From NCBI RefSeq assembly GCF_001889605.1, contig NZ_CP018171.1, positions 1,240,001 through 1,304,000 of the forward strand: a DNA stretch of 64,000 nt, read 5' to 3'. This DNA comes from Aquibium oceanicum. Its GTDB lineage: Bacteria > Pseudomonadota > Alphaproteobacteria > Rhizobiales > Rhizobiaceae. Under the pieces are notes generated by a model that searched no databases, was not told where the DNA came from, and saw only the letters and a program-made list of their open reading frames with translations. Below, one piece after another: positions 1 through 64,000 of this stretch (position 1 is the stretch's first letter; every line of letters begins with the position of its first letter). The translations under genes were made by a program, and so were the position numbers.

Positions 1-2
1 TC

Positions 3-449
3 ATCGCCACCTTCCCCGGAGGATGCTCGGGCTCGACCACCGGCGGCATCAAGGCCTACCGGTTCATCATCCTCTTCGAACTGATGGCGAACGGTTTGCG
101 AAAGCTTGTCTATCCGAACTCGGTCCAGCCGGTGCGCTATGGCGACAGGCCGGTGGACGAGGACATGCAGCGCGCCGTGGTGCTGTTCATCGCCTCCTTC
201 TTTGTCCTGTGGGGCTTGTCGATCCTGCTGCTCGCCTCAACGGGTCTCGACCTCGTCACCGCCATGACCGGGTCGCTGACGGCGCTGACCAACGTCGGTC
301 CGGGGCTGGGCGATTTCATCGGCCCCAAGGGCAGCTTCGCCGATGTCCCCGATTTCGCCAAATGGGTGCTGTCGCTGGCGATGCTGTTCGGGCGGCTGGA
401 GATCCTCGCGGTCCTCGTGATCTTCACCCCCGTCTTCTGGCGGAGGTAG
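3..449 (+). CDS. trkH: TrkH family potassium uptake protein, C-terminal part (gene begins before the window)
   Basis: This is the last 148 codons of an integral membrane subunit of a Trk/Ktr K+ uptake system. The frame is open from base 3. Its first residues contain the pore-type motif GGCSGSTTGGIKAYRF, followed by two hydrophobic segments, and it ends in FWRR. It matches the C-terminal third of the complete TrkH encoded immediately downstream almost residue for residue, so the two genes are tandem paralogues. The start, signal anchor and first pore repeats lie outside the window. An internal ATG at 84 is not the start, because homology continues upstream of it. Family assignment is firm; whether the gene is intact cannot be seen here. 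Confidence 0.93.
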   Translation: MATFPGGCSGSTTGGIKAYRFIILFELMANGLRKLVYPNSVQPVRYGDRPVDEDMQRAVVLFIASFFVLWGLSILLLASTGLDLVTAMTGSLTALTNVGPGLGDFIGPKGSFADVPDFAKWVLSLAMLFGRLEILAVLVIFTPVFWRR

Positions 450-574
450 GCAGCGCCCATCCGTCTCCTGTTGCGCCGCAGCGACAGCTCCGGTAAATCG
501 GCTCGCCTGCCGTCGGAAACCGGAGGCGGCGCCGGGCGAACTGTCGGCCGAGGCGTCCAGGAGATGACCTTCCC

Positions 575-2032
575 TTGAACAGCCACGCGCTCCGTGCCGC
601 GATCCACGTTTCGGCGATTCTGGGTATCTACCTGGCGCTGGCGATGCTGGTGCCGGCCTTCGTCGATTTCTACTACGGCAACAACGACTGGCGCGTCTTT
701 GCGCTGTCGGCCTTCTTCACCGGCGGGCTGTCACTGGCGGTGGCACTGGCGACGCAAGGGCGGCCTCCCGCCGCCACCTCGCGCTTCGCCTTCCTGATCG
801 TCAACCTGCTCTGGGCGACCATGGCGGTCGCGGGCGCCATCCCGTTCCTGGCGTCCTCCCTGGCGATGGACGTTACCGACGCGGTGTTTGAATCCGTCTC
901 CGGAATAACCACCACCGGGTCCACCGTCATCGTGGGGCTCGACGCGCTACCGCCCGGGCTGCTGATCTGGCGCTCGATCCTGCAATGGGCTGGTGGGCTC
1001 GGCGTCATCGTGCTGGGCCTCTTCATCCTGCCCTACCTCAACATCGGCGGCGTTTCCTACTTCAAGATCGAATCGAGCGACATCGAGGACCGTCCGTTCG
1101 AACGCCTGTCGGTCTTCGCGACCAGCATTCTCGGGGTCTATTCCGCGCTGACGATGGCCTGCGCGATCGCCTATGCCGCGGCCGGCATGAGCGGGTTCGA
1201 CGCCATCAACCACGCCCTGACCACGCTCTCGACTGGCGGCTACTCCACCCACGACGCCTCGATGGGCTTCTACGGCGACAACCTGCCGCTCCTGTGGATC
1301 TCGTCGCTCTTCATGTTCATCGGCGGTCTGCCCTTTTCGATCCTCGTCCTGCTTGCCGTCCGCGGCCGGGTCGACGCGGCCCGCGATCCGCAGATCAGGG
1401 TGTTCGCGGGCTACGTCTTCGCCTTCGGCTTCGCGGTGGCGCTCTACCTGCGGCTCACCACCGACGTTCCGTTCTCCGAAGCCTTTGCGCATTCCATGTT
1501 CAACATCGTTTCCCTGATCACCACGACCGGCTATGCGAGCCAGGATTATTCGCTCTGGGGCGCCTTCGCCGTCGCCTGCGCCTTCCTCGCAACCTTCCTC
1601 GGCGGATGTTCCGGATCCACGGCGGGCGGCATCAAGGCCTATCGGTTCATCGTGCTGTTCGAACTCATGGCCAACGGCCTTCGCCGTCTCGTCTATCCGA
1701 GTTCGGTCCAGACGGTTCGCTACGGCGACCGCGTCGTGGACGACGACATGCAGCGGGCCACGGTGCTCTTCATCGCCTCCTTCTTCGTGCTGTGGGGCAT
1801 CGGAACGGTGCTGCTGGCGGCGACCGGCCTCGATTTCATGACCTCCATGACCGGTTCCCTCACGGCGCTGACGAATGTCGGTCCGGGCCTCGGCGACGTC
1901 ATCGGTCCAGCGGGCAACTTCGCGCCGCTTCCAGACCTCGCGAAGTGGGTCCTCGCGCTCGCAATGCTGCTCGGCCGGCTGGAAATCCTGACCGTGCTGG
2001 TGATCTTCGCACCGGTGTTCTGGCGACGCTGA
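575..2032 (+). CDS. trkH: TrkH family potassium uptake protein (complete)
   Basis: A 485-residue polytopic membrane protein, the K+-translocating subunit that works with the cytoplasmic NAD-binding TrkA. Length and hydrophobic pattern fit TrkH. Pore-loop signatures with TTTGS-, STGGYS-, TTTGYAS- and GCSGSTAGG-type sequences recur four times, as expected for the four MPM repeats that form the selectivity filter. The start is a TTG at 575 with AGGAG at 559-563; an ATG at 564 is in another frame and stops after four codons. The gene lies 125 bp downstream of a near-identical partial copy. No trkA is visible, although a KefB-type antiporter with a TrkA-N domain is encoded at 45093-46919. Confidence 0.95.
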   Translation: MNSHALRAAIHVSAILGIYLALAMLVPAFVDFYYGNNDWRVFALSAFFTGGLSLAVALATQGRPPAATSRFAFLIVNLLWATMAVAGAIPFLASSLAMDVTDAVFESVSGITTTGSTVIVGLDALPPGLLIWRSILQWAGGLGVIVLGLFILPYLNIGGVSYFKIESSDIEDRPFERLSVFATSILGVYSALTMACAIAYAAAGMSGFDAINHALTTLSTGGYSTHDASMGFYGDNLPLLWISSLFMFIGGLPFSILVLLAVRGRVDAARDPQIRVFAGYVFAFGFAVALYLRLTTDVPFSEAFAHSMFNIVSLITTTGYASQDYSLWGAFAVACAFLATFLGGCSGSTAGGIKAYRFIVLFELMANGLRRLVYPSSVQTVRYGDRVVDDDMQRATVLFIASFFVLWGIGTVLLAATGLDFMTSMTGSLTALTNVGPGLGDVIGPAGNFAPLPDLAKWVLALAMLLGRLEILTVLVIFAPVFWRR

Positions 2033-2148
2033 GTTTCACGCTTTGTATTGCGACGTAACAAAAAGCTAGGCCGAATGTGACCGGCCGCCATGATCCTCTC
2101 CCGCTTCGTGGTCATAGAGGGAAGATCACACGAGCGGGCGGGGAATGG

Positions 2149-3342
2149 ATGAGGCGCGACGGCAGCCTTCCGGAACGATTTGAATTCGCGGGCCCCCTAC
2201 GCATGGCGGCGCTGCTCCTGTGCGTGGCTGTGGCGGGCTGCGTCAACACGCAGGCACAGGTCCTGATCGGGACCGAACTCGTCTCATCCACGCAGAGCGA
2301 GATCGCGGCCGAGCACCGCATCTTCGTCGCGACCACCCGTGCCCGCTCCGAGAACCCGCGCGAGGTGTTCGACAACAGCCGGTCCCTGTCGCTCAGCTTC
2401 GCGCGTACCGATGTCACCGTACCGGCGATCCATACGGCCGGTGCGATCGAGCGGCCGAAATCGGGGCTGCGCGATCCCGCGCGCTTCTTCACGGCCTCCG
2501 AGGTCGCGACCTATGACGGCGAGGATGCGTTCGTCGCCGACCTGGCGGCCACGATCAAGGCGCGGGGAGGACGGGCGCTGGTCTTCATCCACGGTTACAA
2601 CACCCGCTTCGACGATGCCGTCTACCGGCTGACCCAGCTCGCCCACGACGCCGGATACGACGGCGCGCCTGTGCTCTTCACCTGGGCTTCGGGGGGCAGA
2701 ACGGTCGACTACATCTACGACCGCGATTCGGCGACGGTGGCGCGCGACGCGCTGGAGCGCACGCTGCGGCTGGTGGAGGAGGCGGGCGCCTCGCGCATCG
2801 ACATCATTGCCCATTCGATGGGCAACTGGGTGACGCTGGAGGCGCTGCGCCAGCTCGCCATCACCGGCGACCGGGATATCGACGGCAAGCTGGGCGACGT
2901 GGTGCTGGCTTCGCCGGACGTCGATGTCGACGTCTTCAAGAGCCAGATGAAGCGCTACGGAATTCCCGACAAGCCGTTCTTCCTGATGCTGTCGCGAAAC
3001 GACCGCGCGCTCAACATTTCGGGCATCATCGCCGGCAACCGGCCGCGGCTCGGCGAGTACACCAACGACGCCGAGATCGCGAGCTACGGCGTGATCGTGG
3101 CCGACGTCACCGCGCTCGAGGCCGGCGACAGGACCAACCACACCAAGTTCGCCGACAACCCGCTCTTGGTGCGGCTGCTGGGCGAACGGCTGCGCCAGGG
3201 CGACCGGCTGACGGAGACGCGCGACAATCTCGCCGAGCGGCTGAACAGCCTGGCGACCGGCATCGGCCAGACAGCAGCCTCGGCGGCAGACATCGTCATC
3301 ACCACGCCGGTGGAGGTGCTGGAGACCGTAACCCGGCAGTGA
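2149..3342 (+). CDS. Alpha/beta hydrolase lipoprotein (DUF900 family)
   Basis: A 397-residue predicted exported hydrolase. The chosen ATG at 2149 follows a purine-rich GCGGGGAATGG; an ATG at 2203 would give a shorter signal peptide. Either start leads into a hydrophobic stretch ending in VAVAGC, a good lipobox, so the protein is probably lipid-anchored. The DUF900 hallmarks are present: LVFIHGYNTRFDDAVYR with the oxyanion-hole glycine, FTWAS, and the nucleophile elbow AHSMGNW (Ser near residue 223). A late NHTKFADNP supplies a candidate catalytic histidine. Substrate is unknown. An alternative GTG start at 2077 would place the signal peptide too far inside. The gene follows trkH by 116 bp and may share its transcript. 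Confidence 0.85.
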   Translation: MRRDGSLPERFEFAGPLRMAALLLCVAVAGCVNTQAQVLIGTELVSSTQSEIAAEHRIFVATTRARSENPREVFDNSRSLSLSFARTDVTVPAIHTAGAIERPKSGLRDPARFFTASEVATYDGEDAFVADLAATIKARGGRALVFIHGYNTRFDDAVYRLTQLAHDAGYDGAPVLFTWASGGRTVDYIYDRDSATVARDALERTLRLVEEAGASRIDIIAHSMGNWVTLEALRQLAITGDRDIDGKLGDVVLASPDVDVDVFKSQMKRYGIPDKPFFLMLSRNDRALNISGIIAGNRPRLGEYTNDAEIASYGVIVADVTALEAGDRTNHTKFADNPLLVRLLGERLRQGDRLTETRDNLAERLNSLATGIGQTAASAADIVITTPVEVLETVTRQ

Positions 3343-3447
3343 CAGGCGACGCTCTGACCAAGCCGGACATTCTGGGTCTCGCACAGATCTCCCTCGAAGA
3401 CTTTATTGTGGCGGGGTGCTCGCCGAAGATCTTGCAGAGTACACGGC

Positions 3448-4020
3448 TCAGCTCGCCCACTCCTCAAAGTTCGTTAGTGCTGCGAGCGCGGGATAGGTGC
3501 GCCGATCGGGATAGCTCCAGCGATGATAGCAATTCCAGTAGCTCGTTGCCCTGGCCTTCAGGATGCGCATCGCTTCTCGGTTCTGCAGCACGAACTTCGA
3601 ATAGGCGGATCGGTCCAGTCGGGTGACTTCGGAATGAATGTCGTCCGCGATCTCCAACACGTATTCGCCAAGCAGCATCACGACGAAGGGGATCGCCCAT
3701 GGATCGTTCAGCGCGAGGATGGCCCGGTTAGCCCTTTGTCGAAGGTATCCATCGGTCGATCTGGTGAGAAGGCAATGTGCAACGGGCCCGACATAGTCGA
3801 TCCGCGTCGCAACACCGTCGGTAAAATGAAGTCGGTAGGGGACGTGAACCCTGCTTCCGTCAACGACGAACTCCTGGGACGTCGTCCTGTAGGTGTGATC
3901 CAGAAATGGCTGGAGATCGCTCGCTGCTTTGCTGGCGATTTTCTCCCGATACGGGGGAAATGCCGTTTTCACCGCCTCAGCGAACGGCCTACTTGGCGAG
4001 AACCAATCCATTTGCCCCAA
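3448..4020 (-). CDS. Hypothetical protein
   Basis: A 190-residue protein I do not recognise. It has no signal peptide or membrane span. It is rich in aromatic residues (Trp, Tyr and Phe) and charged residues, and has one moderately hydrophobic stretch (ALNDPWAIPFVVMLLGEYVL) near residues 105-125. The composition and the absence of low-complexity Arg/Pro runs argue that this is a real reading frame and not a shadow. It is convergent with the DUF900 hydrolase and lies 110 bp beyond the end of adenine deaminase on the same strand. Function cannot be inferred. Confidence 0.6.
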   Translation of the reverse strand: MGQMDWFSPSRPFAEAVKTAFPPYREKIASKAASDLQPFLDHTYRTTSQEFVVDGSRVHVPYRLHFTDGVATRIDYVGPVAHCLLTRSTDGYLRQRANRAILALNDPWAIPFVVMLLGEYVLEIADDIHSEVTRLDRSAYSKFVLQNREAMRILKARATSYWNCYHRWSYPDRRTYPALAALTNFEEWAS

Positions 4021-4130
4021 ACTGCACAGGTTCCATATCGGACTTGCGCGCGCTTAAAACAGTGCCGAAGTCGATCCATGCCAGATCATTTCTCCGCCTA
4101 TTCAAAGGTCATTCAGCGTCTGAATCACCC

Positions 4131-5942
4131 TCATACGAACAGGTCGACCTTCTCGAACTTCGTCACGTCGATGATGCCCATGTCCGAGATCCTGAGCTCC
4201 GGGATCACCACCAGCGCCAGCAGAGAGTGCTGCATGTAGGCGTTGTTCAGCGAACAGCCCATCTCGCGCATCGCGGCGGTCAGTTTGCCGGCCTTCGCGG
4301 CGACGATTTCCGCGCGCTCGTCCGACATCAGGCCGGCGATCGGCATCTCGACCAGCGCCAGTTCCTTGCCTTCCGAAAACAGCACCACGCCGCCGCCGAT
4401 CTCGCCGAGGCGATTGGCTGCGGCCGCCATGTCGGCCTTGTTGGTGCCGACGACGATCATGTGGTGGGAATCGTGGGCGACCGTCGAGGCCATGGCGCAG
4501 TCGCGCATGTAGCCGAAGCCGGAGACGTAGCCGTTCACCACAGCGCCCGTGCCCCGGTGGCGTTCCACCAGCGCGATCTGGCAGACGTCGTTGCGGCGGT
4601 CCATCTGGACGATGCCGTCCTCGACGGGCAGGTCGGCCTCCAGCGCGCGCGTCGGCGCCTGGTTCTCGATGACGCCGATGACGCGCGCCCGCACCTCGTT
4701 CGCTCCCGCGGGTGCGGCGATGTCGAAATCGGCCGCCGCTAGTGTGCGCCCGAGCTTCACGGTGTTGCGGGCGCTGGCCGGATAAGTGCGAACCGGGATA
4801 TCGACCTCCAGCTTCCCGCCCTTGGCCACGCGCACGCCGCGCCCGTAAACCTCGTCGATCGCGAGCGCCGCGAGGTCGGAGACGATCAGGAAGTCCGCCA
4901 GCCTGCCCGGCGCGATCGAGCCGATTTCGCGCTCCATGCGAAAGTGCTGTGCCGTATTGATCGTCGCCATCTGAATGGCGGTGACGGGCTTCAGCCCCTG
5001 CGCGATGGCATGGCGCACGACGCGGTTCATGTGACCCTCGTCGACCAGGGTGCCGGAGTGGCTGTCGTCGGTGCACAGGATGAAGTTGCGCGGATCGAGC
5101 CCGTGCTCGGTCACCGCCTTGATCTGGCTCGCCACGTCGTACCAGGCGGAGCCGAGCCGCAGCATCGCCTTCATGCCCTGCCGCACACGCGCGATCGCGT
5201 CTTCCACCCGCGTGCCCTCGTGGTCGTCCTCGGGACCACCGGCGACGTAGCCGTGGAAGGCGAGCCCGAGGTCGGGCGAGGCGTAGTGGCCGCCGACGGT
5301 CTTGCCGGCGCGCACGGTCTCGGCGATCTCGCCGGCCATGGTGGCGTCGTTGGCGGCGACGCCGGGAAAATTCATCACTTCCCCAAGGCCGACGATGTTC
5401 TCCCAGGTCATGGCCTCGGCCACGTCCTTCGGGCCGAGCGAAGCGCCGGCATTCTCAAGGCCTGGCGCCGACGGCACGCAGGACGGCATCTGGACGTGCA
5501 CGTTGACCGGCATGTCGACCGCCTCGTCATGCATCAGGCGCACGCCTTCGAGGCCGAGCACATTGGCAATCTCGTGCGGATCGATGAACATTGAGGTCGT
5601 GCCGTGGGGAATGACGGCGCGGCAGAACTCCGTCACAGTGACCATGCCGCTCTCGACATGCATGTGCGCGTCGCACAGTCCGGGCACCAAGTAGCGGCCG
5701 CCCGCATCGACGACCTTGGTGCCCTCGCCGATCGCGTGGCTGGCGTTCGGGCCGCAATAGGCGAAACGCCCCGCCGCGATCGCCACGTCGGTGCCGGGGA
5801 TCACCTCGCCGGAATGGACGTTCACCCAGCGCCCGTTGCGCACGACCATCTCGGCCGGCCGGCGCCCGGTCGCGACGTCGACCAGCACGGCGGCGACCTC
5901 CGTCCAGGGCTTGGGTCTGTGAAAGCGGGGCGTCTTCGGCAT
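4131..5942 (-). CDS. ade: Adenine deaminase
   Basis: A 603-residue amidohydrolase-superfamily enzyme that deaminates adenine to hypoxanthine in purine salvage. The metal-binding signature LVPGLCDAHMHVESGM and the motif GTTSMFIDPHEIANVLG are the hallmarks of the Ade clade. CTDDSHSGTLVDEGHMN follows near residue 290, and SIAPGRLADFLIVSDL marks the C-terminal composite domain typical of cytosine/adenine deaminases and dihydroorotases. Length is normal for rhizobial Ade (about 590-610). The ATG at 5942 has a purine-rich GGAGAAT upstream. It stands alone, with no purine transporter beside it. Confidence 0.96.
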   Translation of the reverse strand: MPKTPRFHRPKPWTEVAAVLVDVATGRRPAEMVVRNGRWVNVHSGEVIPGTDVAIAAGRFAYCGPNASHAIGEGTKVVDAGGRYLVPGLCDAHMHVESGMVTVTEFCRAVIPHGTTSMFIDPHEIANVLGLEGVRLMHDEAVDMPVNVHVQMPSCVPSAPGLENAGASLGPKDVAEAMTWENIVGLGEVMNFPGVAANDATMAGEIAETVRAGKTVGGHYASPDLGLAFHGYVAGGPEDDHEGTRVEDAIARVRQGMKAMLRLGSAWYDVASQIKAVTEHGLDPRNFILCTDDSHSGTLVDEGHMNRVVRHAIAQGLKPVTAIQMATINTAQHFRMEREIGSIAPGRLADFLIVSDLAALAIDEVYGRGVRVAKGGKLEVDIPVRTYPASARNTVKLGRTLAAADFDIAAPAGANEVRARVIGVIENQAPTRALEADLPVEDGIVQMDRRNDVCQIALVERHRGTGAVVNGYVSGFGYMRDCAMASTVAHDSHHMIVVGTNKADMAAAANRLGEIGGGVVLFSEGKELALVEMPIAGLMSDERAEIVAAKAGKLTAAMREMGCSLNNAYMQHSLLALVVIPELRISDMGIIDVTKFEKVDLFV

Positions 5943-6018
5943 TCGGATTCTCCTTCGGCGGAGAATGTGCCAAGCCGCGCGACGCGGCGCCAGTCCCGAT
6001 TTGCCGAAAGAGCGGCTG

Positions 6019-6363
6019 TCAGCGCCGCATCAGCAGGGCGGCAGCGAGGCCCAGCGCGGCCAGGCCAACGAGCGCGGTCGTCTTGGGGTTATCCCTGACG
6101 GCGGCGCCAGCGATGCGTGCCTGCCGTTTCACCTCGCGCCGTCCCGGACGGCTGCGACGCGACAACTGCCCGAGAAGGTCGGCCACGATCTCCGCTACGT
6201 CGTCATAAGCATGGCTGCCGCGGCTGGTGACCTCGTCATAGGCACGCGATCCGCGTTCCGCCGCGCTTCGGCGCAGCGAGGAGATTTCGCGCTTCATCGC
6301 GGAGACCTGGCGTTCCAGATCGTCGACGACGTCTTCGCGTGTGCGGGAGAAGGGAAGTGTCAT
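6019..6363 (-). CDS. Small membrane-anchored coiled-coil protein (ElaB/YqjD/DUF883-like)
   Basis: A 114-residue protein. Residues 10-40 form a charged, heptad-like helix (DVVDDLERQVSAMKREISSL), followed by a twice-repeated RGSxAYDxV motif. A basic region (SRRSRPGRREVKRQARI) comes next, then a C-terminal tail DNPKTTALVGLAALGLAAALL that can span the membrane. This layout matches the ElaB/YqjD/DUF883 type of stress-induced, tail-anchored protein; the assignment rests on architecture, not on a diagnostic motif. The frame stays open far upstream, but the ATG at 6363 is the natural start because everything before it is Arg/Pro-rich shadow sequence. Confidence 0.7.
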   Translation of the reverse strand: MTLPFSRTREDVVDDLERQVSAMKREISSLRRSAAERGSRAYDEVTSRGSHAYDDVAEIVADLLGQLSRRSRPGRREVKRQARIAGAAVRDNPKTTALVGLAALGLAAALLMRR

Positions 6364-6692
6364 GGCGTGCCCCGTGGCTTGAGATATCGCAGGGGCAACG
6401 CGTAGGTCGGTTCTATGTTCCAGCCAGTGACAAACGAATGCATCGTCCGACATGGGTCGGACGATTGATGGAGGGAAGGCCGGACCGGGCGGTACAGAAG
6501 TGCGCGTGGCTATTCGCTGCCCAAGGCCAGAAACCGGGAAAATAAGCCCTGTACTTCCTCGCCGCCGTGCCCGGTTGTCGCGGCCCGGCCTCCTCGCGGG
6601 TTGAACGCGGATCGCCCGGGCGGGTTCCAGTACGTCTTCTTTGAATAGGGCACGGGTGAGATTGCCGCCGCACTCGGGAGAGGCGGGACGGC
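6364..6692. other. Intergenic region with a perfect hairpin
   Basis: No convincing gene lies between the small coiled-coil protein and the sugar permease. The one clear structure is a 10-bp perfect inverted repeat, ATCGTCCGAC / GTCGGACGAT, at 6442-6451 and 6456-6465 with a 4-base loop. It lies about 230 bp past the end of the minus-strand ABC operon. No T-run follows on either strand, so it is not a textbook intrinsic terminator. Confidence 0.5.
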
Positions 6693-7675
6693 CTAGGCGC
6701 GTTTCGCGCGCCTGACGACGCCAGGCTCCTTCCCGCGGCGGGAAAGCTGCTGGTCGGCGATGACGCCGATGAGGATGACGGAGCCCATGACGGCGAAGTT
6801 GAGCGAACTGGGGATGCCCAGCAGGTTGACGAGGTTCTGCAGCACCTGCAGCAGGATCACGCCGAGCACCACACCAAAGATGGAGCCCTCGCCGCCACGC
6901 AGCGAACACCCGCCGAGCACCGCCGCGGCGATCGCGTAGAGTTCGTAGAAGTTCCCGTGCGAGGAGGGCGAGATGGAGCGCGTGTACATGGCGATGAAGA
7001 CCGCCGCCACCGCCGTCAGGCCGCAGCAGATCACGTAGGCGGTGATGATGACGCGGTGGGTGTCGATGCCGCTGTAGCGCGCCGCCTCCTCGTTCTTGCC
7101 CACCGCGAAGAGGTGTCGGCCGAAGACCGAACGATGCAGGATGAACCCCATGACGACGGTGATCGACAGGAATGCGATCAGGCTGTGCGGGACGCCGTAG
7201 AAGCGGCCGGCGGTCAGCCATTCCAGCATGGGAAAGCTCGCGCCGAAGGGAAAGCCCGCAGTCGCATCCTCGGTATAGTAGCGCGCCGCGCCGCGATAGA
7301 TGAGCAGGCCGCACAGGGTGACGACGAAGGGCGGCAGACCCATCCTGGCGATCAGGAGGCCATGCGCCAGGCCCATCAGGCAGCCGAGCCCCAGCACGAC
7401 GACGAAGGCGACCGCCGGGCTGACGGTGCCGTTCGCCACGAGATCGACGAAGATCACGCCCAGGAGAGCGATGATGGAGCCGACGGAAAGCTCGATGCCG
7501 CCGGAGATGATCACGAAGGCCTGCGCGACGGCGAATATGCCGAACAGGCCGATGAGATTGGCGGTGTTGGCGAGATTGATCGGCGACACGAACCTGGGAT
7601 TGATGATCGCGACGACGGTGCCGACCACGATGATGAGGACCAGAAGGCCGAGATCCTTGCGGCTGATCATGTTGA

Positions 7676-7679
<4 letters not shown>
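6693..7679 (-). CDS. Sugar ABC transporter permease (RbsC/XylH family)
   Basis: A 328-residue inner-membrane permease with about ten hydrophobic helices, the channel subunit of a ribose-type (CUT2) importer. Family motifs include SGGIELSVGSIIALLGV near residues 60-75 and the late AIAAAVLGGCSLRGGEGS, which is the conserved cytoplasmic loop that contacts the ATPase. The ATG at 7679 overlaps the stop of the upstream ATPase gene by four bases (ATGA), which indicates translational coupling and fixes the start; a second ATG three codons on is possible. A long in-frame extension to 7976 is only antisense-type Arg-rich sequence. Substrate is unknown, probably a pentose or related sugar. Confidence 0.92.
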
Positions 7680-9211
<1,532 letters not shown>

Positions 9212-9291
9212 GCGGACGGGACCCGGGTTGAAATGTCTTGCGGTCGAGCAGGCCGGCCGGGAGGTTGATGGCCGGCCTGCGGTTCGAGGCT

Positions 9292-10242
9292 TCAGCCGTT
9301 GATACGCGCCTTCAACTCCGCCTCGAAGGCATCGACATTGTCCTTGTCGATCATCTTGGTGGGAACGATGATCAGCTCGCTCTCCGGCACGACCGACTTG
9401 TCGCCCTCGAGATACTTCGCCATCAGCTTCATGCCCTGGTAACCCCACTCGTAGGGATCCTGGACGACGGTGCCGGCGATCGTGCCCTCCTTGACGCCGC
9501 CGAGCGTGATCGGATCCTCGTCGAAGGCGATGATGGCGATTTCGCCGAGTTTGCCGGACTCCTTCAGCACCTCGTAGATCCGCGGCGGATTGTAGGAGTA
9601 GAAGCCGACCATGCAGTCGATGTCGGGGTTCGCCGCGAGCGCGTCCTCGACGTTGCGCTTGGCGCGCGTCATGTCGATGTCGTCGCCGCGAACGTCGATC
9701 AGCTCGACCTTCGAGCCGGCGATCGTCTCCTTCATGCCCTCGATGCGCTCGCGCGCATTGTCGGCGCCGGGCAGTCCGACAAAGCCGATGCACTTACCTC
9801 CGTCCGGCAGCGCCTTGAGCGCGATCTCGCCCGCCTGCTTGCCGGCGTCGGTGTTGGACGAGCCGATATAGGCGATGCGGTTGGTGTCGGGGGCGTCGGA
9901 ATCGGTGGTGAACAGCGGCACCTGGCTGCCGATCCGGTTGAGCGCGTCGGTGGACGACTTCGGATCGACCGCGCTGACCATGATGGCAGAGACGCCGGCC
10001 GCGGCCAGGTCTTCCATCAGGCGCTGCTGCACCGCGGCCGCAGCCTGTTCGGGATACTTGAACTGCAGGTCGTAGTCCGGCAGTTCGCCCTGGGCTTTCT
10101 TCACGCCAGCTTCGGCGAGCTTCCAGAAGTCCGACGCGCCGTTCACGACGAAGGCGAGGGATTTCTTGTCCTGGGCTGTGGCCGCGCCGGCGGCCATGAC
10201 GGTGGCGATCGAGAGGATCGCGGCGGATAGACGTAGCTTCAT
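9292..10242 (-). CDS. Sugar ABC transporter substrate-binding protein (RbsB-like)
   Basis: A 316-residue periplasmic binding protein of the type I (ribose) fold. The signal peptide MKLRLSAAILSIATVMAAGAATAQ is cleaved before DKK. Conserved features are FVVNGASDFWKLAEAGVKKA, AIMVSAVDPKSSTDALN, the hinge segment YIGSSNTDAGKQAGE, and DPITLGGVKEGTIAGTVVQDPYEWGYQGM, which resembles the C-lobe ligand site. The ATG at 10242 is preferred over one at 10254 because GGAG lies seven bases before it. It is first in a three-gene importer operon (binding protein, ATPase, permease). Ligand unknown. Confidence 0.92.
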   Translation of the reverse strand: MKLRLSAAILSIATVMAAGAATAQDKKSLAFVVNGASDFWKLAEAGVKKAQGELPDYDLQFKYPEQAAAAVQQRLMEDLAAAGVSAIMVSAVDPKSSTDALNRIGSQVPLFTTDSDAPDTNRIAYIGSSNTDAGKQAGEIALKALPDGGKCIGFVGLPGADNARERIEGMKETIAGSKVELIDVRGDDIDMTRAKRNVEDALAANPDIDCMVGFYSYNPPRIYEVLKESGKLGEIAIIAFDEDPITLGGVKEGTIAGTVVQDPYEWGYQGMKLMAKYLEGDKSVVPESELIIVPTKMIDKDNVDAFEAELKARING

Positions 10243-10348
10243 GATGATCTCCATGGACCAGAGGAAATTCGGTCCGCACGCGCGAACGGCGGCGCGGTTC
10301 TGCGATCTGAACGCGGCCCGGGCCGGGCCCCGGGCCGCGGCAGACAGG

Positions 10349-11338
10349 TCATCCGCCGATGCAGCTGTCGGCGTTGTCCTGCATGCATTCGTCGAGGCCG
10401 GTGTAGATGATCGGCTCGACCGGCTTGCCCTCGATCATGTCGATCATGACGCTCGGCGCCCGATAGCCCATTTCGAAAGGACGCTGTCCGACCTGGACGT
10501 GGCTGCGTCCCGCTTTCAGCGCTTCCATCTGCGGGGGAAGCGTGTCACCCGCCACGATGACCATCTCCTTGGACTTCAGCTTGTCCATCACCTGGTCGGT
10601 GACCTGGGCATAGGCCTGCGGCGCGAACTGCGCCCAGCCGCCGATCAGCATGAAGGCGGTCAGGTCGGGGTTGGCCGTGAAGGTGTCGGCCATCTGCTGG
10701 TTGGCGAGGTCGGCCTGGTCGTTGGTGAAGACCGGGCAGCCGGCGATCTCGGTCCAGCCGCCTTGTCCTTCCAGCCGTTCGATGCCCTTCTCGCCGGACA
10801 GCGTGTCTCGGGTGCCGGCGGCGCGCTGATTGATGTTGTCAGCCGCCACATTGCCGAGCTGCAGGCACACGGTGCCACCTTCCGGCTTCAGCTTCTTCAG
10901 GTGCTCGGCGAACTTGACGCCCATCTGGTAGTTGTCGGTGCCCAGATAGGTCTTGCGCAGGTCCGCGTCGTCCGCGCCGAGGTCGGCGTCGATGGTCATG
11001 ACCGGGATGGACGGCGCCTTCTCGCGGAGCAGCCTTGCCATCAGCGGCGCGTTCGACGGGGAGATCGCGATCGCCTTCACGTCGGGCCGGTTGAGCAGGT
11101 CCTCCACGATCTGAACCTCGCCCACCTCGTCCGCGCTCGACGCGGGACCGGTGTAGAGGCACTTGTACTCGCCGCCCGAATTCTCGTTGTTCCATTTCTG
11201 GCAGCCGAGGTTGATCTGCTCGAAGAAGGGGTTGTCGAGGCCCTTCACGACGATGGCGAGCGTCTTGTCCTGGGCGAATGCCGATGCGGCGAACGCCAGG
11301 ACGGCCGCACCCGCAAGCATTATTCCGTTCAGTTTCAT
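10349..11338 (-). CDS. Second sugar ABC transporter substrate-binding protein
   Basis: A 329-residue type I periplasmic binding protein with signal peptide MKLNGIMLAGAAVLAFAASAFA. GGGAGG lies just ahead of the ATG. DKTLAIVVKGLDNPFFEQINLG opens the N lobe, and GGWAQFAPQAYAQV and GDTLPPQMEALKAGRSHVQVGQ are C-lobe ligand-loop segments. It carries six cysteines, unusual for this family, including a pair near the C-terminus (DECMQDNADSCIGG), so one or more disulfides are likely. It is distinct from the binding protein 107 bp downstream on the same strand. It may serve the divergent ATPase and permease at 12515-14270, which lack a binding protein of their own. Confidence 0.9.
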   Translation of the reverse strand: MKLNGIMLAGAAVLAFAASAFAQDKTLAIVVKGLDNPFFEQINLGCQKWNNENSGGEYKCLYTGPASSADEVGEVQIVEDLLNRPDVKAIAISPSNAPLMARLLREKAPSIPVMTIDADLGADDADLRKTYLGTDNYQMGVKFAEHLKKLKPEGGTVCLQLGNVAADNINQRAAGTRDTLSGEKGIERLEGQGGWTEIAGCPVFTNDQADLANQQMADTFTANPDLTAFMLIGGWAQFAPQAYAQVTDQVMDKLKSKEMVIVAGDTLPPQMEALKAGRSHVQVGQRPFEMGYRAPSVMIDMIEGKPVEPIIYTGLDECMQDNADSCIGG

Positions 11339-11401
11339 ATCAGTCCTCCCTGTGAGTGGCTTGGGATGTCGCTGATCGCACCGGCCACGGCGGCGCGATC
11401 C

Positions 11402-12376
11402 TCAGCCCGGGTACCAGACCTGCCGGGGTTCATCCGGAGGCCGCACGTAATCCCAGGCGGAATCGATGAGCTTCGAAAGGTCGTAGGAGGGCCGCCAGCC
11501 GAGATCGGCCTTGGCCCGGCTGTTGTCCATCCAGTTGCTGACGTAGGGTCCGCGCACCGGCGTCGAGGGCAGGCCGCGCGTGCGCGCCAGGTGCTCGACC
11601 ACCGCGGCGTAGTCGACCGGCTCGTCCATGCACACGTTGAAGAGGCGCTGGCGGGCGGCGGGCGCGGTCAGCGCGATCAGGATCGCCGAGACGAGATCGT
11701 CGACATGGACGAAGTTGCGCCGCACCGGCGTGCCGTCCTCCTCCTGGAGCAGCGGCACCGCCCCGGTCTCGCGGCTGCGCCGCGCGACCTCGGGCTCGAC
11801 CATCGTCTTCCAGTCGGGTCCGCCGAACAGGTCGTCGCCGAAGGAAAGGCTGTGGCGGAAGTCGTCCTTCTCCATGATCCAGGGTGCGCGCAGGCAGCAC
11901 CAGTCCATACCGTACTGGATACCGAACTGCTCCAGCATCACCTCCTCGAGTACCTTGGAGAGCGCGTAGCAACCCGGATATGCCATGTGCGGGGCGTCCT
12001 CGGTTATCGGCGCGGGATGGCGGTGGAAGAAATGGCCGATCGCGGCGTCGCCGCCGATCAGCAGGAAGCGCTGTGCGGACGGGCTGGCGCGGAATTCCTC
12101 AAGCAGCCAGAACAGACCCTTCACCGTCACGTCCATGACGTCGTCCGGCGTCTCCTTGCAGGTGGCGAGGTGCACGACGTGGGTGACGTCGCGCAGCGCC
12201 TCCCGGCAGGTTTCGCGATCGGCGATGGAGCCCCTGACCACCGAAAGCGTATCCGTCTCCGGCAATGTGCGGTTGTGGCAGAGCGCGCGGATGCCGACGT
12301 CGGGCCGCTCGGCCTGGAGACGCTCGATGAGCGTCCGACCCACTTTCCCCGTCGCTCCGGTGACCAGGACAAGCAT
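11402..12376 (-). CDS. NAD-dependent epimerase/dehydratase (extended SDR)
   Basis: A 324-residue short-chain dehydrogenase of the extended class. It has the nucleotide-binding motif VTGATGKVGRTL at the N-terminus, DVTHVVHLAT, and the catalytic YALSK in GCYALSKVLEEVM near residue 150. The ATG at 12376 follows GGGAGGGAAACGG; the longer frame to 12424 lacks a better start. It lies just upstream, in transcription order, of the sugar-binding protein gene and opposite the second ABC system, so it probably acts on the imported sugar or its lactone. The exact reaction cannot be told from the sequence. Confidence 0.88.
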   Translation of the reverse strand: MLVLVTGATGKVGRTLIERLQAERPDVGIRALCHNRTLPETDTLSVVRGSIADRETCREALRDVTHVVHLATCKETPDDVMDVTVKGLFWLLEEFRASPSAQRFLLIGGDAAIGHFFHRHPAPITEDAPHMAYPGCYALSKVLEEVMLEQFGIQYGMDWCCLRAPWIMEKDDFRHSLSFGDDLFGGPDWKTMVEPEVARRSRETGAVPLLQEEDGTPVRRNFVHVDDLVSAILIALTAPAARQRLFNVCMDEPVDYAAVVEHLARTRGLPSTPVRGPYVSNWMDNSRAKADLGWRPSYDLSKLIDSAWDYVRPPDEPRQVWYPG

Positions 12377-12514
12377 CCGTTTCCCTCCCGCATACAGTGA
12401 AGAACAGGACGGCGAGCCTGTCAATCATTTGTATGATAAATAGGATTATACGGATTTGTATGTTGACGGCTCCGTCCGCTTTCCGGTACGTCCTCGAAGG
12501 GGAGGAGCGGGCGC
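12377..12514. promoter_or_regulatory. Divergent promoter/operator region of the sugar locus
   Basis: The 138 bp between the divergent epimerase and ABC ATPase genes contain an AT-rich patch at 12420-12465, in sharp contrast to its GC-rich surroundings. A 9-bp direct repeat, ATTTGTATG, occurs at 12427-12435 and 12454-12462, start to start 27 bp. Such spacing suits binding of a dimeric regulator on one helix face. The GntR/FCD regulator at the end of the plus-strand operon is the obvious candidate ligand-responsive repressor; this is inference. Confidence 0.5.
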
Positions 12515-13255
12515 ATGAGCGTGTTGCGGCTGGAGGGAGTTTCGAAGCATTTCGGCGCGATTCACGCGCTGGGCGGCGTGTCGCTGTCGCTTGAGCCGGG
12601 CGAGGTCCTAGGCCTGATGGGGGACAACGGCGCGGGCAAGTCGACGCTGGTGAAGATCATCGCGGGCAATTTCCGCCCGAGCCACGGCAAGATCTTCATC
12701 AGGGAGAAGGAGACCGTCTTCCACGGTCCGCTGGAGGCGCGGCGCAACGGCGTCGAGATCGTCTACCAGGACCTCGCGCTCTGCGACAATCTCACCGCCG
12801 CGGTCAACGTCTTCCTCGGACGCGAGCTCACGCGCTCCATCGGTCCCTTCCGCATCCTCGACTATGCCGCCATGAACCGCCGCGCCGGCGAACTTTTCGC
12901 GGAGCTGAAGTCGGAGACGCGGCCGCGCGACACCGTCAAATCCATGTCCGGCGGCCAGCGGCAGGCGGTCGCAATCGCCCGCACGCGGCTGAGCGATGCC
13001 GACATCGTGCTCATGGACGAGCCCACGGCCGCCATCTCCGTGCGCCAGGTCGCCGAGGTGCTGAACCTGATCCAGGAACTGAAGCGGCAGGGCATTGCCG
13101 TCATCCTGATCAGCCACCGCATGCCGGACGTGTTCGCGGTGACCGACCGCATCATCGTCCTGCGGCGCGGCAGCAAGGTCGCCGACAAGCCGACCGCCAC
13201 CACCTCGCCCGAGGAGATTACCGGCCTCATCACCGGAGCCATCGAACATGCTTGA
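12515..13255 (+). CDS. Sugar ABC transporter ATP-binding protein (single NBD, FrcA-like)
   Basis: A 246-residue ATPase with one nucleotide-binding domain: Walker A GDNGAGKST near residue 40, Q-loop VYQDLALC, signature SMSGGQRQAVAIARTRL and Walker B IVLMDEPTAAIS. Single-domain ATPases of this size in CUT2 importers are typical of the fructose-type FrcA branch in rhizobia, in contrast to the double-domain ATPase at 7676-9211. GGGGAGGAG lies just before the ATG. It overlaps the following permease gene by eight bases. It probably uses the binding protein encoded at 10349-11338. Confidence 0.9.
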   Translation: MSVLRLEGVSKHFGAIHALGGVSLSLEPGEVLGLMGDNGAGKSTLVKIIAGNFRPSHGKIFIREKETVFHGPLEARRNGVEIVYQDLALCDNLTAAVNVFLGRELTRSIGPFRILDYAAMNRRAGELFAELKSETRPRDTVKSMSGGQRQAVAIARTRLSDADIVLMDEPTAAISVRQVAEVLNLIQELKRQGIAVILISHRMPDVFAVTDRIIVLRRGSKVADKPTATTSPEEITGLITGAIEHA

Positions 13256-14270
13256 CACGGGCAGGGCCGATCCATCCGCCGGCATAGCCACGGCAATCGC
13301 GGGCCAGACCCACTCGCGCCTGTCGGGCATCCTGTCTCAGCAGGCGTTCTGGGTGTTCCTGGCGGCCGTCATCGCCTGCGTGTCGCTGTCGCTCGCTACC
13401 GAAACCTTCGCCACCTCGCAGAACCTCTTCAACGTCACCCGCAACTTCGCCTTCGTGGCGATCGTCGCGCTCGGCATGACGGTGGTCATCATCTCGGGCG
13501 GCATCGACCTGTCCGTCGGATCGGTGCTCTGCCTGTCGGCGATGGTGCTCGCGATCACCATGAACGCCGGCTATTCGCTGGCCTTCTCCGCTACGCTGGC
13601 GATCGCGGCGGCACTGCTCGTCGGGTTCATCAACGGCGCGCTGATCGCCTATCTGCGTATTCCGCCCTTCGTGGTGACGCTCGGAATGCTGTCGATTGCG
13701 CGCAGCGCCGCCATGGTGCTGTCGAGCAACCGCATGGTCTTCCAGTTCGGCCCCGACGAGAAGCTCCTGTTCTTTCTCGGCGGCGGCTCCGTCTACGGCA
13801 TCCCGAACCCCGTCATCGCGCTCGTGATCCTGGCGCTGGCCACCGGCTTCATCCTCAAATGGACGCGCTGGGGCACGCACGTCTTCGCGATCGGCGCGAA
13901 CGAGAAGGCGGCGACGCTGACCGGAATCGCGGTCGTGCGGCTGAAGATCAGCGTCTACATGTTCTCCGCCATGATGGCCGGCATCGCCGGTGTCCTGGAA
14001 GCCGGCTGGCTCGGCGGCGTCACCACCAACCTCGGCCAGTCCATGGAACTCAGCGTGATCGCCGCCACCGTCATCGGCGGCGCCAACCTTCTCGGCGGAG
14101 CCGGCACCGTCTTTGGATCGGTCGTCGGCGCGGCGCTCATCGAGGTGATCCGAAACAGCCTGATCCTGCTGGGAATCAGCACCTTCTGGCAGGGCGCCTT
14201 CGTCGGCAGTTTCATCGTGCTCGCCGTTGCCTTCGACCGCATACGGGCCTATCGCGAAAGCGATGGCTGA
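13248..14270 (+). CDS. Sugar ABC transporter permease (FrcC/RbsC family)
   Basis: A 340-residue inner-membrane permease. The hydrophilic N-terminus (about 25 residues) precedes roughly ten hydrophobic helices. Family motifs are VVIISGGIDLSVGSVLCLSA, PPFVVTLGMLSIARS and SVIAATVIGGANLLGGAGT, the last being the ATPase-contacting loop. The start overlaps the ATPase gene by eight bases, indicating coupling. Together with the ATPase it forms a second CUT2 importer, transcribed away from the first one. Confidence 0.92.
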   Translation: MLDTGRADPSAGIATAIAGQTHSRLSGILSQQAFWVFLAAVIACVSLSLATETFATSQNLFNVTRNFAFVAIVALGMTVVIISGGIDLSVGSVLCLSAMVLAITMNAGYSLAFSATLAIAAALLVGFINGALIAYLRIPPFVVTLGMLSIARSAAMVLSSNRMVFQFGPDEKLLFFLGGGSVYGIPNPVIALVILALATGFILKWTRWGTHVFAIGANEKAATLTGIAVVRLKISVYMFSAMMAGIAGVLEAGWLGGVTTNLGQSMELSVIAATVIGGANLLGGAGTVFGSVVGAALIEVIRNSLILLGISTFWQGAFVGSFIVLAVAFDRIRAYRESDG

Positions 14271-14282
14271 GGGCGAGAATTC

Positions 14283-15089
14283 GTGCGCAAGAACGACATA
14301 GGCAAAGGAACGCGAGCGGCTTCCAGCAAGGACGAGCCTCCCGGGCCGCGCGAGCCTAGGCCCCGCAAGGCGCCCGAGGCGCAGGCGATGTCGCGCTATT
14401 CCGGCACCTTCGCGCACACCATCGTGTCCAACGAGATCGGCTCGCGCATCGTGCGCGGAGACTATCCGCCCGGCTCCTTCCTGCCCAATGAGGCGGAGTG
14501 GTCGGCGATGTTCGGCGTCGGCCGCTCGGCCGTGCGCGAGGCCGTCAAGATGCTGATGGCCAAGAATCTCCTGGCCTCGCGGCCCAAGATCGGCAGCTGG
14601 GTGATGCCGCGCGAGCGGTGGAACCTGCTCGACCGCGACGTGCTCGCCTGGTACGCCGCCTCGCCGAACCGCTACGAGTTCCTGAAGACGGTGCAGGAGT
14701 TCCGATACATCATCGAGCCGGAGGCGGCGGCGATGGCCGCGCTGCGCCACGGACCCGAGCAGATGGCCGAGATAACCGCCGCCTGCCGCGAGATGGGCAC
14801 GGCTCCGACGCTCGGCGAGCGCACTGCCGCCGACACGCGCTTCCACCTCGCGGTGCTGCGTGCGGCGGGCAACGACCTCTTGCTTCCGCTCGGCGTTCTG
14901 ATCGACTCGGCGCTTGAACAGCTCTTCGCCTTCGTGACGCGCGAGGTGAACAACCTGCGCCACGCGCAGGACCTCCACGAGGAGATCGAGAGGAACATCC
15001 GCCTGCGCCGCCCCGACGCGGCCCGCAAGGCCGTGCGCAGGCTGCTCGAGAACACCGACAGCATCATCGAGGGACAGGACGCGGCCTGA
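14283..15089 (+). CDS. GntR-family transcriptional regulator with FCD domain
   Basis: A 268-residue regulator. The winged helix at about residues 40-110 contains RIVRGDYPPGSFLPNEAEW and the recognition helix VGRSAVREAVKMLMAKNLL. The C-terminal FCD domain shows FRYIIEPEAAAMAA, a metal-site-like DTRFHLAVLRAAGND, and a late LHEEIERNIRLRRPDAA. FCD regulators sense small carboxylic acids or sugar derivatives. The GTG at 14283 gives a Lys/Pro-rich leader of 35 residues; an ATG at 14388 (MSRYSG) is an alternative start. It is the last gene of the plus-strand sugar operon and a likely autoregulator of the divergent promoter at 12377-12514. Confidence 0.88.
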   Translation: MRKNDIGKGTRAASSKDEPPGPREPRPRKAPEAQAMSRYSGTFAHTIVSNEIGSRIVRGDYPPGSFLPNEAEWSAMFGVGRSAVREAVKMLMAKNLLASRPKIGSWVMPRERWNLLDRDVLAWYAASPNRYEFLKTVQEFRYIIEPEAAAMAALRHGPEQMAEITAACREMGTAPTLGERTAADTRFHLAVLRAAGNDLLLPLGVLIDSALEQLFAFVTREVNNLRHAQDLHEEIERNIRLRRPDAARKAVRRLLENTDSIIEGQDAA

Positions 15090-15411
15090 GACGGCGGAGA
15101 CTGTCCGCCGATCGTGCCGGGACGCCCGATTGTGCGCTCGATCTCGATCATCGCCTTGACCACCGCACCGTCCTGCGAGGGACGCGACTTGTCCCGTCGC
15201 ACGGGCAAGCTGGTCGCCGCGGCGAACATCCGACGACGGGAAAACGCGGAAGGAATGTTCCCGCTGCTTGCGGATGCGTATGTTTTCATGCTTTGCGTAG
15301 CAGCTGGCGGTGCCGGCGTCCTAGAGAGCCGCTACGGTTCGGCCAGGGTGGGCGGAGTGGCAAGCCATGAAACTTCGATATCGGTCCAGTTTACCAGATT
15401 GACGAAAGCAA
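15090..15411. other. Intergenic region, no gene seen
   Basis: The 322 bases between the GntR regulator and the methyltransferase hold no reading frame with convincing composition. One open frame beginning at 15114 has no ribosome binding site and no recognisable domain. No strong hairpin or repeat stands out. Confidence 0.5.
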
Positions 15412-16160
15412 ATGGCTGAGAAGTCCGAACTGGAAAGAAAAATCGAAGAACCGAAGCAATTGCGCCCCGGTTCCAAAACTATCGCGCCTATGTAGGTCCC
15501 GCGGCGCAGTACGACTTCATGGGTGCGACGCAATTTGCTCTCCTGTTCCTGCTGGGAATGCGGGAGGAGCATTCGATCCTCGATGTCGGATGCGGTTCGC
15601 TGAGGGCCGGACGCCTGATATTCCAGTTTCTGCTGCCGGGCCGCTACGTCGGAGTTGAGCCGAACAGTTGGCTCTGGCGTGATGCTCTTGCGTCGGAAAT
15701 CGGTGAGGATATCGTGCGGTTGAAATCCCCGCGCTTCGTCGAAGACGATGGATTCTCGCTGACTGCTCTCGACAGGCGATTTGACTTCGTGGTGTTCCAG
15801 TCGATCTTGTCACACACGGGTGGAGACGTCGTCGATCGCCCGCTTGAGCAGGCCGGCAAGGTGCTGACTTCCCGCGGGCAGGTTCTCTTCACCGTTCTCG
15901 ATGAAGCGGCCCCCACTTTTTCGAAGCTCCCACTGGGCTCCACATTTGCCGGCTGGCGTTATCCGAACTGCGTCACCTATCCCCAGGATGACATCATCGC
16001 CCGCTGCGCGAAGGCTGGGCTTCATGCTCAGAGACTGCCCTGGTATCACCCCCGTCAAAGCTGGTATCGCGCGGTGGCAGACGAGACGAATCTGATGAGC
16101 CATGGCGACCTGGCGAGTATGGGATCCGGCCGTCCGCTGTTCGATGACCGGTTCGCCTGA
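15412..16160 (+). pseudogene. Class I SAM-dependent methyltransferase with an apparent 1-nt deletion near its start
   Basis: From an ATG at 15519 a 213-residue frame shows SAM-binding motif I (ILDVGCGSLRAGR) and YVGVEPN. The residues just upstream in the same frame, FQNYRAYVGPAAQYDFMGAT, look like the conserved lead-in of this methyltransferase group, yet no start codon precedes them in frame. A start at 15412 (MAEKSELERKIEEPKQLRP) is in the neighbouring frame and stops at 15493-15495. Adding one C to the four-C run at 15465-15468 joins the two into one protein of about 250 residues. So either a homopolymer sequencing error or a real frameshift is present; if translated from 15519 the product would lack its N-terminus. 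Confidence 0.7.
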
Positions 16161-16989
16161 TCATCCCGTTGTCGTGGTAGGAGCGTGCGGGGGCAGCGGC
16201 ACGCGCGTCGTTGCCGAGCTTCTGATCTCCAGCGGCTTCAGTCTCGGCTATGACCTGAACGATCCGCGAGACAATCTGCTGGCTGTGCTGCTGTTCAACC
16301 GTCGCTCGGTTCTAATCGACACAGACGACGAATTCCGTACCTTGGTGGACATCTTCTATCGGCGGATGGAGGGCGAAACCGCGTTCACACCGGAAGAGGA
16401 TCTGCTGCTGGAAGCCCTCGCGGAAAAAGAACGCCTGCAGCACGATGCCGATTTTCTGAGTGAGCGCCTGCTTCGGTTCAGGACGCCGGATGTGGAAGAC
16501 GTCCGGCCTAAGCGGTGGGGATGGAAGATGCCTCCTTCCCACGTCATGCTGCATCGGCTGCTCAAAGTGGATCCGTCGCTCAGATACGTGCATGTCGTGC
16601 GCCATGGCCTCGACATGGCCTTCAGCACGAACCAGAACCAGCTCCGGAAATGGGCCCCGGTTTTTCTGGACCGGGACGTCAAGATATCACCGCGGGACGC
16701 GCTGTCCTACTGGTGCGAAACCCAGTCCAGGGTCCGGCGCATCGCGGATTTGTTCCCTTCTTCCGTCCTTCAGGTCCGGTTCGAGGATATCTGCCAGGAC
16801 CCGACGGGCACCGGGCGCAGAATATTGGCGTTCGTCGACCATCGCGCAGCCGGCGCGATCCTGGAGCGATTTGCGGAGTATGTGACCACTCCCGCCACGA
16901 TGGGCCGTCACAAATCTCGTGACCTGAGTGTCTTTCGCCCCGAAGACCTAGCGAAAGTCGAAGCCGAGGGATACCAGATCGGTCCCTGA
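16144..16989 (+). CDS. Sulfotransferase-family protein
   Basis: A 281-residue protein with the two PAPS-contact regions of sulfotransferases: an N-terminal P-loop-like VVVVGACGGSGTRVVAELL (5'-phosphosulfate loop) and a central RYVHVVRHGLDMAFSTN (3'-phosphate loop). FPSSVLQVRFEDICQDP is the usual strand and helix after it. The ATG at 16144 overlaps the end of the methyltransferase frame by 17 bases; starting at 16102 would add 14 residues without family support. A methyltransferase-sulfotransferase pair suggests modification of a shared polysaccharide or lipid, but the acceptor is unknown. Confidence 0.82.
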   Translation: MTGSPDHPVVVVGACGGSGTRVVAELLISSGFSLGYDLNDPRDNLLAVLLFNRRSVLIDTDDEFRTLVDIFYRRMEGETAFTPEEDLLLEALAEKERLQHDADFLSERLLRFRTPDVEDVRPKRWGWKMPPSHVMLHRLLKVDPSLRYVHVVRHGLDMAFSTNQNQLRKWAPVFLDRDVKISPRDALSYWCETQSRVRRIADLFPSSVLQVRFEDICQDPTGTGRRILAFVDHRAAGAILERFAEYVTTPATMGRHKSRDLSVFRPEDLAKVEAEGYQIGP

Positions 16990-17079
16990 GGATCATCCAG
17001 GCGCTGTTCGCGGATGCCCGGCAGTAGTTTCGACTGGCTGTCGGCGGTTGTTTCGGCAACTGGCGGGGATCGGATGCAT

Positions 17080-18039
17080 CTAAAGCCTGTTGCATCTAAT
17101 CCCCTCATAGCCTGCTGCCTTGAAGAAGTTTCGGCATTGTTGTGGATCGAACAGGTCGCAGATGTCGCCGACCGCTGTCGAGATGCCGTCGAAGGTTCTG
17201 GCGGCCTTCTTGCGCAGGAGTGCCTTGAGCTTGGAGAACGCCATTTCGATCGGGTTGAGGTCGGGCGAGTAGGGTGGCAGGAACAGCAGCCATGCGCCGC
17301 GCTGGCGCACGGGGTCTGCGGCACGTTCGTTCTTATGGAAGCCGACATTGTCGAGGATGACCACGTCGCCTGGGTGAGTTCCGGCACCAGCTGGGTCTCG
17401 ACGTAGCGTTCGAATATCTCGCCGTTCATGGCGCCCTCGACGATCCATGGCGGCCACGAGGCCATGGCTGCGCAGGCCGGCGACGAAAGTCTGCGTGCGC
17501 CAGTGTCCGAAGGGCGCGTGTGTCAGGTAGCGCTCTCCCTTCAGCGACCAGCCTGTGCGCTTGGTCAGCCTGGTGTTGGTCGAGGTCTCGTCGATTAAGA
17601 CGAGGCGGGGCAAGGCTTTGGCGAAGAACGGTTTTCGGCCCGCCGTCCAGAGCCTGCGCGCAGCCCGGACCTCAGATCGCAGCTGCTCGCTGGCGCGTAG
17701 CGCTTTTTTTGTGGCTGAGCCCGAGGCGGTGCAGCAGGCGAGCCACGTTCGAGCGGTGGACGACCACGCCACGCACCTCCAGTTCCACGCACAGTTCGTC
17801 CAGCGTCAGATCCCCGGTCGCGGCCATCCGCTCGCGCACGAAGGCGGCGTGCTGCGAAAGCTTGCCGCGTGCCCCTGCCGGCGCGGCTCCAGCGAGCCGG
17901 TTTCCCGCCGCCGTTTCATGAAGTCGTTCACGAAGCGGGGTGAAACCAGGAAGTGCCGCGCCGCTTCACGGTGGCCATGACCTTCGTCGACAAACCCGGC
18001 AACACGCTCACGCAACGCCATCGGGTGCGGCTTGCCCAT
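17080..18039 (-). pseudogene. IS630-family transposase, multiply frameshifted
   Basis: Reading right to left, the N-terminal helix-turn-helix part (MGKPHPMALRERVAGFVDEG and EAARHFLVSPRFVNDFMK) is intact, then frame is lost at about 17880. The middle segment ([31 protein letters not shown]) continues in a second frame until a 7-A run near 17705. The DDE domain ([46 protein letters not shown]) then reads on, except for a stretch ([20 protein letters not shown] type) displaced by two compensating shifts near 17350-17460. At least four shifts make a functional product very unlikely. I could not define terminal repeats. Confidence 0.85.
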
Positions 18040-18198
18040 CGCGATTCTCCTTCGAACCGCAGTGAATCACCTCAGAACCGCGCTGGGAATCCTGAATCAG
18101 GTCAATGGCGACACGCTTAGGAAAGCCGGAGGGTGGTCCCCCGAACTCACCCCGCCGTCAAAGCTGTAGGAGAAGGATTTATTGACACCGAGGTCTGC

Positions 18199-18220
18199 TG
18201 GTGCCAGGAGAGGACTGGTA
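18199..18220. repeat. Candidate degenerate att copy of the tRNA-Leu 3' end
   Basis: TGGTGCC-AGGAGAGGACT at 18199-18216 matches 18 of 19 bases, with one missing C, of the 3' end of the tRNA-Leu gene at 31143-31161, in the same orientation. Similarity then becomes patchy. It is where the far end of an element integrated at that tRNA would leave its repeat. The match is short, so this remains a candidate. Confidence 0.35.
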
Positions 18221-18284
18221 CCCCGATCCAAGATGCGATTGAAACTATTAAGTTTTTTGACCCACTCACGAGTTGATGTGTACC

Positions 18285-18577
18285 ACTTCTGTGGACGCGA
18301 CCCTTCGCGCCGGCCGCTGCAAGGCTCCGGAAGCGGGGCGGCCTGGTGCATGATCCGGTGCACCCGCTTGCGGTCGGAGACCGGCAGACCCATGCGCGTC
18401 AATTCCCGGTTCACGAGCGCCGTGATTGGGCGCCACGCCATTGCGCCGCGCGACTGACGACACCATCTCGCCCGGCTCGAAACTCTCCTCGATGATCCGC
18501 AGCTTCGCATCCGTTGACCACTGCCGACGGCGCGCCACGCTCGTGATCACCGCGACACGCTGACAGTCCTCGGACAT
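18285..18577 (-). pseudogene. IS3-family (IS2-like) transposase remnant, internally deleted
   Basis: The frame beginning at 18577 encodes a typical transposase helix-turn-helix (RRRQWSTDAKLRIIEESFEP, then VSSVARRNGVAPN) and then breaks off. In the neighbouring frame the sequence jumps directly to a piece resembling the start of OrfB (RPITALVNRELTRMGLPVSD, RVHRIM). The rest of both ORFs is missing, so this is a deletion scar of an IS2-like element. A short hairpin (CTCAAGC/GCTTGAG, 18587-18604) lies at its outer edge. Confidence 0.7.
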
Positions 18578-18813
18578 AAGCCTATCCTCAAGCCTGTGCT
18601 TGAGCCTCTCTGCTTATGCCGTGTGTCCGGTCGAATTGGCGGTAGTTCACTCGGCGACCCTGACGGCTTGGCATCAGTTTTCTCGGTCAGGGCGACTTTG
18701 ACAATATCCACCACGCGCGAACAGGTGGTCGGCTGTGAATTACCCTCCAATAATCTGAAGACGAACCTGCGGTACTCTGCTGTACGAGGTCTTCCTCGAC
18801 ACCACCTATGTGG

Positions 18814-20223
18814 TCAGGAGTCGCCGCCGGCGCGGTAGCCGCCACCCGCGGCGACGCAAAGGGTTATGAAATTGAAGGCTCGCTGCGCCTCGGCGCTCGC
18901 CAGCGACAGCCGTGCCTCAAACAGGGACCGCTCGGCATCAAGGACGTCGAGGAAGGCCGAGGTGCCGCCCTTGTAGCTCTCTTGTGCCAACTCGAGTGCT
19001 TGCGAGTAGGCGTTTGCCGATTCACGGAGCGCTTCGACCTGGCGCGTCTGGCGCTGCCATGCGACCAGGGCGTTTTCCACTTCCCGGACTCCATTGAGCA
19101 CACTGTCCTTCCAGGCGAGATACTGCTCCCGCGCCTCGCTCTCGGCGAGTGTGACCTTTGCCTTGCGCGCTCCGCCATCGAAGATCGGAATGTCCGCCAC
19201 CGGCCCGAAGGACCAGTTGAGCAGCTGGCTGGAACCGCCGGTCACCGCAGCCGCGACAGTTACGGCCAGGGAGCCGGTCAGGGTGAGGCTGGGGTAGAGG
19301 TCGGCGGCCGCGACGCCGATCGAAGCGCTCTTGGATGCCAATTGCCGCTCCGCCGAACGGATGTCCGGCCGGTTGCGCAAAAGATCCGCGGGTATGCCGC
19401 TCGAAGGCTGGAAGCGCGCCACCGGGATGCGTGCGCCTTTCTTGACCGCCTCGAGAAAGGTGCCCGGTTTCTGCCCCGTCAGATAGGCGATCCAGTTGGC
19501 CGACTGATAGAAGGAGATCTCGTAGCCGGGCAAAGATGCCTCGGCGATGTTCAGGGCGGCGAGCGTCTGCGCCACCTGCAGACCGCTCGACAGTCCGATC
19601 GCCTGTTGCTCGCGTACCAGTGCAAGAGTTTCGCGACGCGATGCGATCGTGTCGCGCGCAATCGCCGCCTGCGCCTGGTAGAGGCGCAAATTGACATATT
19701 CCGTCGTGATTTCCGATAGCAGGGTCAGCCGCGCGGTATCGGCATTGGCGAAGGACGCGTCGAGGCTCGCGAGCGACGCCTCGCGGTTCCGGCGATACTT
19801 GCCCCAGATGTCGAGAAGCCAGGAGACGTCGAGCGCAGTGCTGTTGGTCAGATTCCGCTCGCTGGTGGAGAGACTGTCGGATTTGCCGGTCGTGCCTTCG
19901 AACGTGCTGGAGGATGACCCCGACAGGCTCGGAACCGTATCCGACCTAGCAATGTCCAGATTGGCACGGGCCTGCGCGATCCGTTCGAAGGCTTGGCCGA
20001 TATCGAGGTTTCCGGCCAGCCCGGAAACGACGATCCGGTCAAGCAATGGATCCTTGAACGCGTGCCACCAGCCGGTTTCCGGGGTGATCGGGCGGCCTGC
20101 GTCGGCGGCCGCGATATAGGCCGCGTTCAGCGCGATCGCCGGTGAGGCATAATCAGGCCCAACCGTGCACCCGGCAACCGAAGCCGACAGCAGCAGCGCG
20201 ATAACCCTCGTAGGAAAGGTCAT
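18814..20223 (-). CDS. RND efflux outer-membrane lipoprotein (NodT/OprM family)
   Basis: A 469-residue outer-membrane channel protein. The signal peptide MTFPTRVIALLLSASVAGC ends in a lipobox, and TVGPDYASP after it is the family N-terminus. Two repeats of the TolC-type coiled-coil/beta domain are visible (IGQAFERIAQARANLDIARS in the first, AKVTLAESEAREQYLAWKDS in the second), along with DLLRNRPDIRSAERQLASKS, the most conserved OEP segment. It is last in a minus-strand operon with membrane-fusion protein and RND pump, 54 bp after the pump gene, and completes a tripartite exporter. Confidence 0.93.
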   Translation of the reverse strand: MTFPTRVIALLLSASVAGCTVGPDYASPAIALNAAYIAAADAGRPITPETGWWHAFKDPLLDRIVVSGLAGNLDIGQAFERIAQARANLDIARSDTVPSLSGSSSSTFEGTTGKSDSLSTSERNLTNSTALDVSWLLDIWGKYRRNREASLASLDASFANADTARLTLLSEITTEYVNLRLYQAQAAIARDTIASRRETLALVREQQAIGLSSGLQVAQTLAALNIAEASLPGYEISFYQSANWIAYLTGQKPGTFLEAVKKGARIPVARFQPSSGIPADLLRNRPDIRSAERQLASKSASIGVAAADLYPSLTLTGSLAVTVAAAVTGGSSQLLNWSFGPVADIPIFDGGARKAKVTLAESEAREQYLAWKDSVLNGVREVENALVAWQRQTRQVEALRESANAYSQALELAQESYKGGTSAFLDVLDAERSLFEARLSLASAEAQRAFNFITLCVAAGGGYRAGGDS

Positions 20224-20277
20224 TTTCTTACCCGCCTTGGAATTGAAGCATGATCGACATGATCTCGGGCCGCGGCC

Positions 20278-23200
20278 TCAATGGCTCCGTTTCGACCAGA
20301 GCCGCAGCGCGAAGCGCTCGAAATCATCGATGAAGGTAAAGACCATCGGAATGACCAACAGGCTCAGCAACGTGGACGTGATCAGCCCGCCGATCACCAC
20401 GACCCCCATCGGCTGACGGAAGCTCGGGTCGCCGTCGACGAGACTGAGCGCTGCCGGAAGCATGCCGCCCGCCATGGCGATCGTCGTCATCAGGATGGGG
20501 CGCGATCGCTTGTGACAGGCGTCGATAAGGGCGTCGATCCGGTCCATGCCGCCGCGGCGCGCTTCGATCGCATACTCCACCAGCAGGATCGAATTCTTCG
20601 ACACGATCCCCATCAGGAGCAGCAGGCCGATGACCGCAGGCATCGAGAAGCTGGTACCGGACAGGACGAGCGGCATGAGCGCGCCGCCCAAGGCCAGCGG
20701 CAGGGCCATCAGGATCGTCAATGGCTGCAGGAAGTCGTGGAACAGCAGCACGAGCACGGCGTAGACGCAGAAAATCCCGATCGCCATCGCGGTGGCGAAG
20801 CTCTTGAAGAGTTCGCTCTGCCGCTTCAGATCGCCCTGCTCGATGAAGTCGACGCCGTTCGGCAGGTTCTGGTAGGCCGGCAGTTCCTTCGCCTCCGCCA
20901 GCACATCCGACAGGTTGCGGCCGTTGAGCTCGATGGTGATCGATATGTTGCGCGATCGATCGAGGCGGTTGATCTTGCTGGGGCTGGAGCCGATCGAAAT
21001 CTCGGCGATCGTTCCGAGCGTCACCAGGCCGTCGGTCGCCGACACGGGAATGAGCGAAATCTCGTCGATGGATTTGCGATTGTCGCTCGAAAGCATCGCC
21101 CGGATTGGAACCTGCCGTTCCGGCAGGTTGAGCTGCGAAAGCGCCGAATCATAAGCCCCCGCCGTGGCCAGCCGGACCGCGTTCGCGATGGCCTCCGACG
21201 TCACCCCGAGGGAGGCTGCTCTCGCGAGATCGGGGCGAATGATCACTTCGGGAGATTGTACGGCAGCCGATGAGGTGACGTTGCCGATCCCTGGAATCGT
21301 CCGCACCGCAGTTTCGAGATTGTCGGCTGCCTCCTGCAGGGCAGCAGCGTCGTCGCCGGCAAGAGTGAGCTGCAACTCCGTGCCGCTGCCGCCCGAGCCG
21401 ACTTCGATGCGAACGCCGGGAATCCCCTCCAGCGCCTTGCGCAGGTCCGCTTCGATTTCGGACTGGGTGATGTCGCGGTCGTCGATCGGCGTCAGGTCGA
21501 CCACGAGGGTCGAAGAGGTGACGGAACTGGTGCTGCCGCCGCCACTCGGGCCGCCGCCGGTCGAGGCGCTTCCCGAGGCCTGGAAAACGGAGCGGACGTT
21601 GTCGACGCCGCCGAGGATCTTGCTTGCCGCTAGCGCGACCTCGTCGGTCTGGTCGAGCGTCGATCCGGGCGGCGTGGTGATCGTGACCTGAGTTTGGCTG
21701 TTGTCCGATGCGGGAAAGAAGCCCGTCGAAAGATGGCCGACAATGGCATAGGTGGCGATGAAGAAGATCACCACGGCCGTGAATGGAATCCAGCGATGGC
21801 GCAGCGAGCCGCGGACGACGGCGAGATAGGCGCGCATGATCCGCCCGTCTTCCGTCGCATGGTTGCCCGAGGCGCTCATCATATAGGCGGCCATCATCGG
21901 CGTGATCAGGCGGGCAACGAGAAGCGAGAACAGGACCGCCACTGAAGCGGTGATGCCGAACTGCTTGAAAATGATGCCGGGAATGCCGCCCATGAAGGCG
22001 GTGGGCAGGAAGACGGCGACCAGCGCCATCGAAGTCGCGATCACCGCCAGACCGATTTCGTCCGCCGCCTCCATCGCCGCATCGAACGGCTTCTTGCCCA
22101 TGTTGAGGTGGCGCTCGATGTTTTCCACCTCGACGATCGCGTCATCGACCAGGATGCCGACGACCAGCGACAGGGCGAGCAAGGTGACGGTGTTCAGCGA
22201 GTAGCCGAGGTAGTCCATCACCAGAAAGGTCGGGATGATCGACAGTGGCAATGCAATCGCCGCAAGCAGCGTGGCGCGCCAGTCGAAGAGGAACAGAAAT
22301 ACCACGACGATGGCGATCAAGGCGCCCTCGTAAAGCATGTGCATGGAGGCTTCGTAGTTCTGCTCGGTCGGCAGGATCGTGTTGTAGGCTTCCTCGATCT
22401 TCACCTGCGGGTTGGCGCTCGCGAACTCGGTCATGGCCTCGCGGACGGATTCCGTCACGGCGAGGTCCGAATAACCCTTCGAGCGCTTTATCTGGGCGGC
22501 GATGACGGGCTTGCCGTTGAGATAGGCAAGGGAGGAGCGGTCGGCATGCGTGTCGACGACATCGCCGATCTCGTCGAGCCGCACCCAGCCGCCATTGGGC
22601 AGGGGTATCGGGATTTCGCGTAGTTCCGCGACGGTATCGACGGCCGCCAGGGTGCGGACCGACTGGGAGTTTCCGTTGATTTCAGCTTCGCCGCCCGACA
22701 TGTCGGACTGAACCTGGTCGATACGCTGGTTGATCACATCGACCCCGACGCCGAGACCGGTCAAAAGGTCCTCGTTGAGTTCGACATAGATTTCCCGGTC
22801 GATGCCGCCGAGCCGGCCCACCTCGCCAACGCCATCGATCTTCATGACGGCGCGTTCCATGTCGTTGTCGATGAACCAGCTGAGTTCCGCCTCGTCGAGC
22901 TTGTCCGAACTGACGACATAGGTGACGAGCGGCGAGCCGTTGAGATTGACCTTGGAGACGGTCGGCGCATCCATCTCATCCGGCAGGTCGGAGCGCGCTT
23001 CGTCCACCGCGTTCGAGACTTCGTCGAGCGCGGTCTGCGGATCCTTGCCGACCTGGAAAGCAACGGAGATGGTGACCGAGCCGTCGGTTATCGTTGTCGT
23101 GACCGAATCCAGCATCGACATGCCGGTCAACTGGTCCTCGATCTTTCTGGCGACCTCGGTCTCGAGCTGCGCCGCAGCGGCGCCTTCCAGGCTCGCGCTG

Positions 23201-23340
23201 ATCTGGATCGTCGGCAGATCCATATCGGGGAAATTCTGTACGTCCAGCCTACCGAAGGCCATCAGCCCGGTAATCGTCAGCAGGACGAATGCGAGGATGG
23301 GCGGAACCGGATTGCGGATGGCCCAGGCGGAAAAATTCAT
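20278..23340 (-). CDS. RND-family multidrug/solute efflux pump, inner-membrane transporter (AcrB/MexF-like)
   Basis: A 1020-residue proton-driven pump. The first helix lies at residues 10-30 (PVPPILAFVLLTITGLMAF). Two large periplasmic loops are each followed by a bundle of helices, giving the 12-helix HAE1 arrangement. The proton-relay motif VGILVDDAIVEVENIERHL carries the paired aspartates of the fourth helix. PTAFMGGIPGIIFKQFGITA and GIVSKNSILLVEYAIEARR are further AcrB-family signatures. The gene overlaps the upstream fusion-protein gene by four bases (ATGA). Substrates are not predictable. Regulation is probably by the divergent CpxRA-like pair at 24687-26623. Confidence 0.95.
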   Translation of the reverse strand: MNFSAWAIRNPVPPILAFVLLTITGLMAFGRLDVQNFPDMDLPTIQISASLEGAAAAQLETEVARKIEDQLTGMSMLDSVTTTITDGSVTISVAFQVGKDPQTALDEVSNAVDEARSDLPDEMDAPTVSKVNLNGSPLVTYVVSSDKLDEAELSWFIDNDMERAVMKIDGVGEVGRLGGIDREIYVELNEDLLTGLGVGVDVINQRIDQVQSDMSGGEAEINGNSQSVRTLAAVDTVAELREIPIPLPNGGWVRLDEIGDVVDTHADRSSLAYLNGKPVIAAQIKRSKGYSDLAVTESVREAMTEFASANPQVKIEEAYNTILPTEQNYEASMHMLYEGALIAIVVVFLFLFDWRATLLAAIALPLSIIPTFLVMDYLGYSLNTVTLLALSLVVGILVDDAIVEVENIERHLNMGKKPFDAAMEAADEIGLAVIATSMALVAVFLPTAFMGGIPGIIFKQFGITASVAVLFSLLVARLITPMMAAYMMSASGNHATEDGRIMRAYLAVVRGSLRHRWIPFTAVVIFFIATYAIVGHLSTGFFPASDNSQTQVTITTPPGSTLDQTDEVALAASKILGGVDNVRSVFQASGSASTGGGPSGGGSTSSVTSSTLVVDLTPIDDRDITQSEIEADLRKALEGIPGVRIEVGSGGSGTELQLTLAGDDAAALQEAADNLETAVRTIPGIGNVTSSAAVQSPEVIIRPDLARAASLGVTSEAIANAVRLATAGAYDSALSQLNLPERQVPIRAMLSSDNRKSIDEISLIPVSATDGLVTLGTIAEISIGSSPSKINRLDRSRNISITIELNGRNLSDVLAEAKELPAYQNLPNGVDFIEQGDLKRQSELFKSFATAMAIGIFCVYAVLVLLFHDFLQPLTILMALPLALGGALMPLVLSGTSFSMPAVIGLLLLMGIVSKNSILLVEYAIEARRGGMDRIDALIDACHKRSRPILMTTIAMAGGMLPAALSLVDGDPSFRQPMGVVVIGGLITSTLLSLLVIPMVFTFIDDFERFALRLWSKRSH

Positions 23341-24524
23341 TGTCCGGCATCCTCTCCGCTCGAGGCCGCAGCGTCATCCAAAGCCGGTGCCGCGCCGGCC
23401 GCGCCGGCTGCATTGTCATCCGCATCACTGGCGGACACGAGACGCACCACGGATCCGTCGGCAAGGAAGGCGCCCCCTGCCTTGACCAGCGTCTCGTTGC
23501 CTTCGAGCCCGGATGTGATCTCGACGCGATCGCCGTTGCGTCGCCCGGTCTCGACCCGTTTGCGACTGACGGTCGTCGGCGAGCCGTCCTCGATAACGTA
23601 GACGTAGGAGAACCCGTCGCGCAGCGTGATGGCGGAACTCGGCACACTGATCGCCTGGCTGGATCCGACGTCGAAATAGCCGCTGACGAAGATGCCGGTC
23701 TTGGGGTTGGGATGGTCTCCGTCCGGCGGAACGAGCGAGACGTAGGCCGTCACCCGGCCGGTTTTTTCGGATGCGGTCGGAGCGATCTTGCGCACAGTGC
23801 CCTCGACATCGCCGATGGGTGTGGGGATGACGGCGCGGGTGCCTTCGGCGACATGACGCAGCTGCTTGAGCGGGATTTCCGCCTGCCATTCGATCCGGCT
23901 CTGGCGGATCAGCTTGAACAACTCGTCACCCGTCGCAACGACGTCGCCCAGGGAGGCCGAACGCGCCGAAATGGTCCCGTCATCGACCGCCAGTATCCGC
24001 GTGTGTTCGAGATCGACGCGCGAGGAGGCGAGCGCGGCTTCGGCCGAATCCAGATCGGCTTGCGCTTTCCGTTCAGCCACCAGGTATTCGGTTATCTGCT
24101 GGTCGGTCGCCGCCCCCGAGCCTTTGAGTTTCCGCGCCCGATCGCCGTTGGCCTTCGCCTCGTCGAATGCCGCGCGGGCCGACTCGAGATCGGCTTCCCG
24201 CTGCTGCACTTCGCTTTCGATCTTGTCGCTGGAGAGCCGCGCCAGTTCCTGCCCGGCCTTCACGATGTCGCCGACTTCACCGTCGACGGATGTGATGCGT
24301 TGCCCGGAGATTTCGGCCGAGATCGCCGCTTCCTGCCATGCGGCAAGCCAGCCATTGGCCGGAACGGTCTCCGCCCAGTCATCCATGGTGGGGTTGATGG
24401 CTTCGACCGTCAGCGCGGCGGCGGCGGCGTTCGAGCCGGCGCCTTCGTCGCCCGGGTCCTGCGCGAAGGACGGACCGGTGCAGATGAGGGTCAGCAAGAC
24501 CAGGGATCGGATGAATGGCTGCAT
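23337..24524 (-). CDS. RND efflux periplasmic adaptor (membrane-fusion protein)
   Basis: A 395-residue adaptor. The signal peptide MQPFIRSLVLLTLICTGPSFAQ is followed by a lipoyl-like half (VPANGWLAAWQEAAISAEISG), a long alpha-helical hairpin rich in Ala, Glu and Lys (about residues 100-190), and the second lipoyl half with beta-barrel domain (LEHTRILAVDDGTISARSAS). The C-terminal acidic, Ala-rich tail is dispensable-looking. It is the first gene of the efflux operon, overlapping the pump gene by four bases, and begins 162 bp from the divergent response-regulator gene. Confidence 0.92.
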   Translation of the reverse strand: MQPFIRSLVLLTLICTGPSFAQDPGDEGAGSNAAAAALTVEAINPTMDDWAETVPANGWLAAWQEAAISAEISGQRITSVDGEVGDIVKAGQELARLSSDKIESEVQQREADLESARAAFDEAKANGDRARKLKGSGAATDQQITEYLVAERKAQADLDSAEAALASSRVDLEHTRILAVDDGTISARSASLGDVVATGDELFKLIRQSRIEWQAEIPLKQLRHVAEGTRAVIPTPIGDVEGTVRKIAPTASEKTGRVTAYVSLVPPDGDHPNPKTGIFVSGYFDVGSSQAISVPSSAITLRDGFSYVYVIEDGSPTTVSRKRVETGRRNGDRVEITSGLEGNETLVKAGGAFLADGSVVRLVSASDADDNAAGAAGAAPALDDAAASSGEDAGQ

Positions 24525-24686
24525 GGCAGGAAGGGTCTTTTCGGTTCGGCGCCCCGGTCAGTCCGACCGGTCGGGACAATCCCTAGCGCGGTTGCGCGTT
24601 AAGATGTGTCAAGCAGGGTAAACTTGGGAAAATCCGGTCGTCCGATTGCCTGGACTGCTCTAGAAGAAGCACCAGGAGGCTAACGG
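24525..24686. promoter_or_regulatory. Divergent promoter region between efflux operon and two-component genes
   Basis: The 162 bp separate the start codons of the membrane-fusion protein (minus) and the response regulator (plus). A small inverted repeat, CCGGTC...GACCGG, lies near 24557-24573. An AT-richer patch (AAGATGTGTCAAGCAGGGTAAACTT region, 24601-24627) could hold promoter elements. Binding by the OmpR-type regulator encoded alongside is plausible but not demonstrable from sequence alone. Confidence 0.4.
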
Positions 24687-25370
24687 ATGGCGAACGTTCT
24701 GCTCGTCGACGATGATGTCGATCTCGGCAAGCTCATTTCCGAATACCTGACGGAGGAAGGATTCAACGTCTTCCACCAGGTAAACGGGCGAGACGTGCTC
24801 GCTTTCGTCGCGGAGCACCGGATCGACGTCATCATTCTCGACATCATGCTGCCGGGGATGAACGGCATCGAGATCCTGCGCCGCATCCGCCGCGTCGACA
24901 ACATTCCCGTGCTCATGATGACCGCGCGCGGCGACGAGGTCGACCGGATCGCCGGGCTCGATCTCGGCGCCGACGATTACCTCGCCAAGCCCTGCTCTCC
25001 CGGCGAGCTCGCCGCACGGCTTCGCGCCATCCTCCGCCGCGCCGCGAGTTCGCGTGCCGGCTCCGCCGACACGATCGAGGTCGGCGATCTGAGCATCGAC
25101 CCGAGGGGGCGCAAGGCCCTGTGGAAGGGCACGATGCTCGCCCTGACCGGAGCGGAGTTCAACCTGATGGAAGCCCTCGCCTCGCGGCCCGGACAGATCG
25201 TCAGCCGCGGAGAGCTCTGCGAACTCGGTCTTGGACGCCCACTGACGCGTTTCGAGCGCACCATCGACGTCCACATGTCGTCAATCCGCCAGAAGATGGG
25301 GCTGCTCGCCGACGGACGCTCGCCCATCGTCAACGTTCGCGGTCAGGGCTATCAACTCGTCACGGGGTAG
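24687..25370 (+). CDS. OmpR/CpxR-family response regulator
   Basis: A 227-residue regulator. The receiver domain has the acidic pair DD near residues 8-10, the phospho-acceptor Asp52 in IILDIMLPGMNG, Thr79 in LMMTARGDE and Lys101 in DDYLAKP. The residue after Lys-Pro is Cys where Phe is usual. The C-terminal winged helix (GAEFNLMEALASRPGQIVSR, FERTIDVHMSSIRQKMG, INVRGQGYQ-type end VNVRGQGYQLV) is the OmpR DNA-binding fold. GAGG precedes the ATG. The kinase gene follows five bases after the stop. It likely controls the divergent RND operon. Confidence 0.95.
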   Translation: MANVLLVDDDVDLGKLISEYLTEEGFNVFHQVNGRDVLAFVAEHRIDVIILDIMLPGMNGIEILRRIRRVDNIPVLMMTARGDEVDRIAGLDLGADDYLAKPCSPGELAARLRAILRRAASSRAGSADTIEVGDLSIDPRGRKALWKGTMLALTGAEFNLMEALASRPGQIVSRGELCELGLGRPLTRFERTIDVHMSSIRQKMGLLADGRSPIVNVRGQGYQLVTG

Positions 25371-25375
25371 CTCAA

Positions 25376-26623
25376 TTGATCGCGCGGTTCTTCAGCTATA
25401 TCCTGGGTGCGATCGTTCTCAACATCGTCGTGGTGTTGGCGCTGGTCCTGCTGCTCGACTTGCCTCCGCCGGGAAACGGGCGCGCGAAGGGAGCTCAGCC
25501 CTATCTCCTCGAACTCCTGAAGAAGGCGCATGACGAGGGGACGGACGTCACGACACTTCAGCCGGTCGCGATTCCTGGAGATCCGTCGGTCGCGTTCGTC
25601 GTCCGGCAGGTCGCCGCACAGAGCGAAGCCTGCAGCGCGAACCAGACGATCGCGGTCCAGGCAGACGGCGACTGCCTGGTCATCGACATGATCGCACCGA
25701 CGCCGCGGCTGTTTGCACGGATCGAATCGGTCATCCTGCCGCTGGCCATCGGCATCCTCGTCAGCATCCTTGCCGCCATTCTGCTCGCCAAACGCTTCCT
25801 GCAGCCGGTGCAGGTGATCGCCGATGGGCTGGACGAGCTCGCCGCGGGGCGGTTCGACCAGCGTGTCTCGGGTCGATTGACACGATCCGACAGGTCTTTC
25901 CGGAAACTCGGCGCGCTCGTCGACGAGGCATCGGGGCGCCTGCAACGCCTCAACCGGGACCGCGAAAGGCTGTTTCACGACATCTCGCACGAGATCCGCT
26001 CACCGCTTGCCCGTCTGCAGGTCGCGCTCGGGATCGTTCGCAGATCGCCCGCCCGCATCGATGGTCTGCTTCCGCAGCTCGAGGCCGACATCGAAAGAAT
26101 GGACCGGCTGATCGACGAGATTCTGATGCTTGCACGTATCGACGGGAGCAGCCATCAGCCGATGGACTTCGGACCGATCGATCTGCTCGATATCCTCGAC
26201 CCGATCATCGCCGATGCCAATTTCGAGGGTGCCGAGCGTTCGGTCACCTGTCGCTATGAAGGGATAGACGGGATCCACATCGACGGCTCCGCGGAGCTCA
26301 TCTATCGCGCGCTGGAGAACGTCATTCGCAACGCGATGCGGCATACGGACGAGAGCACGGAAGTCGTGGTCGCGGGCAGCGAGGAAGGTGGTACGTATTC
26401 CATCACGGTCCGAGACCATGGACCTGGCGCCGCCGAAGACGACCTGATCCATCTCACCGAGCCATTCTACAGGGCGAACTCGGACACGCGCTCGGGTGCA
26501 GGCCTCGGGCTAGCGATCGCACTCCACGCGACGCATCTGCATCATGGCTCGATTTCCATTTCCAACGAGCCCCACGGCGGGTTGTGTGTCTGCCTCACCC
26601 TGCCAAGAAGGCCAGCTGACTGA
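25376..26623 (+). CDS. Sensor histidine kinase (CpxA-like)
   Basis: A 415-residue membrane kinase. The first helix is residues 3-27 and a periplasmic region of about 85 residues contains two cysteines (SEACSANQTIAVQADGDC). The second helix (VILPLAIGILVSILAAIL) leads into a HAMP linker. His205 lies in the H-box FHDISHEIRSPLARLQ, followed by N-box ENVIRNAMRHT, G1 RDHGPGA and G2 SGAGLGLAIALHATH. The only start is TTG at 25376, five bases after the regulator stop; the frame is open further upstream only because it crosses the regulator gene. The last 74 bases of the gene are part of a 388-bp tandem duplication. Confidence 0.93.
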   Translation: MIARFFSYILGAIVLNIVVVLALVLLLDLPPPGNGRAKGAQPYLLELLKKAHDEGTDVTTLQPVAIPGDPSVAFVVRQVAAQSEACSANQTIAVQADGDCLVIDMIAPTPRLFARIESVILPLAIGILVSILAAILLAKRFLQPVQVIADGLDELAAGRFDQRVSGRLTRSDRSFRKLGALVDEASGRLQRLNRDRERLFHDISHEIRSPLARLQVALGIVRRSPARIDGLLPQLEADIERMDRLIDEILMLARIDGSSHQPMDFGPIDLLDILDPIIADANFEGAERSVTCRYEGIDGIHIDGSAELIYRALENVIRNAMRHTDESTEVVVAGSEEGGTYSITVRDHGPGAAEDDLIHLTEPFYRANSDTRSGAGLGLAIALHATHLHHGSISISNEPHGGLCVCLTLPRRPAD

Positions 26624-26937
26624 AATGCGCCCCCGCGGATGGCGGGATCGAGCATGCCAGACGGCAGGAGTAAGCGTTACGTGGATGAGGAATTTAACCG
26701 AGTGCTTCCAAACGTCTGAGAAGGCACGTGTGCGACCTAGGACAATGGAAAACCGTTCGGGAATGCGAATTAGCCTGCCAGTGGCGCGGCAGGTTACCGC
26801 TGGCAAAAACGTATGTTCGCTTCCGGCGTCTCCTCGCCCGAAAGCAGTCGGTCGGCAAAGCGCCCCAAATCGCTAAGGACTCGTTGGCCGAGCGTCGGAT
26901 TTCTCACGTTCTCTGCCAGAACCCGACAGTCAGCAGA
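26550..26937. repeat. Tandem direct repeat, copy 1 (388 bp)
   Basis: This unit starts inside the 3' end of the histidine-kinase gene and runs through apparently non-coding sequence. It is followed head-to-tail by a second copy that differs, as far as I can read, only by one A in a poly-A run (five here, four in copy 2, near 26812). Such identity means a very recent duplication. No convincing gene lies in the part beyond the kinase stop. Confidence 0.95.
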
Positions 26938-27324
26938 CGATTTCCATTTCCAACGAGCCCCACGGCGGGTTGTGTGTCTGCCTCACCCTGCCAAGAAGGC
27001 CAGCTGACTGAAATGCGCCCCCGCGGATGGCGGGATCGAGCATGCCAGACGGCAGGAGTAAGCGTTACGTGGATGAGGAATTTAACCGAGTGCTTCCAAA
27101 CGTCTGAGAAGGCACGTGTGCGACCTAGGACAATGGAAAACCGTTCGGGAATGCGAATTAGCCTGCCAGTGGCGCGGCAGGTTACCGCTGGCAAAACGTA
27201 TGTTCGCTTCCGGCGTCTCCTCGCCCGAAAGCAGTCGGTCGGCAAAGCGCCCCAAATCGCTAAGGACTCGTTGGCCGAGCGTCGGATTTCTCACGTTCTC
27301 TGCCAGAACCCGACAGTCAGCAGA
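26938..27324. repeat. Tandem direct repeat, copy 2 (387 bp)
   Basis: This is the second copy of the 26550-26937 unit. It carries an orphaned last 74 bases of the kinase gene and ends at CAGCAGA (27318-27324), one or two bases before the inferred left end of the IS1111-type element. The coincidence of repeat end and insertion-element end suggests that the element's insertion or a replication event at its edge made the duplication. Confidence 0.95.
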
Positions 27325-27390
27325 TGATGCGGTGGACGGCTCTCCTCCCTCCGTGCGGTATGATGGCGGGATTAGAGCTGGAGGAGCACC

Positions 27391-28416
27391 ATGATGAGCA
27401 ACATCACGACAATCGGTCTGGATATCGCGAAGTCCGTATTTCAAGTCCACGCAGTGGATTCCGCCGGCGAGATTGTCGTTCGCCGAAAGCTGACGCGAGG
27501 GCGTGTCCTCGCCTTCTTCGAGAGCCTGCCGCGATGCCTGGTCGGAATCGAGGCCTGCAGCTCTTCGCATTATTGGGCTCGCGAGCTGATCGCACGCGGC
27601 CATGATGTGCGGCTGCTGCCGGCACAGTACGTAAAGCTTTATCTGAAGCGACAGAAGAATGATGCCGCGGACGCTGAGGCGATCTGCGAGGCCGTGACCC
27701 GACCGACCATGCGCTTCGTGCCGGTGAAATCCCCCGAGCAGCAAAGCGTGATGATGCTGCATCGGGTGCGGCTGATGCTCAACCGCCAGCGCACTCAGAT
27801 ATCGAACGCGCTGCGGTCCCACCTGTCCGAGTTCGGGGTCGTGGCGCCGATCGGGCGGAATGGAATTGAACAATTGCTCGTGGTCATCAACGACGAGAAC
27901 GACGCCAGGATACCCGCTGACGCACGGCTATGCCTGCGGATGCTGGAGGCACAGCTTCGGGTCGTGAAGCAACAGATCCTCGAAAACGATCGCCGGGTCC
28001 GGGCGAGTGCACGAGAGAGCGAGCTGGGTCGCAGGTTGATGGAAGTCCCGGGCGTCGGCCCGCTGTTGGCGAGTGCGTTCGTCGCGACCGTCGCCGATCC
28101 GCACGCCTTCAGGTCGGGGCGATGCCTATCCGCCTGGATCGGGCTCGTTCCGAAGCAAAACTCCAGCGGTGGCAAGGAGAGACTCGGCAGTATCTCCAAG
28201 GCAGGCAATCGCTACCTGCGACAGATGCTCGTCGTCGGAGCGATGGCGGTCATCCGCTTTGCCGAGCGGAACGGGACCAGGCGGCCGTGGCTCGTGCAGC
28301 TGATGGCTCGGCGAACGACCAAGGTTGCAGCCGTTGCGCTCGCCAACAAGACCGCTCGGATGGTCTGGGCATTGATGACTGGCGGTGAGCGCTACCGGGA
28401 GCCGACCGTCACATAG
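27391..28416 (+). CDS. IS110-family (IS1111 group) transposase/recombinase
   Basis: A 341-residue DEDD recombinase. The N-terminal RuvC-like domain shows TTIGLDIAKSVFQVH (first Asp), VGIEACSS (Glu) and KNDAADAEAICEA (the Asp pair). The C-terminal transposase_20 domain shows MEVPGVGPLLASAFVATV and the serine motif SISKAGNRYLRQ. Length is normal and no frame disruption is visible, so the enzyme is probably active. GGAGG lies ten bases before the first ATG; a second ATG follows at once. Confidence 0.96.
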   Translation: MMSNITTIGLDIAKSVFQVHAVDSAGEIVVRRKLTRGRVLAFFESLPRCLVGIEACSSSHYWARELIARGHDVRLLPAQYVKLYLKRQKNDAADAEAICEAVTRPTMRFVPVKSPEQQSVMMLHRVRLMLNRQRTQISNALRSHLSEFGVVAPIGRNGIEQLLVVINDENDARIPADARLCLRMLEAQLRVVKQQILENDRRVRASARESELGRRLMEVPGVGPLLASAFVATVADPHAFRSGRCLSAWIGLVPKQNSSGGKERLGSISKAGNRYLRQMLVVGAMAVIRFAERNGTRRPWLVQLMARRTTKVAAVALANKTARMVWALMTGGERYREPTVT

Positions 28417-28666
28417 AACGAGACAAGGCGAGCGATCGCCGCCGAGGTTGGAAAGGGCGGACAGGAGATAATGCACAAAGCCGGTTTAAACCGCCGGATC
28501 AGGAAAACCCACTGGGGCCGCGCACTTCGAGTGCGAGCAAACGATCGGGACCTGAGACGCGCGAATGGCATTATGGCCAGCGGCACATGACAGGCCGCAC
28601 CTACAGGTCGGATACATGGCCGCACCAACCAGCAGATGCAAAAGGCTCAAAGAATCCCTTGCCAAC
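28417..28666 (+). ncRNA. Probable bridge-RNA region of the IS1111-type element
   Basis: This is the non-coding right end between the transposase stop and the subterminal inverted repeat. Elements of the IS1111 group encode a structured guide (bridge) RNA downstream of the recombinase gene that pairs with target and donor DNA. The region contains several short self-complementary stretches, for example AAGCCGGTTTAAACCGCCGG near 28479. The RNA's limits and loops cannot be defined by eye; the assignment rests on family knowledge and position. Confidence 0.4.
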
Positions 28667-28812
28667 GGAGAGCCGTCCATACACGGCCCCGAAGCGGCCG
28701 CGGAGCACCATTTTTTGATCGACTGGTGCGAAAGGCGCCGACAACTGTGATAGGCTACTAGCGGATCGTTCGCTTTCTCTACGGTCCGACCTGGACAGCG
28801 TCAGCATTGCGC

Positions 28813-29030
28813 CTACATTCTGTCCCGTTTTCTGTGCCTTCGAGGCGCTGACGGAAAAGGAAGCGGGAATCTCGGCTGTCCGTCCGGCAGGGCAAATTGG
28901 CCATCCGGCATGGTAATCAGTGAGGGAAACGCCTTCCAGCCGATCGTCTCATGTTCGTGTAGATATCTCAGTGTTAGCCCGGCATCGGCAATCGCCGTGA
29001 TCACGCCGCCGAGGGGGTGAACCCCTGATA
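28813..29030 (-). pseudogene. C-terminal fragment of a SAM-dependent methyltransferase
   Basis: The last about 70 codons read GGVITAIADAGLTLRYLHEH, ETIGWKAFPSL, then LPDGQPRFPLPFPS. This is the recognisable tail of a common class I methyltransferase group (GLRIEFLHEHD...LPDGHPRLPLSFSL type). The rest of the gene should lie at higher coordinates but is replaced by the left inverted repeat of the IS3 element at 29031, where unrelated sequence begins. The IS therefore removed, or separated, the 5' part. Confidence 0.65.
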
Positions 29031-29050
29031 GGTGACGTTGCCCCCAAGTT

Positions 29051-29980
29051 CTATCCAGTTTTGAGTTCGTTTCCGGCGGTGGTTTTGCCCTGCTGGGCGT
29101 GTGAGGCGGCGGGCACTTGCGCGCAGCTGTTGGCATGGCGCAGCGCGAGCGACCGTCGCGGGATGAAGGTTCTGGCGAACTCGTCCGGCGTCTGCCAGGA
29201 GATCTGGGAATGCGGCCGGGCGGTGTTATAGTCAGCGAGCCACACGGCGGTTGCCATGCGCGCCTGTGCCAGCGAGGTGAACAGAGTCTCGTTGAGCAGT
29301 TCGTCCCGTAGGCGGCCGTTGAAGCTTTCGATGAACCCGTTCTGCATCGGCTTGCCGGGTGCGATGTAGTGCCATTCGACACGGTTCTGATCGGCCCAGG
29401 CGAGGATGGCGTTCGAGGTGAACTCGCTGCCATTGTCGCTGACGATCATTCTCGGCCGGCCGCGTTCGGCAACCAGCCGATCGAGTTCGCGGGCGACCCT
29501 CATGCCCGAGAGCGACGTGTCGACGACCAGCGCCAGGCATTCGCGCGTGCAGTCGTCGACGATCGCCAGGATACGGAAGCGACGCCCGTCGGTGAGCTGG
29601 TCCGAGACGAAATCCAGCGACCAGCGCTCGTCGGGACGCAGCGGCACCAGCATCGGCGCCCTGGTTCCGATCGCCCGCTTGCGCCCGCCACGCCGGCGAA
29701 CGGCAAGCTTTTCCTCCCGGTAGAGCCGGAACAGCTTCTTGTGGTTCACGACGAGGCCTTCGCGCCTCAGCATCACGAGGAGACGCCGGTAGCCGAACCG
29801 GCGACGTTCCTGTGCGATCGCCTTCATCCGCTCGCGAACCTCGCCGTCGTCCGGGCGGCTGGTCTCGTAGCGAACCGTCATGCGGCAGCAGCCGATGGCT
29901 TTACACGCCCGCCGTTCGCTCATCCCGAAGGCATCCTTCAGGCGAGCGACAGCTCTCCGCTTGGCCGCGGGCGTCACCAT
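29051..29980 (-). CDS. IS3-family transposase OrfB (copy A)
   Basis: A 309-residue DDE transposase. The N-terminal helix-turn-helix-like part ([39 protein letters not shown]) precedes the rve integrase core with catalytic Asp in [10 protein letters not shown], Asp in [12 protein letters not shown] and Glu in [16 protein letters not shown]. The start at 29980 overlaps the end of orfA by seven bases, as in IS3 elements, where OrfAB is made by a programmed -1 frameshift. Full length; a functional OrfAB fusion is doubtful because orfA is disrupted. Confidence 0.92.
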
Positions 29981-30239
29981 TTCTTTCCCACGAGATCCTT
30001 CAGCGCCGCGTTGTCGAGCATGGCGTCGGCCAGCAAACGCTTCAGTCGCGTGTTCTCGTCCTCCAACGCCTTCAGGCGGCGCGCCTCCGAGACGTCCATT
30101 CCGCCGAAGCGGGCCTTCCAGTTGTAGATCGAGGCGTCGCTGACCCGTGCTTGCGGCACAGGTCGGCGACCGAAACCCCGGCCTCATGCTCCTTCAGAAT
30201 TCCGATGATCTGCTCTTCAGAGAAGCGGCTGCGCTTCAT
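29974..30239 (-). pseudogene. IS3-family transposase OrfA (copy A), frameshifted
   Basis: From ATG at 30239 the frame reads [20 protein letters not shown] and [12 protein letters not shown] and then leaves frame. The remainder, [20 protein letters not shown] to the end KDLVGKKW, is intact in the next frame. The break coincides with the three-C run at 30144-30146 (GGG on the coding strand) where the intact copy B has one more base, so one G was lost. This orfA would need restoration before the element could move on its own. Confidence 0.85.
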
Positions 30240-30305
30240 GTCCTGGTCCTCTCAATGGGCCAGAACGAACTTCAATCTGGATTAGATCGCGGGGGCAACG
30301 TCACC

Positions 30306-30958
30306 CGCAGCATGCCCGCGAAACTCTTCCAGTCCGTCAATGCCGCGCGACTTGTTACCTTCGGCGTGACGAGTGCACCGCGAAGACCAAATGTCGGATC
30401 GTTGCTCGCCTTCGAAACGGCAATGGCATAGCGGAACACCTGACCGATTGTCGCGCGCAGCCGACGAGCGGTCTCATAGTTGCCGATTCCCTCGACTCTG
30501 CGCAGGGGAACAAGGATGTCGGCGGCCGTGATATCCGCTATCGGCCGCTTCCCCAGATCGGAAGCCGCAAGGCCTAGGAGCCAACGCTTCTTCGTCAGGG
30601 TGGCGTCCGCCTTGCCTTCGCGTTGGATCTTCTTCAGGTACTCGTCCGCGATCGTTTGAAAAGTGTCTTCGGTAGCCGCACGTGTTGCGATCTTCTCCGC
30701 CTTGGCATGCGCGGACGGATCAAAGCCGGAAGCCAGTAGCCGTTTGGCCGTATCTCGTCTGGCGCGCGCTTCGACTAGAGATACAGCCGGATAGGTGCCC
30801 AGCGCCAAAAGCTTTTGCTTGCCGCCATAGCGATAGGCGAGCCGCCAGAGCTTCGAGCCTTGCGGCGTCACCTGCACGAAGAGGCCGCCGCCATCGCTGT
30901 ACTTCTTGGTGGACTGGAACGGCTTTATCGCCCTCAGCTGCGTATCCGTAAGTGGCAT
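30306..30958 (-). pseudogene. Tyrosine integrase (P4 type), C-terminus lost to an IS3 element
   Basis: The first about 215 residues of a P4-like integrase. The DUF4102 arm-binding domain (MPLTDTQLRAIKPFQSTKKY, KLWRLAYRYGGKQKLLALGTYP) is followed by the core-binding helical domain (DTFQTIADEYLKKIQREGKA). The frame enters the IS3 right end at 30305 and stops at 30272, so the catalytic domain with R-H-R-Y is gone. The gene starts 185 bp from the 3' end of tRNA-Leu and points away from it, the usual place for an integrase of a tRNA-targeted island. It cannot be active. Confidence 0.9.
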
Positions 30959-31072
30959 CTGTTGGTACTCCGTAGGCGGAGGTCGTCAGCGCGGTCTCCG
31001 GTACCAACGATGCTACCAACAAATTCATAGGATACCAACGGACGATCCCGGACTGTGCAGGACGCCGGACAA

Positions 31073-31097
31073 CAAAAAAGCCCGGGAAACCGGGCTT
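31073..31097 (-). terminator. Intrinsic terminator downstream of tRNA-Leu
   Basis: An 8-bp stem, AAGCCCGG / CCGGGCTT (31078-31085 and 31090-31097), with a GAAA loop is followed, on the minus strand, by a run of T (A-run at 31073-31079 on plus). It sits 46 bp past the 3' end of the minus-strand tRNA-Leu gene. Confidence 0.85.
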
Positions 31098-31142
31098 CTT
31101 CTGGTGTTTCTGGATTGTCTCGGACGATCTGAAGCGGGCATT

Positions 31143-31227
31143 TGGTGCCCAGGAGAGGACTCGAACCTCCACGCCTTGCGGCACACGGACCTGAACCGTG
31201 CGCGTCTACCAATTCCGCCACCTGGGC
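31143..31227 (-). tRNA. tRNA-Leu (anticodon CAG), CCA encoded
   Basis: The acceptor stem GCCCAGG pairs with CCTGGGC at the other end. The D region GGCGGAATTGGTAGAC, the long class II variable arm, and the T loop GGTTCGAGTCC are all present. The anticodon loop reads TTCAGGT, giving CAG. The 85-nt length including CCA is right for a leucine tRNA. The 3' end faces the truncated integrase at 30306-30958, making it an integration target. Confidence 0.95.
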
Positions 31228-31419
31228 AGGTGCGCGGCTTCGTGTATGCGGGTCGCCCTTTCCTGTCAATGCGCTTTTCGACGATCTAGGACGCGTCGTG
31301 GTCGGCCGAGGTCAGATGCCGTCCCGGAGGGCGGGGTTCGTTCGGCGGCGGCGCGCTGGGGCGGCGGCGCGTGGCGTCTTCCTTCGTCCGCGTGTGGCTT
31401 GATTACCGGTGATCCGGCC

Positions 31420-32925
31420 ATGAGCGCGGCACGTACTTGTCGATACCATTGGCTCCTTCGGCCACCGGCAGCCTCGCGGCTTCGATGGATCGTGCTCGGA
31501 TGGGAGGTGACGCTCACCACCGACGGCGGGCTGGAGAAGATCGAGGACGTCTTCCTGTTCATCCGCGACGGCATGGACCTGTCGATCGAGCCCGTCGAGC
31601 CGGAAAGCGAAGGGACGGAGGACGTCTCTGCCGCGATCGAGGATGAGGCCGCGGCAGCCGGCGAGGCGGCCACCGGCAAGCACAGGCCCGGGCCCGCCAG
31701 GGAGCCGGTCGCGGCTGCGGCCGCTTCCGATCGCGGCAGTTCCTCGCTGCGCGTTCCCGCCGAGCGCCTGGACGAACTGATGGACCGGGTCGGCGAACTG
31801 GTGATCGCGCAGTCTCGGCTCTCCCAGCTGGCCGGTGCCAGCGACGACCTGAACCTCAAGGCCGTGGCGGAAGAACTGGAGCGTCTCGCCTCCGGGCTGC
31901 GCGACACGACCATGGGCATCCGCATGGTGCCGATCGGAAGCCTGTTCGGCCGCTTCCGCCGCCTCGTGCACGATCTGTCGGGCGATCTCGGCAAGGAGGT
32001 CGAGTTCGTCACCTCCGGCGAGGAGACCGAACTCGACAAGACCATGATAGAGCGCCTCGCCGATCCGTTGGTGCATCTCATCCGCAACGCGGTCGATCAC
32101 GGGCTGGAAAGCCCGGACAGGCGCACCGCGTCGGGCAAGTCCGGGCGGGGCCGGGTGCGGCTTTCGGCCGTCCACTCCGGCGCCGAGGTCGCGATCTCGA
32201 TCAGCGACGACGGCAAGGGCCTCGACGCCGCGCGCATCAGGGCCAAGGCGGAAGAGGCCGGGCTGATCGCCCCCGACGCCAAGATCGCCGACCAGGACCT
32301 CTACCAGATGATCTTCCATCCCGGCTTCTCCACGGCCGGCGAGATCACCTCGGTCTCCGGCCGCGGCGTCGGCATGAACGTCGTCAAGCGCGCCATAGAA
32401 GGGCTTCGCGGAAGCATCGATCTCTCGACGAAACCGGGCGAGGGGACGACCGCAACGCTGCGCCTGCCGCTGACGCTCGCCATCATCGAAGGCATGCTGG
32501 TCCGGGTCGGCAACGGGCGCTACTCGATCCCGCTCTCGGCAGTCGAGGAATGCGTGGAACTGCCGCCGGCCGCGGAGATCGGCGGCAACGGCCGCAACTT
32601 CCTGAACATCCGCGGCAGTCTGGTTCCCTTCCTGCGCCTGCGCGAACTCTTCAAGGTCTCGACCGATCCCGACCCCTACCAGAAGGTGGTCATCGTCTCG
32701 GCAGGCGAGTCCCGCGTCGGGCTCGTGGTGGACCAGATCATCGGCAACAACCAGACCGTCATCAAGTCGCTGTCGAAGCTGCATGCCGACGTCGACACGT
32801 TCTCCGGAGCGACGATCCTGGGCGACGGCACCGTCGCGCTGATCCTCGACGTCGCCAACCTCGTGACCTTCGGCCAGACGTTCGAGAGCCGGCTGAGAGG
32901 CGAACGCCTGAGGAGGGCAGCATGA
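31420..32925 (+). pseudogene. cheA: CheA chemotaxis kinase lacking its N-terminal HPt domain
   Basis: The recognisable part begins near 31500 with WEVTLTTDGGLEKIEDVFLF, then the dimerisation domain (RVPAERLDELMDRVGELVIA), the kinase domain (N-box HLIRNAVDHGLE, G boxes SDDGKGLD and SGRGVGMNVVKRAIEG), and the CheW-like P5 domain to the end. The HPt domain with the phospho-accepting His, about 100-200 residues in rhizobial CheA, is missing. The 5' side runs into unrelated sequence next to tRNA-Leu. An ATG at 31420 could start a 501-residue product, but it could not phosphorylate itself in the usual way. The stop overlaps the cheW start (ATGA). Confidence 0.85.
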
Positions 32926-33524
32926 GCCTGGGAGCGACGCAGCTGAAGGCGGAAGGCAGCATGAAGGCGCTCACCGTGGGGCTGCAGGACGAGATCTTCG
33001 CGCTTCCCGCCGAAGGGGTTCGCGAAATTCTCGACGTCGTGCCGATCACGGAAGTGCCCAATTCGCGCGCCTTCGTCGGCGGATTGATCAACGTGCGCGG
33101 CCGGGTCGTCCCGCTCGCTGATCTCAGGGTGATGTTCGGCATGGACCGGCCGCCGCCCGACAAGGACACGCGCATCGTCGTCATCGAGATCGATCTCGAC
33201 GGCGAACCGACGATCGCAGGCATCCTGGCCGACAGGGTCAGGGACGTCACCGACATAGAGACGGCGACGATAGAGGAAGCACCCAAGGTCGGCATGCGCT
33301 GGCCGGCGGAGTTCGTCCGCGGAATTGGCAAACGCGGTGACGAGTTCGTGATCATCCCCGACATGGGGCGGATATTCGGGGCGGAGGGCGACAAGCTCCA
33401 TGCAACCCGGCGATACGCTTTTAGGTATGGCAACGGACATGTTCAAAAATGCCTGGGGCCAACGGTTGGCACAGGCCAAGCAAATGTTGACCGAACTGAG
33501 ACAGCAAGCTGGCAAGGTGGATAA
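32922..33524 (+). pseudogene. cheW: CheW coupling protein, 3' end replaced by recombinase sequence
   Basis: From ATG at 32922 the protein reads as CheW: MKALTVGLQDEIFALPAEGV, EVPNSRAFVGGLINVRGRVV, PLADLRVMFGM, then RGIGKRGDEFVIIPDMGRIF. This covers almost the entire SH3-like fold. After about 33417 the frame continues through serine-recombinase DNA in the wrong frame to 33524, adding some 35 foreign residues and losing the native end. It starts within the cheA stop (ATGA), so the two were an operon. Residual function cannot be excluded because the lost part is short. Confidence 0.75.
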
Positions 33525-33843
33525 GCAGATCGATCAATTGGTGGAGCGCATCGTCGAAGCCGACAACCCGCGCGTGATCAGCGCCTATGAGAACAAGATC
33601 GCCAGTCTCGAAAACGAAAAGCTTCTGATCGCCGAAAAACTGCAAACACAGAGCAAGCCACGTCATGCCCTGGAAATGTTCGAACTCCCCCTCGGATTCC
33701 TCTCAACGCCTTGGAATCTATGGGCTTCCGGGCAGATTCACCTGCACAAGATCGTGCTCAGATTGGCGTTTGCAGAGCGTATTGCCTACACCCGCAATGA
33801 GGGTTTTCGAACCCCAAAAAGTCATTACCATTCAAGATGTTAG
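33424..33843 (+). pseudogene. Large serine recombinase, C-terminal fragment
   Basis: About 140 codons: MATDMFKNAWGQRLAQAKQM, a coiled coil (QQAGKVDKQIDQLVERIVEA, YENKIASLENEKLLIAEKL) and an end, LSTPWNLWASGQIHLHKIVL and LRLAFAERIAYTRNEGFRTP. This is the zinc-ribbon/coiled-coil tail of a resolvase-type site-specific recombinase. The catalytic serine domain and recombinase domain are absent. The fragment interrupts cheW at its 5' end and stops 28 bp before the tRNA-Arg repeat at 33871, so it is debris of an earlier integration at this hotspot. Confidence 0.8.
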
Positions 33844-33870
33844 AGAGCATGAACATGGGAAAATGTGAAA

Positions 33871-33914
33871 TGGCGCACCCGACAGGATTCGAACCTGTGA
33901 CCTCTGCCTTCGGA
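33871..33914 (-). repeat. att copy: 44-bp duplicate of the tRNA-Arg 3' end (far side of the island)
   Basis: Forty-four bases identical to 39867-39910, the 3' part of tRNA-Arg(CCG) from CCA through T arm and variable loop into the anticodon stem, in the same orientation. After 33914 the sequences diverge (CGGCAG versus GGGCAG and then unrelated). It is the crossover repeat left by site-specific integration and marks the far end of the 6-kb island. Confidence 0.93.
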
Positions 33915-34277
33915 CGGCAGCTTTACCCTGGTTTACCCTTATCTAAGCCGGGCAAATTCGTGGAAAACGCCATTTCGCGGTCGGTTAGCACGAGTAGGGG
34001 TACCCTGCTCCCGACCCCTAGTCAACGTGATCCGATCAAGACCATCGCTCGATTGGCACGAGATTGGCACCCGCACTGGCCTTGAAGGGGTGCAACGGGG
34101 GCGACTCGCATTCCGTCTGTGTTAGATACGTGCGCGAAAAAATTCGTCGCCCTCGTGGTCCGAAAGTTGATGCTTACGTCAATCTGAGATTTCAATAAGA
34201 GCCAAGCCATCGAAGGGCTGACGGTGTAGGCCAATATCGGCTATGCACGGTCGAGAATCAGGCATGGGGGACTATCG
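33915..34277. other. Left non-coding end of the tRNA-Arg island
   Basis: The 363 bases between the att repeat and the nuclease-methylase gene hold no convincing gene. A short motif, TTGGCACGAGATTGGCAC, at 34053-34070 recurs with one mismatch near the other end of the island (39780-39797) and is listed separately. The rest is unremarkable. A promoter for the RM operon must lie here; an AT-richer stretch just before 34278 is the likely place. Confidence 0.5.
34053..34070 (+). repeat. Candidate integrase arm-type site, left
   Basis: TTGGCACGAGATTGGCAC contains two TTGGCAC units 11 bp apart, about one helical turn. The same 18-mer with one mismatch occurs at 39780-39797, just upstream of the integrase start. 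Short direct repeats near both ends of an element, outside the crossover, are typical of arm sites bound by the integrase N-terminal domain. Confidence 0.6.
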
Positions 34278-36233
34278 ATGAACGTCAGGCCGGTACCGAC
34301 CGCAGTAATCGTTCAACAGGGCAAACTCCTTGACTTTATCGATGGCCTGACGCAGCGTAATGAGACGCCCGAGGAATACGTCCGTCAAGAAATCGCAAAG
34401 TCGCTCGTCCGCGAATACGGATACCAGAGAGCAGAAATAGCGGTCGAATTCACTCTGAACCTCGGATCACGGAAGCCTCGTGCTGATCTGGTGATCTTCA
34501 ATCCTGATGACCTCCATAATCAGGACAGAGCCCGACTTATTATTGAGTGTAAGTCGCAGAAAGTAAAATCCAGCGACCGCACTGACGGCGTCGGCCAGCT
34601 CAAGAGCTATATGGCTGCGTGTCCTAACGTTGGCTACGGGATGTGGACCAACGGCTTAGAACGATTCTGCTACCGGCGCGTGAACAAGGACGGCGGTGTT
34701 TCCTTCGACGAAATCCCGGACATACCAAGTAAGGGGAGAAGCGAGGATGAGGTCGAGAGACCTCGATTCGATCAGCTCAAGGCGGCTTCTTCAGACGCTC
34801 TCCTTTTCGCCTTCCGGCGCTGCCACAACTATATCGCCGGAAACCAAGGACTACAGAAATCCGAGGCATTTTGGGAACTGCTAAAAATCATCTTCTGCAA
34901 GATCCATGACGAACGCAGTTCAAACGAAGTGGAGTTCTTCGCAACGTCGAAAGAACGTCACAACATGAATGGCCAGTCCAAGGTCATAAGGCGAGTGGGA
35001 AAACTTTTCGAGGATGTTAAGTCCGAGTACAGCACAATTTTTCGCGAGAATGAGGAAATAGTTCTAACGCCGGAAGTTTTGTCATATATCGTTACGCAGC
35101 TGCAGATGTACTCTCTTTTAGAGAGTGACATTGACGTGAAAGGGCGTGCATACGAGGAAATCGTAGGGTCGAATCTTCGGGGCGATCGTGGAGAGTTCTT
35201 CACGCCGCGCAACATCTGTCAGATGGCAGTGACGATGCTTGACCCTGGCGAGCGTCACATCGTCATGGACCCAGCTTGCGGAACAGGCGGCTTCCTGATC
35301 ACAGCAATGAACTACGTGATCGACAAAATTAGGGAAACCGAGATCGACAAGTGGGGCGGCAACGTCGAACGCGCTGAAACAGCAATCCGCGCCCGCGTTC
35401 AGCGGTTCGCCCAAGCGTACATCATCGGGACCGACCTGAATCCCCACCTGGTCAAAGCCTCTAAGATGAACATGGTCATGAACAATGACGGCGCTGGTGG
35501 TCTCTTTCAGGCTAACTCACTCCAATCCCCGGCTCGCTGGGACGATGGACTTCGCAGCCGGCAGGTCATGGGGCAGATCGACCTGCTCTTCACAAACCCG
35601 CCGTTCGGCTCTAAGATTCCCATCGACGATCCGGTAATCCTTGAATCATACGACTTAGGTCACGCGTGGACCTACGACGCCAAGACCGACAAGTGGACAA
35701 TGCGCAACGACGTGCAAAAGTCCCAGCCTCCGGAAATCCTTTTCATCGAACGCTGCGTCCGCCTACTGAAGCCGGGTACAGGGCGCTGTGCAATAGTTCT
35801 ACCAGATGGCATCCTTGGCTCGCCGGGGGCAGGCTACGTACGCGAATGGATTCTGAAGCACACCCGCGTGCTTGCTAGTATCGATCTCCACCCCGACACT
35901 TTCCAGCCGCATGTTTCGGTTCAGACCAGCGTTCTTGTTCTTCAGCGCAAGACACAGGAGGAGATTTCTGTCGAAGCGGCGGCGGGTCGGTTCAATGACT
36001 ACCAAGTGTTTATGGCCGTCGCGAACCATATCGGGCACGACAAGCGGGGCAACATAACCTACGTCCGCGACCGGACGGGCAACGAAATTGTCGAGGAGAT
36101 CGAAGAGCAGACCAAAGAGTACGAAGACGGCAAGCCTGTCTACAAGCGCCAGCGCACACAGAAGAAGGTTATCGACGACAACACCCTCCAAATTGCACAG
36201 GCTTTTAGAACATGGCTGTCAGAGCAAGATTAG
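34278..36233 (+). CDS. Restriction nuclease-adenine methyltransferase fusion (HSDR_N + N6_Mtase; BcgI-A-like)
   Basis: A 651-residue fusion. Residues 30-135 form a PD-(D/E)xK nuclease of the HsdR N-terminal type: Glu57 in AVEF, Asp70 in PRADLVIF, then the E-x-K pair Glu90/Lys92 in RLIIECKSQ, and Q107/Y111 in GQLKSYMA. A helical linker leads to the type I-style N6-adenine methyltransferase: GEFFTPRNICQMAV near 305, SAM motif I DPACGTGG at 331-338, and catalytic motif IV NPPF at 440-443. No helicase motifs and no separate hsdR are present. The methylase and the specificity subunit downstream overlap by 22 bases. Nuclease plus methylase in one chain with a separate S subunit is the BcgI (type IIB/IIG) arrangement; this is inference. 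Confidence 0.9.
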   Translation: MNVRPVPTAVIVQQGKLLDFIDGLTQRNETPEEYVRQEIAKSLVREYGYQRAEIAVEFTLNLGSRKPRADLVIFNPDDLHNQDRARLIIECKSQKVKSSDRTDGVGQLKSYMAACPNVGYGMWTNGLERFCYRRVNKDGGVSFDEIPDIPSKGRSEDEVERPRFDQLKAASSDALLFAFRRCHNYIAGNQGLQKSEAFWELLKIIFCKIHDERSSNEVEFFATSKERHNMNGQSKVIRRVGKLFEDVKSEYSTIFRENEEIVLTPEVLSYIVTQLQMYSLLESDIDVKGRAYEEIVGSNLRGDRGEFFTPRNICQMAVTMLDPGERHIVMDPACGTGGFLITAMNYVIDKIRETEIDKWGGNVERAETAIRARVQRFAQAYIIGTDLNPHLVKASKMNMVMNNDGAGGLFQANSLQSPARWDDGLRSRQVMGQIDLLFTNPPFGSKIPIDDPVILESYDLGHAWTYDAKTDKWTMRNDVQKSQPPEILFIERCVRLLKPGTGRCAIVLPDGILGSPGAGYVREWILKHTRVLASIDLHPDTFQPHVSVQTSVLVLQRKTQEEISVEAAAGRFNDYQVFMAVANHIGHDKRGNITYVRDRTGNEIVEEIEEQTKEYEDGKPVYKRQRTQKKVIDDNTLQIAQAFRTWLSEQD

Positions 36234-37675
36234 CGCCTCCTCGTGAAGTCAGACAGCAATGGGACTGGCATAGGGTACAGTCGACATCGCTGCCCGCGTC
36301 CATGCTCTTCGGTGGCGACCGTCGTATGGAGGCAGAGAACTTTTTGGCGTCTGGTTTCGCAACTAGGAGTGCGATTGCCGGCAAACCAACTGGATGGTCG
36401 AGCCTCGTAAGTGTGGCCCGTACATGGCAACCTTCTCGCTTGAAGGGCATACAGGTTTCTGCCGACTACGGGACCCCGTTCCTCGCCGCCACTCAGGTCT
36501 TCGATGTCCGCCCAGTGCCAAGGAAGTGGCTTTCACTGGATCGCACCAGCGACCACGCCCAGCGCCTTGTTACGGAAGGCACCATCCTACTTACCTGTTC
36601 GGGCAGTGTGGGCAGGGCAACGCTTGCTGACGCCAGCATCGCCAATACTCTCATCTCCCACGACCTCCTACGCATCGACGTGAACGATGATGCTCAACGG
36701 GGCTGGGTGTACGCCTATCTCCGAGCACCCACCGTGCGCGCTATGATGACCTCCGCGCAGTACGGGCACATGATTAAGCACCTTGAGATTGGGCACCTTA
36801 ACGCGTTGCCGTTCATTGAGATTCCCGAAGGGAGTAACCTCCAGTTTTCTCGAATGGCAAGAGATGTGGTTAAGTCCCGAAATCGCGCCCATGAACTCGT
36901 GTCAGCTGCGGAGGCGCGATTTGAAGCCGAGATCGGAACCCTACCCGACCTTGGCGACGGCACTGTGGGCTTCAGCGCCCCTTCGCGCGATTTGTTTGGC
37001 TCGGGGCGGCGGCTTGAAGCCCACTATCACAATCCGATCGCACGATCTGCTGACCGGGCGGTGGCGAGCAGCAACAGAAAGCTGGAGCGACTTGCCGACT
37101 TGGTCGAACAAGTATTCATTCCGGGTCGGTTCAAGCACGTCTATGGCCCCGATGGCCTGCCGTATCTCGACAGCGCACAGATTCTCGAAGTTGCTCCAGA
37201 CGTTGAAAAGTACGTACTGTCGTTACAAGGCGAACGCCGAGCTGGCTACCTCGTCGAAGCTGGAACCTTGATGCTGCCTTGCTCGGGGCAACTGCACGGA
37301 ATCATTGGAAGTGTAGTTCTTGCTGGGGAATGGCACGAGAACAAGGTACTGACGAACCACATAATGCGGATTACTCCGAAGCAGAAACCCAGCATTCGGA
37401 TCGGATACCTCCAAGCAGTCTTGAGTCACCCAAAACTAGGACGCCCACGTGTCCTCCGAGGGGCATACGGATCGAGCGTCCCCGAGCTTTCTACTGTTGA
37501 CATTGAGAACCTTGCCGTACCGCGCCTGTCCGCTATTGCCGAAACCGAAATCGCAGATGCGATGGAGGAGGCAGCAACCTTAATGGCCCATGCAAACTCG
37601 GTCGAAGACCGGATTGCGGAGGAGGCCGAACTGATAGTCCGATCCTTCTTGAGCGCGCCAGGAAAGGCGAGATAG
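36212..37675 (+). CDS. Specificity (S) subunit of the restriction-modification system
   Basis: A 487-residue protein with the twofold layout of HsdS. A first target-recognition domain (LKGIQVSADYGTPFLAATQV, TCSGSVGRATLAD) is followed by a helical spacer (SRMARDVVKSRNRAHELVSA). The second target-recognition domain (GPDGLPYLDSAQILEVAPD, MLPCSGQLHGIIGSVVL, RGAYGSSVPELSTVDIENL) is followed by a closing helix (EEAATLMAHANSVEDRIAEE). The start at 36212 lies 22 bases inside the methylase gene, so the two are translationally coupled. It sets which DNA sequence the fusion enzyme methylates and cuts. The recognition site cannot be predicted by eye. Confidence 0.88.
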   Translation: MAVRARLAPPREVRQQWDWHRVQSTSLPASMLFGGDRRMEAENFLASGFATRSAIAGKPTGWSSLVSVARTWQPSRLKGIQVSADYGTPFLAATQVFDVRPVPRKWLSLDRTSDHAQRLVTEGTILLTCSGSVGRATLADASIANTLISHDLLRIDVNDDAQRGWVYAYLRAPTVRAMMTSAQYGHMIKHLEIGHLNALPFIEIPEGSNLQFSRMARDVVKSRNRAHELVSAAEARFEAEIGTLPDLGDGTVGFSAPSRDLFGSGRRLEAHYHNPIARSADRAVASSNRKLERLADLVEQVFIPGRFKHVYGPDGLPYLDSAQILEVAPDVEKYVLSLQGERRAGYLVEAGTLMLPCSGQLHGIIGSVVLAGEWHENKVLTNHIMRITPKQKPSIRIGYLQAVLSHPKLGRPRVLRGAYGSSVPELSTVDIENLAVPRLSAIAETEIADAMEEAATLMAHANSVEDRIAEEAELIVRSFLSAPGKAR

Positions 37676-37714
37676 ATATGCGAGGACGAGCGGGGCACTA
37701 GGGCTGAGACTCAT

Positions 37715-37859
37715 TCAGACCCAGAATGCGATAAGGGTTGCGAGCGCGACGGCCGATAGATAGTTGCGGGCGAGCTTGTCGTAGCGGGTGGCGACACGCC
37801 GGAAGTCCTTCAGCCTGCAAAAGGCTGCCTCTATGCGCCAGCGGCCCTTGTAGCGGACC
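37715..37859 (-). pseudogene. IS5-family transposase, C-terminal fragment
   Basis: The last 47 codons of an IS5-type transposase: RIEAAFCRLKDFRRVATRYD and LARNYLSAVALATLIAFWV. This carries the catalytic Glu region and the usual ATRYD motif. The rest of the gene would lie at higher coordinates but is cut off by the left inverted repeat of the IS3 element at 37860. Confidence 0.8.
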
Positions 37860-37925
37860 TGACCTGCCACTGAGTTTTTCCTCCACCTGGAGTTAGAGTC
37901 CGGCTCTCGATCGAAGGACGGACAG

Positions 37926-38192
37926 ATGAAGCGAAAGCGATTTACGGAAGAGCAGATCATCGGGGTTCTACGCGAGCACGAGGCGGGTGCGAAGGCAGGT
38001 GACCTGGCCCGCAAGCACGGGGTCTCTGAGGCGACGCTGTATAACTGGAAGGCGAAGTATGGCGGCATGGACGTGTCCGACGCCAAGCGCCTGAGGGCTT
38101 TGGAAGACGAGAACGGGAGGCTGAAGAACCTGCTCGCCGAGCAGATGCTGGAAGCCTCGGCCCTTCGCGAGCTCCTGTCAAAAAAATGGTAG
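37926..38192 (+). CDS. IS3-family transposase OrfA (copy B)
   Basis: An 88-residue protein: the helix-turn-helix ([40 protein letters not shown]) is followed by a leucine zipper ([20 protein letters not shown]) and ends LLSKKW. The AAAAAAT run at 38180-38188, just before the stop, is the usual slippery site for the -1 frameshift that makes OrfAB. It overlaps orfB by seven bases. Confidence 0.93.
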
Positions 38193-39115
38193 GGCCCGCC
38201 GCCAAGCGCGAAGCCGTCGCGCATCTGCAGGCCGTCATGGGTCTGTCGGAGCGTCGGGCCTGTTCCATCGTCGGTGCCGATCGCACGATGATCCGCTACC
38301 AGTCGTGCCGGGCGCCGGAGACCGAACTGCGCGGCCGGCTGCGCGATCTCGCCAACGAGCGCCGGCGTTTCGGCTATCGGCGCCTGTTCATCCTGCTGCG
38401 GCGCGAGGGCGAGCCATCAGGGATCAACCGCATCTATCGGCTCTACCGCGAGGAGGGGCTGACAGTGCGCAAGCGCCGGGCGCGGCGACGCGCGGTGGGC
38501 ACGCGGGCGCCGATCCTGGTCGAGGCGAGGCCGAACGCGCGTTGGTCGCTGGACTTCGTGCACGACCAGTTTGCCTGCGGGCGGCGGTTCCGCGTGCTCA
38601 ACATCGTCGACGACGTGACCCGCGAATGCCTGGGCGCCATCCCCGACACGTCGATCTCCGGTCGTCGGGTGGCCCGTGAGCTGACCGATCTGATCAGCCG
38701 TCGCGGCAAGCCGGACATGATCGTTTCCGACCACGGCACGGAGTTCACCTCGAACGCGATCCTCGCCTGGTCGAAGGATCATCGCGTCGAATGGCACTAC
38801 ATCGCGCCGGGCAAGCCCATGCAAAACGGTTACGTCGAATCCTTCAACGGCCGGATGCGCGACGAACTCCTGAACGAGAGCCTGTTCTTCGGCCTCGACC
38901 ACGCCCGCAACGCCATCGCCGAGTGGCGGCAGGACTTCAACTCTGCGAGACCTCATTCCTCGCTCGGATACCAGACCCCGGCGGCCTTCGCCGGAACTCT
39001 CGCCGCAACCGCCTCCGACGCTTCGCTCGATAAGGGCTTCGCGTCTCCACCGGTTGCTCGAACCGCGCCCTACGGCGTAACAGAAACGGCCAAGGCTCTA
39101 ACCGCCGCTGGATGA
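38186..39115 (+). CDS. IS3-family transposase OrfB (copy B)
   Basis: A 309-residue DDE transposase of the same length as copy A but clearly divergent in sequence. The catalytic residues are Asp in [10 protein letters not shown], Asp in [12 protein letters not shown] and Glu in [16 protein letters not shown]. The N-terminal part has [20 protein letters not shown] and [18 protein letters not shown]. It is intact and probably expressed as OrfAB. Its stop lies five bases before the right inverted repeat. Confidence 0.94.
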
Positions 39116-39133
39116 AAGTTCAGTGGCAGGTCA

Positions 39134-39765
39134 AGGTCGGCACACCGCATGTTGAGAAGTTCACCGCGCCGCATGCCAGTTTCGATAGCCAACCGGATAC
39201 CCGGTTCCAGCCACTTGGTCCGGCCTTCCGCACAAGCGGCTAGGAGCGCCGCTAGCTCGTCTGCGCGAAGCCGTCTGTTGCGTCCGGTAGCGGCCTTGGG
39301 CTTGCGGACGTTGGCGAGAGGGTTCGCCTGCAAGGGTATGTCCCATTCTCGCCGCGCGACCTCAAACACAGTGCGCAACAGGCCCAACTCCCGTATGACG
39401 GTCCCCGCCTCGACCTCTCCAAGCCGCTTGTCTCTGTGCCGGGTGAATGCCTGTGGCGTGATCCGCGCCAAGGACAGCTTGGTCCAGTCGTAGCGTAGGA
39501 ATACCTCTATCCGCTTGGCTTCCGACGCATGACCGCGCTTGCCCGGCGTCACGTCCCGTACATAGCGACGCAATAGGTCAGCTACGGTTGTGCGCTCCAA
39601 GCTTGAAGGGTCGTAAGCAAGCCCGGTACGGTCCAGCTCTTGTTCGGTCTGCCGTATCCAGCGCAGCGCGTCGGCACGGTTGATGAAGTTCTTTGACCGG
39701 GGGGCGTGTCCGATACGTCGCACACGGGCCTGCCACTTGTCGTTTCGTCTCTGTAGGGAAGCCAT
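39134..39765 (-). pseudogene. Tyrosine integrase of the tRNA-Arg island, catalytic end lost to IS3
   Basis: About 211 residues survive. They comprise an N-terminal arm-binding segment (MASLQRRNDKWQARVRRIGH), the SAM-like core-binding domain (TVADLLRRYVRDVTPGKRGH), and the start of the catalytic domain with the first Arg in IETGMRRGELLNMRCADLDL. The H-x-x-R and Tyr boxes are missing, because the frame runs into the IS3 right end at 39133 and stops at 39070. The ATG at 39765 is preferred to upstream starts. The gene starts 102 bp from the tRNA-Arg 3' end and points inward, as expected for this island's own integrase. Confidence 0.9.
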
Positions 39766-39779
39766 GAAAAGTCCTTCAG

Positions 39780-39797
39780 TTGGCACCAGATTGGCAC
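39780..39797 (+). repeat. Candidate integrase arm-type site, right
   Basis: TTGGCACCAGATTGGCAC is 17/18 identical to 34053-34070 at the other end of the island and in the same orientation. It lies between the integrase start and the tRNA-Arg att repeat. Confidence 0.6.
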
Positions 39798-39866
39798 CGA
39801 CTGCGAGTTGGACTATTTCCACCGTTAGGAGGCCGGCTCTAAACCCTTGCATTTCAAGAGCTTAAG

Positions 39867-39943
39867 TGGCGCACCCGACAGGATTCGAACCTGTGACCTC
39901 TGCCTTCGGAGGGCAGCACTCTATCCAGCTGAGCTACGGGTGC
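39867..39943 (-). tRNA. tRNA-Arg (anticodon CCG), CCA encoded
   Basis: The acceptor stem GCACCCG/CGGGTGC, D arm AGCTCAGCTGGATAG, anticodon stem CTGCC/GGCAG with loop CTCCGAA (anticodon CCG), and T arm CACAGGTTCGAATCCTGTC are all present. The 77 nt include CCA. The 3' 44 bases are repeated at 33871-33914, so this is the reconstituted gene after island insertion. Confidence 0.96.
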
Positions 39944-40301
39944 CCGGCCGCGGCTATTATTCCGCAGCTTGGGACGTGCCGGATGAACCGACGCGGCATA
40001 GGTGCTTCATAACCGATGCCTTGCCGCGCATCAACTGGCGAATGCGCGGCAAGGGCAGCGCGGCCCTCCTCTGGCAGAAGTCACAGGTTCGAATCCTGTC
40101 GAGTGCGCGAGTGGGGGGGTGTGCCATGCGGCCACTGCGCCTCGCCCCTAGTTCAAATCTACGGAATGGCCACTCCCGATTGGTCAAATTCACCTGAAAT
40201 CAATGTGAATGCGACGACCTCAAAGACGCTGATCCTCGGCCGGAAGCCCCACGTAAGCAGTAGCGTCTCATCCGGGACGACATCAACCGAAGGAGGATCA
40301 C
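39944..40301. other. Non-coding region with a long hairpin and a third tRNA-like remnant
   Basis: No gene is seen between tRNA-Arg and the fasciclin gene. A 13-bp perfect stem, CCTTGCCGCGCAT / ATGCGCGGCAAGG, at 40019-40031 and 40042-40054 has a 10-base loop. A copy of the tRNA-Arg 3' region in inverted orientation follows at 40073-40110 (listed separately). A run of seven G at 40113-40119 adjoins it. Confidence 0.6.
40073..40110 (+). repeat. Third, inverted copy of the tRNA-Arg 3' end
   Basis: The stretch starting GGCAGAAGTCACAGGTTCG matches the sense strand of tRNA-Arg from the anticodon stem through the T arm to the acceptor 3' side, with about three mismatches in 37 bases. It is on the plus strand, opposite to the intact gene. 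The 5' half of a tRNA is not present. It is probably an attachment-site scar of another element or a decayed tRNA. Confidence 0.75.
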
Positions 40302-40775
40302 ATGAAAAGCATCAAGCTCGCTCTGGTCGCAGCCGTGTCATTGGCGTTCGTCGCCCAGGCCAAGGCCGCCGATATCGTCGATACTGCTGTCGAGGCGGGA
40401 TCATTCACAACCCTTGTTGCCGCTGTCCAAGCCGCGGGGCTTGTGGACACGCTCAAGGGCGAAGGGCCTTTCACGGTCTTCGCCCCGACTGACGAAGCCT
40501 TTGCCGCCCTGCCCGAAGGGACGGTCGAGAACCTGCTCAAGCCAGAGAACAAGGACCAGCTGACGGCGATCCTCACCTACCACGTTGTGCCGGGCAAGGT
40601 GATGTCGTCCGATCTGACCGACGACATGATGGCGAAGACCGTGCAAGGCGGCGAGATAAAGATCGATCTCGACAACGGCGTCATGGTGAATGACGCAACC
40701 GTCGTCACTGCGGACGTTTCGGCCGACAACGGCGTCATCCACGTGATCGACAAGGTCATCATGCCTCCGATGTGA
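40302..40775 (+). CDS. Secreted fasciclin-domain protein
   Basis: A 157-residue exported protein. The signal peptide [22 protein letters not shown] is followed by one complete FAS1 domain: [20 protein letters not shown], the H1 motif [20 protein letters not shown], the conserved LTYHVVPGK, and the H2 motif [14 protein letters not shown]. An AAGGAGGATC ribosome site lies seven bases before the ATG. Single-domain FAS1 proteins are common in rhizobia and are linked to surface adhesion and symbiosis; the role here is not known. Confidence 0.95.
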
Positions 40776-40790
40776 TCTGCGCGGTTGTCT

Positions 40791-40823
40791 TCCTGCCGGC
40801 CACGGTGCGAATGGCCGGCAGGA
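40791..40823 (+). terminator. Probable terminator hairpin after the fasciclin gene
   Basis: A 12-bp perfect stem, TCCTGCCGGCCA / TGGCCGGCAGGA (40791-40802 and 40812-40823), with a 9-base loop lies 16 bp past the stop. There is no T-run, so termination may depend on hairpin strength or Rho. Confidence 0.55.
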
Positions 40824-40917
40824 CAACGATGTCGATACCCTCTTATAGTAGCCGACCTCAGCGCCATTGAGCACGACGTCGGCTTCCAGTATTTTCACTG
40901 ATGCTGGCGAGGGGCAG

Positions 40918-41382
40918 ATGGACATCAGCTTGCAGAATCCACTCTTGGCGACCTACGCCGTCGCCGCCTGCGTGATGATTCTCAAAGTCGTAGGAATGTC
41001 ATGGCTGATGGTCTGGCGAATGATCCAGGAGAAAGGCGGCTACCGTTCGCCTGAGGATTTGCGCAAGACGCGGCTCAATCCCAATCCGGACCCGAAGCAG
41101 ATAGAGCCGAACGAACAAGTCGAGCGAATCCGCCGCATTCACCAGAACGACCTGGAGAATATACCCTTTTTCCTGGTTGCTGGTTTCTTGTTTATACTGA
41201 CCGACCCGCCGCTCTGGCTGGCTTGGCTTATACTCTACGGCTACGTCGCCTCCAGGCTTCTGCATTTTGCAGCATACTTTACTGCTCAAACCCATGACAT
41301 GCGCGCCAATCTGTGGACGGTCGGGTCATTGATCCTGACCTTCATGACGCTGTGGTCGCTGGTGGCGGCTTTGGCAGCCTGA
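40918..41382 (+). CDS. MAPEG-family membrane protein
   Basis: A 154-residue inner-membrane protein with four hydrophobic helices, the topology of microsomal glutathione S-transferase-like (MAPEG) proteins. Typical features are the first helix with TYAVAACVMILKVVGMSW, the loop sequence RRIHQNDLENIPFFLVAGF (the most conserved MAPEG stretch), and SRLLHFAAYFTAQTHDMRAN. The ATG at 40918 is preceded by GAGGGG; a TTG at 40867 would add 17 polar residues before it and is unlikely. Bacterial members may conjugate glutathione to lipophilic substrates; the substrate is unknown. Confidence 0.9.
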   Translation: MDISLQNPLLATYAVAACVMILKVVGMSWLMVWRMIQEKGGYRSPEDLRKTRLNPNPDPKQIEPNEQVERIRRIHQNDLENIPFFLVAGFLFILTDPPLWLAWLILYGYVASRLLHFAAYFTAQTHDMRANLWTVGSLILTFMTLWSLVAALAA

Positions 41383-41419
41383 CACTCTGGTGAATCCGCC
41401 AGGAACGTCATGCGATGCC

Positions 41420-41731
41420 GATTCAGCTGGATCGACCTTCCAGCCCCCCAATCGCAGCTGGGATCGCATCCGTACCGTTGCAGTCGCGCGAGGGGTTAGA
41501 AGATGTCTTTGGCTGCTTCGCTCCCGGGCCGCACGTCCGTGGATCCGGTAGGGCCTCTGATGACCTGGTTCCTTGCAGGACCGGCGATTCGGAGCAGGTG
41601 GTTCGGGGCAGGTCGTCCACAATCTCAAGCCACGGCATTCTGCTTCCGATCCTCCCGTGAACTGCGGGCGGAAAATTCTGCGGCTCATCGATAGCGGCCG
41701 TGAAGACGACCAGATAAACCGGAAGTCATCG
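41420..41731 (-). pseudogene. Duplicated 3' fragment of the GFA-domain gene
   Basis: About 280-300 bp clearly homologous to 42660-42955, the 3' end and downstream of the cyclase-GFA gene. Conserved pieces include GGGATCG near the start, GCGATTCGGAGCAGGTGGTT and the tail GCGGCCGTGAAGACGACCAG. On the minus strand it encodes PWLEIVDDLPRTTCSESPVL in the proper frame but with frameshifts further in and no start. It lies on the other side of the small secreted-protein gene, so the duplication brackets that gene in direct orientation. Confidence 0.8.
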
Positions 41732-41862
41732 GATATCGTAGCAAATACCATTGTATAAATAGCGTCATTGTGCGACTGTTTTTATTACGAATTTCTTATC
41801 GCAGACTGCTTAGTATTTATTCATATAACAATAAAATCGATGCATCAAAGGGAGTATTATTC

Positions 41863-42396
41863 ATGTTTAGATCGCTTCTATGCGCATTTTCTTTTTTATC
41901 GGCTTTTACGTTCTATCAGGAATCCGCTCTGGCTCAGGACAAGACGACGGTTCGAGACCATCGTTCCAGTGAAACGGTGAGAGATCATCGCACCCAAAAA
42001 GCCGTCAGGGACCACAGGACCAAGTCAGTGCTTCTGACGAAGGGTGAGTGCACCCAACTCGGAGGTGACGTAAAGGAAACCGGCGTCAGCATCTGTGGTT
42101 CTGCAGAATACTGCAGCCGGGTAGGCAAAGATGGAACGATCTATAGGGTGTGTATCTCGCAAGCCACCAAGGCGAGCACTTCCAGCTCATCCAAGGGCGT
42201 GCCCCGCCCGTCGAGGAGACCCACTGCAACAGCAGGAGGCAGTGCCGTTGCGGTACCGCTCACGACTGCGGAATGCGAAGGGCTCGGCGGAGTCGTCCGC
42301 AATGCCACGGAATGCGGTGTGGTGAAGAAGGCCTGCATCACCACTGACCAGAGCGGCGTCATCCGCACGGCTTGCATCAACAAGGCGACCGAATAG
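41863..42396 (+). CDS. Small secreted Cys-rich protein with VRDHR repeats
   Basis: A 177-residue exported protein I cannot assign to a family. The signal peptide MFRSLLCAFSFLSAFTFYQESALA is followed by three VRDHR units (TTVRDHR, ETVRDHR, KAVRDHR). Two copies of a domain of about 45 residues follow, starting LLTKGECTQLGGDV and PLTTAECEGLGGVV and ending CISQATK and CINKATE, each with four cysteines. A Ser/Pro/Thr-rich linker separates them. AAGGGAG precedes the ATG at 41863. The upstream 120 bp are strikingly AT-rich. The gene sits between two copies of a GFA-gene tail, which suggests acquisition or duplication-mediated rearrangement. Confidence 0.8.
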   Translation: MFRSLLCAFSFLSAFTFYQESALAQDKTTVRDHRSSETVRDHRTQKAVRDHRTKSVLLTKGECTQLGGDVKETGVSICGSAEYCSRVGKDGTIYRVCISQATKASTSSSSKGVPRPSRRPTATAGGSAVAVPLTTAECEGLGGVVRNATECGVVKKACITTDQSGVIRTACINKATE

Positions 42397-42731
42397 GTGA
42401 GGCGCGGCTTGGGGGCGGTAGCAGCTAACGGAGCGGCCGCCTCTACCCCGCTTTGCGGAGGCCCGGGTGCCCGTATGGGCGGCACGGGCGCAACTCCCTG
42501 ACGCTGAGCCGTCTGGTGAGGCGGTCCGGGTAAGACGGCTCCCGCGCGATGGTCCTCGTCGCCGTCGAGCGTGAAGCCGGCTTTGATGACGACCTGGAAT
42601 CACGCATCTCCATGTTCGAACGTGTCACCGCGTCTGAAGCACTTCGAACCAGCGCAAGTTCCGTATCGACTATCCGGCCCTCCCAATCGCAGCTGGGATC
42701 GCGTCCATACCGTTACAGTTGCGCGCGGGGT
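42397..42731. other. Intergenic region, no gene seen
   Basis: The 335 bases between the secreted-protein stop and the stop of the cyclase-GFA gene (convergent) contain no supported gene. The right part, from about 42660, is the downstream flank that is also duplicated at 41430-41500. GC-rich short inverted repeats near 42430-42490 could act as terminators. Confidence 0.5.
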
Positions 42732-43781
42732 TCAAAATGTCTTCGGCGGCTTCGCTCCTGGACCCCACGTCTGCGGATCCGGTAGACCCACCGATGACCA
42801 GGCTTCTTGCAGGACCCGCGATTCGGAGCAGGTGGTTCGGGGCAGGTCGTCCAGGATTTCGAGCCACGGCATTCTGCTTTCGATCCCGCCGTGAACTGCT
42901 GGAGGAAAATTTTGCGGCTCATCGAGAGCGGCCGTGAAGACGACCAGATAGGCCGCAGGTCGCGGCGCGATCAGTCGGTAGGTGAGGCTGGATCCACAAT
43001 CAGGGCAGAACCCGCGCTCTGCTATCGGCGAGGATGCATAGTAGCGTGGCACGGCCGCCGGAAAATGAACCGCCGATGCTGGAAATGCCGTCCATGTGCT
43101 CATTGCCGAGCCTGTCAGTTTTTGACAAATCCGACAGTGACAGTAGCCGGTGCTTATGGGCGGCATGCTGATTTCAAGTCTGATGGAGCCGCACAGACAA
43201 CCTCCCTTGATGAGGTTGCTTGAGAGCATTTCCTGGCTGAAATCAAAGAGCCCCTGTGCAGGGCCTGCATTGTGTCCGCTCTTGTAGACCCGGACCGGCG
43301 CGTCATTCTCCTTGAGTTTCTTGTAGCCAAGCTCCTCGAACTCGACCTCGACCTTGCCTCGAACCTGCGACATTGCCTCGCCGGAAATCGCGATGCCTCC
43401 GGGATCAGCGTAGGCTTGTAGGCGGGCAGCAGCATTGACGCCCTCACCAAGAAGATCCGTTCCCTGCAGAACGACGTCGCCGACGGAAACTCCGATGCGC
43501 AGACGCAGCGGATTGCGATCTCCGGATCTATGCGCATCGAGAGCAGCCATCTTCTGGATCCCGATTGCGCTATGGATAGCTTCGATCGTGCTGGAGAATT
43601 CCGCCAGCACACCGTCTCCCAGTGTCTTGAAGACGCGGCCGCGATGCGCTTCGATTTGAATGGTGATGACGTTGTTCACCAGCCGCTCCAACCGGGCGAG
43701 CGTGCCTTCCTCGTCATTGGCGACCAGTCCCGAGAAGCCAACAACGTCAGCGGCCATAATGGCGGCGAGTTTACGCTCCAT
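42732..43781 (-). CDS. Class III nucleotide cyclase fused to a GFA-type zinc domain
   Basis: A 349-residue fusion. Residues 1-165 are a class III adenylate/guanylate cyclase catalytic domain: AAIMAADVVGFSGLVANDEE (first metal Asp), KTLGDGVLAEFSS (second metal Asp), RIGVSVGDVVLQGTDLLGEG and VNAAARLQAYADPGGIAISG. From about residue 190 follows a glutathione-dependent formaldehyde-activating (GFA) domain with GGCLCGSIRLEIS, CHCRICQKLTGSAM and ERGFCPDCGSSLTYR, the zinc cysteines. An internal ATG at 43229 (MLSSNLIKGGC) looks like the former start of a separate GFA gene. GAGGAG precedes the ATG at 43781. Cyclases of this branch normally continue into TPR repeats, so the fusion is unusual. Confidence 0.85.
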   Translation of the reverse strand: MERKLAAIMAADVVGFSGLVANDEEGTLARLERLVNNVITIQIEAHRGRVFKTLGDGVLAEFSSTIEAIHSAIGIQKMAALDAHRSGDRNPLRLRIGVSVGDVVLQGTDLLGEGVNAAARLQAYADPGGIAISGEAMSQVRGKVEVEFEELGYKKLKENDAPVRVYKSGHNAGPAQGLFDFSQEMLSSNLIKGGCLCGSIRLEISMPPISTGYCHCRICQKLTGSAMSTWTAFPASAVHFPAAVPRYYASSPIAERGFCPDCGSSLTYRLIAPRPAAYLVVFTAALDEPQNFPPAVHGGIESRMPWLEILDDLPRTTCSESRVLQEAWSSVGLPDPQTWGPGAKPPKTF

Positions 43782-43940
43782 CGCATCGCTCCTCGCGGCA
43801 AGTGTATCGGTCCCTTGGCCGGGACTCCATCGTGGATCGTGCGCGGTTTGCGTGTATGAGACAATATGGGGCGGACTTATCGTTGGCTTTCGAACCTGAT
43901 CTGAGGCAGAATCGGCCGCCAATCTCGCGGCGGGTGCCAG

Positions 43941-45059
43941 ATGACGTTCTTCGAGTGGCTGCAGTTCGTCTACGACATCTGCGGCGGTCAGACCACGATC
44001 GAGAATTGGCGGCCGATCGCGATCGGCTCCAATCTGGCCATTGCGATCGCCTATTTCTGGATTCCCCTCGACATGGCGATCGTGTTTCGCCGCTGGCAGC
44101 GGGAAATCCCGTTTCCTTGGCTGTGGACCGGCTTCGTCGCCTTCATCCTGGCCTGCGGCGCCACCCACGTCGTACATGCCTTTCACGTGGTGCGCAGCGA
44201 TCTTGCCTATTCGACGCCGGAGATCGTCGTCATGGTCATGACCGCGCTGATCTCGCTGGGGACCGCGGCCGGTTTCACCGTCATACTGCCGCGGGTCATG
44301 AAGTTCACCGCTCCCTCTGAGATGCAGCGTCGTCTGCAGGAGGCGGTCGATGCCGCCACGGCCGACCTGGAAAAGGCACTGGCGCAGGAGCGGCTCCTGC
44401 TGCGCGAGGTGCATCACCGGGTCAAGAACAACCTTCAGGTCACGGCGAGCATGGTGAACCTGCACATTCGCCGTTCGCGACAGAGCGACACCACGGACCT
44501 CGCCGCGCTTCGCGATCGAATCACCGCCATGGCGGACGTGCACTCCCAGCTCCAGGAGGCCGGTGTCGGGGCGTTCTCGGTCCGGTCCTTCGCAACCGAG
44601 CTCTGCCGCAAGCTGGCGGTTTCCTTCGGGCGCCCGGACGTGGCGTGCCGCGTCACCGGCGCCGACCTCGACATTCCGTTCGAGCGCGCCACGCCGCTGG
44701 CGCTGGTCATGAACGAAGTCGTTTCGAACGTCTTCAAGCATGCCTTCGCCGACGGCGGGGGCAGCCGGATCACCATCGAGCTCGAGGAAGCCGACGGCAC
44801 CGAGACGATCAGGGTCGTCGACGATGGGGCGGGCATGCCGGACGGCGACCGCCAGGGCGGGATCGGGCTCACCCTCATCGAATCGCTCGCCGTACAGCTC
44901 GGCGGAAGCGTCGAGTGGCAGCGCGGCCCCGATGGTGGAACGGTGTTTTCGATGCGCATGCGGCACGCCGTCGACGAAGGAAGCAGCAGGCAGCCCAGAT
45001 CCGCCGCGCGCGGGACCACACCTCTCGGCCCCGCCGCCCCGAGCCCCGGCATCGCTTGA
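43941..45059 (+). CDS. Histidine kinase with an ethylene-receptor-like membrane domain (HisKA_2)
   Basis: A 372-residue kinase. Three N-terminal helices (residues about 25-115) resemble the plant and cyanobacterial ethylene-binding domain: IAIAYFWIPLDMAIVFRRW and FVAFILACGATHVVHAFHVV. Cys72 and His76 keep the C-x3-H spacing of the copper ligands (ETR1 Cys65/His69). The position matching ETR1 Asp25 appears to be Asn (GSNLAIAIAYF). A coiled linker leads to a HisKA_2 domain with LREVHHRVKNNLQVTASMV (His158/159), then an ATPase domain with VMNEVVSNVFKHAF, VVDDGAGMPD and GGIGLTLIESLA. No receiver is attached. It diverges from the cyclase-GFA gene across 159 bp. Confidence 0.88.
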   Translation: MTFFEWLQFVYDICGGQTTIENWRPIAIGSNLAIAIAYFWIPLDMAIVFRRWQREIPFPWLWTGFVAFILACGATHVVHAFHVVRSDLAYSTPEIVVMVMTALISLGTAAGFTVILPRVMKFTAPSEMQRRLQEAVDAATADLEKALAQERLLLREVHHRVKNNLQVTASMVNLHIRRSRQSDTTDLAALRDRITAMADVHSQLQEAGVGAFSVRSFATELCRKLAVSFGRPDVACRVTGADLDIPFERATPLALVMNEVVSNVFKHAFADGGGSRITIELEEADGTETIRVVDDGAGMPDGDRQGGIGLTLIESLAVQLGGSVEWQRGPDGGTVFSMRMRHAVDEGSSRQPRSAARGTTPLGPAAPSPGIA

Positions 45060-45092
45060 CCGCCGTCCTTTGCCTGCGGTCTCCGACGTAGC

Positions 45093-46919
45093 CTACCGCT
45101 CCGCTGCGTCGGTCTCGGGGGCAGGGGGAACGGGGTTCATCACCTGTCCCGGCTTCCTCGGCTGCGACAGCGGCGTCGGGGTCGGGGTATTGCCCTTGAG
45201 CAGGCCGGTGCCGGCATACATGCCGCCGCTCAGCTGCATCTCGAACCGTTCGCCGTCGCGCCTGCGCACCTCGTCGATCAGTTCGGCGGCCTCGTCCTTA
45301 TCGGTTCCCAGCGTCATCAGTGTCTCGCGGCCGAACGAGAGTGCCGATTCGAAGGTCTCGCGGATCTGGTAGTCGACGCCGGCATGGATGAGGTCGAGCG
45401 CCGCGCCGCGGTCGAAGGCGCGCGCAAGGACGGGCGTTAGCGGGAACTCGGTCTTGAGGTGCTCCACGATCCTGAGCGCGGTCTCGGGCTTGTCGACGCA
45501 GACCAGGACCGCGCGCGCTCGCCCCGCGCCGGCCGTGTGCAGGATGTCGAGCCGCGTGCCGTCGCCGTAGTAGACCTTGAAGCCGAAATCCGCCGCCGCC
45601 TGGATCATCTCGACGTCGTTGTCGATGATGGAGACGTCCATGCCTTGCAGGAGCAGCGGCTGGCTCGCGACCTGCCCGAAGCGGCCGAATCCGATGACCA
45701 GCACGCTGCCGTCGAGCCCATCGGCGATCTCCACGCCTTCGAGCGTCTGTTCGTCGCGCGGCAGGACAAAGCGCAGGCCGAGGATGGCGATCGGGGTGAT
45801 GACCATGGAGATGATGACGATGGCTGTCAGCACGGCGTTGGCCTCGGCGTCGATGATGCCGACCGACGCGGCGGCGGCATAGAGCACGAAGGCGAACTCG
45901 CCGCCCTGTGCCATCAGCACGGCGCGTTCCAGCGCTTCCGAATGGCCGTGGCGCAGGAGACGCGCGACGGCGTAGATGCCGGCCGCCTTCACCAGCATGT
46001 AGGCGACCACGTAGAGCGCGATCATTCCCCAGTTCGCCAGCACGACGGTGAGGTCGAGCGACATGCCGACGGCGAGGAAGAAAAGACCCAGGAGTATGCC
46101 GCGGAAAGGTTCGACGTCGGCCTCGAGCTGGTGTCGGAAGGTCGATTCCGACAGGAGCACGCCGGCGAGGAAGGCGCCCATCGCCATCGAGAGCCCGCCG
46201 AGCTGCATGGCAAGTGCGGAGCCGAGCACGACCAGCAGCGCCGCCGCCGTCATCACCTCCCGCGCATGGGCGTCTGCGAGGATACGGAACAGCGGGTTGA
46301 GCAAATAGCGACCGGCAACGATCAACCCGGCGATCGCCCCGATGCCGATCGCCACGTCCGTCAGCCGCTCAGCCGTCGAGACCTCGCCGCCGCCGGGCGC
46401 CAGGAAGGCGATGAGGGCGAGCAACGGCACGATGGCGAGGTCTTCCAGGAGCAGGATCGAGACGATCCGCTGGCCGCGCGTACTCGCCATCTGGCCGCGT
46501 TCTTCGAGAAGCTGCATCACGATCGCCGTCGAGGTGAGCACGAAGCCGGCGCCCGCCACGAAGGAGGGGACTATGCCGAAACCGCCGGCCAGTCCTACGG
46601 CGGTAAGCAGAAGGGCGCATAGCCCGGCCTGCAGCAGGCCAAGGCCGAAGATCTCGGTGCGCAGGCTCCACAGCCGCGACGGTCGCATCTCGAGCCCGAT
46701 GATGAAGAGGAACATCACCACGCCGAGTTCCGCGACGTGCAGGATCGCCTCCGGATCGTCGAACAGGCGCAGCCCGAACGGGCCGATCGCCAGACCGGCG
46801 GCGAGGTAGCCGAGGATCGAGCCGAGCCCCAATCGCTTGAAGATCGGCACGGCCACGACGCCCGCCCCGAGGAGGGCGACAACCTGGATCAACTCGCCGC
46901 CGCTCGCCTCTCCGGCCAT
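45093..46919 (-). CDS. KefB/KefC-type K+/H+ antiporter with TrkA-N domain
   Basis: A 608-residue protein. The N-terminal about 385 residues form a CPA2-type Na+/H+ exchanger domain of about 12 helices (LGSILGYLAAGLAIGPFGLR, LEMRPSRLWSLRTEIFGLGL, STAIVMQLLEERGQMASTRG, ILLLEDLAIVPLLALIAFL). A TrkA-N (RCK) NAD-binding domain follows (GSVLVIGFGRFGQVASQPLL, SIIDNDVEMIQAAADFGFKV). No TrkA-C domain is visible after it; a short Thr/Pro tail ends the protein. It works in glutathione- or redox-gated K+ efflux in related systems. The ATG at 46919 has only a weak ribosome site. Confidence 0.93.
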   Translation of the reverse strand: MAGEASGGELIQVVALLGAGVVAVPIFKRLGLGSILGYLAAGLAIGPFGLRLFDDPEAILHVAELGVVMFLFIIGLEMRPSRLWSLRTEIFGLGLLQAGLCALLLTAVGLAGGFGIVPSFVAGAGFVLTSTAIVMQLLEERGQMASTRGQRIVSILLLEDLAIVPLLALIAFLAPGGGEVSTAERLTDVAIGIGAIAGLIVAGRYLLNPLFRILADAHAREVMTAAALLVVLGSALAMQLGGLSMAMGAFLAGVLLSESTFRHQLEADVEPFRGILLGLFFLAVGMSLDLTVVLANWGMIALYVVAYMLVKAAGIYAVARLLRHGHSEALERAVLMAQGGEFAFVLYAAAASVGIIDAEANAVLTAIVIISMVITPIAILGLRFVLPRDEQTLEGVEIADGLDGSVLVIGFGRFGQVASQPLLLQGMDVSIIDNDVEMIQAAADFGFKVYYGDGTRLDILHTAGAGRARAVLVCVDKPETALRIVEHLKTEFPLTPVLARAFDRGAALDLIHAGVDYQIRETFESALSFGRETLMTLGTDKDEAAELIDEVRRRDGERFEMQLSGGMYAGTGLLKGNTPTPTPLSQPRKPGQVMNPVPPAPETDAAER

Positions 46920-47015
46920 TATGCGCTCCTCTTCACGTTGCGAGGGATTGTTTCCGATTTTCGTCGTCGGCGGAAGATGCGTCGCGAGCGGGAGCCCGGC
47001 GCGGCGCCAATCCCG

Positions 47016-48047
47016 TCAGGCGTCTTCAAAGCCGGTCAGGACGCCGACGGCGTTGACGCCGATCTCTTCCACCGCATAGCCGCCCTCCATGACGATCAGG
47101 GTCGGCAGCCCGAGCGCGGCGATGCGCCGGCCGATCTTCGGAAAATCCTCCGTGACCAATCTGAACTTCGAGATCGGATCCTTCTCGAAGGTATCGACGC
47201 CGAGCGACACGACGACAACGTCCGGTGTGAACGCGGCAAGGCGCGCGCAGGCATCCTCCAGGGCTTCGCTCCAGCGCTCCCACGCGGTGCCGAAAGGCAT
47301 GGGGTAGTTGTGGTTGAAGCCCTCGCCCTCGCCTTCTCCACGCTCGTCGGCATGGCCGAGAAAGAACGGGTACTCCACCATCGGATCGGCATGGAGGTTG
47401 AGCACTTGCACGTCGCCCCGGCGATAGAAGATCTGCTGGGTTCCGTTGCCGTGGTGATAGTCGATGTCGAGGATGGAGACCCTCCCGGCCCCCTGATCGC
47501 GCAGCCATTGCGCGGCGACGGCGGCATTGTTGACGTAGCAGTAGCCGCCCATGAAGGAGGAACCGGCGTGATGTCCGGGCGGACGGCAGAGCGCGAAGAC
47601 CGCGCGTTCGCCACCATTCACCAGCGCCGCGGCGGTGAGGGCCGTGTCGTGGGACGACTTGATCGCCTCCCACGTACCTGCCACGAAGCCGGCGCCCCCG
47701 TCGAAGGAATAGTAGCCGTGCAGCGCCTCCACCGCCTGTGGCGGCACGTCGCCGCGAAGGCCTCGCGTGGGCCACGCGAAGGGCAGGGCGGTTCCGCCGC
47801 GGCCCTCGGCCGCCCAGCGGTCCCAGACGGTCGGCAGGAAGTTAAGATAGCCGGCATCGTGAACCTTCCCGGCACTGGCGAGATCGAAGGGCTCGGGGGC
47901 GAGGATCGGGCCGAGCCCCACCGTTTCGATGCGCCCGCGGATGAACTCGGCGCGCGACGGCATCTCGAAGGCCGGCAGCATCTCGCCGGCCAAGAGTTCC
48001 AGGTTTCCGGCGTGCCCGGCATGCTTCGGTGAAAATACGGTTTTCAA
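47016..48047 (-). CDS. Histone deacetylase-family (class II, acetylpolyamine amidohydrolase-like) enzyme
   Basis: A 343-residue zinc amidohydrolase. The active-site segments are ALCRPPGHHAGSSFMGGYCY with the paired histidines and tyrosine-containing loop, then VSILDIDYHHGNGTQQIFYR with the zinc Asp and His, and LGVDTFEKDPISKF with the second zinc Asp. VMEGGYAVEEIGVNAVG is the usual C-terminal glycine-rich stretch. Bacterial members deacetylate polyamines or other small acetylated amines. Length is normal. It lies 97 bp downstream of nothing co-oriented except the antiporter gene (same strand, 96 bp gap), and may be co-transcribed with it. Confidence 0.93.
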   Translation of the reverse strand: MKTVFSPKHAGHAGNLELLAGEMLPAFEMPSRAEFIRGRIETVGLGPILAPEPFDLASAGKVHDAGYLNFLPTVWDRWAAEGRGGTALPFAWPTRGLRGDVPPQAVEALHGYYSFDGGAGFVAGTWEAIKSSHDTALTAAALVNGGERAVFALCRPPGHHAGSSFMGGYCYVNNAAVAAQWLRDQGAGRVSILDIDYHHGNGTQQIFYRRGDVQVLNLHADPMVEYPFFLGHADERGEGEGEGFNHNYPMPFGTAWERWSEALEDACARLAAFTPDVVVVSLGVDTFEKDPISKFRLVTEDFPKIGRRIAALGLPTLIVMEGGYAVEEIGVNAVGVLTGFEDA

Positions 48048-48213
48048 TGGGTCCTCCGACGACCTTACGTTGGGTAATCAGCACACAAACAGTTGGATGG
48101 CCCTTGAGTAAGATTTGAGCAAGTTTTCCAACGCATTCTGCTGTCTTGCCGGTGATTCGCACTGACGACGCACCGGAGGGGATATTCAAGGGCATCGTGC
48201 ACGAGGGGCAAAC

Positions 48214-48795
48214 ATGAATTTCATTTCCTGCATCGCTGGCGCCGCGGCGCTGGGGCTGACGGCGTTCGGGGATACGGCATTGGCGCAGGACCATGTCGGT
48301 CCGGTGACCGAATACGTCAATTCGAACGTGCTGCCATGGCTTTCGGACCCGCTGATCGTCAAGGCGATAAAGGACCAGAACGCAGCCAACGCTTCGCTCG
48401 GCCAGGCCGATATCAATGCGCTCGACGAGAAGTGGCGTGCCGAAACCGAAGCCGGCAGTCATCCGATGATTGACGGGGTGCTGGGCAACGACCTGTCGAA
48501 GTTCTTGGCGGCCAAGCAGGAGGAGTCGGCAGGCATGATCGCCGAGGTGTTCGTCATGGACGACAAGGGCCTCAATGTCGGCCAGAGCGCCGTGACGTCC
48601 GACTACTGGCAGGGCGACGAGGCGAAATGGCAGAAGTCCTACGGCGCCGGCGCGGGAGCCATTTTCGTGGACGAGGTGGAGAAGGACGAGTCCACGCAGG
48701 CATTGCAGTCTCAGGTCAGCATAGCGATCTCCGATCCGGCCTCCAACGAGGTCATCGGCGCGATCACCCTGGGCATCAACGTCGAAGGGCTCTGA
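48214..48795 (+). CDS. Periplasmic single-PDC/Cache-like protein
   Basis: A 193-residue exported protein: signal peptide [20 protein letters not shown]-type, cleaved near ALAQ, then a helical part ([40 protein letters not shown]) and an alpha/beta part ([54 protein letters not shown]). The pattern of [11 protein letters not shown] ... [12 protein letters not shown] ... ISDP is that of the extracellular PDC sensor domains of chemoreceptors, here as a soluble stand-alone protein. It lies 31 bp upstream of a chemoreceptor gene, so it may act as its ligand-binding partner. Confidence 0.75.
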
Positions 48796-48826
48796 GCCCT
48801 TCGCATCATTGGGGGCGAACGCCAGA

Positions 48827-50731
48827 ATGGGCACTCGCAGGGTATCGAGAGTCTTCGGCCGCATGACGATCACGATGAAGCTGATCCTCGCCGCGGTCGT
48901 CGTAAACGTCGCCGGCCTGGCGGCTTCCGTCTATTTCGTCGACAGGACAGCGGAGCAGAGCCTCTACGCCCTCGCCACAAGCGAGTGGCGCATGCAGACG
49001 AGCCAGATCGCCACCGCCGCCGCCGGCGGGATCAAATGGAAGAAGCCCGAAGTCGTGGCCGACGCCTATGCGGCCTACGAGAACGACGAGGACCGTTCGC
49101 TTTCCCGCGCGGTCGCGTTCGACGCCGATGGGGCCGAGATCACGGCGTTCGCTGCCGATGGCGTGGAGACGGGAGCCATCGACAGCGCCATCCGCGAGAT
49201 CGTCGCCGGTTCGCCGGATACTATCGAGAGCATGATACTCGATGGCAGCGTCGTGATGGTCGCGCCTTCCGGACAGACCGCGGACGGCAAGCCGCTCGGC
49301 CACGTCGCCGTTGCTTGGAACACGGCCGCCGTCGAGGACATCCGATCCTCCCTGAACGCGAGTTCGACGCTGGCGCAGGGTCTCTCGACCCTTGTGCTCG
49401 TGCTGCTTCTTTTCCTGACCATCCGCCTCGTCGTGGGGCGGCCGTTGAATGCGCTGAACGGACGCATCGAGAAGCTGTCGGCGGGCGACCTGGAGACCGA
49501 GGTCGGCCATCAGCACCGCTCCGACGAGATCGGCGTCATCGCCCGCGCGCTGGAAGGATTCCGGACCGCCTCGCTGGCAAAGCTCGACGCGGACCGCGAA
49601 CTGGAGGACCAGCGCCGTTCGATGGAAGAACAGCGCAACCAGAACGATACTTCTCGCGCCTCCGCCGCCAAGCTGCAGGCCGCGGTCGTGCGCCTCATCG
49701 GCGCCGCGCTGTCGCGGTTGGCCGAAGGGGATCTCACCACCCGCCTGAAGGTGGATTTTCCGACGGAGTACCAGAAGCTGAAGGACGACTTCAATCTCGC
49801 CATGGACCGGCTCCAGGACGCCATGCAGCGGATCGTGGAGACCGGCGGGCAACTCGAGAACGGTACGAGCGAGATACGCCGCGCCGCCGACGATCTGGCA
49901 CGGCGCACCGAACAGCAGGCCGCCACCATCGAGCAGACCGTCGCAGCCGTGGGCGAGATCACCCGATCCGTCTCAGCTACGGCGGCAGGTGCCGGTAATG
50001 CGCGCGCCGCCGTCACCGAAGTGACGGCCGACGCCGGGCGCAGCGACGAGGTCGTCGGCCAGGCCATCGCGGCCATGTCCGGCATCGAGAAGTCGTCGGG
50101 CGAAATCACCAAGATCATCGGCGTCATCGACGAGATCGCCTTCCAGACCAACCTCCTGGCGCTCAACGCGGGGGTGGAAGCCGCCCGCGCTGGCGAGGCG
50201 GGCCGCGGTTTCGCGGTTGTGGCCCAGGAGGTGCGCGGGCTGGCGCAGCGGTCTGCCGACGCCGCGCGCGAGATCAAGCAGTTGATTCAGAGTTCGGCCG
50301 CTCAGGTGAAGACTGGCGCGCAACTGGTGGGCGAAACCGGCGAATTCATCGAGCGCATCGCGGCCAAGGTGGGCAACATCTCCACCATCGTCGTCGAGAT
50401 CGCCAAGGGCGCCGAAGAGCAGGCCAACACGCTGCGCGAGATCAACACGGCGATGAACGGCATCGACACCGCCACACAGCAGGGGGCGGCGATGGCCGAG
50501 CAGTTCACCGCCACCAGCCACAGCCTCGCCCAGGACGGCGTGGAGTTGAAGCGGCTGATCGCGCACTTCAGGACGGAGGGCGAGAGCCACGTCCGCCCGG
50601 TGCCGCGGCATGTCGACACGCAGCGCAACGCACCGGAAAGGGCGCGACCGTCACGCGGCGGACGGCCTATGACCCACGGCTCCGCAGCGCTGGACATGCG
50701 CGCCGAGGAGGACGGCTGGGAGGAATTCTGA
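48827..50731 (+). CDS. Methyl-accepting chemotaxis protein
   Basis: A 634-residue chemoreceptor. An N-terminal helix ([20 protein letters not shown]) is followed by a periplasmic domain of about 150 residues, a second helix ([19 protein letters not shown]), a HAMP domain and a second HAMP-like segment. The long coiled-coil signalling domain contains the hairpin tip [20 protein letters not shown] and [19 protein letters not shown]. It ends in EDGWEEF, a C-terminal pentapeptide of the type that tethers CheR/CheB. The ATG at 48827 is chosen; TTG at 48809 and ATG at 48863 are alternatives. The cheA/cheW pair in this window is broken, so the receptor must signal to another che cluster. Confidence 0.92.
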
Positions 50732-50764
50732 GCAAGAGGCCGTCAGGTCTCACGAACCGAGTTG

Positions 50765-50785
50765 CGCCCGGATCCTGATCCGGGC
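50765..50785. repeat. Palindromic hairpin in the mcp-cobF intergenic region
   Basis: GCCCGGATC / GATCCGGGC form a 9-bp perfect palindrome around 50766-50785, 35 bp past the mcp stop. It has no T-run. It may be a Rho-independent-like stop without U tract or a dispersed palindromic repeat of this genus. Confidence 0.5.
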
Positions 50786-50976
50786 GTGCAATCGTCTCGC
50801 CTCCGATTTCGGCCACGAGCTTCAACCTCGCGTCCACAGGTCGGGTCAGTCGCCCGACCTGTCCTCCCGCTCCTGCACGATCTGAAGTCGCGGCCGCGCT
50901 ACCGGCTCCAGCGTCGGTCAGGCGAAGGGACGCGCCGACTTCGGGGAGTTCCGCGACTATAATAGGCTTCGGTACC

Positions 50977-50998
50977 ACGGCAGGATTGATCCTGCCGT
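50977..50998. terminator. Hairpin at the end of the cobalamin operon
   Basis: A 9-bp perfect stem, ACGGCAGGA / TCCTGCCGT, with loop TTGA at 50977-50998 touches the cobF stop codon on the minus strand. It is the only strong structure at the end of the 13-kb cob transcript and probably terminates or protects it; no clear T-run follows. Confidence 0.5.
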
Positions 50999-51771
50999 CA
51001 TCCGTTCAGCCCCTTCCCGCCCTTCCGCTTCAACACATAGACATCCATGATCCAGCCGTTCTCCTCACGCGCCGCGGTTCGCTTCGCCTCGATCTCTGAG
51101 GCCTTCTCCGCGAGATCGCCCGCCACGATCATCTCCTGCTCGAGCCCGAGATAGGCGCCCCAGTAGATGGCGTAGTCGTCCTGCGCGACGTGCCGGAACG
51201 ACATGTCGCCGTCGAGCATGACAACGATCGTGTCGGCGGCGTCGGGCGGCGCGTCTCTCAGCTTTCGGCCGGTCGTGGTGAGCACCGGGTTTCCGATGGT
51301 GTTGAGCGGCATGGCATGGCTCGCCGCCAGCGCCTGGACGCTGGTGATGCCGGGGATGACCTCCGGCTCGAATGCCACGGAATGCGTGGTGCGCAGCCTG
51401 TCGAGAATGCGCAGGGTCGAGTCGTAGAGCGACGGGTCGCCCCAGACGAGGAAGGCGGCGGTGCCGCCGTCGGGAAGCTCCCGCGCCAGCAGGTCCCGGT
51501 AGGTGGCGGCGATCGCCGCGTGCCAGTCATCGACGGTCTTCAGGTAGGCGTCGCCGCCGTCGCGCCGCGGCAGGTCGAACTCGACGATGCGTGTCTTCTT
51601 CGTCTCCAGGAAGCGCCGGCAGATCTCGCGGCGGAGCTCGGCAAGATCCTCCTTGGCGCTGCCCTTGCGGGGCAGGAGTACGATGTCGGCGCGGTTGAGC
51701 GCTTTGATCGCCTGCACCGTCATGTGCTCCGGATTGCCGGCGCCGATGCCGATGACGAGCAGCTTCAGCAT
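50998..51771 (-). CDS. cobF: Precorrin-6A synthase (deacetylating)
   Basis: A 257-residue SAM-dependent methyltransferase of the tetrapyrrole-methylase fold. It methylates C-1 of precorrin-5 and releases acetate during ring contraction in the aerobic cobalamin pathway. LKLLVIGIGAGNPEHMTVQA is the N-terminal glycine motif, LVWGDPSLYDSTLRILD the middle motif, and EVIPGITSVQALAASHAMPL the SAM-site segment. The ATG at 51771 starts five bases past the cobT stop. It is the last gene of the minus-strand cob run. Confidence 0.95.
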   Translation of the reverse strand: MLKLLVIGIGAGNPEHMTVQAIKALNRADIVLLPRKGSAKEDLAELRREICRRFLETKKTRIVEFDLPRRDGGDAYLKTVDDWHAAIAATYRDLLARELPDGGTAAFLVWGDPSLYDSTLRILDRLRTTHSVAFEPEVIPGITSVQALAASHAMPLNTIGNPVLTTTGRKLRDAPPDAADTIVVMLDGDMSFRHVAQDDYAIYWGAYLGLEQEMIVAGDLAEKASEIEAKRTAAREENGWIMDVYVLKRKGGKGLNG

Positions 51772-51776
51772 GACGA

Positions 51777-52790
51777 CTATCCTTCCGAAACTCCCGCCTC
51801 GGCGAATGTCGCCATGCCGGAATGGCAGGCAAGTGCTCCGCGCAGGATATTGACGGCGAGGCACGCGCCGGAGCCTTCGCCGAGCCGCATGCCGAGATCG
51901 AGCAGCGGGCGCAGTCCGAGCTTCGCGAGCAGCTTGCCGTGCTGCGCTTCGGCCGAGACGTGGCCGGCGAGGCAGTGCGACAACCCGCCTTCGGCGAGCT
52001 TCGCCAGCGGCGCGGCGGCGGCGGTTGCGACGAACCCGTCGAGCAGCACCGGAACTCCACGCAAGCGCGCCTCGATCACCGCGCCCAGGATGGCGGCGAG
52101 CTCGCGCCCGCCAACGAGGCGAGCCGCTTCCAGCGGATCCGAAAGCCGGTCGCCGTGGAAGCGCAGCGCGGCATCGACGGTTTCCGCCTTGCGGGCGAGG
52201 CCGGCGTCGTCGACGCCGGTGCCGCGGCCGACCCATTCGGAACCCGTCCCTCCGAACAGCGCGGCGCAAAGCGTGGCTGCCACGGTCGTGTTGCCGATTC
52301 CCATCTCCCCGACGCAGACGAGTTGGGCGCCGTCCGGCACCGCGGCGCGGCCCGCGTCGACCGCCGCCAGGAAAGCGGCCTCGTCCATGGCCGGTCCTTG
52401 CGTGAAGTCCCCGGTCGGCGTGTCGATGTCGAGCGGGACCACGTCGAGGTCGATGCCGGCCTGTCGCGCCAGCTGGTTCACCGCCGCGCCGCCGCCGGCA
52501 AAATTGGCGACCATCTGCGCCGTGACAGCGGCCGGGAAGGCGGAGACGCCGCGCTGGGTGATGCCGTGCGAGCCGGCGAAGATCAGCACCACCGCCGTAT
52601 CGAGGACGGGAATCGCGCGCCCCTGCCAGCAGGCCAGGAATTCCGCCAGGTCTTCCAGCCGGCCGAGGCTTCCCGGTGGCTTGGTGAGCACCATCTGGCG
52701 CGCGCGGGCGGCCTGTGCCGCGTCTACGTCGCCCGCGGGGAGGTCGCGACATAGTGTGCGGATGGTCTCGATGCTGCCGGTTCCAGCCAT
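51777..52790 (-). CDS. cobT: Nicotinate-nucleotide:dimethylbenzimidazole phosphoribosyltransferase
   Basis: A 337-residue enzyme that makes alpha-ribazole 5'-phosphate for the lower ligand of cobalamin (called CobU in Pseudomonas denitrificans). Family motifs: LTKPPGSLGRLEDLAEFLAC, FAGSHGITQRGVSAFP, LVCVGEMGIGNTTVAATLCA, and the C-terminal LLDLGMRLGEGSGACLAVNI containing the catalytic Glu. Length is typical. It lies ten bases after cobS and six before cobF. Confidence 0.96.
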   Translation of the reverse strand: MAGTGSIETIRTLCRDLPAGDVDAAQAARARQMVLTKPPGSLGRLEDLAEFLACWQGRAIPVLDTAVVLIFAGSHGITQRGVSAFPAAVTAQMVANFAGGGAAVNQLARQAGIDLDVVPLDIDTPTGDFTQGPAMDEAAFLAAVDAGRAAVPDGAQLVCVGEMGIGNTTVAATLCAALFGGTGSEWVGRGTGVDDAGLARKAETVDAALRFHGDRLSDPLEAARLVGGRELAAILGAVIEARLRGVPVLLDGFVATAAAAPLAKLAEGGLSHCLAGHVSAEAQHGKLLAKLGLRPLLDLGMRLGEGSGACLAVNILRGALACHSGMATFAEAGVSEG

Positions 52791-52800
52791 GATTGCTCCG

Positions 52801-53577
52801 TCAGGTGAGGATTACCGCTGCCGCGAGCAGCAGCACGATTTCGCAGGATTGCTGGAGCGCGCCCAACACATCGCCGGTCTGCCCGCCGATCTGATGGCGG
52901 GCGAGTGCGGCGAGCCCGAAGAAGACCGCCAGGAGAAGCAGCACCGACAGGATCGCGAAGCCGAATCCAAGTGGTAGGAGGGCGAGGAACCCGATGCCTA
53001 GCGCGCCCAATGCGACGTTCCTGTCGATGATACCGATCCCGGCCGATAGTCCGTCGGAGCGCGCCGCCGCGACGATCGAGGCGAAGGCCGGAAGCACGGC
53101 GCGCGATGCGGCGTGGGCAGCGATCAGCACGAAGAGCAGGACCCATCCGCCCTCCGCCGTGGCGATGGACGCGATCGCGCTCCATCTGGCCAGCGCCGAA
53201 AGGATGAGCGCCAGGGTTCCATAGCTGCCGATGCGGCTGTCGCGCATGATGGAGAGCTTGTCGCCGCGCGTCCTGCCGCCGCCGAATCCGTCGGCGACGT
53301 CGGCCGCCCCGTCCTCGTGCAGCGCGCCGGTGACGAGAATGCCCGCCGCCAGCGCGACGACGGCGGCGGCACCCGAAGGCAGCGAAAGCCAGAGCGCCAG
53401 GCCGCCTGCCACCCCGGCAACGACCCCAACGACAAGGCCGGCGACCGGAGCTGCCCAGAGCGCGTGCGTGAAGGAACGGGTCAGCTGCCTGTCGGGGAGC
53501 GGCAGGCGCGTGAAGAAGCCGAGGCAGAGCAGGATGTCCGCCGCGAACGGGTTGTCGAGGAAGCGCCCGCCATTCAT
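52801..53577 (-). CDS. cobS: Adenosylcobinamide-GDP ribazoletransferase (cobalamin synthase)
   Basis: A 258-residue integral membrane protein (CobV in P. denitrificans numbering). It joins alpha-ribazole to adenosylcobinamide-GDP, the final assembly step of the nucleotide loop. Hydrophobic helices alternate with the conserved acidic segment TGALHEDGAADVADGFGGGR, which binds metal, followed by KLSIMRDSRIGSYGTLALIL. It starts three bases after the cobB stop, so it is tightly coupled. Confidence 0.95.
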   Translation of the reverse strand: MNGGRFLDNPFAADILLCLGFFTRLPLPDRQLTRSFTHALWAAPVAGLVVGVVAGVAGGLALWLSLPSGAAAVVALAAGILVTGALHEDGAADVADGFGGGRTRGDKLSIMRDSRIGSYGTLALILSALARWSAIASIATAEGGWVLLFVLIAAHAASRAVLPAFASIVAAARSDGLSAGIGIIDRNVALGALGIGFLALLPLGFGFAILSVLLLLAVFFGLAALARHQIGGQTGDVLGALQQSCEIVLLLAAAVILT

Positions 53578-53580
53578 GTC

Positions 53581-54894
53581 TCAGCCGCGCGCGATTGCAT
53601 GGAAGAAGGCGCCGCTGACGTTGCCGCGCCGGCTTCCCGAAGATCCGAGGCTGTTGCCGGGCGCGTCCCACAGATCGGCAAGCGGCGCGTCATTACCGGG
53701 CTCGATGACGCGCGAATAGTGGAATTCGTGGCCGCGGATCTCGTCGCCGGCGCGGCCGACGACGCTGTCGGCGGCGAGCCGCGCCTTGCGGTAGCCGAGA
53801 TTGATCCGGCGCTTGGCATAGCTGGTGGTGTGGCCGAGCAGCCCCGCCATGCGGTGGGTCACGCCGTCGGCATCCTCCAGCGCCTCGCCGAGAACCATGT
53901 AGCCGCCGCATTCGCCATGAACCGGCTTTGTCTCCGCGAAGCGTGAGAGGCCGTCGCGGAAAATCCGCGCCGCCGCCAGCTTTCCGGCATGCAGCTCCGG
54001 ATAACCGCCCGGAAGCCAGCAGACGTCGCAGGACGCATCTGGTGCTTCGTCGGCGAGCGGCGAGAAGGCAACGAGTTCGGCGCCCGCTTCGCGCCAGTGG
54101 CGGACAACATGGGGATAAACGAAGCTGAAGGCGGCGTCCTCGGCGATGGCGATGCGCTGTCCGGGCGGCGGTATAAGGGCATCGCTGGAACCCGCGCCGG
54201 ACGCGACGGGCGTCGCTGCTTCCAGCAGCCTGTCGACATCGATCGACTTTTCCATCACGTCGGCCAACCGGTCGATGAAGGCCTCGAGCGCGGCGTGCTC
54301 GCGCGCCTGCACCAGCCCCAGGTGCCGCTCCGGCATGGCCATGTCGGCGTTGCGCCGGATCGCGCCGAAGACGGGAATGCCGCGCTCCTCGATCGCCGCG
54401 CGCGCCTGCGCTTCGTGCCGGTCGCTGGCGACCTGGTTGAGCACGACACCCGCGATCCGGACCTGCGGATCGAAGGTGAAAAAACCGTGCGCGATCGCCG
54501 CCGCCGTCTGCGACTGGCCGGAGATGTCGAGGACCAGAAGCACGGGCAGGCCGAAGCCACGCGCCAGATCGGCGGCGGAGCCGGTGCGGCCGTCCTCGGT
54601 GCGCACGCCGTCGAAAAGCCCCATGGCGCTCTCGACGATCATCACGTCCGCGCCGTCGGCCTGCTGCGCGATCAGCCGCTCGATCAGGTGCGGCGGCATG
54701 GCCCAGCTGTCGAGGTTGACCCCCGGCCTGCCGGTGGCCGCCGCATGGAAGCCGGGATCGATGTAGTCCGGCCCCGATTTTGCGGCTGCCACAGTGAGGC
54801 CGCGCCGTCCGAAGGCGCGCATGAGGCCGACCGCGACGCTGGTCTTGCCGGAGCCGGAGCGCGCCGCCCCGACGATGAAGCCGCGCGGGCTCAT
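53581..54894 (-). CDS. cobB: Hydrogenobyrinic/cobyrinic acid a,c-diamide synthase
   Basis: A 437-residue glutamine-dependent amidotransferase that amidates the a and c side chains. The N-terminal ATP-binding domain has the P-loop GAARSGSGKTSVAVG, DYIDPGFHAAATGRPGVNLD and MIVESAMGLFDG. The C-terminal class I glutaminase-like domain has the nucleophile in VHGECGGYMVLGEALEDADG and the late RGHEFHYSRVI. The ATG at 54894 overlaps the cobA stop by four bases; the frame is open beyond it only as shadow. Confidence 0.96.
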   Translation of the reverse strand: MSPRGFIVGAARSGSGKTSVAVGLMRAFGRRGLTVAAAKSGPDYIDPGFHAAATGRPGVNLDSWAMPPHLIERLIAQQADGADVMIVESAMGLFDGVRTEDGRTGSAADLARGFGLPVLLVLDISGQSQTAAAIAHGFFTFDPQVRIAGVVLNQVASDRHEAQARAAIEERGIPVFGAIRRNADMAMPERHLGLVQAREHAALEAFIDRLADVMEKSIDVDRLLEAATPVASGAGSSDALIPPPGQRIAIAEDAAFSFVYPHVVRHWREAGAELVAFSPLADEAPDASCDVCWLPGGYPELHAGKLAAARIFRDGLSRFAETKPVHGECGGYMVLGEALEDADGVTHRMAGLLGHTTSYAKRRINLGYRKARLAADSVVGRAGDEIRGHEFHYSRVIEPGNDAPLADLWDAPGNSLGSSGSRRGNVSGAFFHAIARG

Positions 54895-55694
54895 GCCGTC
54901 TGGTCCGTCCGGGCGAGCGACTGGAGTTCGTCGCGGAAGGAGACGATGTCTCCAACCACGATCAACGCCGGCGAGCCTACGCCCGCCTCCCGCGCGCTGC
55001 GGTGGATGGTGTCGAGCGTGGCGACGACGATCCTCTCGTCGGGCGTCGTCGCCGACATGATGACCGCCGCCGGGGTCCCTCCCGGCAGTCCGCCCGCCAC
55101 GAGCGCGTCCGCGATCGTCTCGAGGTTGCTCATGCCCATGTAGATGACGATCGGCTGGCCCGTCGCCGCGAGAGCGGCCCAGTCGAGACAATCGTCGTCA
55201 TCGGCGGCGTGGCCGGTGGCGAAGGTGATCGCCTTGTTGATGCCGCGCATGGTGGCGGGAATGCGCGCGTCGGCGAGGGCCCCGAGCGCGGAGGTCACGC
55301 CGGGCAGGAACCGGAACGGGATGCCGGCGCGCGCAAGCTCCAGCGCCTCCTCGGCGCCGCGGCCGAACATGTTGGGATCGCCGCCCTTGAGCCGCAGCAC
55401 CCGATTGCCCGCCCGGGCCAGGTCGACGATCAGGGCGTTGATGTGCGCCTGGGCGAAAGACGGCGCGCCGCCGCGCTTTCCGACGAAATGCAGCGAGGCT
55501 TCCGGCGCGGCGCGCAGCACGGTGGGGTCGACGAGCGCGTCGTAGACCACCGCGTCGGCTTGGGACAGTGCATGCACGACGTCGAGCGTCAGGCAGCCGA
55601 GCCCGCCCGGCCCGGCGCCGGCAAGCCAGACGTGGCCGGGTTCGAAGGTGGCGCCCTGGAAGGGGAGTCGGCCGATGGAATCGCGCAGCGTCAT
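54891..55694 (-). CDS. cobA: Uroporphyrinogen-III C-methyltransferase
   Basis: A 267-residue SUMT that methylates C-2 and C-7 of uroporphyrinogen III to precorrin-2, the entry step of the pathway. Motifs: [52 protein letters not shown] (the VRLKGGDPxxFGRG signature), and [20 protein letters not shown]. There is no fused CysG dehydrogenase domain. The ATG at 55694 overlaps cobM's stop by four bases, and its stop overlaps cobB by four. Confidence 0.96.
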
Positions 55695-56455
55695 GGCATG
55701 TCCCTGCCGCGGAAACGGCGCTGGTAGGCGGCGTCGTAGAGCGCGCTCTCGCGGAAATCCTCCGCTTCCAACCCCCGCCCGACGAAGACGATCGCAGTCC
55801 GGTCGATGGGCTCCTCGGTGACACGCGCCTCGATGTCGGAAAGCGTGCCGGTGACGATGCGCTCGTCCGGCCAGGTGGCGCGCACGACGATCGCGACGGG
55901 GCAGTCCGCGCCGTAGAGCGGTGTGAGTTCGGCGACGATCCGGTCGAGCGCGTGGATGGCGAGGTGGATTGCCAGCGTCGCGCCAGTCCGGCCGAAGGCG
56001 GCGAGCGTCTCGCCGTCCGGCATCGCCGAAGCCCGGCCCGAAACGCGCGTGAGCACGAGGCTCTGGTTGACTTCGGGGATGGTCAGTTCGCGCCCCAGCA
56101 CCGAGGCGGCCGCGGCGAACGCTGGGACGCCCGGCGTTAGCGTGTAGGGAATGCCGAGCGCCCGCAGCCGGCGCATCTGTTCCGCCACTGCGCTCCACAC
56201 CGACAGGTCGCCCGAATGCAGCCGCGCAACGTCGTGCCTCGCCGCGTGGGCGGCGACGTACTCGGCCTCGATCTCGTCGAGCGACATGGGCGCGGTGTCG
56301 ATCTTGCGCGCATCCGCGGGACAATGGTCGAGCAGGTCGCGCGGCACGATCGAGCCGGCGTAGAGGCAGACCGGGCAGCGCGCGAGCAGGTTGCGGCCGC
56401 GAACGGTGATCAGGTCGGCGGCGCCCGGCCCCGCACCGATGAAATGCACAGTCAT
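55691..56455 (-). CDS. cobM: Precorrin-4 C11-methyltransferase
   Basis: A 254-residue tetrapyrrole methylase. Motifs: [59 protein letters not shown] and [20 protein letters not shown], all diagnostic for the CobM/CbiF branch. The short C-terminus is normal. Overlaps of four bases with cobE (upstream) and cobA (downstream) indicate one polycistronic unit. Confidence 0.96.
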
Positions 56456-56856
56456 GGCTGCGCCTCCGCATATGCGATCGCGCAGGTCGCCGGTCCGGCA
56501 GCGATCCGCGGTCCGAGCAGGCGCGCCGCCGGTCCGGCCACGGCGAGAGCCGCCGCTTCGGCGACCGAGCCGTGTCCGGTGGCCGCCAAGGATGCTTTCG
56601 ATCGCGTCAGTATCGTCTTCTTCGTCGCTTCCAGTGCCGTCTCGTCCGCGAGGATCAGCGGCCGTTGCAGCAGGCTCGCTACATCGGCCAGGGCTGGCTC
56701 GCCGCGCTTTTGCGGCAGCGACGCCAGCGCGTCGATCTGCGTCCTCGCAAGGCCATGCGCCGACAGTGCGGCATCGAGGGCTGCGAGAATCTCCGCCGAC
56801 GAGACGCCCTTGCGACAGCCGATGCCCGCGACCATCACGGCTTGCTCCATGTCCAC
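56452..56856 (-). CDS. cobE: Cobalamin biosynthesis protein CobE (CbiG C-terminal domain family)
   Basis: A 134-residue protein. The family signature is near the N-terminus, [20 protein letters not shown], followed by [17 protein letters not shown] and a C-terminal [20 protein letters not shown]. CobE corresponds to the C-terminal part of anaerobic CbiG; its exact role in the aerobic route is not settled. It overlaps the end of cobL by 22 bases and the start of cobM by four. Confidence 0.92.
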
Positions 56857-58058
56857 TGCGTTACCGGCATGGCCGGCCGCCAGCCGCTCTTGCCGCCGAC
56901 GGGCGCGGCGCGGGAAACGGTAATGCGCGACAGCTCGCCGCCGTGCCGGGCGTAAAGGTCGAGGAGGACGGCCTCCATTTCCAGCGTCACGGCGTTCGCG
57001 ACCAGCCGACCGCCGGCGCGCAGCCGCTCCATGGTAATTGCCATCACGCCGTCACGCGAGCCTCCACCGCCGACGAAGACCGCGTCCGGCTGGGGGAGAC
57101 CGGCGAGCGCCTCGGGTGCATGGCCTTCGACGATGTCCAGCCCCGGAACTCCGAGCGAACGCGCATTCCGGCGGATGCGCGCGGCGCGTTCCGCCTCCGC
57201 CTCGATCGCCACGGCGTGCAGCGACGGATGCGCCAGCATCCACGATATGGCGATCGAGCCAGAGCCGGCGCCGATGTCCCACAGAAGCTCGCCGCGCCGG
57301 GGCGCCAGCGAGGACAAGGTGACGGCGCGGATCTCGCGCTTGGTGATCTGGCCGTCATGTTCGAACAGTGCGTCGGGGATGGCAACGGCAAGCGGGATAG
57401 TCTTGGCACGATCGTCGCCGGACGCCTCGATGGCAACGACGTTCAGGTCGGCGAATATCTGCGTGCCGAGAGCGTCGGCGCGTAGTGTGGAAACCGCTTC
57501 CGCCGGACCACCGAGCGCTTCGAGGATGTGGAACCGCGAACTGCCGAAACCGGAGGAGGCCAGCAAGTCGGCGATCTCGGCCGGCGACCTGCCGTTCGAG
57601 GTCAGCGCAAGGATGCGCGCGCCGTCTTGGAGCAATGGCCGGATCAGGTGGATCGGGCGGCCATGCAGCGAGATCGTCTCCGTCTCCTGCAAGGCCCAGC
57701 CGAGCCGCGCCGCCGCCAGGCTGAAGGCGGACGGCGCGGGATAGGCGCTGAATTCGGCCCGATCGACATGGCGTGCCAGCGTCGTGCCGACGCCGTGGCA
57801 AAACGGATCGCCGGACGCCAGCACGCAGACGTTCCGTCCGCGCGCGGCGACCACGTCCGCCATCGTCGTGTCGAAGGGGACCGGCCAAGGGCGCGGTTCG
57901 CCGCGGATCGCGGTCGCGGCCAGTTCGAGATGCCGCGCGCCGCCGAAGACCAGGTCGGCCTCGCCGATCGCCTGCCGCGCCGCGGCGCCGATGCCGTCGA
58001 GCCCGTCCTCGCCGATGCCGACGATGGCCAGCCACTTTGCCGTTGCGCCGGCCGGCAT
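56835..58058 (-). CDS. cobL: Precorrin-6Y C5,15-methyltransferase (decarboxylating)
   Basis: A 407-residue two-domain enzyme. The N-terminal CbiE-like half ([58 protein letters not shown]) methylates at C-5. The C-terminal CbiT-like half ([51 protein letters not shown]) methylates C-15 and decarboxylates the acetate. The ATG at 58058 has AGGAAGG just ahead; an ATG at 58079 is an alternative that would overlap the divergent cobK start. Head-to-head spacing with cobK is 19 bp. Confidence 0.94.
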
Positions 58059-58077
58059 GTCCTTCCTAGATGGCGGC

Positions 58078-58848
58078 ATGGCGACCCCGCACATCCTCAT
58101 CCTCGGCGGTACCGGCGAAGCGCGCCGTCTTGCCGAAAAGCTCGTCGCGCAGGGCGATGCGAAGGTGACGCTGTCGCTCGCCGGCCGCACGGTCGCCCCG
58201 CTGGCGCAGGCCGGAGAGGTCCGCATCGGCGGCTTCGGCGGCGCCGACGGTCTCGCCGAGTGGCTGCGGGCGCATGCGGTGGATGTCTTGGCCGATGCCA
58301 CGCATCCCTTCGCCGCCCGCATTTCCGAAAATGCCATCGCCTCGTCCGAAACTGCCGGCGTTCCGCTGGTGGCGCTTCGGCGCCCGGCATGGGAGCGGCA
58401 ACCTGGCGATCGATGGATCGATGCCAAAAGCGTCTCCGAGGCGGCCGGGCTGCTCGGCCACGAACCTCGGACGGTCTTCCTCGCCATCGGCCGGCAAGAA
58501 CTGGCGCCGTTCAAAGCCGTTCCGCAGCATCGCTACATCGTGCGCAGCGTCGATCCGGTCGAAGACGGCGATGCGCTTCGCGGAGCGACCTACATCCTCG
58601 ACCGCGGTCCGTTCACGGAGGCGGCCGAGCGTCAGCTTCTGCTTGCGCATGGCGTCCAGATCGTCGTCGCGAAGAACAGCGGCGGGGACGCGACCTACGG
58701 CAAGATCGCCGCCGCGCGGGAGCTGGGAGTGCCGGTCGTCATGGTCGGCCGTCCACCGGCAGGCGGGGGGGAGGCTGTCGCGAGCGTCGAGCAGGCGCAG
58801 GAAAGGATCCGTCATCTCGCCGGCCTCCCGGCGAAACGCGGCGAATAG
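58078..58848 (+). CDS. cobK: Precorrin-6A reductase
   Basis: A 256-residue NADPH-dependent reductase, precorrin-6A to precorrin-6B. Motifs: HILILGGTGEARRLAEKL (nucleotide loop), VDVLADATHPFAARISENAI, RTVFLAIGRQELAPFKAV and VVAKNSGGDATYGKIAAARE. It is the only cob gene on the plus strand. Its 5' end faces cobL across 19 bp and its last 37 bp overlap the 3' end of cobJ. An in-frame ATG at 58057 could add seven residues. Its mRNA would be antisense to a read-through minus-strand cob transcript. Confidence 0.95.
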   Translation: MATPHILILGGTGEARRLAEKLVAQGDAKVTLSLAGRTVAPLAQAGEVRIGGFGGADGLAEWLRAHAVDVLADATHPFAARISENAIASSETAGVPLVALRRPAWERQPGDRWIDAKSVSEAAGLLGHEPRTVFLAIGRQELAPFKAVPQHRYIVRSVDPVEDGDALRGATYILDRGPFTEAAERQLLLAHGVQIVVAKNSGGDATYGKIAAARELGVPVVMVGRPPAGGGEAVASVEQAQERIRHLAGLPAKRGE

Positions 58849-59576
58849 ACGATCGGCGGCAGTCCGTCCCGTTCGACGATGCGCGTCTCCGGCGAGCCGA
58901 TGATGACGCAGGTCGCCATATCGGCCATTCCGGCCGCGGCGTCGGCCAAGAGTACCGTTGCTATGCGCTCGTCCGGCCGTCCGGCGGCCCGGCCGAAAAC
59001 GACCACGGTTTCTCCCGGAAGCACCTCGCGCAGGATGTCGAACCCCCTGTCCAGCTGCCAGGGCCGGGCGCGGCTCACCGGATTGTAGAGCGCGATGACG
59101 AAGCCCGCCCGGGCTGCGGCGCGCAGGCGGTTTTCGATCACATCCCAGGGCTTGAGATTGTCCGACAGCGAGATCGCGCAGAAATCATGGCCGAGCGGCG
59201 CGCCGATGCGGGCAGCGACGGCCAGCATGGCGGTGACGCCGGGAACCACTTCGAGTTCCAGCGCGCGCCACTCGGCCGGCCCGTTCTCGATCGCCTCGCA
59301 GACGGCCGCCGCCATTGCGAACACGCCGGCGTCGCCGCCCGAGACCACAGCCACGTGGCGACCCTGTGCGGCGGCGGTCAAGGCGGCCCCGGCGCGCGAA
59401 AGTTCCTCGCGGTTGTCGGAGGCGTGGCGGGTCTGGTGCGATCCGAGCGTCAGCCGGTCGAGGTAGGGGCCGTAGCCGAAGAGATCCGTCGCCGCAGCGA
59501 CCGCGGCGCTCGCCTGCGGCGTCGTCTGCTCCGGGCTCCCTGGCCCGATGCCGACCACGGTGATCCTGCCGCTCAT
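58812..59576 (-). CDS. cobJ: Precorrin-3B C17-methyltransferase
   Basis: A 254-residue tetrapyrrole methylase that carries out ring contraction and C-17 methylation. Motifs: ITVVGIGPGSPEQTTPQASA, DLFGYGPYLDRLTLGSHQTR, HVAVVSGGDAGVFAMAAAVC, LEVVPGVTAMLAVAARIGAP, LSDNLKPWDVIENRL and the conserved VIALYNPVSRARPWQLDRGF. It overlaps cobI's stop by four bases (ATGA). The 3' end overlaps convergent cobK by 37 bp. Confidence 0.96.
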   Translation of the reverse strand: MSGRITVVGIGPGSPEQTTPQASAAVAAATDLFGYGPYLDRLTLGSHQTRHASDNREELSRAGAALTAAAQGRHVAVVSGGDAGVFAMAAAVCEAIENGPAEWRALELEVVPGVTAMLAVAARIGAPLGHDFCAISLSDNLKPWDVIENRLRAAARAGFVIALYNPVSRARPWQLDRGFDILREVLPGETVVVFGRAAGRPDERIATVLLADAAAGMADMATCVIIGSPETRIVERDGLPPIVYSPRFAGRPAR

Positions 59577-60298
59577 GTCCGCCCGCTCCAGCCGGGCACG
59601 AGCACGATCGAGAAATAGGGCGCAACGTCGTCCGGCTTGTCGGCAAGCCGCATGGTCGCCATGGCGGCCATGGTCGCCCGCTCGACATAGATCGCGTCGT
59701 GAAGCCGCCCCGCCGTCTCCAGCGCGCGGCGGATTCTGGGCAGGTTGCGGCCGACTTTCATGATCACGCAGGCTTCCGTCGCCGCGATGCGCCTTGCCAG
59801 TTCCGCCTCGTCGAGCGTGCCGGGAAGCACCGACAAGATGTCGTCGCCCTGCGTGATCGGTACGCCGACCGCAGACCAGGCGCCCGACATCGCCGTGACG
59901 CCGGGGATCACCTCGTTCGGATAGCGATGGGCGAGCCGCACGTGGAGGTGCATGTAGGAACCGTAGAATAGCGGATCGCCTTCGCTCAGCACCGCGACGG
60001 TGTGGCCGGCATCGAGATGCGATGCGACGGAAGCGGCCGCCTCCTCATAAAATGCCGTGATGCTTTCGATGTACGTGGCATCCGAGCGGTGGATCTCGGT
60101 GGTGACCGGGTAGAGCAGCGGCAGTTCGAGCACCTCCGGCCGGATGTGCGCGGCGACGATCGCGCGGGCATTGCCGTTGTTGCCGCGCTTGGCGAAATGC
60201 GCCAGGACGTCGGCCTCGCGCAACGCGCGCGCCGCCTTCAACGTCAGGAGTTCCGGATCGCCGGGGCCGGTCCCGACGCCGATCAGCCGCCCCGTCAC
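59573..60298 (-). CDS. cobI: Precorrin-2 C20-methyltransferase
   Basis: A 241-residue methylase. Motifs: LIGVGTGPGDPELLTLKAAR, VAVLSEGDPLFYGSYMHLHV, NEVIPGVTAMSGAWSAVGVP and VIMKVGRNLPRIRRALE. The start is a GTG at 60298 whose last bases form the cobH stop (GTGA), so coupling fixes it; the longer frame upstream is a shadow. Length matches the family (about 240). Confidence 0.95.
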   Translation of the reverse strand: MTGRLIGVGTGPGDPELLTLKAARALREADVLAHFAKRGNNGNARAIVAAHIRPEVLELPLLYPVTTEIHRSDATYIESITAFYEEAAASVASHLDAGHTVAVLSEGDPLFYGSYMHLHVRLAHRYPNEVIPGVTAMSGAWSAVGVPITQGDDILSVLPGTLDEAELARRIAATEACVIMKVGRNLPRIRRALETAGRLHDAIYVERATMAAMATMRLADKPDDVAPYFSIVLVPGWSGRT

Positions 60299-60927
60299 AG
60301 CCCCGGCCTCGCAAGCGCGTTGACGGCCGCCGCGGTCATGGCGCTGCCGCCGAGCCGTCCGCGAACGATCGCCCACGGCACGCCGTGGTCGCCTTCCGTC
60401 AGCGCGTCCTTGGATTCGGCCGCTCCCACGAAACCGACCGGCATGCCGATGATCGCCGCCGGCTTCGGCGCGCCGTCTTTCAGCATGTCGAGCAGGTGGA
60501 AGAGCGCCGTCGGCGCATTACCGATGGCCACGACCGATCCGGCAAGCCGGTCGCGCCAGAGTTCGAGCGCGGCGGCCGAGCGCGTGTTGCCGATCCTGGC
60601 AGCGAGTTCCGGAGTGCGCGGGTCGCGCAGGGTGCAGATCACGTCGTTGCCGGCCGGGAGCCGCGCGCGGGTGACGCCCCGTGCGACCATCTCGGCGTCG
60701 CACAGGATTGGCGCGCCGGCCGCGAGCGCTGCCCGCGCTGCCGCCACGAACCCTTCGGAGAAGGCGAAGTGGGCCGCTGCCTCCACCATGCCGCAGGCGT
60801 GGATCATGCGCACCGCGACATCCGCCTCTGCCTCGTCGAAGCGGGAGAGGTCGGCTTCGGCGCGGATGATGGCGAAGGATTTTTCGTAGATCGCCGTCCC
60901 GTCGCGGATGTAGTCGGTCGTCGTCAA
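60295..60927 (-). CDS. cobH: Precorrin-8X methylmutase
   Basis: A 210-residue enzyme that moves the C-11 methyl to C-12, giving hydrogenobyrinic acid. Motifs: DYIRDGTAIYEKSFAIIRAE, RMIHACGMVEAAAHFAFSEG with the catalytic His, PILCDAEMVARGVTRARLPA, IGNAPTALFHLLDMLKDGAP and IGMPVGFVGAAESKDAL. The start is TTG at 60927, overlapping the cobG stop (TTGA); no ATG or GTG lies at the right place. Confidence 0.95.
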   Translation of the reverse strand: MTTTDYIRDGTAIYEKSFAIIRAEADLSRFDEAEADVAVRMIHACGMVEAAAHFAFSEGFVAAARAALAAGAPILCDAEMVARGVTRARLPAGNDVICTLRDPRTPELAARIGNTRSAAALELWRDRLAGSVVAIGNAPTALFHLLDMLKDGAPKPAAIIGMPVGFVGAAESKDALTEGDHGVPWAIVRGRLGGSAMTAAAVNALARPGL

Positions 60928-62147
60928 GCGGATCGTCTCCGTTCGGGGATGTGGGGAGTGGCGAGGGCGGACAGGACGCGGCGAATTTCGGTTCCCGCCT
61001 CCATGCCCTCCGCGACGAACCCGCAACCCTCGGCCGCGCCGATCAGGGAAAGCGACGGCCCAGCCGGCTTCGCGCATTGCTTCGCGCAGCCCGAGACGTG
61101 GACCATGCCCTCTGCCGGCAGCGTCTCCGGATGGTTCCGGACCAGCCGGGCGGCGATGTCGCGTGTCGGCAGGAAGGCCGAGGCACAGTTCGGCGCCCCT
61201 GCGCAGGTGACGATGCGCAACCGCGGGTCGTCGGCGCGCGTGACGAGACCCAGCCGCTCGGCGGCAGCGACCATGCCACAATCCTCGTCCGCGGGAGATC
61301 CGATGACGAGCAGGCCCTTGCCAGGCGCGAGGCGGATTTCGTGGCAGGGATCGATTGCTTCGGCGAATTCCGAAAGCGCGGAGGCGCGCATCTGCCCGAA
61401 GGAAAGTGCGAAACCTCGGGCGATAGCGCCACCCTTCAGCGCGAAGGACCCTACTGGCGCCACCGACGCCGGCCGCTCCGGCCTCTTGGACGACTCAAGG
61501 CTTTTTCCGGCGCGTGACAACGCCTCGGCCTGCAGGTCGCGCCCGCGTGTCTCGCGACCGGATGCGGCGAGCGCTTCGATCAGCGAGATCGCCGCTGCCA
61601 CCGCGCTTTCGGCATTGCCCCGCCCGACCACGCGCGCGTCTTCTCGCCCGCCGCCCGCCATGACCACCCAGCCTTCGCCGTCCGCCTCGACACGGATATC
61701 GGCCATAACGCCCGACAGGTTGAGGGCGCCGCCGCCATCGACAACTACCGAGACCTTTGGTGCAAGGAGAGCAGAAAGGTCGCGTTCGACGACTGCGATA
61801 CGGACGGCTTCGGCCAGCGGGCGAGGGTCGGCTATCTCGCTGGCGTCGAGGCCGGCGAGCGGTCCGACGCCGATCTGCACGCCGGAGAGCGCATCGACGC
61901 CGAGGGCCGCGATGTCTTCCCCGAAGGACGCCACGCTTGCGGGCGACAATCCGCGGACTTGCAGGCTCCCGCGCGAGGTGATCTCCAGAACCCCGTTGCC
62001 GTGACGTTCGGCCGCCGCGGCGATGCCGGCGAGCTGGCGTGGTGAGAGGTTCCCGAACTTCGGATTGATGCGCACCAGCAGGCCGTCGCCGGTCTGCATC
62101 GGGGAAGACAGCGACGGGCAGGCGCCGCGGCGATAGATGGCGTTCAT
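60924..62147 (-). CDS. cobG: Precorrin-3B synthase (monooxygenase)
   Basis: A 407-residue protein of the nitrite/sulfite reductase type with a [4Fe-4S] centre. It uses O2 to make precorrin-3B, so the pathway is the aerobic one. Motifs: MQTGDGLLVRINPKFGNLSP, GNGVLEITSRGSLQVRGLSP, a second repeat with CAGAPNCASAFLPTRDIAA and HVSGCAKQCAKPAGPSLSLI carrying the cluster cysteines. It overlaps cobN and cobH by four bases each. Confidence 0.95.
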   Translation of the reverse strand: MNAIYRRGACPSLSSPMQTGDGLLVRINPKFGNLSPRQLAGIAAAAERHGNGVLEITSRGSLQVRGLSPASVASFGEDIAALGVDALSGVQIGVGPLAGLDASEIADPRPLAEAVRIAVVERDLSALLAPKVSVVVDGGGALNLSGVMADIRVEADGEGWVVMAGGGREDARVVGRGNAESAVAAAISLIEALAASGRETRGRDLQAEALSRAGKSLESSKRPERPASVAPVGSFALKGGAIARGFALSFGQMRASALSEFAEAIDPCHEIRLAPGKGLLVIGSPADEDCGMVAAAERLGLVTRADDPRLRIVTCAGAPNCASAFLPTRDIAARLVRNHPETLPAEGMVHVSGCAKQCAKPAGPSLSLIGAAEGCGFVAEGMEAGTEIRRVLSALATPHIPERRRSA

Positions 62148-64000
62148 GCCGCCTCCAGTCCGCGCGCCTCGGCGATCAAGGCCGCGAGGTCGTGATCCAC
62201 CGAATTGCGCAACGGATGCCACAGGCCGCGCCGGCGAGCGTCGGAGAAACGCTGCGCGATGGCGCGGGCAGCCGCAGGGTTTTCGGCGAGCAGGAAGGCG
62301 CGCACCCGCGGATCGCCGAGATAGGCGTCGTGGACGTCCTCGATCAGCACCGGCGGAATGGCGTTGGTCGTCTCGGCGAAACCAACGAGCCGGTCGACCG
62401 TCTCGGCGAATTCGGAGGCGCCGCGCGGGCCGTGCCGCATCTGGCCCTCGATGAAGCGCCGGTTGAGCGCACGGGCTCGCACCGTGCGCGTCACCGCCGC
62501 CACGACCGAGCGTGCGCGGGGGCGTTGCGGGCTCGTGGTGTCGAGTATGATCACGTCGGCCTTGCCCCCGAGAGCGGCAACCGCCGCCGCGAAGCCGCCG
62601 GCGAATGCGACGTCGGCCGAGCCTTCGAGGATGTCGCGGCCGGGATCGTCGCTCGAATGGACCAGCAGATCGGCGCCGGCGACGCGGTCGGCGAACCGGC
62701 CGGGCGCGGCGCGGCCTTCGCCCTCGATCCCGCCGAAGGCGTGCGAGGAGGCGTCGAGATAGGCGCGGCCGAGCTCCTCGCGGGTTTCCCACGCTCCGCT
62801 CGCGAGCTTCTCCTCGATGCCCGACCCGTACGTGCCCGGCGCGGAGCCGAAGATGCGCGCGGGCCGCTCTTCGGCCCGCCGTGCCGAAATCGCCAGTGGA
62901 TTGTCGTCATCTTCCTCTGCGCGTTGCGCGATCGCGGCGACGGCCGCATCGATCAGCGCGATCTGGACCGGGAACATGTCCCGGAAGAGCCCGGAGATGC
63001 GCCAGGTGACATCGACGCGCGGGCGTCCCATCGCGGCGGGCGGCAGGACGTCGATGCCGGTGACGCGGCCGGTGGAATGGTCCCATTGCGGCCGGCAGCC
63101 CATCAGCGCCAGCCCCTGCGCGATCTCCTCGCCGCCGGTGCGAAGGCTCGCGCTGCCCCACAGGTCGATCACCAGCGAGCGCGGATAGTCGCCATGGTCC
63201 TGCAGGTAGGAGCGGATCACCTCGTCCGCCGCTTTGCGGCCGAGTTCGGCCGCGGTCGGCGTGGGCATGGTGCGCGGGTCGGCGGCAAAGAGGTTGCGCC
63301 CGGTCGGCAGCACGTCGGTGCGCCCGCGCGAAGGCGCGCCGGATGGGCCGGGCCGCAGGTGCCGCCCGTCGAGCGCGTCGAGCAGCGCCTGGCGCTCGGC
63401 ACCGGCGCTGGCGATCCGCGCCGGATCGGTGTCCGCCTCCGAGGCGCGCCCGAAGACGTGCAGCCCGTCCTTCACCGCGAAATCCTTGAGGTCGCAGAGC
63501 CAGGCATCGATCTTCATCAGCGCCTCGTCGGGCGTGTCGACATCAACGCCGGCCTCGCGCGCCAGACCAGTCTTTGCCGCCGTCTCGACGATCAGCGCGG
63601 CGAGACGGTCGCGGCGGCGCCGGTCGAGGCCGTCGGCCTGCGCATACTCGTCGACCAGCCGTTCGAGCGCCTGCTGGTCCTCCGTCAGCCCGGCACCCAC
63701 GAGCACCGGCGTCAGGTGGCCGATGGTGACGGCCGCGATGCGGCGCTTGGCTTGCGCGGCCTCGCCCGGATTGCTGACGATGAAGGGATAGATGACAGGC
63801 AGCGATCCGGTGACCACTTCGGGGAAACAGTTTTTCCCGAGCGCCACCGTCTTGCCCGGCAGCCATTCCAGCGTGCCGTGCGCGCCGACATGGATGAGCG
63901 CGTGGCAGCCGAGCGTCTTACGCATCCACAGGCCGAAGGCGACGAGCGCGTGGCGCGGCGGCAAGGCGGGATCGTGATATTCGACACGGCGGTTTTCCGA
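62144..64000 (-). CDS. cobN: Cobaltochelatase subunit CobN, C-terminal part (gene begins beyond the window)
   Basis: The last 618 codons of the large subunit of the ATP-dependent cobaltochelatase (CobNST). It inserts Co2+ into hydrogenobyrinic acid a,c-diamide. The frame is open to 64000. Signatures: EYHDPALPPRHALVAFGLWM, HALIHVGAHGTLEWLPGKTV, NPGEAAQAKRRIAAVTIGHL, VIDLWGSASLRTGGEEIAQG and, nearer the end, the GIEEKLASGAWETREELGRA segment. CobN is normally about 1250 residues, so about half is present. It is first in the visible overlapping cob series; any cobalamin riboswitch would lie upstream, outside the window. Confidence 0.96.
   Translation of the reverse strand, partial: SENRRVEYHDPALPPRHALVAFGLWMRKTLGCHALIHVGAHGTLEWLPGKTVALGKNCFPEVVTGSLPVIYPFIVSNPGEAAQAKRRIAAVTIGHLTPVLVGAGLTEDQQALERLVDEYAQADGLDRRRRDRLAALIVETAAKTGLAREAGVDVDTPDEALMKIDAWLCDLKDFAVKDGLHVFGRASEADTDPARIASAGAERQALLDALDGRHLRPGPSGAPSRGRTDVLPTGRNLFAADPRTMPTPTAAELGRKAADEVIRSYLQDHGDYPRSLVIDLWGSASLRTGGEEIAQGLALMGCRPQWDHSTGRVTGIDVLPPAAMGRPRVDVTWRISGLFRDMFPVQIALIDAAVAAIAQRAEEDDDNPLAISARRAEERPARIFGSAPGTYGSGIEEKLASGAWETREELGRAYLDASSHAFGGIEGEGRAAPGRFADRVAGADLLVHSSDDPGRDILEGSADVAFAGGFAAAVAALGGKADVIILDTTSPQRPRARSVVAAVTRTVRARALNRRFIEGQMRHGPRGASEFAETVDRLVGFAETTNAIPPVLIEDVHDAYLGDPRVRAFLLAENPAAARAIAQRFSDARRRGLWHPLRNSVDHDLAALIAEARGLEAA

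Follow-up and report, generated by a model that had tools for sequence, protein, structure and literature searches.

Within the 64,000-nucleotide stretch of Aquibium oceanicum DNA that we analyzed (the window), two overlapping genes are predicted to encode a compact restriction-modification enzyme of known general design. The first gene encodes the RM chain, also called M here, and the second encodes the specificity subunit, S. The pair has the following features:

34278-36233, forward strand: RM gene, 651 aa, with an N-terminal nuclease, a helical connector and an N6-adenine methylase
34368-34727, forward strand: HSDR_N_2 nuclease domain, residues 31-150 (Pfam, 94 bits)
34485-34487, forward strand: D70 codon
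34545-34547, forward strand: E90 codon
34551-34553, forward strand: K92 codon
34596-34598, forward strand: Q107 codon
34608-34610, forward strand: Y111 codon
35127-36110, forward strand: N6_Mtase domain, residues 284-611 (Pfam, 112 bits)
35268-35291, forward strand: DPACGTGG motif
35595-35606, forward strand: NPPF motif
36212-36233, forward strand: overlap of the RM and S genes, 22 nt
36212-37675, forward strand: S gene, 487 aa, specificity subunit, MAD5-related
36293-36826, forward strand: TRD1, about residues 28-205 (predicted structure; approximate boundaries)
36833-36934, forward strand: long helix CR1, residues 208-241 (predicted structure)
36977-37525, forward strand: TRD2, about residues 256-438 (predicted structure; swapped among relatives)
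37532-37654, forward strand: long helix CR2, residues 441-481 (predicted structure)

The initial annotation described a 651-residue fusion of a PD-(D/E)xK nuclease to an N6-adenine methylase, and the ORF and both Pfam domains confirm it; the nuclease is of the HsdR type. The same annotation also described a neighboring S subunit, with a pair of recognition domains and a 22-bp overlap, which agrees with the ORF boundaries and with the predicted structure. The S chain has no Pfam match at E ≤ 0.01. Its model (pLDDT 90.6) runs in the order TRD1, helix 208-241, TRD2, helix 441-481, matches solved S subunits in fold comparison and has an HsdS-like fold. A Pfam scan of eight window proteins around the pair found no helicase or HsdR domain, as had been claimed. 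In PADLOC, M matches PDLC03318, "Type II methyltransferase", best (516.9 bits over two stretches); mad2 follows at 221.6 bits. The RM family is thus already filed in PADLOC under PDLC03318, without a name of its own; the model name gives a methylase alone and leaves the nuclease unstated, whereas the window M carries a nuclease domain.

The gene pair probably sits in a 6.05-kb tRNA-Arg island, judging from the sequence features that surround it:

33868-33921, no strand assigned: 54-nt direct repeat, left copy (the two copies 96% identical), corresponding to the tRNA-Arg 3' end; probable attL
37849-39144, forward strand: IS3-type element between S and the integrase, with terminal inverted repeats and a transposase
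37849-37878 and 39115-39144: terminal inverted repeats of the IS3-type element
38186-39115: IS3-type transposase
39070-39852, reverse strand: tyrosine integrase, N-terminal part only, starting beside the tRNA; the Pfam match stops within the catalytic domain
39864-39917, no strand assigned: right repeat copy inside tRNA-Arg(ccg), probable attR
39867-39943, reverse strand: tRNA-Arg(ccg)

The truncated integrase ends at the IS element. When 41 genomes of the family were searched for an unoccupied tRNA-Arg site, most hits were short stretches resembling tRNA and dispersed fragments.

We found 291 loci with relatives of the pair and sampled the best 80, a set skewed to near relatives (best segment 47 to 84% identical). 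Among these best 80 of 291 loci, an S-like ORF, in some cases partial or split, lies downstream of M in 73. The M and S genes overlap in 68 of 73 counted pairs; in 31 of them the overlap measures exactly 22 nt. An S-like ORF likewise follows M at all 17 viral-contig loci, at the one phage locus and at both plasmid loci inspected. No general third gene accompanies the pair in the best 80 of 291 loci, where the next largest neighbor family occurs at nine loci, the window included. The recognition domains of S are exchanged beside near-identical M: loci L008 and L009 (the latter from Novosphingobium sp. PC22D) have M chains that are 99.3% identical and TRD2 domains that are only 37.9% identical. 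Another environmental relative, L011, comes from Sphingopyxis panaciterrulae. A literature search covering MADS genes (see below), Type IIB enzymes and this fusion, outside the primary MADS paper, gave, among the papers listed, none on the pair.

D70, E90, K92, Q107 and Y111 are invariant in all 70 aligned rows (the window and 69 loci of the best 80 of 291). Of the methylase motif, N440, P441 and F443 are present in 70/70 of these rows and P442 in 69/70. The other 11 of the best 80 loci, whose ORF calls are short, split or missing, stand outside the alignment; nine of them span and keep all five nuclease residues, and two begin after K92 and retain Q107 and Y111. The initial annotation had named loss of nuclease residues in an alignment as evidence against its reading, and we found none lost at the 78 covering loci (78/78, best 80 of 291). 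The five residues also persist in 87/87 rows after addition of 13 viral rows, one phage row, two plasmid rows and one from genome G526; 15 of the 17 viral loci were aligned (L125 and the partial L137 were omitted), and two of these 15 were identical to existing rows and were dropped before the count. Selection on the nuclease domain is visible in a low dN/dS of 0.14, which is yet about three times the methylase value of 0.05 (one pair with unsaturated silent sites).

The best PDB fold matches are the two chains of BsaXI, its RM chain for RM (E = 5.8e-27, 631 columns) and its S chain for S (E = 1.7e-15), with modest TM-scores by query length (0.50 to 0.54 for RM, 0.39 for S), large rmsd values (9 to 15 Å) and 14 to 22% identity. 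As described in passages of PMC11997821, BsaXI is an (RM)2S enzyme with catalytic residues D90, E105 and K107, and paddle residues D816 and E823 are also required for cutting. D90, E105 and K107 align with D70, E90 and K92 of the window chain, in an alignment that is by itself not significant (−1.4 bits). The two systems share the order of nuclease, connector and methylase, a separate S with two TRDs and the absence of a translocase. They differ in that the BsaXI RM chain has 916 aa with an additional knob and paddle (same paper), whereas the 651-aa window chain would be too short to accommodate a BsaXI-type paddle.

BcgI, BaeI, CspCI and NgoAVIII are described in PMC3874165 as following an R~M + S1~S2 plan with two RM per S; the window pair, compared with this description, is predicted to share the plan. 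As in Type IIB enzymes, nuclease and methylase form a single chain, S is separate and has two TRDs and two conserved helices (in the model and by fold match), and the system is translocase-free, with no helicase domain in either chain and no general third gene among relatives. Sequence and structural models together thus support a BcgI-like mechanism. The initial proposal of a compact BcgI-like system is partly supported: its architecture and motor-free plan agree with Type IIB RM+S enzymes, as do the BsaXI fold matches; it missed the nearest curated family, MAD2/MAD5.

The pair might instead be the M2S portion of a Type I system, with ATP-driven cleavage supplied by an HsdR borrowed from elsewhere in the genome. 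Like Type I systems, it has an N6 methylase and, as its own chain, an S of HsdS-like fold with two TRDs; its nuclease matches the HsdR N-terminal family, and the genome holds two SWI2_SNF2/HsdR genes. The initial annotation had named an HsdR-like helicase gene elsewhere that pairs with these subunits as evidence against its own reading. However, each of these genes adjoins its own HsdM_N-type M, whereas a Pfam scan found no HsdM_N domain in the window M, which differs further from Type I in having its nuclease fused to the methylase and no linked HsdR or motor. No HsdR lies beside the pair in the prophage and 22-kb plasmid stretches inspected. A borrowed HsdR would leave the invariant fused nuclease needless, and we consider this explanation very unlikely.

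By sequence score, the nearest curated NCBIfam family is MAD2/MAD5 of the methylation-associated defense system (MADS), a complex system against phages, and not a characterized Type IIB enzyme. The RM chain matches MAD2 (NF047738) over nearly its full length at 677 bits, under the curated cut-off of 720, and the S chain matches MAD5 (NF047740) over most of its length at 235.8 bits, under the cut-off of 400. MAD2 proteins that adjoin MAD3, from three genomes, reach 1015.9 to 1031 bits against the MAD2 model. MADS MAD2 proteins have the same methylase motifs as the window M but are only 35 to 40% identical to the window chain. In our set of six MADS or MADS-like MAD2 proteins (of which L117, L118 and L138 were unscored against the MAD2 model), E90, K92, Q107 and Y111 are lost in 6/6 while the methylase motifs are retained, so that 0/6 keep all five nuclease residues; once lost, these positions vary from protein to protein. 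A seventh MAD2-like protein, from the Streptomyces plasmid locus L119, with no recognized MADS partners, has also lost the nuclease residues and falls in the MAD2 clade. In the tree, the window family forms a clade separate from MAD2, with very long branches flagged for L119 and the outer rows. Among the papers listed on MADS and Type IIB enzymes, outside the primary MADS paper, there was no report of nuclease loss in MAD2.

The MAD2 proteins show that the nuclease fold can persist without its catalytic residues, and the window pair could by analogy be a solitary modification module that only methylates, for example in a regulatory role, with a merely structural nuclease domain. Here, unlike in MAD2 after the loss, E90, K92, Q107 and Y111 are invariant, and TRD swapping at constant M is typical of restriction-modification; we regard a methylation-only role as even less likely than a borrowed HsdR.

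We also looked for the remaining MADS components. The MADS locus L112 adds a GmrSD_N protein, a MAD3 ATPase, MAD4, a MAD6 kinase with a NERD domain and MAD7, whereas the window pair stands alone. NCBIfam models found neither MAD3 (best 22.9 bits, 420 required) nor MAD6 (best 54 bits, 460 required) in the pair's own genome, and given these absences and the sub-cut-off MAD2/MAD5 scores we rejected the pair as MADS. We used NCBIfam because the PADLOC mad3 model proved to be a generic ATPase model, with 261 matches in the genome and positives in 14/14 controls, and was dropped; among the matches listed, which cover 25 of 67 families, PADLOC on neighbors gives one mad-named family, mad2 (two proteins, best E = 4.8e-24). 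We then queried 1,147 called proteins from the best 80 of 291 loci and the window by phmmer with L112 MAD3, MAD4, MAD6, MAD7 and part of MAD8. MAD3, MAD6, MAD7 and the partial MAD8 gave nothing at E ≤ 1e-5 and were recovered in the control MADS locus L113; MAD4 also gave nothing at E ≤ 1e-5, a result that is uncontrolled because MAD4 was missed in L113 as well. Eight of the best 80 of 291 loci have a MAD1-like gene close to M-S; the window is not among them. Least likely of all is that the pair is a MADS remnant or a stripped-down MADS (MAD2 and MAD5 only, broken or using MADS partners elsewhere): the two NCBIfam matches and the MAD1-like genes speak for it, and against it stand the scores under both cut-offs, the missing partners, the retained nuclease residues and the separate clade.

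Further searches concerned MADS at large. Viral contigs scanned with L112 MAD2 as the query contained no relative, and a search for further MAD2 in 369 genomes of the class of G267 returned G267 alone. Nine genomes have a MAD3 match at E ≤ 1e-60; in six of them MAD3 is under the cut-off and there is no MAD2 match at E ≤ 1e-60.

We therefore favor, with a probability of roughly 80%, a self-contained, motor-free restriction-modification enzyme that acts in the manner of Type IIB RM+S enzymes. The complex would contain two RM chains and one S chain, (RM)2S; the two TRDs of S would read a bipartite sequence, and the methylase domains would mark both half-sites in host DNA with m6A. At unmodified sites, the N-terminal PD-(D/E)xK domains would cut near the site, presumably on both sides of it, with Mg2+ and possibly SAM but no ATP. 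Such an enzyme may protect the host against phage or plasmid DNA.

We lean slightly toward a wider reading in which this two-gene lineage, apparently uncharacterized so far, is widespread (several bacterial phyla, one archaeal contig, a prophage and plasmids) and its autonomous members have an immediate ancestor in common with the MADS modification core. On this reading, a MAD1-like GmrSD_N protein joined the pair, the core's own nuclease was then lost, and restriction passed to the ATPase, the kinase and others. The MAD1-like GmrSD_N stage would still be visible in eight relatives (best 80 of 291).

A section of a 2026 review places MADS among systems restricting by unknown mechanisms (PMC12904381). 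Given that the autonomous MAD2 relatives keep the nuclease and the examined MAD2 proteins have lost it, another subunit should be responsible if MADS cuts DNA. The autonomous relatives may thus offer a handle on MADS restriction, and the pair itself would be a compact enzyme of two proteins; its natural TRD variants are many, and methylome sequencing could reveal which sites they prefer.

The gene pair consists of two open reading frames:
34278-36233, plus strand, M gene, 651 aa
36212-37675, plus strand, S gene, 487 aa
We confirmed the 22-nt overlap of these plus-strand genes described in the initial annotation, and every nuclease residue it listed (D70, E90, K92, Q107, and Y111) is present in M. 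Pfam placed HSDR_N_2 at residues 31 to 150 of M and N6_Mtase at residues 284 to 611. The S chain had no Pfam match at E≤0.01 and was matched by the NCBIfam model of the MAD5 specificity subunit, a component of the methylation-associated defence system (MADS).

We scanned a genome collection for related proteins and studied the best 80 of 291 loci, 69 of which were aligned with the window M; the other 11 had ORF calls that were short, split, or missing. Loss of nuclease residues would have spoken against the initial annotation, and we found none: all five residues are invariant in 70/70 rows and identical in 87/87 rows of an enlarged alignment that added 13 viral rows, one phage row, two plasmid rows, and one G526 row, with E57 conserved in 86 of the 87. 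Nine of the 11 omitted loci span all five residues and keep them; the other two start after K92 and retain Q107 and Y111. In L013 and L035, the one pair of loci with unsaturated silent sites (five other pairs were saturated or too close), dN/dS rose from 0.05 in the methylase through 0.09 in the connector to 0.14 in the nuclease.

The RM model, built from a 44-row alignment (pLDDT 85.0), comprises a nuclease, a helical connector, a methylase, and a terminal helix (636 to 650). Its top PDB matches were three entries of the Type IIB enzyme BsaXI (E 5.8e-27 to 4.7e-26, 631 to 665 columns), with Type I M subunits ranking behind (E 1.7e-17 and weaker). The S model (53 rows, pLDDT 90.6, pTM 0.90) bears out the two recognition domains claimed for this chain, in the order TRD1-CR1-TRD2-CR2, and best matched BsaXI S (E 1.7e-15), followed by PacII and other Type I S subunits. 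TM-scores to BsaXI by query length were modest, at 0.50 to 0.54 for RM and 0.39 for S. A phmmer alignment with RM.BsaXI set D70, E90, and K92 opposite BsaXI D90, E105, and K107; this stretch by itself scores below zero, so the residue correspondence rests on shared motif and fold. According to PMC11997821, these three residues and E73 are the four nuclease-domain positions at which substitution by alanine abolishes activity, and cleavage also requires paddle residues D816 and E823. BsaXI E73 lies two positions off the residue aligned with window E57. Judged by length, the window chain probably has no counterpart of the paddle domain. Section 29 of that source assigns RM+S enzymes other than BsaXI an EcoKI-like methylase and a lone C-terminal helical tail, and states that the BcgI nuclease does not superpose with the others. 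The model suggests that the window RM chain resembles this non-BsaXI group.

An S-like ORF, in some cases partial or split, lies downstream of M in 73 of the 80 loci; in five of the remaining seven, M extends to approximately 170 nt or less from the contig end. Of the 73 M-S pairs counted, the window's among them, 68 overlap; the overlap measures exactly 22 nt in 31 of these. Neighbour families among the best 80 of 291 loci revealed no general third gene: the next largest, that of the window's integrase, occurs in nine loci (window included) and the following one in eight, and Pfam on 137 near neighbours detected GmrSD_N in eight, phage integrase in four, and resolvase in three. S adjoins M in all 17 loci on viral contigs, and the pair is also present in a Mycobacterium abscessus prophage, a 47-kb Tessaracoccus plasmid, and the 22-kb Skermanella plasmid pSM-4. 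Within the host's order, a homologue at E≤1e-100 was detected in 3 of 297 genomes, its own included, a patchy distribution as expected for a mobile system.

The initial annotation would be undermined by an HsdR encoded elsewhere that pairs with these subunits. The host genome has two HsdR genes, each in its own cluster: one with HsdM and HsdS (L116), the other (L115, C1:742000-757000) with HsdM, separated from HsdR by a RecF/SMC-like AAA ATPase. No S was recognised among the five L115 proteins scanned; a serine recombinase lies nearby.

Separate exchange of recognition domains is known for Type I S subunits. Between loci L008 and L009, M is 99.3% identical, compared with 72.9% for the TRD1 segment of S and 37.9% for TRD2; between L007 and L022, M is 91.8% identical and TRD2 33.5%. 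For the S chain of the window, similarity to L008 extends over both domains (TRD1 80.0%, TRD2 75.4%), and similarity to L009 is confined to TRD1 (77.9% versus 36.2% in TRD2). Sequence comparison thus indicates that recognition domains are swapped one by one while the catalytic chain stays constant. Separately, the M genes of L008 and L009, whose proteins are 99% identical, have dS of 0.05 to 0.09 in nuclease and connector and 0.46 in the methylase part, which suggests recombination within M.

The surroundings of the pair include the following features:
39867-39943, minus strand, tRNA-Arg(ccg)
33868-33921, repeat of the tRNA-Arg 3' end, 54 nt, 96% identity
39852 to 39070, tyrosine integrase starting beside the tRNA and ending early, where it meets an IS3-type element
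30272-30958, minus strand, second tyrosine integrase, shortened (Arm-DNA-bind_3 and Phage_int_M), beside tRNA-Leu(cag)
31143-31227, minus strand, tRNA-Leu(cag)
29051-30187, IS3-type transposase, flanked by inverted repeats 29031-29053 and 30283-30305
M has a GC content of 53.6% and S of 57.4%, versus 64.6% for the window. Given the tRNA repeat, the shortened integrase, and the low GC, the pair most likely sits as cargo in a 6-kb tRNA-Arg island that has since lost mobility. The second integrase, tRNA-Leu, and transposase are possibly remains of another tRNA island. The tRNA-Arg 3' end has a further inverted match (52 nt, 87%) on the other strand at 40057-40108 (plus), 136 nt from the first, possibly an old attachment-site remnant or tRNA fragment. 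At 26550-27328, approximately 388 bp are duplicated head to tail at 99 to 100% identity.

The nearest NCBIfam models are MAD2 for M and MAD5 for S, each under cut-off, and the MAD2 model matches 44/44 aligned family members. We rejected the reading of the pair as MADS: M and S are homologous to MADS components, but they score below the MAD2 and MAD5 cut-offs, and neither MAD3 nor MAD6 occurs in the host genome at cut-off. The best PADLOC model for M was an unnamed Type II methyltransferase (516.9 bits), ahead of mad2 (221.6 bits). MADS loci, located via MAD3, were above cut-off in 3 of 398 genomes, whose MAD2 scored 1015.9 to 1031 bits. One of these loci, L112, is ordered GmrSD_N protein (1649-3319), MAD2, MAD3, MAD4, MAD5, MAD6, MAD7, and a long further gene, with MAD2 to MAD7 assigned above cut-off and the first gene by GmrSD_N. 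Three further MAD2-type proteins come from plasmid loci: L117 (MAD5 and MAD6 above cut-off, ATPase and kinase annotated), L118 (S and kinase annotated), and L138 (MAD5 above cut-off, kinase annotated).

In all six MADS or MADS-like MAD2 proteins, E90, K92, Q107, and Y111 have given way to various residues and E57 to D; five retain D70. The methylase residues counted are kept in 6/6, save P332 (5/6), which also varies in the nuclease-intact family. A 42-row tree, with few MAD2, long outer branches, and a midpoint root for drawing only, grouped the MADS rows and the Streptomyces protein L119 in one clade (99/99) and the nuclease-intact family in a separate clade (93/92), with four more distant nuclease-intact proteins outside both. 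The simplest reading of these sequences is that the nuclease was lost within the MADS lineage. L119, a plasmid-encoded MAD2-like methylase that has lost the nuclease residues, is apparently a solitary form: none of the genes within 12 kb carries an annotation as S, ATPase, or kinase.

With L112 queries, phmmer searches covering the 1147 proteins called in the window and in the best 80 of 291 loci detected MAD1-like proteins in eight loci (L008, L009, L010, L013, L052, L053, L054, and L055; E 3.9e-27 to 1.2e-13), with no match in the window. MAD3, MAD6, MAD7, and part of MAD8 had no match in this set, and the same run found MAD3, MAD6, MAD7, and MAD8 in MADS locus L113; MAD4 had none either, but L113 MAD4 was also missed, so that result is uncontrolled. 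The MAD1-like gene lies near the pair in two distant groups, on the opposite strand in L013 and one gene further in L054; the L008 and L052 proteins were shown to carry GmrSD_N. PMC4619093 reports GmrSD proteins near Type I genes. A MAD1-like gene with M and S may represent an intermediate architecture.

The BcgI-like (Type IIB) system proposed initially stands in part: in the features testable by sequence and model, the pair agrees with Type IIB RM+S enzymes, and membership in that class would depend on cleavage. The finding is of interest for its large autonomous family with separable specificity and for the way this nuclease-intact family contrasts with nuclease-dead MAD2.
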